Source: an uncultured Clostridia bacterium (GTDB lineage Bacteria; Bacillota; Clostridia; TANB77; CAG-465). From it: DNA of 45,876 nucleotides. The notes beneath the pieces are model-generated. The model made no database searches. It was not told the origin of the DNA and saw only the letters and a program-made list of their open reading frames with translations. Each line of letters opens with the position of its first letter. The stretch's first letter is position 1. A program made the position numbers and the translations under genes. The stretch is from positions 1 through 45,876 of the forward strand of contig CALWOE010000002.1 in the NCBI GenBank assembly GCA_944383035.1, written 5' to 3'. Of this stretch, positions 1 through 45,876 are shown piece after piece.

Positions 1-15
1 ACATTGTGCACTATC

Positions 16-55
16 AAAAAGCTAGAAATGTTGTATATCAACGCTTCTAGCTTTT
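16..55 (-). terminator. Terminator hairpin after the LRR protein gene
   Basis: An 11-bp inverted repeat (17-27 with 45-55) with a nested GTTG/CAAC inner stem ends in a short U run on the minus strand. It lies 85 nt after the stop of the 140-2044 gene. It also lies just after the promoter at 72-101, so it could instead be an attenuator for a gene beyond the left edge. Confidence 0.6.
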
Positions 56-71
56 AACTGTCAAATTTAGG

Positions 72-101
72 ATTATATATTATTTTACTAAAATTTTTCA
101 A
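72..101 (-). promoter_or_regulatory. Sigma-A-type promoter reading out of the window
   Basis: TTGAAA (96-101) and TATAAT (72-77) are separated by 18 nt on the minus strand. The sequence closely resembles the promoters at 2262-2291 and 10906-10934, which drive pilin-like surface genes. A further family member may therefore lie left of the window (inference). Confidence 0.55.
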
Positions 102-139
102 GTACTTTTTATATTTTTATAATTTATTTAATATTTATT

Positions 140-2044
140 TTATTCATCATATTGTATAACTCTTGTACCATACACTGCACTCCATGGTTCTCCTGCTATT
201 TCTCCTCTTTTTTTATGTATTATTATTTCTGTTAGATTATTTGTATTAATAAAAGCTGCTGAACCAATATTTTCAATAGTATTTGGTATTTCCAATCTAT
301 TAATACTATTACAAGAATAAAAAGCATTATCTGCAATATTTTTTATACCTTCTTTTAAAATTACTTCTTTTAAATTTGTACATCCATAAAAAGAATATCC
401 CTCAACTGTTTCAATGGATTCTGGTAAATCAGATATATTAGATATATTTTTACCAACCCAATATAACTTTTTAACACTTTTATCAACTAAATATTTATTA
501 TCTATCGACTTATATACCGCATTATCTTCCGATACTTCTACTTCTTTAACATAAATTAAAGCACTAGAACTAATATCAGTAACATTTTTAGGTATATATA
601 AATATTTTACACTACTTGGAATAACTCCCCACTGAGAAATTGATCTTAAACTTTCTGGTAATTCTATCGAAATAACTCCATTTAAAAAAGATCCTTCTAT
701 TATTTGTTTAACACCTTCTTTTACAATTACATTATCTGTTTTATTACATCTATATAGTATTTCAAAATTTTTACTATATAAATCATTGTCTAGACTTGTA
801 AAATATTGATTTTCACTATCTACTATCAAACTTTCATACTTATGCAAACCAAAAGCTGCACTTCCAATAGCATTAACACTTTTTGGAATAAAAATTTTTT
901 TTAAATTTGTCATACCCTGCATTGCACCAGTTCTAATAGTTTCTGTATTTTCATTAACTTCTAAACTGCTTATATTACCAGTTACTGAATAAAGTGTTTT
1001 ATAATCTTTAGAATATAAAGCATTTCCATTGAAAACAAAATTATTATTTTCACTTGTGTCTATATTATTTAAACTAGAACACCATTTAAAAATCCCAGTA
1101 CCTAAATATTTTAATGCACTGTTAAATTTAATATATTTTAAACTTGTGCATCCTGAAAAACAATCACCACCTAAATTCTGCAAATAATTTGGTAAAAATA
1201 TTTCTTCTAAAGACGAACAATTTGAAAATGCCCTTACTCCAAAATATGAAAGACTTTCAGATAAATTTATTGTTTTTAATTTATAACAGTATCCAAAACA
1301 ATCTGTGTCCATTCTTGTTATACTATCTGGCATTATTACACTAACCAAATTACTGCAATTATAAAAAGAAGATTTACCAATTACCTCAACACCATCTTCT
1401 ATTATTACTTCTTGCAATGATTTATTATTTGAAAATGCATTATCACCTATTTTCTTTACACTTCCAGGTATTATTACTCTTGTTAGTCCTTCTAAATTAT
1501 TAAATACTCCACTTGCTATTTCTTCTACATTATATGGTATTCTTATTGTTCCTGTACTATCTAGTAAAAGAAGATTACTATTTGCAGAAATAAGCACTCC
1601 ATCTACTATTTCATATGGGATTATTCCAATACCTAACTCTTTTGCCCAGATTAGTTTTTGTTCTACATCACCTTTGTAATATAACTCTCCTTTTATTATT
1701 TCGAACTCTGAGTAATATCCTTTCTTTGCTGTTGGTATTACATCATATATATCTTTTTCTTTTTCATTTGTTTTTGTATTATACGTTAATCCATTATCTG
1801 CTGCATTTAAACTTTCTATTTCAAATTTTCCCACAGACTGTGTAGCCTTTGTTTGGACAAACATTTCAAATTCTTCTTCTATTACTCTTAAATCATTTTT
1901 AAATACTGATTCATTTGCTACTCCAAATATTTTTCCATCTGTTATGTTATATAGTACTGTTGCTACAAGTATAATTATCACTACTATTGTTACTACTAAG
2001 ACTATTAAACTTATTCCTTTTTTATTTTCTTTTAAACTTTTCAT
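140..2044 (-). CDS. BspA-type leucine-rich-repeat surface protein with pilin-like N-terminus
   Basis: This 634-residue protein is probably exported and anchored in the envelope. Residues 1-9 are basic. Then comes a pilin-like hydrophobic segment starting at KG|ISLIVLVVTI (about residues 10-31), followed by a helical stretch with NDLRVIEEEFEMF. A short domain (about 70-150) is shared in outline with the FGE-like protein at 29533. The rest (about 165-620) is a run of LRR_5/BspA-type repeats, each with a pattern like IPxSVxxIGxxAFxxCxxL. In this family such repeats mediate binding to host or neighbouring cells; the ligand here is unknown. The pilin Glu5 is absent. A long leader with a minigene and hairpin precedes it. 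Confidence 0.85.
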   Translation of the reverse strand: MKSLKENKKGISLIVLVVTIVVIIILVATVLYNITDGKIFGVANESVFKNDLRVIEEEFEMFVQTKATQSVGKFEIESLNAADNGLTYNTKTNEKEKDIYDVIPTAKKGYYSEFEIIKGELYYKGDVEQKLIWAKELGIGIIPYEIVDGVLISANSNLLLLDSTGTIRIPYNVEEIASGVFNNLEGLTRVIIPGSVKKIGDNAFSNNKSLQEVIIEDGVEVIGKSSFYNCSNLVSVIMPDSITRMDTDCFGYCYKLKTINLSESLSYFGVRAFSNCSSLEEIFLPNYLQNLGGDCFSGCTSLKYIKFNSALKYLGTGIFKWCSSLNNIDTSENNNFVFNGNALYSKDYKTLYSVTGNISSLEVNENTETIRTGAMQGMTNLKKIFIPKSVNAIGSAAFGLHKYESLIVDSENQYFTSLDNDLYSKNFEILYRCNKTDNVIVKEGVKQIIEGSFLNGVISIELPESLRSISQWGVIPSSVKYLYIPKNVTDISSSALIYVKEVEVSEDNAVYKSIDNKYLVDKSVKKLYWVGKNISNISDLPESIETVEGYSFYGCTNLKEVILKEGIKNIADNAFYSCNSINRLEIPNTIENIGSAAFINTNNLTEIIIHKKRGEIAGEPWSAVYGTRVIQYDE

Positions 2045-2077
2045 ATACCAAAATTCCCCCTTTTAAGACGCAAAAAA

Positions 2078-2105
2078 ACCAATACTAGCTTTTACTAGTA
2101 CTGGT
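2078..2105 (-). terminator. Leader hairpin with U run (attenuator candidate)
   Basis: An 11-bp stem with one G-U pair and a 6-nt loop is followed on the minus strand by seven T, between the promoter at 2262-2291 and the start codon at 2044. Nearly the same hairpin occurs at 10720-10747 before the second pilin-like gene. A terminator inside the leader of the gene it precedes suggests attenuation. Confidence 0.65.
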
Positions 2106-2165
2106 TTACATTTTTTACATTTTCTTCTATTTTTATTTTTCTTATTTTACATTTTTTACAAATTT

Positions 2166-2204
2166 TTACGTGTGTGTGTGTGTGTGTGTGTGTAGTCTTA
2201 TCAT
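2166..2204 (-). CDS. Leader minigene encoding a His-Thr repeat peptide
   Basis: An ATG follows AAAAGGAG with 7-nt spacing and opens a 12-codon frame, M-I-R-L followed by four His-Thr pairs, then TAA. The His-Thr part is encoded by a 12-unit GT/AC dinucleotide tract (2170-2193). A counterpart with 13 units precedes the gene at 9370-10632, and there the extra unit shifts the frame and the stop. Conservation of the ribosome binding site, ATG and first codons in both leaders argues for translation. The role is inferred: an attenuation peptide or phase-variable leader. Confidence 0.5.
   Translation of the reverse strand: MIRLHTHTHTHT
2170..2193. repeat. (GT)12 microsatellite
   Basis: Twelve GT units, prone to slippage, lie inside the leader minigene. 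Gain or loss of one unit changes the frame after the repeat. Confidence 0.95.
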
Positions 2205-2261
2205 ACTTGTACTCCTTTTAGTTTACATATATTAATTTTATTTATTTCCATTTACATTAAA

Positions 2262-2291
2262 ATTATATATTATTTTAATATAATTTTTCAA
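2262..2291 (-). promoter_or_regulatory. Promoter of the LRR surface protein
   Basis: TTGAAA (2286-2291), an 18-nt spacer and TATAAT (2262-2267) on the minus strand. It lies about 60 nt before the leader minigene and is conserved with the promoter at 10906-10934. Confidence 0.7.
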
Positions 2292-2298
2292 GTATTTT

Positions 2299-3603
2299 TT
2301 ATAGATTTATAAATTTTTCAATGTACTCTGCTAAGAATAAAGGAATATTTATGATCTTACCATCTTTTTTTAAATTATTCATTGAGAATCTAATTGCAAA
2401 ATTATTATCTTTTTTTTCATTATATCTAGTTAAACTTATATTATTTACATTTCTATTTGACTTTACTTCAATTGGTATAATATTATTTTTATATTGAATA
2501 ACAAAATCTATCTTATGCCTATCAAAAGTATAATAATTTGGAACCGTATCAAATGTACTACATAATGTATTTAAGATATAATTTTCAGTAAAAGCACCTT
2601 TAAATTCTTCAAATAATTTATCTTTTTGAACTATTATTCTGCTATCTAAATTAGACATTTTTCTAAGTAATCCAATATCATTCATATAAATTTTAAAAGA
2701 GCTTAAATCATTATATGCTTTTAATGGAAAATCTGTTTTTGAAACATTATATATCTTATAAATTAAAGTTGCATCATTTAACCAGTTTAATGCTTCTTCA
2801 TATTCTCTTGCTCTTGCTCCTTTTTTAATAACTTGATATAAAAATTTTTTATTGTCTTTAGAAAGTTGGGATGGAATATTATTCCAAATCAAAGATATTT
2901 TATTAGCTTCACTTTTTTGTGTATGTTTTGAAAAATCACTCTCATATGCTCTTAATATATTATCCTGAATTTGATTTACAATTTCGAGATTTTTCTCATT
3001 TACCCAAACATTTACTGCTTCTGGCATTCCACCTATTATAAAATAAACTTTTAACTTTTCTTCTAACTGATTAAAAAAAATTTCCGGTATATTATCTATC
3101 CTATTTAAACTTTTCATATATTCTACTAAATTATCACATCTATCAGCGTACAAAAATTCACTAAACGTCATAGGATACATATTTAAAAATTGCACTTTTC
3201 CAACAGGGAAAGCTTCTTGAGATAATCTTATACCAAGTAAACTTCCAGCACATGCTATATGATATTCATTCACTTCTTCATTAAAATATTTTAAACTGTT
3301 CAGAGCATTAGGACACTCTTGGATTTCATCAAAAATAATTAAAGTTTTTTCCGGAAGTATAGCCTTACCATAAATAAAGGATAATTGCTCTAATATTCTT
3401 TTAGGATCTTTAGTATTACGAAACAAATCAAATAAATCATTATCATGATCAAAATTAAAATAAGCTACTCCTTCATATTCTCTATTTCCAAATTCTTTTA
3501 ATATATATGTTTTTCCGATCTGTCTAGCACCTTTTAAAATTAATGGCTTTCTATATTTACTATTTTTCCATTCTATTAACTTTTGCATTATTATTCTCTT
3601 CAA
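2299..3603 (-). CDS. AAA ATPase with C-terminal DUF4143 domain
   Basis: A P-loop ATPase of the family with an N-terminal AAA_14 domain and a C-terminal DUF4143 nuclease-like domain. Walker A is GARQIGKT; Walker B is LIIFDEIQECP. The last third carries the PIEVKSN motif (E-V-K), typical of the restriction-endonuclease-like fold in these proteins. The cellular role of the family is not settled; members are common in gut anaerobes and often mobile. I prefer a TTG start at 3603 (sequence LKRIIMQKL) because AGAGGTG sits at the right distance; a frame to 3621 is open but has no site. Three regularly spaced direct repeats lie just upstream at 3662-3740. Confidence 0.8.
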   Translation of the reverse strand: MKRIIMQKLIEWKNSKYRKPLILKGARQIGKTYILKEFGNREYEGVAYFNFDHDNDLFDLFRNTKDPKRILEQLSFIYGKAILPEKTLIIFDEIQECPNALNSLKYFNEEVNEYHIACAGSLLGIRLSQEAFPVGKVQFLNMYPMTFSEFLYADRCDNLVEYMKSLNRIDNIPEIFFNQLEEKLKVYFIIGGMPEAVNVWVNEKNLEIVNQIQDNILRAYESDFSKHTQKSEANKISLIWNNIPSQLSKDNKKFLYQVIKKGARAREYEEALNWLNDATLIYKIYNVSKTDFPLKAYNDLSSFKIYMNDIGLLRKMSNLDSRIIVQKDKLFEEFKGAFTENYILNTLCSTFDTVPNYYTFDRHKIDFVIQYKNNIIPIEVKSNRNVNNISLTRYNEKKDNNFAIRFSMNNLKKDGKIINIPLFLAEYIEKFINL

Positions 3604-3661
3604 ATTAGCACCTCTATTCATTACTTATTATATTCATATTTATTAATATTATACTCCAAAA

Positions 3662-3740
3662 ATCACACTTTTGCAACTAAATTTTATTTTTTTATCACAC
3701 TTTTGCAAGTTGTTTTTCAAAATTTATCACATTTTTGCAA
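3662..3740 (-). repeat. Three 15-bp direct repeats with exact 32-bp period
   Basis: On the plus strand ATCACACTTTTGCAA occurs at 3662-3676 and 3694-3708, and with one change (ATCACATTTTTGCAA) at 3726-3740. The start-to-start distance is exactly 32 bp both times, about three helical turns. The block lies between the ATPase start and the terminator at 3750-3770, so it is probably an operator or iteron-like array for the ATPase gene. Confidence 0.8.
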
Positions 3741-3749
3741 ATTTAAAAA

Positions 3750-3770
3750 AATACTAGTTTCTCTAGTATT
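3750..3770 (-). terminator. Terminator of the peptidase/3787 gene pair
   Basis: AATACTAG and CTAGTATT form a perfect 8-bp stem with a 5-nt loop, followed by seven T on the minus strand, 17 nt after the stop of the 3787-4452 gene. Confidence 0.8.
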
Positions 3771-3786
3771 ATTTTTATTAATTTAA

Positions 3787-4452
3787 TTACAAATCTAATT
3801 CATCTATATTTTTTATTTCATTTTGCTTTTGAAATTGTTTTCTTTTTGACTGTTCTATATACTCTTTTGAATTATTTGTCATATTGTTCATATAATCTTT
3901 GAATTGTTGTTTTTTTAAATTTTCTTTTTTATTTTGCTGTATAATATCTTTTTTATCTTGATTATCCTTACTTTTTTCTCTTTTAAATTTTTCCTTGATT
4001 GTTTCTTTTAATTTTTGAAACCAACTTTTTTTATATAATGTTGGTAACTTTTTTATATCTTGTTTATCGTTTTTTTGTCTACTATTTCTCCAATTTTGAA
4101 TATAATTTTCTTGATATTTTTCCAATATTTCAGGATATATCTCGTTTTTAAATTTTAATGGCAGTTTAGACGCAAACTCTTCAGAACCAGTTGTTTTTCC
4201 GCCATTGATATAAAAAGATAACTCATAAAGACGTTGCATAGTTTCCTCTGATAAATTATTTGTATTAATTGCTGATTCAATTTCATCTTTAAAATACTTA
4301 TCAAAAAGTATTGATTCTACATTAGAAATATTTTTATCTAATTCAATAATTTCTTGATCACAATTTACTTTCTCTTTTTCACTAATTGTTTTTTCATCTT
4401 GATAAATTTTATCTACTAGAGTCATTAATTGTATAGATTCTGCTTCATTCAT
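3787..4452 (-). CDS. Hypothetical charged protein
   Basis: I do not recognise this 221-residue protein. Residues 1-60 are acidic and helical (NEAESIQLMTLVDKIYQDEK). The second half is very rich in Lys, Gln, Asn and Glu and looks like a coiled or disordered tail (KLKETIKEKFKREKSK). There is no signal peptide or membrane segment. It starts 2 nt after the stop of the frame-restored peptidase gene, so the two were probably translated together. With the peptidase gene broken, its present role is doubtful. Confidence 0.6.
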   Translation of the reverse strand: MNEAESIQLMTLVDKIYQDEKTISEKEKVNCDQEIIELDKNISNVESILFDKYFKDEIESAINTNNLSEETMQRLYELSFYINGGKTTGSEEFASKLPLKFKNEIYPEILEKYQENYIQNWRNSRQKNDKQDIKKLPTLYKKSWFQKLKETIKEKFKREKSKDNQDKKDIIQQNKKENLKKQQFKDYMNNMTNNSKEYIEQSKRKQFQKQNEIKNIDELDL

Positions 4453-4454
4453 TT

Positions 4455-5014
4455 TTAGTATTTTAGCAACATTTCTCTTATATCTCCTTTACAAAATTTC
4501 ATTACAGTTTCTTCACCTAAAGCCAACTCTAATATTTTAATAATATCTTTTTCAGCAGGATAAGATTTTTCACCATATCCTGCTTTTTGACAAATCCATT
4601 CAGTTAATCCTTCATTGAATCCTCTACCAAGTTCTTGTCCATTATTATAGAATTCTAATACTCCAGTTCCATCTTCAATATTAATTTTTTACATTCTTCT
4701 TTGGTTCTTTTAAAAATTGCATGAATTGATTCGTGCAATATAAGATGTTTTAACTTTTTATTATTTTCAATATCTGTCACTGTTAATCGTTTACTAAAAT
4801 TATTTCCATAAAATAATGTTATGCAAGAATTTTGTACATCATATAATGCTTTATTAATATTATCGTTAGATATATCAATGTTTACTTTTTTTACATTTTC
4901 TTCTAATTTTTCTTTAACAAATTCTTTTCCATAAACTTTAGAAAAAGATTTACATTCATTTAATGTATTTTCTACAAAATTTATAAGATATTGCCTAACT
5001 TCCTTATTTTCCAC
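4455..5014 (-). pseudogene. Frameshifted HExxH zinc-peptidase-like gene
   Basis: The first 105 or so codons read through HLILHESIHAIFKRTKEECKK, with a canonical HExxH zinc motif, and then hit an early stop at 4655. A six-A run (plus-strand T run 4685-4690) sits at the break. Adding one A restores a frame that continues INIEDGTGVLEFYNNG..GLTEWICQKAGYG..LLKY to a stop at 4455-4457, about 187 residues in all. GLTEW would supply the third zinc-ligand Glu of a gluzincin-like peptidase. It is either a real inactivating indel or a homopolymer sequencing error. The first fragment alone keeps HExxH but lacks the Glu. Confidence 0.7.
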
Positions 5015-5128
5015 TTTTAAACATAATTCTCCTTGTATTATTTAATAGTATTATACCATAAAAATATTAAATAAAACAATAACTTAAAATTTAGAAATTT
5101 AAAGTATTTATTATAATTTATATATTTT

Positions 5129-6100
5129 TTATATATTAAAAAAATAATCTTTTAATATATCTTTTACTTCTAAAATACTATTTGCTCTATTTACTTTATC
5201 TTTTACTTGTGTACTTGATTTCATACCTTTTAAATACCAAGCAATATGCTTTCTTAATTTCAAATTAGCTGTTTTTTCATCATCAAATTCAAGAGCAAAT
5301 TTTATATGTTCTAAAATCATTTCATATTTTTCCATAGGTGTTGGGATATAATCTTTCATATTTAAAATACTTTTAAATATCCATGGATTACCAAGTGCAC
5401 CTCTTCCAATCATTATACCATCACAATTTGTTTTTTCAAACATATTTATTGCACTTTTTACATCTACAATATCTCCATTTCCTATTACTGGTATTTTTAC
5501 ACTTTCTTTCACTCTACGTATAATGTCTAAATCAGCTATACCAGAATAATATTCATTTCTTGTTCTGCCATGTACAGTTATTTGACTTACTCCATTATTC
5601 TGAGCAATTTTTGCTACTTCTACAGCAGTTATATGTTCTTCATCAAATCCTTTTCTTGTCTTTACAGTAACTATTTTCTTTGATACTTTTACCGCTTCAT
5701 TTAATATTGAATCTATGTTTTTTAAATCAAGTAATAATCCAGCGCCATCACCATTCTTTACTAGTTTTGGGGCTGGACATCCCATATTTATATCTATTAT
5801 ATCAATATCGTCATTTTCATTTATCCATTTTATCATATTAGAAATACTATCTTTATTACTACCAAAAATTTGTACAACAGATGGTCTTTCATTTTTATCT
5901 ATTTGCATTAATTTAATTGTTTTTTGACTTTCATATTCCATTGCTTTACTACTTGCCATTTCTGTATATGTAAGACCTGGATTAAACTTTCTACATATTC
6001 TTCTAAAAGGAATATCTGTTACTCCAGCCATTGGTGCAAGATAAACATTATTTTGTATATTAATATTTCCAATTTTTATACTTTTTATATAACTATTCAT
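5129..6100 (-). CDS. dusB: tRNA-dihydrouridine synthase (DusB family)
   Basis: FMN enzyme that reduces uridines in the tRNA D-loop. The 323-residue length is normal. The N-terminus holds the FMN-binding LAPMAGVTDIPFR motif; the active-site Cys is in NMGCPAPK (about residue 109); VKTRKG, TVHGRTR and NGDI, and the phosphate-binding IGRGALGNPW, follow in the expected order. The C-terminal helical RNA-binding part contains RKHIAWYLKG. A good AAGGAG site precedes the ATG. It is transcribed alone; no clear terminator hairpin was seen between it and the frameshifted peptidase gene. Confidence 0.93.
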   Translation of the reverse strand: MNSYIKSIKIGNINIQNNVYLAPMAGVTDIPFRRICRKFNPGLTYTEMASSKAMEYESQKTIKLMQIDKNERPSVVQIFGSNKDSISNMIKWINENDDIDIIDINMGCPAPKLVKNGDGAGLLLDLKNIDSILNEAVKVSKKIVTVKTRKGFDEEHITAVEVAKIAQNNGVSQITVHGRTRNEYYSGIADLDIIRRVKESVKIPVIGNGDIVDVKSAINMFEKTNCDGIMIGRGALGNPWIFKSILNMKDYIPTPMEKYEMILEHIKFALEFDDEKTANLKLRKHIAWYLKGMKSSTQVKDKVNRANSILEVKDILKDYFFNI

Positions 6101-6213
6101 TAAATTCTCCTTAATTTTAAATTACAAATGTATATTTATATAATACAATAAAAAGTTCAAAAAATCAACTTTGCTTAACTAAAAAATTACATAAAATTAT
6201 ATATACAAAAAAA

Positions 6214-6234
6214 GAAACGTTATTTTAACGTTTC
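6214..6234 (-). terminator. Terminator of the 6278-6751 gene
   Basis: GAAACGTT/AACGTTTC stem (8 bp, 5-nt loop) with seven T following on the minus strand. Confidence 0.85.
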
Positions 6235-6277
6235 AAAAAATTTCAACAAAAACCAAATTATAAAGAAATTATTTAAA

Positions 6278-6751
6278 TTAAATATTTTCTTTAATAACAA
6301 TACATAGCTTATCATTTTGCAATTTACAAACACAAATCCTATCACTAAATGTTTTTTTTCTTCTAACAGGATCTTCAGATATAAAATCCGTTTTTAAAAC
6401 ATATCCATTAAGATAAGTTCTATACAAAAGATAACCTTTAATTTTTTCATTAACCTCTGGTGTTTTATTTGAAAAAATAATCCATATTTTATTAATTTCA
6501 GAATCTTTTACAACTAAATAATTACTTTTTGATTTTGTTGTAATTTCAAAAATACTATTTTCAAACATAGGTGTTAATTTTATTACTGGTGATGTTTCTA
6601 TTCCTTTTATTTTTACCGTTTTATTTATTAGTATTGGATACACACCAGATACACTCTTAAGTAAATTATTAGTTCCAAAACTTGATTCTTTAACAAATAT
6701 AACCTTATCTTTAACATTTTCATTAATAGGTTTTACATTACTACTATTCAT
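6278..6751 (-). CDS. Hypothetical 157-residue protein
   Basis: I do not recognise this protein. It is mostly beta-strand-like in composition (VSGVYPILINKTVKIKG, KTDFISEDPVRRKKTF), has two Cys near the C-terminus (ICVCKL), and has no signal peptide or membrane segment. AGGAGG precedes the ATG and a strong terminator follows, so it is a single-gene unit. A small beta-barrel or regulatory domain is possible, but I see no motif to name. Confidence 0.6.
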   Translation of the reverse strand: MNSSNVKPINENVKDKVIFVKESSFGTNNLLKSVSGVYPILINKTVKIKGIETSPVIKLTPMFENSIFEITTKSKSNYLVVKDSEINKIWIIFSNKTPEVNEKIKGYLLYRTYLNGYVLKTDFISEDPVRRKKTFSDRICVCKLQNDKLCIVIKENI

Positions 6752-6887
6752 ATTAATCCTCCTAGCATTTTCCTGTCAAAATAATCTAATGACATATTTA
6801 TTATTTAACTAAGATATTATAGCATAAAAGCAAATATTTATCAACACTTTTAATAATTTAAATTCACATAAAAATATAATAAAAAAA

Positions 6888-6910
6888 TTTGGTTAAACTA
6901 ATTAACCAAA
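6888..6910 (-). terminator. Terminator of the rsmE-7959-6922 operon
   Basis: TTTGGTTAA/TTAACCAAA stem with a following run of seven T on the minus strand, 12 nt after the peptidase stop. Confidence 0.85.
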
Positions 6911-6921
6911 TAAATTTAAAC

Positions 6922-7941
6922 TTATTTTAAAATTTGAGTTAAAGTTGCACTATTATTTTTTAAATCGAAAACACCATAACTCCCATTTATCATTAAAAAT
7001 TGTGGTGGCACATGACCAATATCAACATCATATATAACTTCTATATTTAAATCTAAAAGTGCTTTTTTTAAAGCTGTTATATAATCAAAATCATACACAA
7101 TTTTATTTGCAAATGTTCTACCTATTAAAATTCCATTTACGTTATCAAAGTATCCAACGTTTTTCATCTGTATAAGTCTTCTATATAACTCTGTAACTGA
7201 TAATTCACAATTATCTATATAAAATATTATACCTTCTTTAAAACTATTACAAAAATTAATTGTATTATCATATTTTGTTCCAATAAGTTGAGTTATAACG
7301 TCTATACAACCTCCAAGTATTCTGCCTTCTATATGAATATTTTTATTTCCACTTAAAGTTTTATATTCTACTTTTTCATCTAAATTGTATGTAATAAATC
7401 CATTAGAATCATCTGTATATGAATTTTGAAACCTGTCAAAACTTTTTTGAATAAATTTATTATCTTTAAAACTACCAGTTAAAAAATTTATATTATTAAT
7501 TAAACATTCATGATAATTTTGCATTGCAAATTCACCAATATTTTCCCCATTTAAAGTGGCTAAATTATAATTTGTTGTAAGATAAAAACAAAGAAGAGAG
7601 TTATCCGAAAAGCCTTGAAAATATTTTGAACTATTCATAAAAACATCTTTATTTTCATTAATAAAAGGTAAAATATCTATTAAAAATTCTCCACCCCTTG
7701 CAGATATTATCATATCTATATCATCATTACTAAAAAGTTCTATAAATTCCTCTGCTCTTGTTTTTCCATCAGCACTTACTAAATATTTTGAATTTCTAAC
7801 ATTTCCTATTTCAAATATATTAAATCCAAATTTTTTTAAATTATTTTCGGCATTATCAATTCTTTCTAAATTTGCACCATCACTTGGGGCACAAATACCT
7901 ATAGTTGACCCATTTTTTAAAAATTTACCATACCTTATCAT
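6922..7941 (-). CDS. Peptidase S66 (LD-carboxypeptidase/MccF-like)
   Basis: A serine peptidase of family S66. Members either remove the terminal D-Ala from tetrapeptide stems during murein recycling (LdcA) or cleave peptide-nucleotide antibiotics (MccF). The N-terminus has GICAPSDGANLERI; the nucleophile Ser is in GFSDNS (about residue 113); the Glu of the triad is in IDNCELSVTELYRRL; the His is in VDIGHVPPQFL near the end. It has 339 residues and no signal peptide, so it is cytoplasmic. It is the last gene of an operon after rsmE and a papain-like protein. The sequence does not decide between LdcA and MccF roles. Confidence 0.85.
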   Translation of the reverse strand: MIRYGKFLKNGSTIGICAPSDGANLERIDNAENNLKKFGFNIFEIGNVRNSKYLVSADGKTRAEEFIELFSNDDIDMIISARGGEFLIDILPFINENKDVFMNSSKYFQGFSDNSLLCFYLTTNYNLATLNGENIGEFAMQNYHECLINNINFLTGSFKDNKFIQKSFDRFQNSYTDDSNGFITYNLDEKVEYKTLSGNKNIHIEGRILGGCIDVITQLIGTKYDNTINFCNSFKEGIIFYIDNCELSVTELYRRLIQMKNVGYFDNVNGILIGRTFANKIVYDFDYITALKKALLDLNIEVIYDVDIGHVPPQFLMINGSYGVFDLKNNSATLTQILK

Positions 7942-7958
7942 AAATTCACCATACCCTA

Positions 7959-8525
7959 TTATGAAATCGCTATTTTATCAATATCAATACTTTTTAAAAG
8001 ACCTTCATATACTTTATCTGTCTTTATGCTTAATTTTTTATCAAGAACACCTGGAGATATAATTGATGGATCTTCATGTATTTTTAATATTCTACTATCA
8101 ATTAATACTCTTGTTACAAACTGTGAACAGAAAAAGTAATTTTTTCTACTAAATGACTTTTTAAAAACAGGACATAATATACCTAAGAAATTATATCTTA
8201 AAAGATAATGTCTATTTTTATATTTTTTTAATATTTTACATATTCTTTCATACTTTTTATTATCTAATCTTATTTTATATATTTTGCATTTAACATGTTT
8301 TAATCTACCATAAACTCCAGTATTAAAATTTTCTTCTACAAATCCAGCATTAAAAAAGTTATACTTTGCTTTCCTTGCAAAACTATATAAATGTTCTAAA
8401 TTTCTATCGAGAGAAATAGAAACATGTGTATATTCATATCTTGTAAATATTCTAATTAACCTTGATGGGATTGTACCTGTATGTGTAAGTACAATATATA
8501 CAACACGTTCTTCGCTTTTTTTCAT
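7959..8525 (-). CDS. Permuted papain-like (NlpC/P60-type) protein
   Basis: A 188-residue protein resembling the circularly permuted NlpC/P60 (YiiX-like) fold. The His motif comes first (YEYTHVSISLD, about residue 33) and the Cys follows (YFFCSQFVTRVL, about residue 133), with GFVEEN in between. Family members are amidases or thioesterases that act on peptides or lipids. No signal peptide is visible, so the substrate is unclear. It lies 17 nt before the S66 peptidase gene, which suggests a shared role in peptide or cell-wall turnover (inference). Confidence 0.7.
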   Translation of the reverse strand: MKKSEERVVYIVLTHTGTIPSRLIRIFTRYEYTHVSISLDRNLEHLYSFARKAKYNFFNAGFVEENFNTGVYGRLKHVKCKIYKIRLDNKKYERICKILKKYKNRHYLLRYNFLGILCPVFKKSFSRKNYFFCSQFVTRVLIDSRILKIHEDPSIISPGVLDKKLSIKTDKVYEGLLKSIDIDKIAIS

Positions 8526-8552
8526 TTAAATATATCACCTCTATAAATTATA

Positions 8553-9284
8553 TTAATCTAACTCGTATATTATAATAGACAATAAGTAAATTACAGCAGT
8601 TTCTGCTCTAAGTATTCTAGAACCTAGACTTACTGGTAAAACATTTTGAAGATTAGATATTTCTAAGGCTTCTTTTTTTGTAAATCCTCCTTCAGGTCCA
8701 ATAATTAAAGATACATTTTTAGTTTCTTCTTTTTTTATTTTATAAATAGCATCCTTTAGGCTTGTCTTTTCATTTTCATAAGCAAATAATATATTTTTAT
8801 CATTAGCTAACATATTAATGAAATCTTTATATGTCAAAATGTCACAAACTTCAACTGAATCTGTTCTACCACATTGCTTACATGCTTCATTTGCATAAAT
8901 CTTAAATTTTTCTTTTCTTTTAATAAAATCTTTTTTATCAAGCTTTATAACTACATTTTCACATATAAAAGGAACTATTTTTTTAACACCAACTTCAACC
9001 GCTTTTTTTATAGCTATTTCCATATTTTCTTTTTTAATTAAAGCTAAATATAATGTTGTATTTATATTTGGTTCCCCAACTTTTGGTGCGACATCTATGA
9101 ATTTTAGAGTTATACTATCTCTTTTCATTTTAATTATTTCATAAATATTTTCATTAACAGTAATTTTATCTCCAATATTATGTCTTAAAACTTGTATATG
9201 CTTTACTTCTTTACCAATTATCAAAAAAACATCTTTATCTTTTTTTTCTATATTATTATCATCTACTATAAATCTTTTCGCCAT
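8553..9284 (-). CDS. rsmE: 16S rRNA m3U1498 methyltransferase RsmE
   Basis: A SPOUT-class methyltransferase that makes m3U1498 in helix 44 of 16S rRNA. The PUA-like N-terminus begins MAKRFIVDD. The trefoil-knot SAM site shows IIGPEGGFTKKE and LGSRILRAETAVI near the C-terminus. A longer frame to 9314 is open, but AAAGGTG lies directly before the ATG at 9284 and the family starts at this point, so I use 9284 (243 residues). First gene of the operon with the papain-like protein and S66 peptidase. Confidence 0.93.
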   Translation of the reverse strand: MAKRFIVDDNNIEKKDKDVFLIIGKEVKHIQVLRHNIGDKITVNENIYEIIKMKRDSITLKFIDVAPKVGEPNINTTLYLALIKKENMEIAIKKAVEVGVKKIVPFICENVVIKLDKKDFIKRKEKFKIYANEACKQCGRTDSVEVCDILTYKDFINMLANDKNILFAYENEKTSLKDAIYKIKKEETKNVSLIIGPEGGFTKKEALEISNLQNVLPVSLGSRILRAETAVIYLLSIIIYELD

Positions 9285-9336
9285 AAATTCACCTTTAATT
9301 ATAATATTATACAATAATTTTACAATTAATTCAATA

Positions 9337-9361
9337 ATAGCTACACTAAAAGTGTAGCTAT
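9337..9361 (-). terminator. Terminator of the DUF285 surface-protein gene
   Basis: ATAGCTACAC/GTGTAGCTAT, a 10-bp stem with a 5-nt loop, lies 9 nt after the stop at 9370. The U run is weak. Confidence 0.7.
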
Positions 9362-9369
9362 ATTAAACA

Positions 9370-10632
9370 TTATATTAAATTTCCTTTTACGACATTGGAA
9401 TTTGGAGATTTAGTTGCAATCATTTTATCTACTAAATCTGAAGTTTCCATTGTATAATTTACAATAATCTTAGAATTATCACTTGTAGCTGAATTAGCAA
9501 ACATATTCCGATAACTAATAGCATTATTATTTGTAATATTAATTTGAGTTATAACATTATAGCAAGAACGAAACATTAAATCCATACTAGTTACTTGCTT
9601 AAAATTCCAATTATTTATATTCAAATTTTCCAATAAAGAACATAAGTCAAACATAAAACTCATACTTTTTACATTAGATACATCAAAACTACTCAAATCA
9701 AGATTTTTTATATTTTTACAACCTGTAAACATATATCCCATATTAGTTACATTAGATGTATTCCAATTACTTAAATTCAAACTTTGTAAAGAAGAACACT
9801 CACCAAATAATCCCATCATACTTTCTACATTAGATGTATTAAAGCTACTTAAATCTAAATTTAATAAAGAATTACAAAAAGAAAACATTTCATTCATATT
9901 TTTTACTTTTGAAGTATCTAGTAATTCTATATTTTCAATTTCTTTTAAATTTGTAAATCTATGAAAAACTTCTGATGAATTTTCATTTGCATATATTTTT
10001 TTGTTTCCACCTATAGTTACTATATATCCTCCTGAATTGTCATTTTGAATATATGAAATTACACTCTTATTTTGCTTACTTGAAATATCCCAAAATTCTA
10101 TAATATTATCTTGTGGAATATCAGTATTATTTTTAAAAATTATTTTTGATATTTTGCTTTTATATTTACTATTATGAAAATCATCATTAGAGCTAGAATT
10201 CCAATTTTTCATTATTGATAAAGTATTATCATTTAAAATTAAAAATCCCATTTCTTTAGCAATTTTTTCAACAATCTCATCATTACCAACATATGCTGGA
10301 CCTTCAGGTAAAGCTTCAAAATCTGGCTTATATTCTTCTAATATTACATCTTTTAAATCATCTTTTGTAATTAAATCTATATTTCCATTATATTTAATTC
10401 CTGCTTGAGAATGAGCTAATTGATATCTTTCTTTTATCACTTGCAAATCATTTCTAAGCTTTGCTTCTCTTGCACTATCAATAGGTGAATTTGATGTCAT
10501 TGCTAATATGATTGCTGAAAATAATATTATCATGATAATTATTGTGATTACTAATACTATTAAACTTATTCCTTTTTCATTTTTACATTTTATTTTTATA
10601 TTATTCATCATTATTTTTAATTTTTTATTCAT
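9370..10632 (-). CDS. DUF285 (BspA-like) repeat surface protein with pilin-like N-terminus
   Basis: A 420-residue protein. A basic N-terminal stretch ends at EKG|ISLIVLVITIIIMIILF (from residue 21), a pilin-like segment lacking Glu5, followed by AREAKLRNDLQVIKERYQLA, which matches the other two family members. Residues about 215-400 are DUF285 repeats of the form LDLSSFNTSNVxxMxxMFxxC, known from Mycoplasma and gut Firmicute surface proteins. The function is likely surface display for adhesion (inference). AGGGAGG precedes the ATG. The leader carries the same promoter, His-Thr minigene and hairpin as the 140-2044 gene. Confidence 0.85.
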   Translation of the reverse strand: MNKKLKIMMNNIKIKCKNEKGISLIVLVITIIIMIILFSAIILAMTSNSPIDSAREAKLRNDLQVIKERYQLAHSQAGIKYNGNIDLITKDDLKDVILEEYKPDFEALPEGPAYVGNDEIVEKIAKEMGFLILNDNTLSIMKNWNSSSNDDFHNSKYKSKISKIIFKNNTDIPQDNIIEFWDISSKQNKSVISYIQNDNSGGYIVTIGGNKKIYANENSSEVFHRFTNLKEIENIELLDTSKVKNMNEMFSFCNSLLNLDLSSFNTSNVESMMGLFGECSSLQSLNLSNWNTSNVTNMGYMFTGCKNIKNLDLSSFDVSNVKSMSFMFDLCSLLENLNINNWNFKQVTSMDLMFRSCYNVITQINITNNNAISYRNMFANSATSDNSKIIVNYTMETSDLVDKMIATKSPNSNVVKGNLI

Positions 10633-10719
10633 ATATCCTCCCTCTTTTATTTATTTTATTATTTATATAAACTTTTTTAAATTGAAATTTTTCACAATTA
10701 TTATTTTTAAACGTAAAAA

Positions 10720-10747
10720 ACCAATACTAGCTTATACTAGTACTGGT
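10720..10747 (-). terminator. Leader hairpin with U run (second copy)
   Basis: Same 11-bp stem as at 2078-2105, with a slightly different loop and six T following on the minus strand. It sits between the promoter at 10906-10934 and the start at 10632, so it is an attenuator candidate. Confidence 0.65.
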
Positions 10748-10797
10748 TTACATTTTTTACATATTTTAACTGTTTCTCTTTTTTTACTTTACAATTT

Positions 10798-10848
10798 TTA
10801 CAAAATTTTACGTGTGTGTGTGTGTGTGTGTGTGTGTAGTATTATCAT
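10798..10848 (-). CDS. Leader minigene encoding a His-Thr repeat peptide (second copy)
   Basis: AAAAGGAG, a 7-nt spacer and ATG open a 16-codon frame: M-I-I-L, four His-Thr pairs, then R-K-I-L and TAA. The tract has 13 GT/AC units (10812-10837) against 12 in the first copy, so the reading after the repeat differs. The rest of the 10633-10977 gap holds the promoter, this minigene and the hairpin; nothing else was seen. Confidence 0.5.
   Translation of the reverse strand: MIILHTHTHTHTRKIL
10812..10837. repeat. (GT)13 microsatellite
   Basis: Thirteen GT units within the second leader minigene, at the same place as the (GT)12 tract at 2170-2193. Confidence 0.95.
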
Positions 10849-10905
10849 ATCTATACTCCTTTTAGTTTACATATATATATTCTTTTATTTCCTGTTTATA
10901 CTAAA

Positions 10906-10934
10906 ATTATATATTTTTTTACAAAATTTTTCAA
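10906..10934 (-). promoter_or_regulatory. Promoter of the DUF285 surface protein
   Basis: TTGAAA (10929-10934), a 17-nt spacer and TATAAT (10906-10911) on the minus strand, conserved with 2262-2291. Confidence 0.7.
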
Positions 10935-10977
10935 TATTTTTTGAAAAAATATATATTTTAATTTATTATATTACTTA

Positions 10978-11355
10978 TTATTTAAATATCTTAATAAAAT
11001 CTGTTATATCAGTGAAGTATATATTTCTATAATTTTCTCTTAAAAAGGCTCCCATTAAATGTGAGTTTTTGCCATTTGTAGCATAAGTATAGCCTGTATG
11101 GTATATTGGTATAAAAAATATTATTATAACATAAATCAAAATAAATATTTTCTTAAATAAATGTTTATTTAATATAACAAATTTTATAAAAAGCAAAATA
11201 TTTATAATTTCTATAATAAAAAATAAAATTATATTTGTAGAATTATACACATTAAATTTACTTTTTAATATTGTATAAAATGTTATTAATATAATTATTG
11301 GAAGTATAACATTTATAGTTAATAAAATTTTAAAAATATTAACTTTTATTTTCAT
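10978..11355 (-). CDS. Small integral membrane protein, unknown
   Basis: A 125-residue protein with about three strongly hydrophobic segments (near residues 8-28, 40-60 and 68-88) and a short C-terminal tail containing YHTGYTYATNGKNSHLMG, probably on one face of the membrane. An AGGTGAT site precedes the ATG. It follows thrS after a hairpin. I recognise no family; the sequence shows only that it is a membrane protein. Confidence 0.6.
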   Translation of the reverse strand: MKIKVNIFKILLTINVILPIIILITFYTILKSKFNVYNSTNIILFFIIEIINILLFIKFVILNKHLFKKIFILIYVIIIFFIPIYHTGYTYATNGKNSHLMGAFLRENYRNIYFTDITDFIKIFK

Positions 11356-11375
11356 AACATCACCTATTAAATTTA

Positions 11376-11399
11376 AGAACCTGAATAATTTCAGGTTCT
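11376..11399 (-). terminator. Hairpin after thrS
   Basis: AGAACCTGAA/TTCAGGTTCT perfect 10-bp stem with a 4-nt loop, 6 nt after the thrS stop. The U run is poor, so termination may be partial with readthrough into the membrane protein gene. Confidence 0.6.
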
Positions 11400-11404
11400 A
11401 TATA

Positions 11405-13192
11405 TTATTTTACTGATTTGTTTTCTACATCTTGTTTTAGCATTGAAACAAAGTCATCAATAGTAATATTATCTACTTTTTCACCATTTAATTTTCTAAT
11501 AGAAATTACATTATTTTCTTTTTCATTTTTACCAATTACAATCATATATGGTATTTTTTCTAATTGTGCTTTACGTATCTTATATCCAATTTTTTCATTA
11601 GAAGAATCTACTTCTGTTCTATAACCTAAAGAATGTAATTTATCTAAAATTAAATTTGAATATTCTATTTCATTATCTGAAATAGGCAATATTTTTACTT
11701 GTGTTGGTGCAAGCCAAGTAGGAAATACACCTTTTGTTTCTTCAATTAAAAATGCCATAAATCTATCCATCGAACCTAAAATCGCTCTATGTATTACAAC
11801 TGGTCTATGCTTTTTACCATCTTCTCCTGTATATTCAAGTTCAAATCTTTCAGGCAATGCAAAATCTAATTGACAAGTTGGAATTGTAATATCATGTCTT
11901 AGAGCAGTTTTAATCTGTATATCTATTTTTGGCCCATAGAAAGCAGCTTCTCCAACAGCTTCATAAAAGTCTATATTAAGTTTAGTTAATATTTCTCTTA
12001 ATTGACTTTCTGCAGTTTCCCACATTTCATCATTATCAATATATTTTTCTTTATTTTCTTTATCTCTTAATGATAGACGATATTTAAAAGATGACGCATC
12101 AAATCCAAAATCTTTTTGATATACTTCTGTAATTAAATTTAAAACTTTACCAACTTCATCTTTTATTTGATCCGGTCTTACAAATAAATGAGCATCATTT
12201 TGACACATTTCACGTACTCTTTCAATACCACATACAGCACCACTATCTTCATATCTAAAATCATGTGCAAGCTCACCAATTCTAATTGGTAAATCACGAT
12301 ATGAATGAATATTATGTTTATATATAAGCATATGATGTGGACAATTCATTGGTCTTAATACTAATTCTTCATTACCCATTTTCATCATTGGAAACATATC
12401 ATCTTTATAATGATCCCAATGTCCACTTGTTTTATATAATTCAACATTTGCAAGAGATGGTGTATATACATGTTTATATCCAAGTGCTACTTCTTTATCC
12501 ATAATATATCTTTCAAGTAATCTTCTTATTGTTGCACCATTTGGTAAATACATTGGAAGTCCAGATCCTACCAGTTCATGTGTCATAAATAACTCTAAAT
12601 CTTTACCAATTTTTCTATGATCTCTTCTTTTTGCATCTTCTAAAAACTCTAAATGTTTTTCTAAATCTTCTTTACTTCCAAAGGCAGTACCATATATTCT
12701 CTGTAACATTTTATTTTTTTCGTCTCCACGCCAATATGCACCAGTAACATTAAATAATTTAAATGCTTTTACACCTTTTGTATATAAAAGATGAGGACCA
12801 GTACATAAATCAATATATTCGCCTTGTTTAAAAAATGATATTTCTTCATTTTCATCAAGATCGTTTATAAGCTCAACTTTATACGTTTCATTCATTTCTT
12901 TCATCAATTTTATGGCTTCATTTCTTTCTAATTTAAAACTTTCTATTTTTAAATTTTCTTTTATAATTTTTTTCATTTCAGCTTCAATATTTACTAAATC
13001 ATCATTTGTAAGTCTATGTTCCATATCAAAATCATAATAAAAGCCATCTTCAATTGCAGGTCCTATTGCAAGCTTTACATCTTTAAAAAGTCTTTTTACA
13101 GCTTGAGCCATTATATGTGAAGTTGTATGTCTTAAAATATCTAAATTTAATTCACCTTCAAAAACTTCTCCATTACTATTAATATACTTCAT
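11405..13192 (-). CDS. thrS: Threonyl-tRNA synthetase
   Basis: Charges tRNA-Thr. The editing domain comes first, with HTTSHIMAQAV (the HxxxH zinc-like site) and CTGPHL. The class II catalytic core follows, with FRYEDSGAVCGIERVREM (motif 2) and VVIHRAILGSMDRF (motif 3). The anticodon-binding domain is at the C-terminus (WLAPTQVKILPIS). At 595 residues it is shorter than the usual 640 or so: the N-terminal TGS domain is missing and only about 20 residues precede the editing domain. A T-box leader with a terminator lies directly upstream, so expression should rise when tRNA-Thr is uncharged. Confidence 0.95.
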   Translation of the reverse strand: MKYINSNGEVFEGELNLDILRHTTSHIMAQAVKRLFKDVKLAIGPAIEDGFYYDFDMEHRLTNDDLVNIEAEMKKIIKENLKIESFKLERNEAIKLMKEMNETYKVELINDLDENEEISFFKQGEYIDLCTGPHLLYTKGVKAFKLFNVTGAYWRGDEKNKMLQRIYGTAFGSKEDLEKHLEFLEDAKRRDHRKIGKDLELFMTHELVGSGLPMYLPNGATIRRLLERYIMDKEVALGYKHVYTPSLANVELYKTSGHWDHYKDDMFPMMKMGNEELVLRPMNCPHHMLIYKHNIHSYRDLPIRIGELAHDFRYEDSGAVCGIERVREMCQNDAHLFVRPDQIKDEVGKVLNLITEVYQKDFGFDASSFKYRLSLRDKENKEKYIDNDEMWETAESQLREILTKLNIDFYEAVGEAAFYGPKIDIQIKTALRHDITIPTCQLDFALPERFELEYTGEDGKKHRPVVIHRAILGSMDRFMAFLIEETKGVFPTWLAPTQVKILPISDNEIEYSNLILDKLHSLGYRTEVDSSNEKIGYKIRKAQLEKIPYMIVIGKNEKENNVISIRKLNGEKVDNITIDDFVSMLKQDVENKSVK

Positions 13193-13204
13193 AAAAAATC
13201 ACTC

Positions 13205-13440
13205 CTTTTCTATATAACAAAAAATGTACCTCTATGAACATACATTTTTTGTTCATAGGGGTACAAATATTTGCACGGTTCCACCCTAATTTTTAACTTA
13301 ATTTTGATTTTACGAAATCAACGGTAGTTTCCTACTAGCTCAGAGGTAGTTTTCAAAATACTCTTGCTAAAATCAGCTTACAGCCACGACTGATTCTCTC
13401 TTGTAGTAGTGTATATTTTTACTCGTCTCGTCAACGCTAA
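13205..13440 (-). promoter_or_regulatory. T-box riboswitch of thrS
   Basis: On the minus strand the leader has a stem I region with the AGAGAG motif, then AACTACC where the specifier loop should be (it contains both ACT and ACC, two Thr codons), then the T-box AGGGTGGAACCGTGC (complement of 13273-13288). The terminator hairpin at 13225-13265 competes with the antiterminator. Uncharged tRNA-Thr binding should favour readthrough into thrS. Confidence 0.93.
13225..13265 (-). terminator. T-box-controlled terminator
   Basis: A 15-bp near-perfect stem (13225-13239 with 13251-13265) is followed by a T run on the minus strand, inside the thrS leader. Confidence 0.9.
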
Positions 13441-13477
13441 GTTTATTATACTATTAAATGTTAATTTTGTCAACTTA

Positions 13478-16400
13478 TTATGCATAAGTCATTTGCAATG
13501 TAAGTATTGGTGAAACATTTCCAGCTTTATCAAAAGCACGAATTTCAAAACGACACGCTATATTATGAACTGATGGAAAGAAACCTTCACCATAGCCTTC
13601 AAAATCATCAGGAGTAAGCCATTCTTCATAATTTGGATAACTTTCCGGTTCATTTGTTTCCCAATCATCTAAGTAACCATTTTTATAGTCTCTATATTTA
13701 TATTCATTATATGATTCACCACTTAAATTATCATTAGCATTAGTGTTAAAAGACCATTTCAAATCAACATTTTTATAATAACAAACTTGATCAGTAGTTG
13801 CATATTTATTATCAAAACCAGTCGCTCCGTCATACCATTCACCATAGTTATTAGCATCTCTAAGATATGGAGTACATGGTGCTGTTTTATCAATATGCCA
13901 ATTAAATCCACCATTCATCCATCCTGTCCAATTTCCTGCAACATCTCTAAAACGAATAAATAATTTTTTTCCTTCACTACCAAAATAGTCTGATGCTGTT
14001 GTTCCATTAAATGTCATATCAAATGCAGCGAAAGAATTATATATATTATTTACATCATCTGTTTTTGTATATCTCCATTCAATATACATCTTTCCTCCAC
14101 TTTGATATATTCCTGATGCATTATCACTTGCATTAAAAGTTATTGTTCTTCTATCTGTATTTGTCCAATTATTCATTGTAGAACTATTTGTCCATGATAC
14201 ATTAGAATAAGATGGAGGTGTTGTATCTTTGTAAACCGTTAAAGTTCTGGCTGATGATTTATTTCCTGCATTATCATATGTATATGCAGTAATTGTTGTT
14301 GCTCCATCTGCAGTTATAGTAACTACACCATTATTTGCAATTGTTGTTTCACCTCTTGACATTGCACCACTTAGTGAATATACAACTCTATTTACTCCAG
14401 ATCCATCATCTGTTCCTTGTGTTACTCTAACTCCAATATTTGATCTATACCAACCACTATCTCCTAAAGTTCCACTAACTATTGAAAGTCCCGGTGCTGT
14501 TGGAGCTTTTTCATCTCTCCATACCGCATATAGATTTACTGTTGATCCTCCTACTGTTGTTAAGTTTATTACACTTTGCCCATTTGTAAATTCTACTCCG
14601 CCTCCAGATGATCTAGACCATCCTTTAAAATTATATCCCGTTCTTGAAAATCCATTCCAATTTAAATTCTTTGCTACATCAATATAATGGGTGCTACTTG
14701 CTGTACTACCTGATGTTGCTCCATTACCATTATATTTTACTGTATAAGTTAATGCTTTCCATTGTGCATATAATGTAATATTTCCTGTTGCTGTATAACT
14801 TGCTCCGCCATTTCCAACTTTAGTACCACCACTTGCTGCAGTGTACCATCCTAAGAACTCATATCCTGTTCTTGTTGGTGTTGGAAGTGTAATTGCATCA
14901 TTTTTGTAATTTGCAGTTACTGTACCAGAACCTGCTCTAAATCTATATACTGTACCATCTAAAATACCATTACCGCTTAATGTCCAATTTGTAAATGACT
15001 TTGTTGTATTGATTGCTGCTGGAGTACTTCCACCATTCCCATTAAATGTTACCTTGTAACCTGCTGGAGGTGTTGCTTTACCTAAATCTATAGTTGTGTT
15101 GTAATCTTGTGTTCTTGTACTATTTGATGTTGTATTATTCCATCTACCTCCATTTGGATTTATTGTTAATATATATCCATCTGTTAAATCATTAGTTACA
15201 ACACTTGTCTTATTTTTGTTTGTGGCACTATCTTTAACCCATACATAATGTGTTCCTGTTTGTGTAAGTCCTGTTATTATTTGAGCTGTTGTGCAATCAG
15301 CTGGATTTACTTCTTTATATGTTGGTTCTGCTGTTGAACTTGTTGTCTCACCATAATATTTTACTCCACTTAAATTATCTGTTCCATATAACAAGATTGC
15401 ATTACCATGATTTGCATCAAATACTGTTGCACTTGCAATTTCCCATGTAACCGGTGCAGAGCCATCATCTAAATAAAAGAAATTTGTAGTTTCAAATGTC
15501 CCACTTGATCCGCATTTAACTTCACATATATATTCTTCAAACTCTCCTGTGCCTTGTTGTGAAGTAAGCCATCTATAACTGTATCCATCACCAATTTGAT
15601 TTGTACCCAAATTTATCTTATATCCTTTTGGAAATTTTGCAAGTATTCTTGTTACATATACTTTATTTGGAAGTGATTCTGTTCCAAAATATACTCCTCC
15701 TAGTCCTGGTGAAGCAGTTCCTAAAGTTTTAACCTCTATACCATAACCACTTCCTGTTGGAGTTTCCATTGCTTTTCTTGTTATAATTACATTTCCATTA
15801 TTAGAATTATTATATACTTCTAAACCATTTAAACCACTAGCAAAATTTAAATCTTTGTACATCATAATTCCAGTATATGCTACAACATTTGGATTTACTT
15901 TATCAATATTTGTTACATCGTGTATTGTTTCTACTACTTGTCCAGATATATCTCTTACTCTTGCATAAACTTTCCCATTTTCTTCTATTACAAATGGTTG
16001 TTTATACAAAGAATAATTTACACTACTTGGATCTGTACCTTCTGGTACAAATTTATATTCGTTTATAATATCTGTACCATCTTTATACACAATTGTACAA
16101 TTAACATTTCTATTTGTCCATTCAGTAGGTGTATGTGTAACTACTGGTAACTCTAAGTTCTCAGTAGTTACAGTTTTAGTAGAACTTGTTTTTACATTTC
16201 CTGCATTATCAATTATTTGTATTTTTATATTATATGTTGTATTCATTTTTAATCCAGAAATTGTATAAACATTAGATTTTTTCTCATCTGTCCATGTTTT
16301 TCCATCATCAATGCTGTACTTAAATCCTCTAATATCACTCTTTCCATCTACTGCTGTTGCATCAGCATCTTTTGCTCCATCTACAAATATAGATATTGAA

Positions 16401-17899
16401 CTTGAACTTATTCTATATCTTGGTTCAAAATCAAGAGGTGCAAGTCTATCTATAATTTCTACTTTTATTTGAGCTGTTTTACCAACATTTGAACCAACAA
16501 CTCCTCTTGCATAAACAATTGTATTATTATCTGTTACTGTTACTGGAGCAGTATAATTATGCCATGTTGAATTGTCGAAACTATATTGTTTTGTTACATT
16601 ACTATCCATATCATATATAATTTCTACTTTAACACCTTGATTTGTCCATGTATCTGGTGTTAATTTAAAGCTTATATCTCCATTTATATTATCTGGATCA
16701 TCTGTACCGCCAGTTTCATTTCCTCCACCAACATTTCCAGTTGTATCATTTTTACCAGATAATCTTTCATTTCCAACGTTATCTACCGCTTTTACTACAA
16801 ATTCATAACTTGTATTTTGGTTAAGTCCTGTATATGTATAATTTCCACTTGATTGTATAGGTGTCCATGTCTTTCCACCATCATTACTGAATTGATATCC
16901 TTTCATTCCACTTGTAGCACTATTTTCTCCTGTAGCATCTGTTGTTGAAGCTGTAATTGTAACTGATGTTAAATCTGCATTAGTTGTAATTTCAAATGGT
17001 AATGGTGGCAGAATATCAATATTTGTTACATCTATTTTTGTCTCTGCAGTATTTCCACTAGGATCTTCTGCTTTTGCTACAACTTCTCCATTTTTATTTA
17101 CTGTTATTTGTTGTTCTCCATCTCCTGTTTTAGTCCAAGTGTTTTCTACTTTATATTCATTTGTTATATTTTCTTGTTTTTCATATATTGCTGTTACTGT
17201 ACCAGGACCTTTTATATATTCATCATTAGAATAAATAAGTTCTGGTGCAATTACTGGTTTTGTCGCAACTTCTATTATATCAGAAGTATCAGTTTTACCG
17301 TCTTCATCTGTTACTGTTACTTTAACATAATATGTTGTATCATCTTTATGTCCTATAGATATATATCCATCGTCTGTTATTGTAACATCTGTCCATGTTT
17401 TTCCATCCTCAGATATACTATACTCATATTCTTTTATTGGTGTACTGTCATCTTTTATTATTGTTGAAATGTTAATTCTATCTGTACCAGTTGAAGTTTC
17501 AATTCTATCAATAATTGGGTATCTGTCTTTACTACCATCAATACATCCCATATCTATAGCAATTTCTTTTTCTTCTTCGTCGTCACCTATATATTCCAAA
17601 CCATCTTCTGTTGCTATAAATTTATCTTTATACTCATTAGGTACAACATCTTTTAAGTCTTCTTCCGTTATTTCTTTATTTCCTAAACTATTAAACTTAT
17701 AATCTTGTATAATAGATTCTCTTTGCTCTAGCATTGCTAATATATCATTTCTAAGTTTTGTTTCTTGTGCTTTTTTAGTAGGATTAGTTCTTAAATATCC
17801 AAATGCTATAGTACCTACAAGTATAAGTATTATAACAATTGTTACAACAAGCACAATTAAAGTAATACCTTGTTTTTTATTATAAGTTAATTTGTTCAT
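13478..17899 (-). CDS. Very large Ig-like/InlB-repeat surface protein with pilin-like N-terminus
   Basis: A 1,473-residue protein. The N-terminus has the pilin-like segment KKQG|ITLIVLVVTIVIILIL (Glu5 absent) and then AQETKLRNDILAMLEQRE, as in the two related proteins. Next come several Ig/FN3-like domains with recurring DGKTWT and NTTYxxxVxxxDxxGN motifs (about 130-700). Repeats of the InlB-B/Flg_new type follow (TPTRTGYEFLGWYTA, SRTGYNFKGWSR; about 935-1095), then more Ig-like domains with DKTAPxxP and DxAGN motifs. A likely long stalk-like adhesin (inference). GGAGGGG lies just before the ATG at 17899; the GTG at 17911 overlaps that site. The last residues (QMTYA) show no LPxTG anchor. Confidence 0.85.
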   Translation of the reverse strand: MNKLTYNKKQGITLIVLVVTIVIILILVGTIAFGYLRTNPTKKAQETKLRNDILAMLEQRESIIQDYKFNSLGNKEITEEDLKDVVPNEYKDKFIATEDGLEYIGDDEEEKEIAIDMGCIDGSKDRYPIIDRIETSTGTDRINISTIIKDDSTPIKEYEYSISEDGKTWTDVTITDDGYISIGHKDDTTYYVKVTVTDEDGKTDTSDIIEVATKPVIAPELIYSNDEYIKGPGTVTAIYEKQENITNEYKVENTWTKTGDGEQQITVNKNGEVVAKAEDPSGNTAETKIDVTNIDILPPLPFEITTNADLTSVTITASTTDATGENSATSGMKGYQFSNDGGKTWTPIQSSGNYTYTGLNQNTSYEFVVKAVDNVGNERLSGKNDTTGNVGGGNETGGTDDPDNINGDISFKLTPDTWTNQGVKVEIIYDMDSNVTKQYSFDNSTWHNYTAPVTVTDNNTIVYARGVVGSNVGKTAQIKVEIIDRLAPLDFEPRYRISSSSISIFVDGAKDADATAVDGKSDIRGFKYSIDDGKTWTDEKKSNVYTISGLKMNTTYNIKIQIIDNAGNVKTSSTKTVTTENLELPVVTHTPTEWTNRNVNCTIVYKDGTDIINEYKFVPEGTDPSSVNYSLYKQPFVIEENGKVYARVRDISGQVVETIHDVTNIDKVNPNVVAYTGIMMYKDLNFASGLNGLEVYNNSNNGNVIITRKAMETPTGSGYGIEVKTLGTASPGLGGVYFGTESLPNKVYVTRILAKFPKGYKINLGTNQIGDGYSYRWLTSQQGTGEFEEYICEVKCGSSGTFETTNFFYLDDGSAPVTWEIASATVFDANHGNAILLYGTDNLSGVKYYGETTSSTAEPTYKEVNPADCTTAQIITGLTQTGTHYVWVKDSATNKNKTSVVTNDLTDGYILTINPNGGRWNNTTSNSTRTQDYNTTIDLGKATPPAGYKVTFNGNGGSTPAAINTTKSFTNWTLSGNGILDGTVYRFRAGSGTVTANYKNDAITLPTPTRTGYEFLGWYTAASGGTKVGNGGASYTATGNITLYAQWKALTYTVKYNGNGATSGSTASSTHYIDVAKNLNWNGFSRTGYNFKGWSRSSGGGVEFTNGQSVINLTTVGGSTVNLYAVWRDEKAPTAPGLSIVSGTLGDSGWYRSNIGVRVTQGTDDGSGVNRVVYSLSGAMSRGETTIANNGVVTITADGATTITAYTYDNAGNKSSARTLTVYKDTTPPSYSNVSWTNSSTMNNWTNTDRRTITFNASDNASGIYQSGGKMYIEWRYTKTDDVNNIYNSFAAFDMTFNGTTASDYFGSEGKKLFIRFRDVAGNWTGWMNGGFNWHIDKTAPCTPYLRDANNYGEWYDGATGFDNKYATTDQVCYYKNVDLKWSFNTNANDNLSGESYNEYKYRDYKNGYLDDWETNEPESYPNYEEWLTPDDFEGYGEGFFPSVHNIACRFEIRAFDKAGNVSPILTLQMTYA

Positions 17900-18061
17900 A
17901 TACCCCTCCACATAAACTACAAAACATATACATATATTATACTCTTAAATTAATTCTATTTCAACAAAATTAAAATTTATAAGCTTATGTAATTTTTTTT
18001 TAATTTACATGAAATATTTTTGTAATAAATCAATTATATATATATAATTTAGCAATTATTG

Positions 18062-18112
18062 ACAAAAAAAAAAAAAAACAGATGCATAATATTTTATTAT
18101 ACATCCTTATTA
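18062..18112 (-). terminator. Terminator of the heat-shock operon
   Basis: On the minus strand GATGTATAATA pairs with TATTATGCATC (one G-U) across a 3-nt loop, followed by a run of about 15 T. It lies a few bases after the ancestral dnaJ stop. Confidence 0.85.
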
Positions 18113-18181
18113 TTTTTATTTACTAAAAAAACCTTTTTTTTTTTTTTTTACTTCATCACCAGTAAGATTTGCAAATTTTCT

Positions 18182-19276
18182 TTATATATCTTTTTGTTTC
18201 TCACTTAATTTTTTTGGTATATCAACTTTTACAGTAAATTCAAGATCACCTTTTCCTCTACCATTTATTTTTGGTATACCTTTATCTTTAAGTCTAAATT
18301 TTGCGCCATCTTGTGTTCCTTCTGGTATATCAAATTCAACTTCGTTTTCAAGAGTTGGAACTCTAATGCTACCACCTAATACAAGTTTAGTAAACGGAAC
18401 TTTAATGTCTGCGAAAATATCAAATCCATTTCTTTTAAATAACTTATGTGGTTGTATATTAACTACAACAAATAGGTCACCATTAGGACCTCCGTGTCTT
18501 CCAACATCACCTTCGCCATGTAAAGATATTGCTTGACCATTATCAATTCCTGCTGGTATTGATATACTAATTTTTCTTGTTTTTTTAGTTATACCTTTAC
18601 CTCTACATGAGTCACATGGATCTTTAATTATCTTACCTGTACCACCACATTTATCACAAGTTTTTACAGTAGAAAAAGTTCCCATTATTGTATTTTGTAC
18701 AGATTGAATCTTCCCTCTACCATTACATTTATCACATGTAACAGGATTTGTTCCTGGTTTTGCACCAGTTCCATGACAAATTGCACAATTTTCATTTCTT
18801 GATATATTAATGTCTTTTTTTACACCAAAAGCAGCTTCTTCAAAAGATATATTCATATTATATCTTAAATCAGCACCTTTAGTAGGTCCATTCTTTTTAT
18901 TTGAATAACTACTTCCAAATCCACCACCAAAGACACTACCTAATATATCTTCTAAATCGATGTCAATACCGCCTGCTCCACCAAATCCAGAAAAATCAAA
19001 TCCGCCAAATCCACCATATGAAGAAGCTCCACCATATCCTGCTTGTTCAAAATTAGAACCAAATCTATCATATTGTGCTCTTTTTTCTTTATCTGATAAA
19101 ACTGAATATGCCTCACTTATTTCTTTAAATTTTGCTTCAGCAGCTGTTTTATCATCACCAGTATATGAATCTGGATGATATTTTTTTGCAAGTTTTCTAT
19201 ATGCCTTTTTTAATTCTTCATCAGTCACATCACGTGATACGCCCAAAATCTCATAATAATCTTTTGACTGTGCCAC
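18182..19276 (-). CDS. dnaJ: Chaperone DnaJ, C-terminus cut by an in-frame stop
   Basis: Hsp40 co-chaperone of DnaK. The J-domain (HPD at YHPDSYTG) is followed by a Gly/Phe linker, four CxxCxGxG-type zinc repeats ([32 protein letters not shown]), the client-binding domain and [13 protein letters not shown] then ends the protein at 364 residues. The same frame continues RKFANLTGDEV, five Lys, GFFSK and a second TAA at 18116-18118, which is the normal DnaJ tail (386 residues). A single T-to-A change in a TTA Leu codon would explain it. The lost tail is not part of a catalytic domain, so the protein is probably still active. Confidence 0.93.
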
Positions 19277-19306
19277 AAAATCGTCCCCCTATTTAACTTT
19301 AATATA

Positions 19307-19335
19307 GGGTGTAAGATTAAAAATATCTTGCACCC
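19307..19335 (-). other. dnaK-dnaJ intercistronic hairpin
   Basis: GGGTGCAAGAT pairs with ATCTTACACCC with one mismatch, between dnaK and dnaJ, with no U run. It is probably an mRNA stability or processing element that sets the DnaK:DnaJ ratio. Confidence 0.55.
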
Positions 19336-19348
19336 CATAAATTAGTAA

Positions 19349-21190
19349 TTATTTATTATTGTTTTCGTCTTCTACTTTGTAATCAGCATCATGTACTACA
19401 TTATCATTTGACTGAGCTTCATTTCCTGCATTTGCATCAGCATTTTGGTTTGCTTGTGCTTGTTGTGAATATAACTTAGAAGAAATTTCATAAAATACTT
19501 GTGTTAATTTTTCTGATGCAGATTTAATTTTTTCTGTATCTGTTCCTTCAAGAGCTTTTTTAACATTTTCAAGTTCAACTTCTACTTTTGATTTTTCTTC
19601 AGTAGAAATTTTACCTTCTAATTCTTTTAATGTTTTTTCTGTATTATATACTAATGAATCAGCATTATTTCTAACTTCAACTTCTTCTTTTTTCTTCTTA
19701 TCCTCTGCAGCATGTGCTTCAGCTTCTTTGACAGCTTTTTGAATTTCTTCTTCTGATAAATTAGAACTTGCTGTAATAGCAATTTTTTGTTCATTATTTG
19801 TAGCCATATCTTTAGCAGTTACATGTACAATACCATTTGCATCTATATCAAATGTAACTTCTATTTGTGGAACACCTCTTGGTGCTGGTGGAATACCAGT
19901 TAAACTAAATCTTCCTAAAGTTTTATTATATGATGCAATTTCTCTTTCACCTTGTAATACATGTACTTCAACTGAAGTTTGACCATCAGCAGCTGTACTA
20001 AATATTTGTGATTTTTTAGTTGGTATTGTTGTATTTCTTTCAATTAATTTTGTAAATACACCACCATAAGTTTCAATTCCAAGTGATAGAGGTGTAACAT
20101 CTAATAATACAAGATCTTTAACTTCTCCTGTAAGTACACCACCTTGAATAGCTGCACCAATTGCAACACATTCATCTGGATTTATTCCTTTATATGGTTC
20201 TTTACCAGTTATTCTCTTAACTGTTTCTTGAACAAGTGGAACACGTGTTGAACCACCAACAAGTAAAACTTTATCTATTTTATCAAATGTAAGTCCTGAA
20301 TCTTTCATAGCTTGATTTACAGGACCAACTGTAGATTCTACAAGATCAGAAATTAATTCTTCGAATTTTGATCTAGTAAGTGTTATATCCATATGTTTTG
20401 GACCAGTTGAATCTGCAGTAATAAATGGTAAATTAATTTGCGCTTGCATTACACCAGAAAGCTCAATTTTAGCTTTTTCTGCTGCTTCTTTAAGTCTTTG
20501 CATTGCCATATTATCTGTTGATAAATCAATACCATTATCTTTTTTGAATTCAGATACTAAATAATTAATAATTCTTTCATCAAAGTCGTCACCACCAAGT
20601 CTATTATTACCTGATGTTGCCATAACTTCAAATACACCATCACCAATATCTAGGATAGATACATCGAATGTACCACCACCTAAGTCATAAACCATAATTT
20701 TTTGATCTGTGTCTTTATCAAAACCATGTGCAAGTGATGCTGCTGTTGGTTCATTTATAATTCTTAAAACTTCAAGACCAGCGATTCTACCTGCATCTTT
20801 TGTTGCTTGTCTTTGAGAATCACTAAAATATGCTGGAACTGTGATAACAGCTTGAGTTACTTTTTCACCAAGATAATTTTCAGCATCAGATTTTAATTTT
20901 TGTAAGATCATTGCTGAAATTTCTTGTGGTGTATATTCTTTATCATCTATTTTAACTTTTTTATCACTTCCCATATCTCTTTTAATAGAAATTACTGTTC
21001 TATCATGGTTTGTTACCGCTTGTCTTTTTGCTACTTGACCTACAAGTCTTTCACCATTTTTTGTGAAAGCAACTATTGATGGAGTAGTTCTTCCACCTTC
21101 TGCGTTAGGAATTACTGTTGGTTCGCCATTTTCTATTACAGCTACACAAGAATTTGTAGTTCCTAAGTCAATACCTATAACTTTTGACAT
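19349..21190 (-). CDS. dnaK: Chaperone DnaK (Hsp70)
   Basis: A 613-residue ATP-dependent chaperone. The N-terminal ATPase domain shows [44 protein letters not shown] and [12 protein letters not shown]. The substrate-binding domain starts after the [14 protein letters not shown] linker, and the tail is Asn/Ala/Gln-rich, ending [11 protein letters not shown]. It works with GrpE and DnaJ from the same operon. AGGAGG precedes the ATG. Confidence 0.97.
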
Positions 21191-21318
21191 AATATTACCT
21201 CCTAAAAAACAAAGTTATTTATTATATACTTACTTTTACAATATTATATTATTACTTTACTTAAAATAATATAACATGAAAAATAAGTAAAAATCTAATT
21301 AAATTTAATATATTGTAT

Positions 21319-21852
21319 TTAATTTGCTACTTTAACCATTGAGTGACGTACTACTTTTTCACCAATTTTATAGCCTTTTCTAAATACTTCTACTATTTCT
21401 TTTTCACCATATTTATCATCTTCAACATGCATTACTGCTTCATGATAATTTGGATCAAAAGTTTTGTTTATGCAAACAATTTCTTCTACACCAAGTTTTT
21501 TCAAAACATCTTGAATTTGATTATAAATCATTTCCATACCATTTTTGAATGACTCATCTTGAGTATCTGTATTTATAGCTTTTTCAAAATTATCTAAGAT
21601 TGGTAATAAATCAGCTACAATATCAGATGTAATAGTAGAAAACATTGTCTCTTTTTCCTTATTTACTCTTTTTTTGTAATTATCAAATTCAGCCATATTT
21701 CTCTTTAAATGTTCAAAATACTCATCTGCTTTTTTAGTTTGTTCTTCCAAATCTTCTGTAAGTTTTTCTATATATTCTTCATCAGTTAGATTTTCATTAT
21801 TTGTCACTTCATCTAAATTTTCATCTTCTAGATTCATTTTTTCTTTTTCCAT
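21319..21852 (-). CDS. grpE: GrpE nucleotide-exchange factor
   Basis: Exchanges ADP for ATP on DnaK. The acidic N-terminus and long coiled coil (residues about 25-95, with FDNYKKRVNKEKE) lead to the beta-domain with the GVEEI, DPNYHEAVMHVEDD and GYKIGEKVVRHSMVKV signatures. An open frame reaches 21867, but AGTGAGG is best placed for the ATG at 21852. The gene overlaps the end of hrcA by about 30 nt, so the two are translationally coupled. Confidence 0.93.
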   Translation of the reverse strand: MEKEKMNLEDENLDEVTNNENLTDEEYIEKLTEDLEEQTKKADEYFEHLKRNMAEFDNYKKRVNKEKETMFSTITSDIVADLLPILDNFEKAINTDTQDESFKNGMEMIYNQIQDVLKKLGVEEIVCINKTFDPNYHEAVMHVEDDKYGEKEIVEVFRKGYKIGEKVVRHSMVKVAN

Positions 21853-22894
21853 TAATATTTTCCTCACTTTCCTTTTTATCTATACCCTCAGATAAAAATA
21901 TACTCTTAAGTTTTTTATCTATATACTTAAGTGTAGAAACTGTTTTGGAATAATCAATTCTTTTTGGACTTATCACTGATAATTTTCCAATATGTTTATC
22001 CTTAGTTTCAATATTAAGCGAAATTATACTATAGTCTTTTAAAAGTACTTCTTTACTTTCAGATCCTATAACAATTCCAAGTTCACCATTATCAATTTTT
22101 TCAATCGTACTATCTACTATATCTTTAGTAGATAATATATTAACGAATTTTTTTGCCTTTTCAACATCTGAAAACTCAGGTAAATCAAGAATTTCTTCAA
22201 CATCAGCATTTAACTTTTTTTCTTCATTATTCATTTGATATTTTATACTCTCACATATATTTGCAAGAATATTAGAAAAAGCTGAAAGCTCTGTTTTTAT
22301 GACTTGATTTAATACTTCATTTAATTTTTCTAATGGTGTACCATTAAGTCTTGTATTTAACATTGAAGATAATTCATCTATCATTTCTTCTGGAACAGAA
22401 TCTGTAAGTTTTGCAAAAACATCTTTTACTGTACCATTTTTAGATAGAAGTATTACAAGTAATAACTTATCTGATACTTTTAATATTTTAATATGTTCTA
22501 ATAAATCTTCGCTTTTTAATGTTAGCACTGTTGGTCTTGAAAGAATTTTTGAGACTACTTGTGCTGCTTGCTTAACTAATGTTTCTGTATCTCCAAAACC
22601 ACTTATATTATTTTCTATATAGTTTATATCTAACATAGATAATTTCTTTTCTTTCATTAAATTATCTACATAATATCTATATCCTTTAGTAGAGGGTATA
22701 CTACCAGAAGATATATGTGGTTGTTCTAAATAACCTGCTTCTTTTAAAAATTTCATTTCATTACGTATAGTTGCACTACTATATTCTAAATTATATTTTG
22801 TAGCAAGTGTTTTAGAACCAACTGGCTCTGCAGATACAATATAGTCTTCTACAACAGATGATAATATTTTCTTTTTTCTATCATCTAAATTCAT
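21821..22894 (-). CDS. hrcA: Heat-inducible repressor HrcA
   Basis: Represses class I heat-shock genes by binding CIRCE and is refolded by GroEL. The 357 residues begin with the winged-helix domain (LDDRKKKILSSVVEDYI, AEPVGSKTLATKYNLEYSSATIRNEMKFLEAGY-like region) and continue with the GAF-like dimerisation region. It is the first gene of hrcA-grpE-dnaK-dnaJ; a CIRCE element lies 14 nt upstream, indicating autoregulation. Confidence 0.95.
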   Translation of the reverse strand: MNLDDRKKKILSSVVEDYIVSAEPVGSKTLATKYNLEYSSATIRNEMKFLKEAGYLEQPHISSGSIPSTKGYRYYVDNLMKEKKLSMLDINYIENNISGFGDTETLVKQAAQVVSKILSRPTVLTLKSEDLLEHIKILKVSDKLLLVILLSKNGTVKDVFAKLTDSVPEEMIDELSSMLNTRLNGTPLEKLNEVLNQVIKTELSAFSNILANICESIKYQMNNEEKKLNADVEEILDLPEFSDVEKAKKFVNILSTKDIVDSTIEKIDNGELGIVIGSESKEVLLKDYSIISLNIETKDKHIGKLSVISPKRIDYSKTVSTLKYIDKKLKSIFLSEGIDKKESEENINGKRKNESRR

Positions 22895-22908
22895 ATATAA
22901 TCACCCAC

Positions 22909-22935
22909 TTAGCACTTAAAGTATTCGAGTGCTAA
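22909..22935 (-). promoter_or_regulatory. CIRCE operator of the hrcA operon
   Basis: TTAGCACTT, nine bases and GAGTGCTAA: the CIRCE inverted repeat with one change in the left arm. It lies between the promoter at 22948-22976 and the hrcA start. Confidence 0.95.
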
Positions 22936-22947
22936 ACTAACACTAAT

Positions 22948-22976
22948 ATATTACATCAACAATTACTATTTGTCAA
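22948..22976 (-). promoter_or_regulatory. hrcA operon promoter
   Basis: TTGACA (22971-22976), a 17-nt spacer and TAATAT (22948-22953) on the minus strand, directly before CIRCE. Confidence 0.9.
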
Positions 22977-23001
22977 GCTTTTTTATATAAAAATCAAAAA
23001 A

Positions 23002-23032
23002 AAATAAAACTCAAAATTTCTGAGCTTTATTT
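23002..23032 (-). terminator. Terminator of the small-protein pair
   Basis: AAATAAAGCTCA pairs with TGAGTTTTATTT (one mismatch/wobble), followed by T-rich sequence on the minus strand, 14 nt after the 23046 stop. Confidence 0.75.
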
Positions 23033-23045
23033 TTCTAATATACAA

Positions 23046-23273
23046 CTAATCACTATAATATTTTTTCATAAATTCATATAGAGTTCCATCATCTTCTATA
23101 GTATAGTATAATTTCTCACTAGTATAATCTAGTTTTTCACTTTCTGTTGGTCTACAGTCCATTCTATGAACATACTGACTAGGTAAATCGTTAATATTCA
23201 CACGTTTTTGCCATGGCTTTTTTACTCGTCTTAATGGTTCACTTTCTAGAAGGTATGGTTTGATCTCAGTCAT
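23046..23273 (-). CDS. Small protein, related to its neighbour
   Basis: A 75-residue hydrophilic protein of unknown function. Its centre matches the neighbouring protein: SEPLRRVKK.. and INDLPSQYVHRMDC here, against SQTPRRIRS.. and INDIVSTYVDKNDC there. Shared features are the RR pair, the IND motif, a YV pair and an Asp-Cys pair. The C-terminus is acidic and aromatic (YEFMKKYYSD). A strong AGGAGG site precedes the ATG, which supports translation. No signal peptide is visible. Confidence 0.65.
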   Translation of the reverse strand: MTEIKPYLLESEPLRRVKKPWQKRVNINDLPSQYVHRMDCRPTESEKLDYTSEKLYYTIEDDGTLYEFMKKYYSD

Positions 23274-23302
23274 ATTAGTACCTCCTTAATAATAAGATTT
23301 TC

Positions 23303-23512
23303 TTACCAAGATTTTAATTTCTCATCCAATCCTGAACAACATATATCCAAATTATAAATATGTGGTTTATCATATTTTGATTTTACACAATCATTTTTGT
23401 CAACATAAGTACTAACAATATCGTTAATTGATGGTACTTTTACAAAAGAACTTCTTATACGTCTTGGTGTTTGAGATTTAATAATTAAAGCATCAATTTC
23501 TAATCTAGCCAT
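23303..23512 (-). CDS. Small protein, related to its neighbour
   Basis: A 69-residue protein with the same core as the 23046-23273 product (RR, IND, YV and DC in the same order and spacing) but a different C-terminus with CC (NLDICCSGLDEKLKSW). AGGAGG precedes the ATG. It is first in a two-gene operon driven by the promoter at 23680-23708. The two are diverged paralogues of an unknown small-protein family. Confidence 0.65.
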   Translation of the reverse strand: MARLEIDALIIKSQTPRRIRSSFVKVPSINDIVSTYVDKNDCVKSKYDKPHIYNLDICCSGLDEKLKSW

Positions 23513-23679
23513 AGCATAATCCTCCTATATTATTTAACTTTTAACTATAAAACCAAAATTAAAAATAATTAAACTAAAAAGATTTGAATTATAAATCATC
23601 TCCTCTTAATGACTTTTAATCAAAAAACAATAAACAACTAAACTACTCAGTTTCTTTTAACTAAAAATTTTACAAACTC

Positions 23680-23708
23680 ATTATATCAATTCTATTTTAA
23701 TCTGTCAA
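23680..23708 (-). promoter_or_regulatory. Promoter of the small-protein pair
   Basis: TTGACA (23703-23708), a 17-nt spacer and TATAAT (23680-23685): full consensus on the minus strand. The roughly 160-nt leader to 23512 holds a poorly spaced 19-codon frame after GAGGAG, which I do not call. Confidence 0.9.
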
Positions 23709-23732
23709 TAACTCTATTTTTTAGATATAGAA

Positions 23733-23764
23733 AAAAGATCCTAAGTTTTAACTTAAGATCTTTT
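23733..23764 (-). terminator. Terminator of the candidate RNA
   Basis: AAAAGATC..TTAAGTT and AACTTAG..GATCTTTT form a long stem with six T on the minus strand, between the candidate RNA and the promoter of the small-protein pair. Confidence 0.8.
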
Positions 23765-24216
23765 AAGATAGGGATAAAGATAGAGTTAGCGATACCATTT
23801 AATTTTTACAAGTTTTATATAATTAATAAAATAAGTAATAAAAAAATAAGTATACTCTAATATAAATTAATACAAATTAAGAATAATAAAAAATTTACAA
23901 CTGAGAGCAACTGGGATTGAACCAGCAAAAAATAATCATCATATTTTTATTATTACATAAGTTTGCAATATAGTGCTTTTCAACTCCTTTTATTCAAATT
24001 TGACTATATTGTGTGTTATGGTGATATTTGGATATGCTAGTATTCTATAAATAGGGTGTGTAATGAAGACTAATTAAATGGCATTTTTTAGAAATCATAT
24101 TCTTATTTTATAGAAACACAATATGACTTGTAATAATAAAAAATACAATAAATTATTTTATACCTTTACTCTCATAACTAGGTTATATATTTAAATAACC
24201 ATATATTTTAAACACG
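23733..24216 (-). ncRNA. Candidate structured RNA of about 480 nt with a tRNA-like 3' arm
   Basis: No credible protein frame is present, but the region starts with a strong promoter (24223-24250) and ends in a terminator (23733-23764). Near the 3' side lies a perfect T-arm: stem CUGG/CCAG and loop UUCAAUC (23911-23925), matching the tRNA T-loop pattern UUCRANY. The bases after it (23903-23909) pair over 7 bp with 24167-24173, as an acceptor stem would, and the pairing extends to 9 bp. No D-arm, anticodon arm, CCA or tmRNA tag frame was found. The two ends coming together about 270 nt apart recalls tmRNA or an intron-bearing tRNA, but neither fits. It covers most of the 23513-24326 gap. Confidence 0.5.
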
Positions 24217-24222
24217 ACTAAT

Positions 24223-24250
24223 ATTATAACACATTTTTCTTATTTGTCAA
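24223..24250 (-). promoter_or_regulatory. Promoter of the candidate RNA
   Basis: TTGACA (24245-24250), a 16-nt spacer and TATAAT (24223-24228) on the minus strand, with no ribosome binding site or gene downstream for 700 nt. Confidence 0.85.
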
Positions 24251-24253
24251 ATA

Positions 24254-24310
24254 AAAAAAGATAACATCTAAAATTTGAAGTAAAATCAAATATCAGACTT
24301 TATCTTTTTT
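24254..24310 (-). terminator. Terminator of the dpaA-folD operon
   Basis: AAAAAAGATAA pairs with TTATCTTTTTT around a nested ATTTGA/TCAAAT stem, 17 nt after the UDPGP stop. It is U-rich on both strands. Confidence 0.7.
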
Positions 24311-24326
24311 ATAACAATGTATAGAT

Positions 24327-25562
24327 TTATATATTTTTATTTTTTACTTTTAAATAAAGCTTTATTGCATTATCTGGTGTATAATGCCGTGTAAAAGATT
24401 TTATAGGTGCAAATTCATCTTTTCTTTTAACGTTTAAAATTAACATATTATCAAAATGTTCAAATATATCAAAAATAAATTGTTCAAATTTATATGTATT
24501 TGTTGTTTTAGCAACAACTTTTACCCCTTCTTCATTTAAATAATTATTTTTCTTTAAAGCTATATGATATGGTAATTTCATATTACAACATTCTTCTAAT
24601 GCATCTATTTTTAACAGATGTTCTAGTATATTTATTTGCTTAAATTCCTTTTTATTTAAATTTTCTTTACTTAATCTTTTTGGTGAAATTAAAGATATAA
24701 CATCGTTTTTTCTAGCAAATATCCAATCATTTTTCTCATATGCTAATTTTTCTACTGTTTTAGATGCTATTTTATAATTACTATCACTTAACATACCAAT
24801 AAATAAAGGATCTATTGCTTTTAACAAAACATTATCTATTCCACAAAAAAATATATATTCAACATTTCTTTTTTTTAAATCATTTAAAATACCATTTTTC
24901 TTTAAAGAATAAAATACATTACCATTACCATTTGATACTTCTTTTATTTTAAATTCTTTATCTAAAACCATATTTCCATTTAAATCTAAAATAGGCATAT
25001 TCTCCTGAACAAAAAAATGAATTTTTTCTTTAGGATAATTAAAATAATTATGTGTTTTAAAGAAATTTTGAGTATCACTATCATTATCCGAACTTGTCAT
25101 AATGTACCACTCTATATATACTTTATATTTTTCATATGCTATTTTAAAATTATCACAAAGTATTTCAAATAGCGACTTTTTTTTATCAGGTTTAAGTTCA
25201 AGCTCAAAACATCCTTTTGGCTTTGCAAGACCAAGTCTTGTTCCTTGTCCACCTGCCATAGTTACAACTACATATTTATTTTCTTTTATTATTTTTTCAC
25301 CTAAGTTAAAATATTTTATTTTTTCTTCATTTTTTATATTACTAGAATAAATAAAATTTAAAGTTTCTATTTTAGCATTATCATCAATTGTTTGATTTAA
25401 ACAGTTTTTATAATTTTCTTTTAAAAGTTCAATATCTATATTTTCTATTTGACTTAGTAAAATTTGTTTTTGATCTTTATGTAAGTTGTGATAAAATATA
25501 AGCAAATTTTCTTGATTATATTTCTTCAACTTTTTTAATACCTGTTTATATCTTGTATCCAT
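24327..25562 (-). CDS. UDP-sugar pyrophosphorylase (UDPGP family)
   Basis: A 411-residue nucleotidyltransferase of the eukaryote-like UDPGP family, which makes UDP-GlcNAc or UDP-glucose/galactose from UTP and a sugar 1-phosphate. The nucleotide-binding loop is VVVTMAGGQGTRLGLAKPKG (about residues 96-115). YIMTSSDND, FFVQENMP, NGNGNVF and FFCGIDNVL follow in the order seen in family members. It is the last gene of dpaA-folD-phosphoesterase-UDPGP. The exact sugar cannot be told from sequence alone. Confidence 0.85.
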   Translation of the reverse strand: MDTRYKQVLKKLKKYNQENLLIFYHNLHKDQKQILLSQIENIDIELLKENYKNCLNQTIDDNAKIETLNFIYSSNIKNEEKIKYFNLGEKIIKENKYVVVTMAGGQGTRLGLAKPKGCFELELKPDKKKSLFEILCDNFKIAYEKYKVYIEWYIMTSSDNDSDTQNFFKTHNYFNYPKEKIHFFVQENMPILDLNGNMVLDKEFKIKEVSNGNGNVFYSLKKNGILNDLKKRNVEYIFFCGIDNVLLKAIDPLFIGMLSDSNYKIASKTVEKLAYEKNDWIFARKNDVISLISPKRLSKENLNKKEFKQINILEHLLKIDALEECCNMKLPYHIALKKNNYLNEEGVKVVAKTTNTYKFEQFIFDIFEHFDNMLILNVKRKDEFAPIKSFTRHYTPDNAIKLYLKVKNKNI

Positions 25563-25573
25563 AATAACTCCTT

Positions 25574-26377
25574 TTATTTAGTAGAAGCCGATTTCAATAC
25601 TTTAATACTATCATCTTTACTCTTCATATCAGATTTTTCTAAAGCTTCTAATTCCTTTTCTACATTGTATGGAATTCTTACTATATTTATATCAATCATA
25701 TTGAAGTTTTTGGAATTTAAATCACCACTTATAATTCCATAAGATGCAACCGTAGAAAATTTTGATGTTTCATCCAAATATTTATGTTCATTTAACATTT
25801 CTGTAGAATTACCAACACTACCTACGTTAAATATCATTTTGTTTTTATATCTAAATAAATTTGGTGTATGAATATGTCCATAACATATAATATCTGGCTT
25901 TTTAATTTCATCTTTATTACCAAAAAGTTCAGTATTATCAAACATCATTTCATAATCTGTTATGACTCTATCATATCCTTCTTCACCTTTTTTATTAACA
26001 TATATTGGATTAAATATTTTATCTATACCATAAGGAGATGCATGATAGAATCTAACTAAATATCCACTAATATACATATCATAAAAGTAAGGTAAATTCC
26101 TTAAATATTCAAGTTGATTTTTATTTAGCTTATCAGTTGTCCAATATTTTCCTTTTTTTATATCTTCTCTACTTATTAAATAATCACAATTACCCATTAA
26201 AGTCACAAAACAGTTTTTTTGTACTAAATCAACCACATCTTCTGGATGTACACCTTTTACAACCAAATCTCCTAAACATATTATTTTTTCTATATTTCTT
26301 CTTTTTATATCTTTTAAAACTTCCTCTAATGCTGATTTATTTCCATGAATATCAGATATAATTGCTAATTTTTCCAT
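25574..26377 (-). CDS. Calcineurin-like metallophosphoesterase
   Basis: A 267-residue cytoplasmic phosphoesterase of the YfcE-like group. The metal-binding motifs are all present: SDIHGN (residues 8-13), GDLVVKG, GNCD, and GHIHTPN with NVGSVG. The substrate is unknown; relatives act on cyclic nucleotides, dinucleotides or phosphodiesters. It sits 9 nt after folD and 11 nt before the UDPGP gene. Confidence 0.87.
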   Translation of the reverse strand: MEKLAIISDIHGNKSALEEVLKDIKRRNIEKIICLGDLVVKGVHPEDVVDLVQKNCFVTLMGNCDYLISREDIKKGKYWTTDKLNKNQLEYLRNLPYFYDMYISGYLVRFYHASPYGIDKIFNPIYVNKKGEEGYDRVITDYEMMFDNTELFGNKDEIKKPDIICYGHIHTPNLFRYKNKMIFNVGSVGNSTEMLNEHKYLDETSKFSTVASYGIISGDLNSKNFNMIDINIVRIPYNVEKELEALEKSDMKSKDDSIKVLKSASTK

Positions 26378-26386
26378 ACCAATCTC

Positions 26387-27241
26387 CTACTTTATATTAT
26401 TACTTCTTTTTACTAGTTCTATTAAATTTTCTATTAAAGATATTACTGTCATAACTCCAACTCCGCCTGGAACTTTTGTTATATACTCTACATCATCTAT
26501 TACTTCATGTAAATTTACATCTCCATATATTTTACCATCAACTTTGTTTATACCAACATCAATTACAATACTACCTTTTTTTACCATATCTTTTTTTATT
26601 AAATTACAAACTCCCGCTACTACAACTAAAATATCCGCCTCTTTAGTATAATGACCTAAATTTTTTGTCTTACTATGACATATAGTAACAGTTGCATCAT
26701 TATTTAACAGCATGTAAGATACTGGTTTTCCAACAATTTGACTTCTACCAACAATAACTGCATGCTTACCAGATATATCTGCTTTTATAAATTCAAGAAT
26801 AGACATAATTCCCTTTGCAGTACATGGAATTATCATATCTTTACTTTTTAATAAAAGTCTACCTGTATTTATTTCTTTAAATCCATCAACATCTTTTCTT
26901 ACATCTATACTTTCTAATATTTTATGCTTGTCCAAATGTTTATAAAGTGGTAGTTGTACAAGTATTCCGTGTACACTATCATCTTTATTTAATTTATCTA
27001 TAGTATCTAAAATATCATCTGTTGTAACTGTATTGCTAAAATAATATTCTTCTTGTAATATACCTAAACTATCACATAGATTCTTCTTATTTTTTACATA
27101 TATTTTTGAAGATTCATCAAAACTTGCAATAATAACTGCAAGTTTAGGTATTATATTTTTTTTATTTAATATTTTGATTTCTTGTTTTAAGTTTTCTTTT
27201 TTTATTTCAGAAAGTTTTTTTATATCAATTATTTTTCCCAT
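26387..27241 (-). CDS. folD: Bifunctional methylene-THF dehydrogenase/cyclohydrolase FolD (chromosomal copy)
   Basis: Interconverts 5,10-methylene-, methenyl- and 10-formyl-tetrahydrofolate. The 284 residues include the catalytic YVKNKK (Tyr/Lys), VQLPLYKH, DVDGF, VVGRSQIVGKP (NADP loop) and PGGVGVMT. The start overlaps the end of dpaA by 17 nt. A second copy at 38118-38972 inside the dpaB element is identical over about 640 bp and diverges in the first 200 bp or so of the gene. Confidence 0.95.
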   Translation of the reverse strand: MGKIIDIKKLSEIKKENLKQEIKILNKKNIIPKLAVIIASFDESSKIYVKNKKNLCDSLGILQEEYYFSNTVTTDDILDTIDKLNKDDSVHGILVQLPLYKHLDKHKILESIDVRKDVDGFKEINTGRLLLKSKDMIIPCTAKGIMSILEFIKADISGKHAVIVGRSQIVGKPVSYMLLNNDATVTICHSKTKNLGHYTKEADILVVVAGVCNLIKKDMVKKGSIVIDVGINKVDGKIYGDVNLHEVIDDVEYITKVPGGVGVMTVISLIENLIELVKRSNNIK

Positions 27242-28034
27242 AAATTTGTTCCTCTTCTAATATTTCATATATTTTATCCTTTAAATATTTTGCTGCACTA
27301 ACTGGAGATGTTTTAGATGGTATTGCAAGAGATAATTTATAATTTATATTTTGTTTTTTTACTTCAAATGTATCAACACCACCAGGTAAAGATGCAATGT
27401 CTAAAACAAAGCATGTCTTTTTTAACATTTTAATTCTTTTTTTATCTAATATAAGATGTGGAATAGTATTTATGATTATATCCATATCTTTTAGATAAAA
27501 ATCTAGATATTTTAAATCAATGCTTTTATATGAAAAAGCATCAATCAAACTTAAATCTTTAATATTTCTTGCTTCAACATAAATATTAGCTCCAAAACCG
27601 CTTAATTGTTTACAAAGTATTTTACCAATTCTTCCATATCCTAATACTAATATATTTGAATTATTTAACGTAAAATCAGTAGATTCTATTATATCTTTTA
27701 TAGCCCCTTCTCCCGTCGCTATAGCATTTTTCATAGTTACATCTTCAAAGTCTAATAAATCTACATACTTTATGTCATTTTTTTCAAATTCTTTTCTCAA
27801 ATCTTTTGAAATAGAACCAGAAAACAATATTTTATTAGTATTTTTTAGTATTTCTATAATTTGACATACAGAATATTCACTACCATTTAGAAAAACATTA
27901 TCTTTTGAAAATGGAACTTGAGCTATTAAAATATCTGCATTTTTTATATCTGTAATATTATATTTTTTATCCTCTAGTATACCTTTTTTTATATTTTCTA
28001 TTCTTTTGTCATTTCCAAGTATACATATATTCAT
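27225..28034 (-). CDS. dpaA: Dipicolinate synthase subunit A
   Basis: With DpaB, converts the lysine-pathway intermediate into dipicolinic acid in the sporulating mother cell (SpoVFA in Bacillus). The 269 residues include the dinucleotide-binding NILVLGYGRIGKILCKQL (about residues 128-145), NTIPHLILDKK, LDIASLPGGVDTFEVKK and the SpoVFA-typical YKLSLAIPSKTSPVSAAKYL. It is first in the operon with folD. A sigma-K-like promoter lies at 28051-28077. A degraded 3' fragment recurs at 38973-39090. Confidence 0.88.
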   Translation of the reverse strand: MNICILGNDKRIENIKKGILEDKKYNITDIKNADILIAQVPFSKDNVFLNGSEYSVCQIIEILKNTNKILFSGSISKDLRKEFEKNDIKYVDLLDFEDVTMKNAIATGEGAIKDIIESTDFTLNNSNILVLGYGRIGKILCKQLSGFGANIYVEARNIKDLSLIDAFSYKSIDLKYLDFYLKDMDIIINTIPHLILDKKRIKMLKKTCFVLDIASLPGGVDTFEVKKQNINYKLSLAIPSKTSPVSAAKYLKDKIYEILEEEQIYGKNN

Positions 28035-28050
28035 AACATATCACCTATAA

Positions 28051-28077
28051 TATATTATGATTATATATTTTTAGTGT
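28051..28077 (-). promoter_or_regulatory. Sigma-K-like promoter of dpaA
   Basis: On the minus strand AC (28076-28077, within AACA), a 16-nt spacer and CATAATATA (28051-28059) fit the mother-cell sigma-K pattern AC-N16/17-CATANNNTA. The dpaB promoter candidate has the same spacing. The genome is AT-rich, so chance matches to the -10 part are common. Confidence 0.45.
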
Positions 28078-28142
28078 TAATAACAAAATATTTTATATAT
28101 ATTATAATTAATTATATCATATTGTGTTTTTTCATACAATAA

Positions 28143-28174
28143 AGGGATATAAATTTAAATTAATTTATATCCCT
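28143..28174 (-). terminator. Terminator of the permease-fur operon
   Basis: AGGGATATAAAT/ATTTATATCCCT, a 12-bp perfect stem, 14 nt after the fur stop; the U run is weak. Confidence 0.7.
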
Positions 28175-28187
28175 CAAATATTTTATA

Positions 28188-28574
28188 TTATACATTTTCA
28201 TTTTTTCTACATTTTGGACACAATCCATACATTTCTAAATTGTGACTTTGTAATTTATAACCAGTGTTTTTTTCTATTTTTTCATCTAAAATATATACTG
28301 GACATTCATAAAGTTTAATACATTTTTTACATTTAGTACATATAAGTAAATGTGAATGCTTGTTATCTTTTAACATATAACAATAAGTACCATCTTGTTT
28401 TACTGCTTTTTCTATCACATCATTTTCATTTAATACTTTTAAATTCCTATATATAGTCGATAAATTCATGTTTTCTGTTTTAACACATTTGTCATATATT
28501 TCCTCTGCAGTTAGTGGATTATTACTACACTTTAAAATATCAATAATCTTACTTCTATGTTTTGTATTTTTCAT
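28188..28574 (-). CDS. Fur-family metalloregulator
   Basis: A 128-residue winged-helix repressor. The DNA-binding part has NPLTAEEIYDKC and NLSTIYRNLKVL. The metal region has HSHLLICTKCKKC and a C-terminal CPKC, the two CxxC pairs of the structural zinc site. Fur, Zur and PerR cannot be told apart here. The ATG lies just after the permease stop with no good site of its own, so the two are coupled. The palindrome at the permease promoter is a likely operator. Confidence 0.88.
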   Translation of the reverse strand: MKNTKHRSKIIDILKCSNNPLTAEEIYDKCVKTENMNLSTIYRNLKVLNENDVIEKAVKQDGTYCYMLKDNKHSHLLICTKCKKCIKLYECPVYILDEKIEKNTGYKLQSHNLEMYGLCPKCRKNENV

Positions 28575-28576
28575 GA

Positions 28577-29440
28577 TTAAATCAAATTTGAAATAATTTG
28601 CAAAATTACTCCAATTAATACTCCTAAGAAATATAATAATCCAACTATCTTTAAATTTTCTTTTATATCTTTATTTTCTTTAAATAAAACTACAAGTCCA
28701 ATTCCTGCATTAGTACAAAGACCAGCTATAATTGATGCAAAACTTATATTTCCAGCTACAAATAAATTAGTAAGTACTACAGATGATGCGCAGTTTGGTA
28801 TAAGTCCAATAATTCCTGCTATAAACACTTGTAATACACTTCCTTGCATTAAAACTTTACTTAAATTTTCACTTCCTATCAAATGAATAATACTATTTAA
28901 CACAAAAGCTACTATTAAAATATACACAAATACATTTAAAGTATGTTTTAGAGCATGTAACCATATACTATGTTTTTTATCTTTTGAATGTACATGCTCA
29001 CACATAGCTGTTATATGTTCATGTAAATTCTTTTTAGTCAAATATTTATGATTTTTCTTAGATATAATAAAATCAATTACAAAACCAGCTATAAATCCAT
29101 ATATAATTTTTACTATTATTATTTTTAAAACTTCTCCTAGCATATTTGGAGTAGTAAGTAATATTGGTATAGCTTCATCAGAGGTTGCTAAAAATACTGA
29201 AATTAATGTTCCAAGTGTTATAACTCGTCCTGCGTATAAACTAGATGCAGTAACAGAAAAACCACATTGAGGAACAGCACCTAAAGTTGCTCCAATTATT
29301 GTGCCAAATTTTCCTGAATTTTTTAAAATTTCTTTTATATTTGATTTTTTTTCTAAATATTCCAATATAAGATATGCAATATACAAAAATGGTAACATTT
29401 TTATACTATCCATAATTGTTTCTTCTATAACATGTAGCAT
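28577..29440 (-). CDS. Putative heavy-metal/manganese efflux permease (ArsP_2-like)
   Basis: A multi-span membrane protein (about 8-10 hydrophobic segments, 287 residues) of the putative 10-TM metal exporter family. Two inverted halves carry GAVPQCGFSVTASSLYAG and IPNCASSVVLTNLFVAG, each with a conserved Cys. A His-rich loop lies between them (EHITAMCEHVHSKDKKH), probably metal-binding. AAAAGGAG fits the ATG at 29440 rather than the longer frame to 29458. Pairing with a Fur-type regulator supports a metal-homeostasis role. Confidence 0.78.
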   Translation of the reverse strand: MLHVIEETIMDSIKMLPFLYIAYLILEYLEKKSNIKEILKNSGKFGTIIGATLGAVPQCGFSVTASSLYAGRVITLGTLISVFLATSDEAIPILLTTPNMLGEVLKIIIVKIIYGFIAGFVIDFIISKKNHKYLTKKNLHEHITAMCEHVHSKDKKHSIWLHALKHTLNVFVYILIVAFVLNSIIHLIGSENLSKVLMQGSVLQVFIAGIIGLIPNCASSVVLTNLFVAGNISFASIIAGLCTNAGIGLVVLFKENKDIKENLKIVGLLYFLGVLIGVILQIISNLI

Positions 29441-29464
29441 AACAATTCTCCTTTTCAAAAAAAT

Positions 29465-29485
29465 AGATGCAAATGATTTGCATCT
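29465..29485 (-). promoter_or_regulatory. Palindromic Fur-family operator
   Basis: AGATGCAAAT, one central base and ATTTGCATCT: a perfect 10-1-10 palindrome holding a 7-1-7 core (TGCAAAT-N-ATTTGCA), the Fur-box layout. It lies over the expected transcription start of the permease promoter. A T run follows on the minus strand, so it could also fold as a terminator for the 29533-30945 gene. Confidence 0.7.
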
Positions 29486-29490
29486 ACTTT

Positions 29491-29519
29491 ATTATACACT
29501 ATATATTATACTATGTCAA
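29491..29519 (-). promoter_or_regulatory. Promoter of the permease-fur operon
   Basis: TTGACA (29514-29519), a 17-nt spacer and TATAAT (29491-29496), full consensus on the minus strand. Confidence 0.9.
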
Positions 29520-29532
29520 TACTAAATATAAA

Positions 29533-30945
29533 CTAATTAGATGGAACTAAATTTACAATAAGTTGCATTCTAGATCCAAAGTTTGGTTTTGAAGTTGATG
29601 GTGTGAAACTATCTTTTCTATATGATACAGGTATGCTATCTCCTCTTCCATCAAAATAATCTCCACCCCTTAACACTCTATATTTATCAGAATTTGATTC
29701 TATTGTCCATTCACTAACATTACCAGCTAAATCAAAAATATTTTTTTCCATATATAATACATTACTTCCTGTTTTTATTAAATTCCCATTATACTGACCT
29801 CTATCTTTGCTATTAAATATATAATCAGTATTTATAAACCTTAAAGCCATATCAAATTCACAACCAAATATCATACTTGTAGTAACATAATTATTTGAAA
29901 GTGATCTTTGTTTTGAATACATATCATACCAAGAATATCCACCAATACTATTCATATCCATTCTTGTATAACATACATCTTTATCTACACTAGTCTCATA
30001 TCTTCCGATATAAAAGCCACCGCATTTTCTAATACTTGCAATTGTTTGATTAAAATAACTTTTTAATTCATTTTCAATATCTGTTAAACTTTCATAGCTT
30101 ATACTAAAACTACCTATATACATGTCATCTTCTTCAACAGTATTTGTTTGCTTTCTTGCATTACTTTTTATTTTTGTTATAGTACCATTTGAAAAATTAT
30201 ATAACTGACCTTCAGTTCCATTTAACATTTCTTCTACATCATCTACAACTATAAATACAAATTCATTATAATTTTCATCCATAATCACAATTCCATTTTC
30301 TATATTTTCTTCAAGATAACTAATATATTCATCTTGATTTAATTTTTGTGTAACTTTTCCAGTATTACTATCAATTTTACATACAGCAAAACCTTTTGGA
30401 ATTGCAATTTTATGTTTGTCTAGTTGTAATAGTACTGTAGATGTTAAAAATCCATTTTTATCTAACTCTATATCATCATTGTTATATTCTATAATAATAT
30501 TTTGAGAATAATAATCATCAAGTAAATCTTGTATTTCATTATATTCTTTTTTATCAAGTGCACTTTCATCAAATACAAGTTTTCCATTTTCAATTGTCAC
30601 TACATCTTTATATTTACCTTTTTGTAAACTTGGACTTATCGCATATATATTACTTACATTAAGATTAATATTATCGTTATTATTCTCATACAATACTTCA
30701 TTTTTATTTGCAGAAAAATTTTCTAATGTAAATTTACCTTGTGTACTAGTATACATTGACTTAAGATATAAATTATATTCTTTTAATATAGAACTTATAT
30801 TACTCTTATCTGAATAACTATTAACTTTTAATTCAATTTCATTATTCGAAAAATAAATTATACATATAATAGTAGCAAAAATAATTAATGCAACAATATA
30901 TACATATTTAGAAAATCCAATTTTTTTATCATTAGTACTTTTCAT
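29533..30945 (-). CDS. Membrane-anchored FGE-sulfatase-like protein
   Basis: A 470-residue protein with one N-terminal membrane segment (about residues 14-33) and an extracytoplasmic body. Residues about 50-130 recall the juxtamembrane domain of the LRR protein at 140-2044 (GKFTLENFSANKNEVLY..KGKYKDVVTIENGKLVF against GKFEIESLNAADN..KKGYYSEFEIIKGELYY). The C-terminal part (about 300-465) is an FGE/SUMF1-like domain with GGYSWYDMYS, NIFDLAGNVSEWT, YRVLRGGDYFDG and FGSRMQL. Such domains often act as binding or structural modules rather than enzymes. AGGAGG precedes the ATG. Confidence 0.75.
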   Translation of the reverse strand: MKSTNDKKIGFSKYVYIVALIIFATIICIIYFSNNEIELKVNSYSDKSNISSILKEYNLYLKSMYTSTQGKFTLENFSANKNEVLYENNNDNINLNVSNIYAISPSLQKGKYKDVVTIENGKLVFDESALDKKEYNEIQDLLDDYYSQNIIIEYNNDDIELDKNGFLTSTVLLQLDKHKIAIPKGFAVCKIDSNTGKVTQKLNQDEYISYLEENIENGIVIMDENYNEFVFIVVDDVEEMLNGTEGQLYNFSNGTITKIKSNARKQTNTVEEDDMYIGSFSISYESLTDIENELKSYFNQTIASIRKCGGFYIGRYETSVDKDVCYTRMDMNSIGGYSWYDMYSKQRSLSNNYVTTSMIFGCEFDMALRFINTDYIFNSKDRGQYNGNLIKTGSNVLYMEKNIFDLAGNVSEWTIESNSDKYRVLRGGDYFDGRGDSIPVSYRKDSFTPSTSKPNFGSRMQLIVNLVPSN

Positions 30946-31005
30946 ATAAACCTCCTATAATTTAATTATATTATATTATTATTAAAAACATTTTTCAAGA
31001 AAAAA

Positions 31006-31032
31006 GTTTGTTAATAAAAAATATTAACAAAC
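31006..31032 (-). terminator. Terminator of the HAD-like gene
   Basis: GTTTGTTAAT/ATTAACAAAC stem, with a following T run on the minus strand. Confidence 0.8.
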
Positions 31033-31033
31033 C

Positions 31034-31645
31034 TTATACTTCTTCTGATAAAATATCAAGTGCCTCAAATATATTATCACAACTTAATTTTACTTTTTTT
31101 AATTTTTTAACAAATTTAGATTTGCCAACATATACACTCTTAATATTAAATTTATATGACGTGTAAATGTCATTAAAATAATTATTTCCTATAAAACAAA
31201 AGATATCTTTTTCCTTTATAATTTTTTTAATTATTTTCTCTTTACTATTATCAAATAATATAATTATATCATTATCAAATTTAAAATCTTTTAATAATAA
31301 ATTATTTGAAATAATAACAAATTCAAACTTGCTATATTGCTCATTTAATAATTTCATAATAGTATTTAATTCTTTAATAGTCTTTAATATATATAAATCT
31401 TTATACTTATTATATATATAGTTATAACTTTTGAAAGAAAAAATAGAATAAAGAATAAACCGCAGGCAAAGTATTCTTTGCGTATTTGGTAAAAAATCAA
31501 AATCATTTACAAACCAAGATATCTTATCTATTAAATAAATAACTTTTTTACCTTTAAACATACTATCAATTATTTCGTGATCAATTTTTTTAAAATTAGT
31601 TAAAGTACCATCTAAATCTATTCCTATTAATTTTTTATGTGTCAT
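31034..31645 (-). CDS. HAD-like hydrolase
   Basis: A 203-residue protein with the HAD nucleophile motif GIDLDGTL near the start and IISNN (motif II-like) in the middle. The C-terminal IGNNYFNDIYTSYKFNIKSVYVG is a motif III/IV-like region with weaker acids than usual. It is probably a phosphatase of unknown substrate. I choose the ATG at 31645 (MTHKKLIG); AGGAGG lies 13 nt before it, rather far, and the frame is open to 31696. Confidence 0.65.
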   Translation of the reverse strand: MTHKKLIGIDLDGTLTNFKKIDHEIIDSMFKGKKVIYLIDKISWFVNDFDFLPNTQRILCLRFILYSIFSFKSYNYIYNKYKDLYILKTIKELNTIMKLLNEQYSKFEFVIISNNLLLKDFKFDNDIIILFDNSKEKIIKKIIKEKDIFCFIGNNYFNDIYTSYKFNIKSVYVGKSKFVKKLKKVKLSCDNIFEALDILSEEV

Positions 31646-31769
31646 AATTAAACACCATCCTCCTAAATTTTTATTAAAAATCATATAGAAATACATAATT
31701 ATACCAATATATTATATCATTTTTTTTATAATATGTAAACAAATTAATTAGTTACCGTGTATTTTAAGT

Positions 31770-31812
31770 AATAAAAAATAGCCAACTATTATTAGTTTAG
31801 CTATTTTTATTA
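31770..31812 (-). terminator. Terminator of prfB
   Basis: An AAAATAGC..AACT/AGTT..GCTATTTTT hairpin ends in a T run on the minus strand, 11 nt after the prfB stop. Confidence 0.8.
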
Positions 31813-31822
31813 ATATGACTTT

Positions 31823-32923
31823 TTAATTATTTTTATTTTTTAAATACTCATAAATAAAATCACTTATCTTTCCATCCATTACTGCATCAATATTCCCCAT
31901 TTCAAAACCAGTTCTATGATCTTTTACAAGTGTGTATGGACAAAATACATATGATCTTATTTGATTTCCCCAGGCATTATCTGTTATTTCACCTTTTAAA
32001 TCACTAATCATTTTTTTATGTTTTTCCATTTCTTGTTTATAAAGCTTTGCTTTTAACAAAGACATAGCATATTCTCTATTTTGGAGCTGTGATCTTTCTG
32101 TTTGACAAGTCACAACTATACCACTTGGTATATGTTTTAATCTTACAGCAGATGATGTCTTGTTTACATGTTGACCACCAGCACCACTTGCCCTATATAC
32201 ATCCATTTGAATATCTTCAGGTCTTATATCAATATCAATATTATCAGATATTTCTGGTAATACTTCAACAGAGGCAAAAGATGTATGTCTTCTACTATTA
32301 GCATCAAATGGTGATATTCTAACAAGTCTATGAACACCAGATTCTCCTTTTAAATATCCATAAGCATATGTCCCCTTTACTAAAAAAGATACACTTTTAA
32401 TTCCAGCTTCTTCTCCATCTTGATAATCTAAAATTTCTACTTCAAAATTTGTTCTTTGTGCCCATCTTGTGTACATTCTAAAAAGCATTAAAGCCCAATC
32501 TTGTGATTCAGTTCCTCCTGCTCCAGGATGTATTGTCAAAATTGCATTATTTATATCATATTCATCTGATAATAATGTTTCTATTTCTAGTTTTTCTAAT
32601 TTTTCTTTTAAGTCTTTTGATAATTTTTGTGCTTCTTTAAAACTTTCTTGATCATTCATTTCTTCTGCAAGTTCAAGATATACTTTTGTATCTGAAAATA
32701 ACGTTTCTATTTTTTCGATATAATCTACTAAATCCTTTAACACTTTTAAATCTGATAAAACTTTTGCACTACTTTTTCTGTCTTCAAAAAAATGTTCTTT
32801 TAAAGTTTCTTTTTCAAGTTTATCTATTTTTTGCTTTTTATCATCTAGCTTTAAAGTATTTTTTAAAGTTTCAAATTTAGACAAAAGTTCATTTAAAGTT
32901 ATTTTTAAAGAATCAAAGTCCAT
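31823..32923 (-). CDS. prfB: Peptide chain release factor 2
   Basis: Terminates translation at UGA and UAA. It has [19 protein letters not shown] (the GGQ peptidyl-hydrolase loop) and [19 protein letters not shown] (SPF, the stop-codon recognition tripeptide of RF2). GGGAGG before the ATG at 32923 fixes the start (366 residues); longer frames have no site. The usual programmed +1 frameshift near codon 25 is absent: the gene reads in one frame. It overlaps the end of the pseudouridine synthase gene by 11 nt. Confidence 0.95.
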
Positions 32924-33635
32924 AAGTTTCCTCCCATATCTTATCAAATTTATATAATTTATCATCTTTTAAATCTTCAGGCATAATACTAAATTCTAGA
33001 TACTCATCTTTAGTTGGATGATAAAAAGACAAATAATATGAAAACAAAGCTAAGTTTTGTCCTACTTTATTTACTTTTTGACCATATTTTATATCACCAT
33101 AAAGTGGACAATTTATATTACTAAATTGTACTCTTATTTGATGATGTCTTCCTGTATGTAAATCAATATCAACAATTGAATAATCTTTACCATTATATTT
33201 TATATTTTTTAAAACCTTATATTCAAGTTCACTATATTTAGCATTTTTTGTATCTTTAGTTACTACTTTACTCATATTTAATCTTTCATTTTTTACTAAA
33301 TAATTACAAATTAATACTGGTTGATCACTTACTTTAAGCTTTGAATTTACAATCGCCAAATATCTTTTTTTTACATCTTTATTTCTAATATAATTAGAAA
33401 TCCTTGATGCTGCTTTAGAAGTTTTGGCAAATACCATAACTCCAGATACCATTCTATCTAATCTATGCAAAAGGCCTAGATATACATTGCCTTTTTTATT
33501 ATATTTTTCTTTTAAATATCCTTTTATAATTGTTAACATATCTATATCATTTGTTTTATCTTGTTGAACAGGTATTCCTGCTGGCTTTACTACTACTATG
33601 ATATGATTATCTTCATATAATATTTTTAAATTCAT
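32913..33635 (-). CDS. RluA-family pseudouridine synthase
   Basis: Makes pseudouridine in rRNA or tRNA. Motifs: [34 protein letters not shown] (catalytic Asp in HRLDR), and [13 protein letters not shown]. It has no S4 domain and about 240 residues, so it resembles the short RluA/YhcT-like group. GGAG at 7 nt supports the ATG at 33635. A terminator separates it from rpmF. It is translationally coupled to prfB. Confidence 0.9.
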
Positions 33636-33656
33636 ATTTTTCTCCATTAAAAAAAA

Positions 33657-33673
33657 CTCCACAAATTGTGGAG
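33657..33673 (-). terminator. Terminator of rpmF
   Basis: CTCCACAA/TTGTGGAG stem followed by eight T on the minus strand, 13 nt after rpmF. Confidence 0.8.
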
Positions 33674-33685
33674 ATACATTACTAC

Positions 33686-33877
33686 TTAAGCTTTTTTATC
33701 TGTTTTAACTTCAACTACTTGTTTTTTGTTGTAATATCCACAAGAAGGACATGCTGTATGTGATAAAATTGCTTCACCACATTTTGGGCAAGTAGATAAA
33801 TTTTTATTTTCTAATTTCCATGTAGAACGTCTTAAATGAGTTCTTTCTTTTGACCATCTTCTTTTTGGTTGTGCCAT
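33686..33877 (-). CDS. rpmF: Ribosomal protein bL32
   Basis: A 63-residue zinc-ribbon form of bL32: basic N-terminus MAQPKRRWSKERTHLRR, then CPKC and CPSCGYYN zinc ligands. AAGGAGGG precedes the ATG. The usual yceD partner is not adjacent. Confidence 0.93.
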   Translation of the reverse strand: MAQPKRRWSKERTHLRRSTWKLENKNLSTCPKCGEAILSHTACPSCGYYNKKQVVEVKTDKKA

Positions 33878-34052
33878 TTTATTCCCTCCTTATATGCATT
33901 TTAAAATGCAAAAATCGCTTTTTACCTATATATTATATACTACAAAGTATTAATTGTCAACAAATTATAATATTTTTTAAGAAATTTGATCTCTATTAAT
34001 TTAATGGTTTTATTATTTTATTTTTTGTGTTATACTTATTTTAGGTGATGTA

Positions 34053-34328
34053 ATGGAACTTAAATATTATTTTATAATATATATTATATTAATAAATATT
34101 ATTTCCTTTTTTGTAATGTATATTGACAAAAAAAAGGCAGAACAAAACAAATATAGAATAAGTGAAAAAACTTTGTTTATACTTGCTTTAATTCTTGGTG
34201 GTATTGGTATTTATTCTGGAATGTATAAATTTAGACATAAAACTAAACATTTAAAATTTACTATTTTTATTCCTATTATAATTGTTATTAACTTCATTAC
34301 ATTTTATTTTATATTTAAATATGTATAA
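34053..34328 (+). CDS. DUF1294 membrane protein
   Basis: A 91-residue protein with three hydrophobic segments. The DUF1294 signature is clear: MYIDKKKAEQNKYRISEKTL and GGIGIYSGMYKFRHKTKH. The function is unknown. It is the only credible plus-strand gene in the window and shares a two-way terminator with rodA. AGGTGAT precedes the ATG. Confidence 0.88.
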   Translation: MELKYYFIIYIILINIISFFVMYIDKKKAEQNKYRISEKTLFILALILGGIGIYSGMYKFRHKTKHLKFTIFIPIIIVINFITFYFIFKYV

Positions 34329-34380
34329 AAAAGATATTTTAAAAGTAATATTAGCTATTCTTTTAAAATATCTCTTTTTT
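34327..34380. terminator. Bidirectional terminator between DUF1294 and rodA
   Basis: AAAAAGATATTTTAAAA pairs with TTTTAAAATATCTCTTTTT, with A/T runs on both sides. It serves convergent genes. Confidence 0.88.
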
Positions 34381-35497
34381 ATCCGAAAATCATATTTTTA
34401 TTTTTTCTTGCTGATATATTTAAAACCATTCCAATTGCAATACCATTTGTAATTAAACTACTACCACCATAACTTAAAAATGGTAATGGAACACCAGTAA
34501 TTGGTAATAGACCAATTGTCATTCCAATATTTTGAACGAAATGGAAAAATAACATTCCACAAACTCCAATTGCTATACAACTCGAAAATTCATCTGGTGC
34601 ATTTTTTGATACTCTAATAATTCGTAAGATTAACACAACATATAAAATTATTATAAACACAGACATAAAAAATCCTAATTCTTCAGATAAAACTGAAAAA
34701 ATAAAGTCAGTAGATTTAATAGGTAAATATCCGTATTGTGTTTGCGCTCCTTGTAAAAGACCTGTTCCAAAAAGCATTCCTGATCCGACAGCAATTTTTG
34801 ATTGTATTGCATTATATCCAGAACCTAATGGATCTAACTCTGGATCTAAAAACACCTTTATACGTTCTTGTTGAGTTGGATTTAATAAAAATAAAAAGAT
34901 TACTGGAATAAGTATTACTAAAATCAAAGCACATCCAAAAATATATCTATATTTAAGTCCCATTTTAAATAAAATAAATGCTGCTATAAATAAAAATGCA
35001 ACTGCAGTACCAAAATCTGGCTGTAACAATATTAAAATTACTGGTAATGAAAGCAATAAAAATAATAATCCTAAAATTAATATCTTCTTTTTAATACTTC
35101 CATTTGCTAAATCATTTTTAAATACTGTCAAAAATTTTGATAAACTAATTATATATCCTATTTTCATAAGTTCTGAGGGTTGATATAACATTCCACCAAG
35201 ATTAAACCAGCTATTAGCTCCCATAAGACTTGGCATAAACAAAACCGCGACGAGTAGTATTAAATTTACAGCATATAATATATATCCTACAATTCCAAAG
35301 AAATTATAATCTACTGCCCATATTACTATCATTATCACAAAAACAGCACTAAACCATATAATTTGTTTTATATATTCATCTTTATTTACATCTGTATTGT
35401 ATCCTGCTGTATATATTCCTATAACACCAATTACAAAAAGTATCAAAACTGTAATAAGTATAATATAATCGGTATTTTTTAAAAGTTTCTTATACAA
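34379..35497 (-). CDS. rodA: Rod-shape SEDS glycosyltransferase RodA
   Basis: Peptidoglycan polymerase of the elongasome, with about ten membrane segments and 372 residues. SEDS signatures: GANSWFNLGGMLYQPSELMKIGY, LLQPDFGTA, DFIFSVLSEELGF and PLPFLSYGGSSL. The start is TTG after GGTGAT with 7-nt spacing. It is followed by the DUF1294-shared terminator. Confidence 0.93.
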   Translation of the reverse strand: MYKKLLKNTDYIILITVLILFVIGVIGIYTAGYNTDVNKDEYIKQIIWFSAVFVIMIVIWAVDYNFFGIVGYILYAVNLILLVAVLFMPSLMGANSWFNLGGMLYQPSELMKIGYIISLSKFLTVFKNDLANGSIKKKILILGLLFLLLSLPVILILLQPDFGTAVAFLFIAAFILFKMGLKYRYIFGCALILVILIPVIFLFLLNPTQQERIKVFLDPELDPLGSGYNAIQSKIAVGSGMLFGTGLLQGAQTQYGYLPIKSTDFIFSVLSEELGFFMSVFIIILYVVLILRIIRVSKNAPDEFSSCIAIGVCGMLFFHFVQNIGMTIGLLPITGVPLPFLSYGGSSLITNGIAIGMVLNISARKNKNMIFG

Positions 35498-35605
35498 ATA
35501 ATATCACCATCTTTTTAACACATATTATTATACATTATAAGATGTGTAAATTCAATAAATAAGACAATTTTACACTTTTTTTTCACAAACTAATAATGTA
35601 GAATA

Positions 35606-35851
35606 TTATTTATTAACTAGAAGTAATGGTTCAATTTGTTTACCATCTAAAGCTTCAACTATTGTATCTACAACAAAATCATAATTTAAAACTAATGATT
35701 TGGGTTTTTTTACATAGTCATCTTGTGCAAATGGTACGAAATAAAAATTCTTTGTATTTAAAACTTCTCCAATATTTTTTAAAGTAGCTCCTAAGCCATC
35801 ATTTGTTGAAATTCCTATTACTACTGGTCTATTACACCTTATATGTCCTTT
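35606..35851 (-). pseudogene. dpaB: dpaB 3' part (C-terminal half of dipicolinate synthase subunit B)
   Basis: The frame reads KGHIRCNRPVVIGISTND, then GLGATLKNIGEVLNTKNFYF and VPFAQDDYVKKPKSL, ending at a TAA at 35606-35608. This is the conserved C-terminal half of SpoVFB. It has no start codon or binding site, and an in-frame TGA lies just upstream on the element side. Joined at the AAA codon (35849-35851) to the 5' part (39484-39828), it gives 195 residues with normal family sequence across the join. It is a silent exon-like half, not decayed: no stops or frameshifts. Confidence 0.92.
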
Positions 35852-35874
35852 TGCTCATCTTATCTGTTGGCAGG
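35850..35874 (-). repeat. Attachment site at the recombinase end of the element
   Basis: On the minus strand the arm CCTGCCAACAGATAAGAT (35857-35874) is followed by 5 nt, then the AA core, then dpaB. The recombinase stop codon (35881) is 6 nt from the arm, as is common for serine integrases next to their att site. Confidence 0.82.
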
Positions 35875-35880
35875 TCTGTA

Positions 35881-37617
35881 TCAAAAAAAATTATCTAATT
35901 TTTGATAAGTTGGTATAAATGCTTTTTTTTGAAGTTCATTTATTTTTGTATTTGAGAAAATTATTTCTACATGATCATTAAAACCGTATATTTTTTCTAT
36001 AAAAATTCTAGCAATATCTCTTTTTGTTTTTAAATCAAATAATTCAAATGTCTTAAACGATAAATCTATTATTTTGCAAACATCTTTAGTAGTTTTTATT
36101 TCAATTAGATCTTTAGTAAAATCTTTAATTTCCTCTTTTTTTATTCTTTTTATTTTTTTATTTAATTCTTCTTTTTCTAGTTTCAACTTCTTTAAGTTTG
36201 TATTTATAATATCAATTATATCTACATCTATATATTTTAATTTACTTATAACATTTTGTATTTCTAAATTCTTTTTTTGAAGTTCTACTTGTATTTTTTT
36301 TAATTCATCATGTTTAAAATTTTCTTCATTTTTTATAGACATATTCATAAGCTCTTTATATATTTCAATATTTGGTACAAATACTTCCTTTATTATTTTT
36401 ATTATTTGATTATCTAGTTTTTCTCCAATTACATTTTTAGAATTACATTTCTGACCACACGACTTTTCTTTTAAAACACATGAATACCTATAATTAACGG
36501 TTCCATCTTTTCTTTTTTTATCCATATTTCGAGGTCTCATATATGATCCACATTCTTTACATTTAATTAGTCCGGCTACAATTGTCTGCTTTTTTGGATA
36601 CCCAGCTGCACGATAACATTTATTTGCATTTTTTTCAAGCAACATTTGAATTGCAATCCATCTTTTTCCTTCAATTATACCTGGATGAAGTCCTACTGCA
36701 TAAATCCAATAATCACTTGATAATTTTTTTCTTTTAGAGGTTTTATGATAAGTTAAAAATCCATAATTACCATCAAATTTATTTCTATTATCTTTTTCAC
36801 AAAAAACATTTATTCCCTTTTTTTTAAAATATTCAATCGCATCATTATCATTTTTTACATAAACTGGATTAGTTAATATCCATTTTAATGTAAATATACT
36901 ATAATGTGCACCTTTTCTTGTTTTTATATCATTGTTTAGTAAATATGTTTCTAACTTAGTTAATGATTTTAATTCTTCAAATTTAGAAACAATTAGATTA
37001 TATATTTTTAATTCTTCATCATTAATAACAAGTTTAGATGCTTTTTTTGTTTTTGTAACTAATCCTTTAACTTCATCGTTTTCACAAATATTCACTTTTT
37101 CAAATCGTTCAACAGAAAACCCCAGAGGACTATCTCCTCCAAGCCAAGTGCCTGTTTTTGCCAGTTCCAACAAATTATCTCTTATTCTTTCTGCAATCAC
37201 TTCTCTTTCAAGCTGTGCAAATACACTAGCAATATACATCATTGCGCGTCCCATTGGTGTGCCAGTATCAAACTGTTCTTTAATTGAAATAAAACTAATA
37301 TTATGTTTTGACAATTCTTCAATGAGTCTTGAAAAATCGGCTATATTTCTACTAATTCTATCTAATCTATAACAAATCAAAACATTTATATATTTTTTTT
37401 GTATTAATTGAAACATTTCTTGAAATTGTGGTCTATCTGTAGTTCCTCCAGAAAATCCTTCATCTTCAAACACTATAATTTCAACATCATATTTATCTTT
37501 AGGATAATGTACTTTTATATAATTTTTACATAATTCAATTTGATTTCCAATAGAATCTCCAATTCCAGTATATTTTGATTTCCTAGAGTATATTATTATA
37601 GTAATTTTTTCTTTCAT
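35881..37617 (-). CDS. Large serine recombinase
   Basis: A 578-residue site-specific recombinase. The resolvase domain starts IIIYSRKSKYTG with the catalytic Ser at residue 14. YRLDRISRN and GRAMMYIASVFAQLEREVIAERI complete the catalytic core. The recombinase domain (about 190-330) contains LKWILTNPVYVKN. The zinc ribbon has CKECGSYMRPRN and CVLKEKSC..C; a coiled coil follows (EELNKKIKRIKKEE). All parts appear intact. The strong AGGAGG site and location inside split dpaB suggest it catalyses excision. No good sigma-A promoter was seen upstream; a weak sigma-E-like one was (37863-37890). Confidence 0.95.
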   Translation of the reverse strand: MKEKITIIIYSRKSKYTGIGDSIGNQIELCKNYIKVHYPKDKYDVEIIVFEDEGFSGGTTDRPQFQEMFQLIQKKYINVLICYRLDRISRNIADFSRLIEELSKHNISFISIKEQFDTGTPMGRAMMYIASVFAQLEREVIAERIRDNLLELAKTGTWLGGDSPLGFSVERFEKVNICENDEVKGLVTKTKKASKLVINDEELKIYNLIVSKFEELKSLTKLETYLLNNDIKTRKGAHYSIFTLKWILTNPVYVKNDNDAIEYFKKKGINVFCEKDNRNKFDGNYGFLTYHKTSKRKKLSSDYWIYAVGLHPGIIEGKRWIAIQMLLEKNANKCYRAAGYPKKQTIVAGLIKCKECGSYMRPRNMDKKRKDGTVNYRYSCVLKEKSCGQKCNSKNVIGEKLDNQIIKIIKEVFVPNIEIYKELMNMSIKNEENFKHDELKKIQVELQKKNLEIQNVISKLKYIDVDIIDIINTNLKKLKLEKEELNKKIKRIKKEEIKDFTKDLIEIKTTKDVCKIIDLSFKTFELFDLKTKRDIARIFIEKIYGFNDHVEIIFSNTKINELQKKAFIPTYQKLDNFF

Positions 37618-37683
37618 ATATAACTCCTCCTTTTTTTATCATAAAATAATGTTGTTATCTTATAGCTTAGGAACTATATTTTT

Positions 37684-37845
37684 TCAATTATTCTTTAAAT
37701 ATTCTAAAATTTTTCTTTTTAATTCTTCTTTTTCTAAATATGAAATATTCAATTTTTCTATTGTACATTTTATAAGTAAGGCCCTTATAAAAGCTAAATT
37801 ACTTATATGATTATTATTATTTGGAAAATTTAATTGTATATCCAT
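37684..37845 (-). CDS. Small protein before the recombinase (directionality-factor candidate)
   Basis: A 53-residue protein starting MDIQLNFPNNNNHISN after AGAGGG; an upstream frame to 37881 has no site. The C-terminal half is an amphipathic helix (YLEKEELKRKILEYLKNN). It shares a transcript with the recombinase, 66 nt ahead of it. Serine integrases need a small partner to drive excision, often encoded beside them, so this is a candidate by position only. Confidence 0.5.
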   Translation of the reverse strand: MDIQLNFPNNNNHISNLAFIRALLIKCTIEKLNISYLEKEELKRKILEYLKNN

Positions 37846-37862
37846 ATAAATCCCTCTAATAA

Positions 37863-37890
37863 AATTTATGAAAAAATTCATTTGTTATTA
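37863..37890 (-). promoter_or_regulatory. Weak sigma-E-like promoter before the recombinase operon
   Basis: TAATAAC (37884-37890), a 13-nt spacer and CATAAATT (37863-37870) on the minus strand resemble the sigma-E pattern KMATATW-N14-CATACAAT, at 5/7 and 6/8. Weak on its own, but skin recombinase genes are sigma-E dependent. Nothing else was seen in the 37882-38117 gap except the terminator. Confidence 0.25.
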
Positions 37891-37946
37891 CAAAAACTAA
37901 ATATTAGACTATATAATCTTGATCAATAAAAGTTTACATCAAAAAA

Positions 37947-37973
37947 AAGCAAAGATATAAAAAATCTTTGCTT
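37947..37973 (-). terminator. Terminator after folD2
   Basis: AGCAAAGAT/ATCTTTGCT stem followed by eight T on the minus strand. It separates folD2 from the recombinase operon. Confidence 0.85.
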
Positions 37974-38117
37974 CTAAAACTCTAAACTTAAGTTATTAAA
38001 TTAAAATAAATTACTTTTTTAATACAAACCACATTCATCATATTAGGATGAAAATATACAACCGACCATATTTTTTAAGCTATATCCTGAGACTTAATAT
38101 TAGAAAATACCAATATT

Positions 38118-38972
38118 CTACTCTATATTATTACTTCTTTTTACTAGTTCTATTAAATTTTCTATTAAAGATATTACTGTCATAACTCCAACTCCGCCTG
38201 GAACTTTTGTTATATACTCTACATCATCTATTACTTCATGTAAATTTACATCTCCATATATTTTACCATCAACTTTGTTTATACCAACATCAATTACAAT
38301 ACTACCTTTTTTTACCATATCTTTTTTTATTAAATTACAAACTCCCGCTACTACAACTAAAATATCCGCCTCTTTAGTATAATGACCTAAATTTTTTGTC
38401 TTACTATGACATATAGTAACAGTTGCATCATTATTTAACAGCATGTAAGATACTGGTTTTCCAACAATTTGACTTCTACCAACAATAACTGCATGCTTAC
38501 CAGATATATCTGCTTTTATAAATTCAAGAATAGACATAATTCCCTTTGCAGTACATGGAATTATCATATCTTTACTTTTTAATAAAAGTCTACCTGTATT
38601 TATTTCTTTAAATCCATCAACATCTTTTCTTACATCTATACTTTCTAATATTTTATGCTTGTCCAAATGTTTATAAAGTGGTAGTTGTACAAGTATTCCG
38701 TGTACACTATCATCTTTATTTAATTTATCTATAGTATCTAAAATATCATCTGTTGTAACTGTATTACTAAAATAATATTCTTCTTGTAATATACCTAAGC
38801 TATCACATAATCTTTTTTTATTTCTTACATATATTTTTGAAGATTCATCAAAACTTGCAATAATAACCGCAAGTTTAGGTATTACATTTTTTTTACTTAA
38901 CATTTTTATTTCTTGTTTTAAGTTTTCTTTTTTTATTTCAGATAGTTTTTTTACATCAATTATTTTTTCCAT
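38118..38972 (-). CDS. folD: FolD, second copy inside the dpaB element
   Basis: A full-length 284-residue copy with all catalytic motifs intact. It differs from the chromosomal FolD by about ten residues in the first 70 (for example KIIDVKKL, KMLSKKNV, RNKKRLC) and by the last residue. About 640 bp of the 3' part is identical in DNA. The upstream bases also match the dpaA-folD junction. It is probably driven by the promoter at 39291-39319. Carrying folate metabolism on such a small element is odd; it may be a passenger duplication. Confidence 0.93.
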   Translation of the reverse strand: MEKIIDVKKLSEIKKENLKQEIKMLSKKNVIPKLAVIIASFDESSKIYVRNKKRLCDSLGILQEEYYFSNTVTTDDILDTIDKLNKDDSVHGILVQLPLYKHLDKHKILESIDVRKDVDGFKEINTGRLLLKSKDMIIPCTAKGIMSILEFIKADISGKHAVIVGRSQIVGKPVSYMLLNNDATVTICHSKTKNLGHYTKEADILVVVAGVCNLIKKDMVKKGSIVIDVGINKVDGKIYGDVNLHEVIDDVEYITKVPGGVGVMTVISLIENLIELVKRSNNIE

Positions 38973-39090
38973 AAATTTGTTCCTCTTTTATTGTTTCATA
39001 TATTTTGTTTTTTTACTTCAAATGTATCAACACCACCAGGTATGGATGCAATATCTAAAACAAATCAAGTCTTTTTTACATTTTAATTTT
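38973..39090 (-). pseudogene. dpaA 3' remnant
   Basis: Matches the last part of dpaA (27242-27436) with an internal deletion of about 75 bp joined at ATATTTTG, plus point changes. It keeps the FEVKK..SLPGGVDT coding segment but no open frame. It shows that the element captured a dpaA'-folD segment of the chromosome. Upstream of it, 39090-39290 holds a 6-codon frame (M-N-T-I-S-G, 39131-39151) after GGAGG; nothing else was recognised. Confidence 0.8.
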
Positions 39091-39290
39091 CTTTGTCTTC
39101 AAAATCTGCAATTTTTCCAATAAAGATGTTCTATCCACTGATTGTATTCATTTGAATTCCTCCTTTTTTTATATCCTCCAAATTAATAATGACGTGAATG
39201 TGATTTTTGCACAAAATAAAATTCTTACATTTGTTAATTTCCAAAAAATGTAGTTACACTTTCTTATATCCAATATAACTGGACAAGTAT

Positions 39291-39319
39291 ATACTATCAC
39301 TTTGTTATATAAAAGTCAA
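39291..39319 (-). promoter_or_regulatory. Promoter inside the element reading toward folD2
   Basis: TTGACT (39314-39319), a 17-nt spacer and TAGTAT (39291-39296) on the minus strand, followed by a small palindrome TCCAGTTATATTGGA that could bind a regulator. Confidence 0.65.
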
Positions 39320-39450
39320 CAAAAAATATTATCTAAAGTTACATTCTTTAATATTATCTTCTTTTTCATAAATTTTCTCATTATTTCTTATATAAAAAAA
39401 TAATGCTTTTATCATATTAAATGAATAGAAGCATTTGTACTACTTAACTG

Positions 39451-39828
39451 TTATAAAAAATCCTGCCAGCAGATCAGATACGATTTAACAGCCATTGTAA
39501 CTGGTGTATCAGTTATTGCATTTGCTATTTTTGCAAGTGTATTTCCAGTACATGGACATATTAAAATGATATCTACCATATTTTTAGGCCCAACTGGTTC
39601 AGCTTTTACTATACTATCAATTAGATTATTACCTGTGGTTTTTCTTAACATTTCTAAAAACTCTTCTTTTTTATAAAATCTGGTATCAAAATTTTTAGTT
39701 GAATAAGAAACAATTGGTATTACATTTGCTCCCTCTTTTTTTAAATTATTAATTAAGTTTTCTATATGTGAAAAATTACAAAATGAACCAGTTATTGCAA
39801 GTCCAATTCTTAAATCTTTTAATTTCAA
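39451..39828 (-). pseudogene. dpaB: dpaB 5' part (N-terminal half of dipicolinate synthase subunit B)
   Basis: Flavoprotein-like N-terminal half of SpoVFB: KLKDLRIGLAITGSFCNF, VIPIVSYS, ICPCTGNTLAKIANAITDTP and VTMAVK. After the Lys-115 codon the frame runs into the element (SYLICWQDFL) and stops, so the 125-residue product lacks the second half. I choose a TTG start at 39828 because the GGGGG site is 8 nt away and the family starts with MxLKGxxIGxAxTGSF; the GTG at 39837 overlaps that site. It lies after lexA behind a hairpin, with its own sigma-K-like promoter. Confidence 0.92.
39462..39486 (-). repeat. Attachment site at the dpaB 5' end of the element
   Basis: On the minus strand dpaB reaches the AA core (39485-39486), then 5 nt, then ATCTGATCTGCTGGCAGG (39462-39479). 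This is the inverted complement of the other arm with 16/18 matches at the same distance from the core. Confidence 0.82.
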
Positions 39829-39835
39829 AAAAAAC

Positions 39836-39865
39836 ACCCCCTACATTAATATAATATGTAGAGGT
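39836..39865 (-). terminator. lexA terminator overlapping the dpaB ribosome binding site
   Basis: ACCTCTACAT pairs with ATGTAGGGGGT, followed by eight T that run into the dpaB TTG start. Transcripts from lexA would end here or hide the dpaB site. Confidence 0.75.
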
Positions 39866-39876
39866 AATTATTTTGT
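39850..39876 (-). promoter_or_regulatory. Sigma-K-like promoter of dpaB
   Basis: AC (39875-39876, within AACA), a 16-nt spacer and CATATTATA (39850-39858) on the minus strand. Exactly the same layout as at dpaA. Transcription would start inside the hairpin loop or 3' arm, freeing the ribosome binding site. Confidence 0.45.
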
Positions 39877-39878
39877 TA

Positions 39879-40490
39879 TTATTTGATTTTTCTAAATACA
39901 CCTATTACTTTTCCAATAATCTGTACTCTATCTGAAATAATAGGATCCATACTATCATTTTCTGGTTGTAATCTAATATAGTTTTTTTCTTTATAAAATC
40001 TTTTTACGGTAGCTTCTGAGTCTATCATTGCAACAACTATTTCACCATTATGAGCTGTATTTTGTTTAGAAACAATTAAGTAATCTCCATCATTAATTCC
40101 AGCATTAATCATGCTTTCGCCTTGTACTTTTAATATGAAATTATCATTTCTTAATGAATTTTTATCAAAGAAACTTTCTCCAATTGTAAAATAATCTTCT
40201 ATATTTTCTTGTGCAAGTATTGGTTCTCCAGCTGCAACTTTTCCAACAACTGGAACGCTAATAGTAGATTCTTGACCAATTACTCTGATTGCACGTGTTT
40301 TTAAATCTTTTTTTACAATATAACCTTTTTCTTCTAAACGCCATATATATTGGTGTGCTGAAGATGTTGATTTAAAGCCAAGTGCCCGACATATTTCTCT
40401 TACTGAAGGTGGATATCCAGTAGTACGAACTTGCTGTTTAATATAATCCAAAACCCTTTGTTCTTGAGCATTCAAATTTTTATCACTCAT
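39879..40490 (-). CDS. lexA: SOS repressor LexA
   Basis: Represses DNA-damage genes and cleaves itself when RecA is active. The winged helix has YPPSVREICRALGFKSTSSAHQ-like recognition sequence (residues about 22-45). The cleavage site is VAAGEP. Catalytic Ser is in GESMINAG and Lys in SEATVKRFY. AGAGGG supports the ATG at 40490 (203 residues); the frame open to 40559 includes promoter DNA. A LexA box overlaps its own -35. Confidence 0.95.
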   Translation of the reverse strand: MSDKNLNAQEQRVLDYIKQQVRTTGYPPSVREICRALGFKSTSSAHQYIWRLEEKGYIVKKDLKTRAIRVIGQESTISVPVVGKVAAGEPILAQENIEDYFTIGESFFDKNSLRNDNFILKVQGESMINAGINDGDYLIVSKQNTAHNGEIVVAMIDSEATVKRFYKEKNYIRLQPENDSMDPIISDRVQIIGKVIGVFRKIK

Positions 40491-40526
40491 GATAAATCCC
40501 TCTTTCCTATACATAATGTTAGAAAA

Positions 40527-40555
40527 ATTATAGCATACAAATATTTGTTTGTCAA
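40527..40555 (-). promoter_or_regulatory. lexA promoter
   Basis: TTGACA (40550-40555), a 17-nt spacer and TATAAT (40527-40532): full consensus on the minus strand. Confidence 0.9.
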
Positions 40556-40566
40556 ACAAAAGTTTG
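40553..40566 (-). promoter_or_regulatory. LexA (SOS) box
   Basis: CAAACAAAAGTTTG is a close variant of the Gram-positive LexA site CGAACRNRYGTTYG (arms CAAAC/GTTTG). It overlaps the -35, indicating autorepression. Confidence 0.75.
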
Positions 40567-40615
40567 CTTTTATATATTCTAGAAATATTTTTTTAATCAT
40601 TTTGTAATAAAAAAG

Positions 40616-40637
40616 AAATATAAGTATTTCTACTTAT
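40616..40637 (-). terminator. Terminator of the rpe-mtnN-pfkA operon
   Basis: ATATAAGTA/TACTTATAT stem beginning in the pfkA stop codon, followed by T-rich sequence on the minus strand. Confidence 0.8.
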
Positions 40638-41710
40638 ATTCCAAAACAAATTCCCATATCTCTAGCTGTTCTACATATATCATTATCTTCTACATCTAGT
40701 AATCTTGGTTCTCTAACTTTAGGGAATCTAGTCTTAAATAATACGTTCTCTTTTGCTCCAACAATATATCCATACCTATCATCTGCAAGAAGATTTACAG
40801 CATAATCTCCAAGTCTTGCTCCAAGTAATATATCTGATGTACATGGCTCGCCACCACGTTGAATATGACCAAGTACTACTGGTCTAGCTTCATACCCTGT
40901 TTTTTCTTCTATCTCTCTTGCTAGTTTCTCTGCTATTCCACCATATCTTTTTTGCTCAAAACTATCACTTACAACTCTTGCAATAGTCTCTTCTTTTCCT
41001 TTTTCTTTACATGCTTCGGAAGCCGCAATTATAACATATCTTTTTCCAGATTGCATTATTTCTTTGACTCTATTACATACAACATTTAAATTATAATCAA
41101 TTTCTGGTAACAATATAATATCGGCACCAGCTGCAAACCCTCCATACAATGTTAAATAACCAGAAGTTCTTCCCATCATTTCAACTACCATTACTCTTCT
41201 ATGTGAAAAAGCAGTTGTTTTTACTTTTCTAATTGCTTCTGCTGCATTTTCAATAGCTGTTGCAAATCCAATTGTTGGATTACTAGCAGACATATCATTA
41301 TCTATAGTTTTTGGAATACCAATAACTGGCATACCAGCTTCATTAATAACTCTAGCAGAATCAAGTGTTCCATCTCCACCAACTATTATCATACCTTCAA
41401 CGCCTATTTTTCTTAAAGCTCTAATTGATGAAGCTACTTTATCTTCATAATGTTCATGTTTAGCATCTACTGGATAATGAAATGGACATTCTTTATTTGA
41501 AGCTCCAAGAATTGTTCCTCCTTGAGCTTCTATTCCAAATACATCAGATTTATCTAAAACTTTATATCGTTTTTCAACAAAACCAATATATCCGTCATAT
41601 ATTCCAACTACAACCATTCCTTTGTTTATAGCTGACATTACAACTGCTTTTATAACACTATTAAGTCCTGGACAATCTCCACCAGCAGTCATTATAGCAA
41701 TTTTTTTCAT
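40634..41710 (-). CDS. pfkA: 6-phosphofructokinase
   Basis: Phosphorylates fructose 6-phosphate in glycolysis. The 358 residues have GGDCPGLNSVI at the start, GGDGT (111-115), PKTIDND (133-139, catalytic Asp 137), MGRTSGY and LGHIQRGGEP. Gly 114 is the ATP-type residue, whereas Lys 134 is typical of PPi-type and group III enzymes (classical ATP enzymes have PGTIDND). It is probably ATP-dependent of the group III type, but PPi use cannot be excluded. Last gene after mtnN, 15 nt away. Confidence 0.93.
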   Translation of the reverse strand: MKKIAIMTAGGDCPGLNSVIKAVVMSAINKGMVVVGIYDGYIGFVEKRYKVLDKSDVFGIEAQGGTILGASNKECPFHYPVDAKHEHYEDKVASSIRALRKIGVEGMIIVGGDGTLDSARVINEAGMPVIGIPKTIDNDMSASNPTIGFATAIENAAEAIRKVKTTAFSHRRVMVVEMMGRTSGYLTLYGGFAAGADIILLPEIDYNLNVVCNRVKEIMQSGKRYVIIAASEACKEKGKEETIARVVSDSFEQKRYGGIAEKLAREIEEKTGYEARPVVLGHIQRGGEPCTSDILLGARLGDYAVNLLADDRYGYIVGAKENVLFKTRFPKVREPRLLDVEDNDICRTARDMGICFGI

Positions 41711-41725
41711 ATATCATTTACCTCC

Positions 41726-42415
41726 TTAATTTTTACTTAAAAGACTTGTAAATTTATCAATCACTTTATATATTTGTTTTGCAGCATTATCAACAAACAA
41801 TTTATATTCATCTTCATTACCTGTATCTGATATAACTCTAAGCGAACAAAAATCTACATCATTCATATAACATGTATGTGCTATACTTCCACTTTCCATA
41901 TCAGCAGCTAATGCATTAAATTTATTTCTTAACATTTTTTTTGTTTCATCTTTACTTACAAACATATCAGATGTTGCTATTACTCCTTTTTTTGCATTTC
42001 CTACTGATTTTGCAGCCTCATACAATATATTTGATAAGTTTTCATTTGATTTTACATAAACATTATTTACTCCAAATACATATCCTAAATCATATTTTAA
42101 TGCTGTGATATCTGAATCAAATTCAACAGTCTTTGTAGATACAACAAAATCATAAACATTTAAATCTTTGTCAATTGCTCCTGCAACCCCAACATTTAAT
42201 ATTAGATCTATATCATCAAAATTTCTAAGCATTTCTTGTGTGTATATTGCTGAATTTACTTTTCCTTCATAACATGTTCCGATTACTATTTCTACATTAT
42301 TTAAATTACCTGTAAAAAAAGCCATTTTTTTTCTTGTTTTTACACCTAACCAGTCAAGATTATCTTTTATCGTTTCTATTTCTTTTTGCATTGCACCAAT
42401 TATTCCAATTTTCAT
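41726..42415 (-). CDS. mtnN: MTA/SAH nucleosidase
   Basis: Hydrolyses 5'-methylthioadenosine and S-adenosylhomocysteine. The 229 residues have GIIGAMQKEIE, LNVGVAGAID, GVIATSDMFV and the catalytic region ADMESGSIAHTCY with LRVISDTGNED (active-site Asp in SDT). It starts 1 nt after the rpe-alkD stop and is followed by pfkA. Confidence 0.93.
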   Translation of the reverse strand: MKIGIIGAMQKEIETIKDNLDWLGVKTRKKMAFFTGNLNNVEIVIGTCYEGKVNSAIYTQEMLRNFDDIDLILNVGVAGAIDKDLNVYDFVVSTKTVEFDSDITALKYDLGYVFGVNNVYVKSNENLSNILYEAAKSVGNAKKGVIATSDMFVSKDETKKMLRNKFNALAADMESGSIAHTCYMNDVDFCSLRVISDTGNEDEYKLFVDNAAKQIYKVIDKFTSLLSKN

Positions 42416-42416
42416 A

Positions 42417-43832
42417 TTACTTACCCCTTTTTCTAATTTGTTCTTTTTGTTTTAAAGTCATTTTCTCCATAGCATAACTTAACATAATACTTGGTAGTTT
42501 TTTTATCTTGCTATTTTTTAATAAAAAGTTATATACTACTTCATTATCTTTTTTGTATAATTCTCTTAAAACCCATCCAGTAGCTTTTTGATATAAATGA
42601 TAATTTTCGTATAACACTTTATCTAAGACAAATAAAACTATATCTTCTCTTTTTTTGCGAGATAGTGGTAACATTGATACAATTCCAATTCTTTTTATCC
42701 AAACAATATCACTATTTAAATAAAACATTACATGTTTTTTAATTTTTTCATCATCTAAGCACAAATAATATTTTCCAATTATATTTGACCCAACTTCATC
42801 TGTAAGATCCCAATTATCTATATATTTAATATTTTTATTTATAAAATTTACTGCTTCTTCTAATGAATTTATATCTTTTGATAATAAATATTTTTTACAA
42901 TAATTAGAAATACAAAATATTGCAAATCTTCTGTATTCGTGATAAGAAGATGAAATAAAATAATTTAAAATATCAAAATTTGTATATTTATATATCTTAT
43001 TTGAAAGTTTTCTTGTCTTAGGTACTTTTATACCAAGCAAAACATCATTAGCTTTAGATAGTGAAAGTAATTTTCTATCAAATTCTACATTACTATCTTT
43101 TGGAAGATCTTCATTTAACTTTATTAAATTATACAAAAATAATCTATTAAATATACTATCTTCTCTAGAACTAATCTTTGATATGTCACTTCCTATTACC
43201 ATACTATCTATTTTAGTCCTATATATTTTCTCTAAATTTTTATAATTTATACCACCATCTACTTGTATTATTTTTTCTTTATATATCTTTTGTGCAAATT
43301 TTATTTTTTCATTTGTATATTCTATATATTTTTGACCACCAAGTCCTGGTTCAACACTCATTAAAAGTATTTTATCAAAATATTTTTCATATGCTTTTAA
43401 TACACCAACATCTGTGTTTGGTTTTATACTTACACCAATAGTCAAATCAAAATCTTTATTTTTTAAATCTTGTTTTTTATCATATAAATATTTAAGTGTT
43501 TCTTCAAAATTGTCTATTTCATAGTGAATAGTTATACTATTTGCTCCATAATCTAATGCTTTTTTTATATATTTATCTTCTAGTGGATATTTAACCATTA
43601 AATGAACATCTGCATATAAATTATGTTTTTTGGCAATTTTAATATCTTCAATATCAACACCAATATTTTTAACAAATTTATTATCCATTACATCATAGTG
43701 TATTATAACATCAAAAAAATCTATACTACTTAGCTTTATATTATTAATTTTTTTACTAACTTTAGAAATTACATCTATAAAATCGCTTTTATTTTTTGAA
43801 TCTAGTATAGATATAGCAATATTTTTATTCAT
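42417..43832 (-). CDS. Ribulose-phosphate 3-epimerase fused to an AlkD-like DNA glycosylase
   Basis: One uninterrupted 471-residue frame holds two unrelated domains. Residues 1-220 are an Rpe TIM barrel: IIHYDVMDNKFVKN (His45, Asp47, Asp50), ADVHLMV (His77), IGVSIKPNT, LLMSVEPGLGGQKYI, QVDGGI (Asp192) and VIGSDI. Residues about 225-465 are an AlkD-like HEAT-repeat DNA alkylation repair domain: LLGIKVPKTRKLSNKI, YHEYRRFAIFCI, DNWDLTDEVGSNIIG (Trp341, Asp345), WIKRIGIVSML (Arg381) and YQKATGWVLRELYKK (Trp420), matching the known base-flipping residues. There is no Met between 211 and 369, so separate translation is unlikely. The Rpe part is diverged (VKN for VPN). First of rpe-alkD, mtnN, pfkA. 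Confidence 0.88.
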   Translation of the reverse strand: MNKNIAISILDSKNKSDFIDVISKVSKKINNIKLSSIDFFDVIIHYDVMDNKFVKNIGVDIEDIKIAKKHNLYADVHLMVKYPLEDKYIKKALDYGANSITIHYEIDNFEETLKYLYDKKQDLKNKDFDLTIGVSIKPNTDVGVLKAYEKYFDKILLMSVEPGLGGQKYIEYTNEKIKFAQKIYKEKIIQVDGGINYKNLEKIYRTKIDSMVIGSDISKISSREDSIFNRLFLYNLIKLNEDLPKDSNVEFDRKLLSLSKANDVLLGIKVPKTRKLSNKIYKYTNFDILNYFISSSYHEYRRFAIFCISNYCKKYLLSKDINSLEEAVNFINKNIKYIDNWDLTDEVGSNIIGKYYLCLDDEKIKKHVMFYLNSDIVWIKRIGIVSMLPLSRKKREDIVLFVLDKVLYENYHLYQKATGWVLRELYKKDNEVVYNFLLKNSKIKKLPSIMLSYAMEKMTLKQKEQIRKRGK

Positions 43833-43866
43833 AAAATTTACCTCATATAAATTTTACTACATAAAT

Positions 43867-43905
43867 AAAAATTATTCAATATATTGTTTTATACTGAATA
43901 ATTTT
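43867..43905 (-). terminator. Terminator of lepA-rsgA
   Basis: AAAATTATTCA pairs with TTGAATAATTTT, followed by T on the minus strand, 14 nt after the rsgA stop. Confidence 0.75.
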
Positions 43906-43918
43906 TGTGCTATATATT

Positions 43919-44833
43919 TTATTTATACTTTCTATCATCTATTTTTTTTAATTTATCATACAAATAAACATATCTTTCATATCTATTTTTATCAATATTG
44001 CTACATTTAACATTTCTTTTTACCAAACATACATCCTCATTTTCTATTACATGTGCACAATCGGAAAATTCACAATTATATTTTGAAAATTCAACATATG
44101 CATGTTTTAATTCTTTATATGGAATATCATATAATTCATAGCTTGAAAAACCTGGAGTATCTAATATATATGTATTATTTTCTAATTCAAATAAAGATAC
44201 TTTTTTTGTTGTATGTTTACCTCTTTTAGTTTTTCTTGCTATATCACCAATTTCTAGCTTTAATGTTTGTACATCGTTATTATTACTTTTATTTTTTAAT
44301 ATAATATTTGTAATACTTGATTTACCAACACCTGAATTGCCAGAAAAAGCTGATGTAGTACCTTCTATCTTTTTCAATAATAAATCTATATTCTCCTCTG
44401 TTTTTGAACTAGTATAAAAAACATCATAACCATTATTTTTATATACTTTGTTTATATATTCAATCTCTTTTTTAGAGTCTTCATCCAAAAGATCTAATTT
44501 ATTTACACAAATAATTGGATTTATATTTTTAAAATAACAAAGTACAAGCTGTTTATCAAGTAGCATATAATCAGGAGTTGGATTTTTAAGTGATAATACA
44601 ATTATTAAATTGTCAATGTTTGCTACTGGTGGTCTAATTAATTCATTTTTTCTTTTATCTATATTTACAATAATATTCTTATCATATTTTTTCTCGACTT
44701 GTACAATATCACCTATAAGTACACTATTTTTCTTTTTTACATTTCCACTTAAAAATGCTATTTTATGCTCATTTGTTTCTAAATCTTTTACAATAAATCT
44801 ATCAAAGAAATTTTCAGTTATTTTACATTTCAT
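43919..44833 (-). CDS. rsgA: Ribosome small subunit GTPase RsgA
   Basis: A circularly permuted GTPase that matures the 30S subunit. The OB fold is at the N-terminus. The G motifs come in permuted order: VNKLDLL (G4), then FSGNSGVGKSS (G1), then LDTPGFS (G3). The zinc knuckle is YNCEFSDCAHVIENEDVC. AGGTGA supports the ATG at 44833. It is 14 nt after lepA, in one operon with it. Confidence 0.95.
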   Translation of the reverse strand: MKCKITENFFDRFIVKDLETNEHKIAFLSGNVKKKNSVLIGDIVQVEKKYDKNIIVNIDKRKNELIRPPVANIDNLIIVLSLKNPTPDYMLLDKQLVLCYFKNINPIICVNKLDLLDEDSKKEIEYINKVYKNNGYDVFYTSSKTEENIDLLLKKIEGTTSAFSGNSGVGKSSITNIILKNKSNNNDVQTLKLEIGDIARKTKRGKHTTKKVSLFELENNTYILDTPGFSSYELYDIPYKELKHAYVEFSKYNCEFSDCAHVIENEDVCLVKRNVKCSNIDKNRYERYVYLYDKLKKIDDRKYK

Positions 44834-44847
44834 TAAATTCACCTGTA

Positions 44848-45876
44848 CTATTCATCTAACTTTAATACACTCATAAATGCATCTTGTGGAAGTTCTACAT
44901 TTCCAATTTGTCTCATTTTCTTTTTACCTTCTTTTTGTTTTTCAAGTAATTTTTTCTTTCTTGAAATATCCCCACCATAACATTTTGCAAGTACATCTTT
45001 TCTCATTGCTTTTACTGTTTCTCTTGCAATAACTTTTCCTCCAATTGCTGCTTGAATTGGTATTTCAAAAAGTTGCCTTGGTATTAATTCTTTTAATTTA
45101 GTAGCCATTTTTCTACCTCTAGTTTGAGCATTTTCTCTATTTACTATAAAAGATAGAGCATCAACAACTTGACCATTTAATAATATATCAAGTTTTACTA
45201 AATTAGATTTTTGATATTTCTCTACTTCATAATCAAAAGATGCATATCCTTTTGTTCTAGATTTTAAGCTGTTAAAGAAATCATATATTATTTCATTTAA
45301 TGGTAACATATATTCAAGTTCTACACGAGATGAATCTATATACTTCATGTTAACAAATTCACCACGTCTATTTTGACAAAGTTCCATTATATTGCCAACA
45401 TAATCTTTTGGAGTTATAATTTTAGTTCTTGCAATGGGTTCTTCCATATAATCTATTTCTTGTGGCTTTGGTAACTCAGATGGATTATATAAATCTAAAA
45501 CCTCACCATTTGTTTTATGAACTTTATATATTACAGATGGTGCAGTAGTTATTAAATTTAAATCATATTCTCTTTCTAATCTTTCCTGTATTATCTCCAT
45601 ATGTAATAAACCTAAGAAACCACATCTAAAACCATGACCTAATGCACTTGATGTTTCTAATTCATAATTTAGTGAAGCGTCATTTAATTTTAGTTTTTCT
45701 AAAGCTTCTTTAAGTTCACTATAATCTGTACCTTCTGCAGGGAATATTCCAGCATATACCATAGATTTTACTTCTTTAATCCAACGATCTTTAAAAAATA
45801 TTCTATCTTTGTAAAGCTCTAAACTTTTTTCTTTTTTTTCTATCTCTTTAATATTGTATTCTTTTTTATTTCCAGA
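44848..45876 (-). CDS. lepA: Elongation factor 4 (LepA), 5' part beyond the window
   Basis: Back-translocating GTPase acting on stalled ribosomes. The visible 342 residues include [41 protein letters not shown] and the LepA-specific C-terminus ([27 protein letters not shown]-like). The G domain lies off the right edge. The last 38 visible codons at the edge ([17 protein letters not shown], then [20 protein letters not shown]) are open but lack the usual domain II motifs GDVGY and RVGDT. Domain II therefore looks about 26 residues short. Confidence 0.9.

Follow-up and report, generated by a model that had tools for sequence, protein, structure and literature searches.

In the window, that is, the whole stretch of 45,876 nt under analysis, a single open reading frame joins an Rpe-type epimerase sequence to an AlkD-type one. 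The locus is composed as follows:

43919 to 44842, minus strand: rsgA (ribosome GTPase), upstream neighbour, conserved in fused and unfused relatives
42417 to 43832 (stop included), minus strand: rpe::alkD fusion ORF, 471 aa, ATG start
43137 to 43832, minus strand: Rpe (TIM-barrel) half, about residues 1-232, Pfam core 43182-43706
43107 to 43163, minus strand: junction helix, residues 224-242, predicted as one continuous helix
42417 to 43136, minus strand: AlkD-type HEAT-repeat half, about residues 233-471 plus stop, Pfam core 42459-43061
41726 to 42415, minus strand: mtnN-like nucleosidase (Pfam PNP_UDP_1), adjoining 7 of the 25 fusion loci
40634 to 41710, minus strand: pfkA (phosphofructokinase), downstream neighbour, conserved
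39879 to 40487, minus strand: lexA, conserved next gene after pfkA, named from its sequence, with a probable start

The start given for lexA is an internal ATG, the ORF being otherwise listed from a TTG at 40559. A perfect TTGACA-17-TATAAT promoter with an extended TG (40555-40527) is located directly upstream of this gene. Elsewhere in the window, two near-identical FolD-like genes (26387-27241 and 38118-38972) lie about 11.7 kb apart, the paired segments being 26376-26675 with 38107-38406 and 27345-27449 with 38999-39103. A dpaA-like gene (27225-28034) has a degraded piece alongside the second FolD-like copy, near which are found a short dpaB-like ORF (39451-39837) and a serine-recombinase-like gene (35881-37617), all these names being given by eye. 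The FolD-like pair and its flanking remnants look like a duplication followed by decay.

Pfam searches with the fusion protein returned Ribul_P_3_epim (PF00834) at residues 43-217 (E=3e-36) and DNA_alkylation (PF08713) at residues 258-458 (E=2.6e-33), and no further convincing domain. The first-pass annotation, which had proposed a single Rpe-AlkD fusion, was thus correct: there is one ORF, both domains are strong and the same architecture occurs in 24 further genomes. A GAGG sequence, read by eye, is located 8 nt 5' of the ATG. The absence of an internal start between the halves, also claimed at first pass, holds for ATG and GTG, neither of which occurs between codons 211 and 369. Two in-frame TTG codons, 233 and 265, are found in or near the junction, and neither is preceded by a Shine-Dalgarno-like sequence.

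Intact fusions of 448-499 aa were detected in 24 of the 28 genomes of the window's genus, which are small-genome Clostridia, and in one genome of the sister genus g3, so that the proposed search in related genomes did recover the same fusion. The fusion proteins of the other genomes are about 40-51% identical to that of the window. The family was sampled with 36 genomes and the order with 385; no fusion was found in the remaining 349 genomes of the order, and no DNA_alkylation match in a long frame (E <= 1e-24) occurred in its other families. Four other strong matches in the order are free proteins of 222-248 aa; Pfam scores had suggested that they belong to type A, the subfamily of the fused half, but this assignment was rejected since the tree groups them with BcAlkD. 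In the samples of the class and phylum, proteins closely related to the fused half are all free (about 225-275 aa), with no Rpe attached in any of them. A wider scan of genome contigs returned only two fusions, corresponding to the G021 and G022 proteins. The three broad searches covered samples of genomes, and rare independent Rpe-AlkD fusions may exist outside them.

Could the fusion be an artefact, in which an error of sequencing or assembly brought two genes together, or in which an internal start yields two proteins? The assemblies are drafts and the two TTG codons are suitably placed. However, occurrence of the same architecture in 24 other genomes excludes chance or a stop lost in this particular assembly, and the junction is gap-free and common to all 25 genomes, which refutes the artefact, and with it a lost-stop or sequencing-error origin, as far as the sequence is concerned. 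The TTG codons, moreover, lack a ribosome-binding site. The only genome where rpe and alkD appear as two ORFs, G001 (L041, around 1465), does not help this explanation either. From a point inside the junction, its second ORF carries on a G014-like fusion sequence in a different frame; as judged by this continuity, the locus is a frameshifted fusion, either real (natural fission) or due to an assembly error. Since G001 was also the sole candidate for an ancestral split rpe/alkD pair, that history was rejected. We therefore consider an artefactual fusion to be extremely improbable, and the question of separate genes with a lost stop, raised at first pass, was settled in favour of a genuine fusion, the two rpe-only members of the genus being nested in the fused clade.

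To reconstruct the history of the locus, presence of AlkD behind rpe was mapped onto a tree built from RsgA, Rpe and PfkA. Three changes are required. Most simply, AlkD would have been gained once at the 3' end of rpe before the g1/g3 split and then lost in G019 and G024. The former groups with G027 (support 98/90) and the latter with G001/G014 (95/91), while deep branches inside the genus are poorly resolved. In both G019 and G024, rpe lies immediately before pfkA and encodes a free Rpe of normal length, and no alkD remnant was noticed. These two losses, in which Rpe was left in place, argue that a functional link between the halves is not obligatory. Among the loci compared, rsgA (G033, L042), pfkA (G028, L095) and rpe (G029, L096) are each split into two frames, by decay or assembly errors.

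The commonest gene order at fusion loci is rsgA-[rpe::alkD]-(mtnN)-pfkA-(lexA). In unfused relatives rpe is likewise located between rsgA and pfkA, and the fusion therefore occupies the ordinary rpe locus. The 99%-complete genome of the window contains a single PF00834 gene, the fusion, together with a transketolase gene, which makes the fusion the likely pentose-phosphate epimerase of the organism. Residues Ser8, His45, Asp47, Met49, His77, Met79, Met158 and Asp192 are invariant in the 25 fusions; we take these to be the active-site positions of Rpe (catalytic Asp pair, metal-binding His pair, Ser and Met). The Rpe half matches Rpe structures with a TM to target of up to 0.83 (Foldseek). Its TIGR01163 score, 121.3 bits, is nevertheless below the NCBIfam equivalog cut-off of 212.6. 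Unfused rpe genes of the same family score 129-138 bits, and those of other families of the order 233-244. Fusion as the cause of this divergence was thus discarded, the unfused Rpe of the family being about as divergent. Compared with known Rpe (PF00834, TIGR01163; e.g. PDB 3OVR, 2FLI), the first half is alike in fold, in the active-site residues checked, in its place after rsgA and in being the only genome copy; it differs by the C-terminal AlkD domain and by belonging to a divergent family below curated cut-offs. As judged by homology, fold, residues and locus, it is an Rpe, despite the score below the TIGR01163 cut-off.

Identity of the AlkD half to BcAlkD (PF08713; Bacillus cereus, PDB 3BVS) is no more than about 20-25%, but the HEAT-repeat fold is retained, with TM to target of 0.69 and 0.81 (Foldseek). 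Residues Trp341, Asp345, Arg381 and Trp420 align with BcAlkD Trp109, Asp113, Arg148 and Trp187, the BcAlkD sequence used for this numbering agreeing with the stretches of the PDB chain that were compared. Together with Arg423, these four residues are invariant in the 25 fusions; the four themselves (catalytic Trp and Asp, Arg, second Trp) do not vary in stand-alone type A either. The residues named in the first-pass annotation (Asp47/Asp192 as the Rpe aspartates, the other four as BcAlkD equivalents) were correctly numbered, and its view that both halves keep their key residues extends to all fusions. In BcAlkD, Trp109, Asp113 and Trp187 have been named as catalytic (PMC8626424).

Type A is separated from BcAlkD and the true AlkD of the order by a branch of 2.49 changes per site. 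Since it falls outside the BcAlkD clade, we refer to it as 'AlkD-type' or 'AlkD-like', a sister subfamily. In addition to this long branch, the fused half differs from BcAlkD in its first helix, continuous with Rpe, and in the helix B/C loop. In the model, helices 224-242, 249-255 and 270-283 occupy the A, B and C cap positions; B is short and the BcAlkD contact residues are not kept, helix B residues Tyr27/Met28 not being conserved in the fusion. Inactive AlkD2 differs from AlkD by the absence of helix B. The four loop residues GGYG are absent from the window protein and present in most fusions and stand-alone relatives.

The fused half has its closest relatives among the stand-alone type-A proteins (e.g. 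L078, L085, L006; about 225-275 aa), whose identity to the window protein is about 22-34%. They share the NWDLxD and GWxLRE motifs with it and, unlike it, are free and never Rpe-fused in the genomes searched. L078-L093 and L006 form a phylum-wide AlkD-like subfamily with motifs GGYGEGD, NNWDLxD and PRTMLRYAIEKF, for which there was neither an NCBIfam model match nor a close solved structure.

Several HEAT-repeat paralogues have been described without base excision: AlkD2 is inactive, and for AlkF/AlkG absence of the activity has been reported (PMC4433238). This, combined with the distance of type A from BcAlkD in the tree, casts doubt on a glycosylase. The AlkD half might instead be a DNA/RNA-binding module like AlkD2/AlkF/AlkG, localising Rpe or moonlighting as a regulator. 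Judged by their description (PMC4433238), these proteins belong to a superfamily common to the fused half. However, when a type-A domain profile was compared with PDB sequences, AlkD ranked first (3.6e-19) and EF3068 second, and no match to AlkD2, AlkC or AlkF/G was obtained up to E=1. The catalytic positions, in addition, are all invariant, in the fusions as in stand-alone type A. The profile match and the invariant residues thus favour the predicted glycosylase activity, and we regard a binding module as unlikely.

The fusion is the only intact DNA_alkylation gene in the window's genome, where a Tag-like 3-methyladenine glycosylase and one HhH-GPD protein are also encoded and no Mpg was found. 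Because of the Tag-like gene, the AlkD half is not the only alkylpurine glycosylase candidate there; a role as sole alkylpurine glycosylase was rejected for this genome and could apply at most to relatives having neither Tag nor Mpg. A third subfamily of free AlkD-like proteins, type B, is represented in 5 of 10 non-fusion genomes versus one fusion genome (G027). In this small sample of related members, the distribution gives a hint that the fused domain can take over from another AlkD-type protein. A decayed type-B DNA_alkylation gene with two stops is present in the window's genome (L003 1396-2064; G000 contig 59, 4074-4637), adjoined by transposase-like ORFs.

Constraint on the two halves was estimated by a Nei-Gojobori count on the 14 closest pairs. 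dN/dS was 0.18-0.40 for the Rpe half and 0.12-0.29 for the AlkD half, excepting the AlkD of the nearest pair (0.71, with very few substitutions). Mean identity over all fusion pairs is 53% for the Rpe half and 50% for the AlkD half. The low ratios, the invariant residues and these identities together indicate that both halves are being kept, and, as judged from such substitution counts, both are under purifying selection.

AlphaFold modelling with 25 sequences gave a mean pLDDT of 93.6 and a pTM of 0.91 for the window protein, and 93.4 and 0.90 for a second member. In both models a single helix crosses the joint without interruption (residues 224-242 of the window protein). Where it begins, it aligns with the final helix of unfused Rpe (alpha-8); where it ends, it aligns with the opening helix of stand-alone type-A AlkD (the AlkD helix A position). 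From this helix to about residue 258, the alignment of the 25 members is gap-free. A pTM as high as this in a two-domain protein suggests that the domains are held in a fixed orientation to each other.

Such a joint raises the possibility of functional coupling, in which a rigid helix would make the glycosylase respond to the sugar-phosphate state of the barrel, or in which an Rpe oligomer would multiply AlkD heads on DNA (avidity). The gap-free junction and the high pTM imply a fixed arrangement instead of a floppy tether, the fusion was retained in 24 of the 28 genus genomes, and several pairs show stronger conservation in AlkD than in Rpe. Rpe is oligomeric in other organisms. On the other hand, AlkD was cleanly lost twice inside the fused clade, leaving Rpe of normal length, and we know of no chemistry joining the substrates of Rpe and AlkD. 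Coupling is therefore improbable in our view. Slightly more doubtful still is its widest form, in which the linkerless joint would tie carbon metabolism to DNA repair, with sugar-phosphate or Rpe oligomerisation controlling or multiplying the glycosylase head.

Other reasons for the fusion had been offered at first pass. Co-regulation with mtnN and pfkA does not fit the distribution of these genes: mtnN adjoins only a minority of the fusions and pfkA follows rpe even without AlkD. For removal of sugar-derived DNA damage, and for a moonlighting barrel, we found no evidence pointing there. A LexA-box link was likewise dismissed, as GAACNNNNGTTC sites are not commoner than expected by chance and none is present at the fusion gene.

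Taken together, these results are best explained by one two-headed enzyme, combining the organism's only detected Rpe with an AlkD-type alkylpurine glycosylase (probability of about 0.7). The N-terminal TIM barrel would serve the pentose-phosphate pathway by interconverting ribulose-5-phosphate and xylulose-5-phosphate. The HEAT-repeat domain at the C-terminus would most likely excise positively charged alkylpurines (3-methyladenine, 7-methylguanine) without base flipping and leave the abasic site to base-excision repair, each half acting on its own substrate within a presumably single, uncleaved product. As to its origin, a type-A alkD may have landed, once, behind rpe in the rsgA-rpe-pfkA locus of the g1/g3 common ancestor and been joined in frame; in the models, the last helix of the Rpe barrel and the first AlkD cap helix are one continuous helix. 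The likeliest benefit would be that, with one start site for both, a small genome keeps output of the repair enzyme matched to that of a housekeeping enzyme; co-expression as the advantage is our guess.

The combination of Rpe and AlkD found no description in the open-licence full-text literature. The fusion is real, conserved, of single origin and apparently undescribed: its parts are known, its architecture is new. Fusions as a rule unite steps of a single pathway; this one associates the likely sole pentose-phosphate epimerase with a domain resembling a DNA glycosylase, and it has persisted across a genus in which the fusion proteins are only about half identical. It also draws notice to the uncharacterised phylum-wide AlkD-like subfamily. 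The fusion offers a clean natural test between shared expression only and a real link of metabolism with genome repair, for which the relatives with rpe alone, placed inside the fused clade, are ready-made controls. If metabolic coupling were true, the fusion would represent a new kind of DNA repair enzyme, linked to a metabolite.
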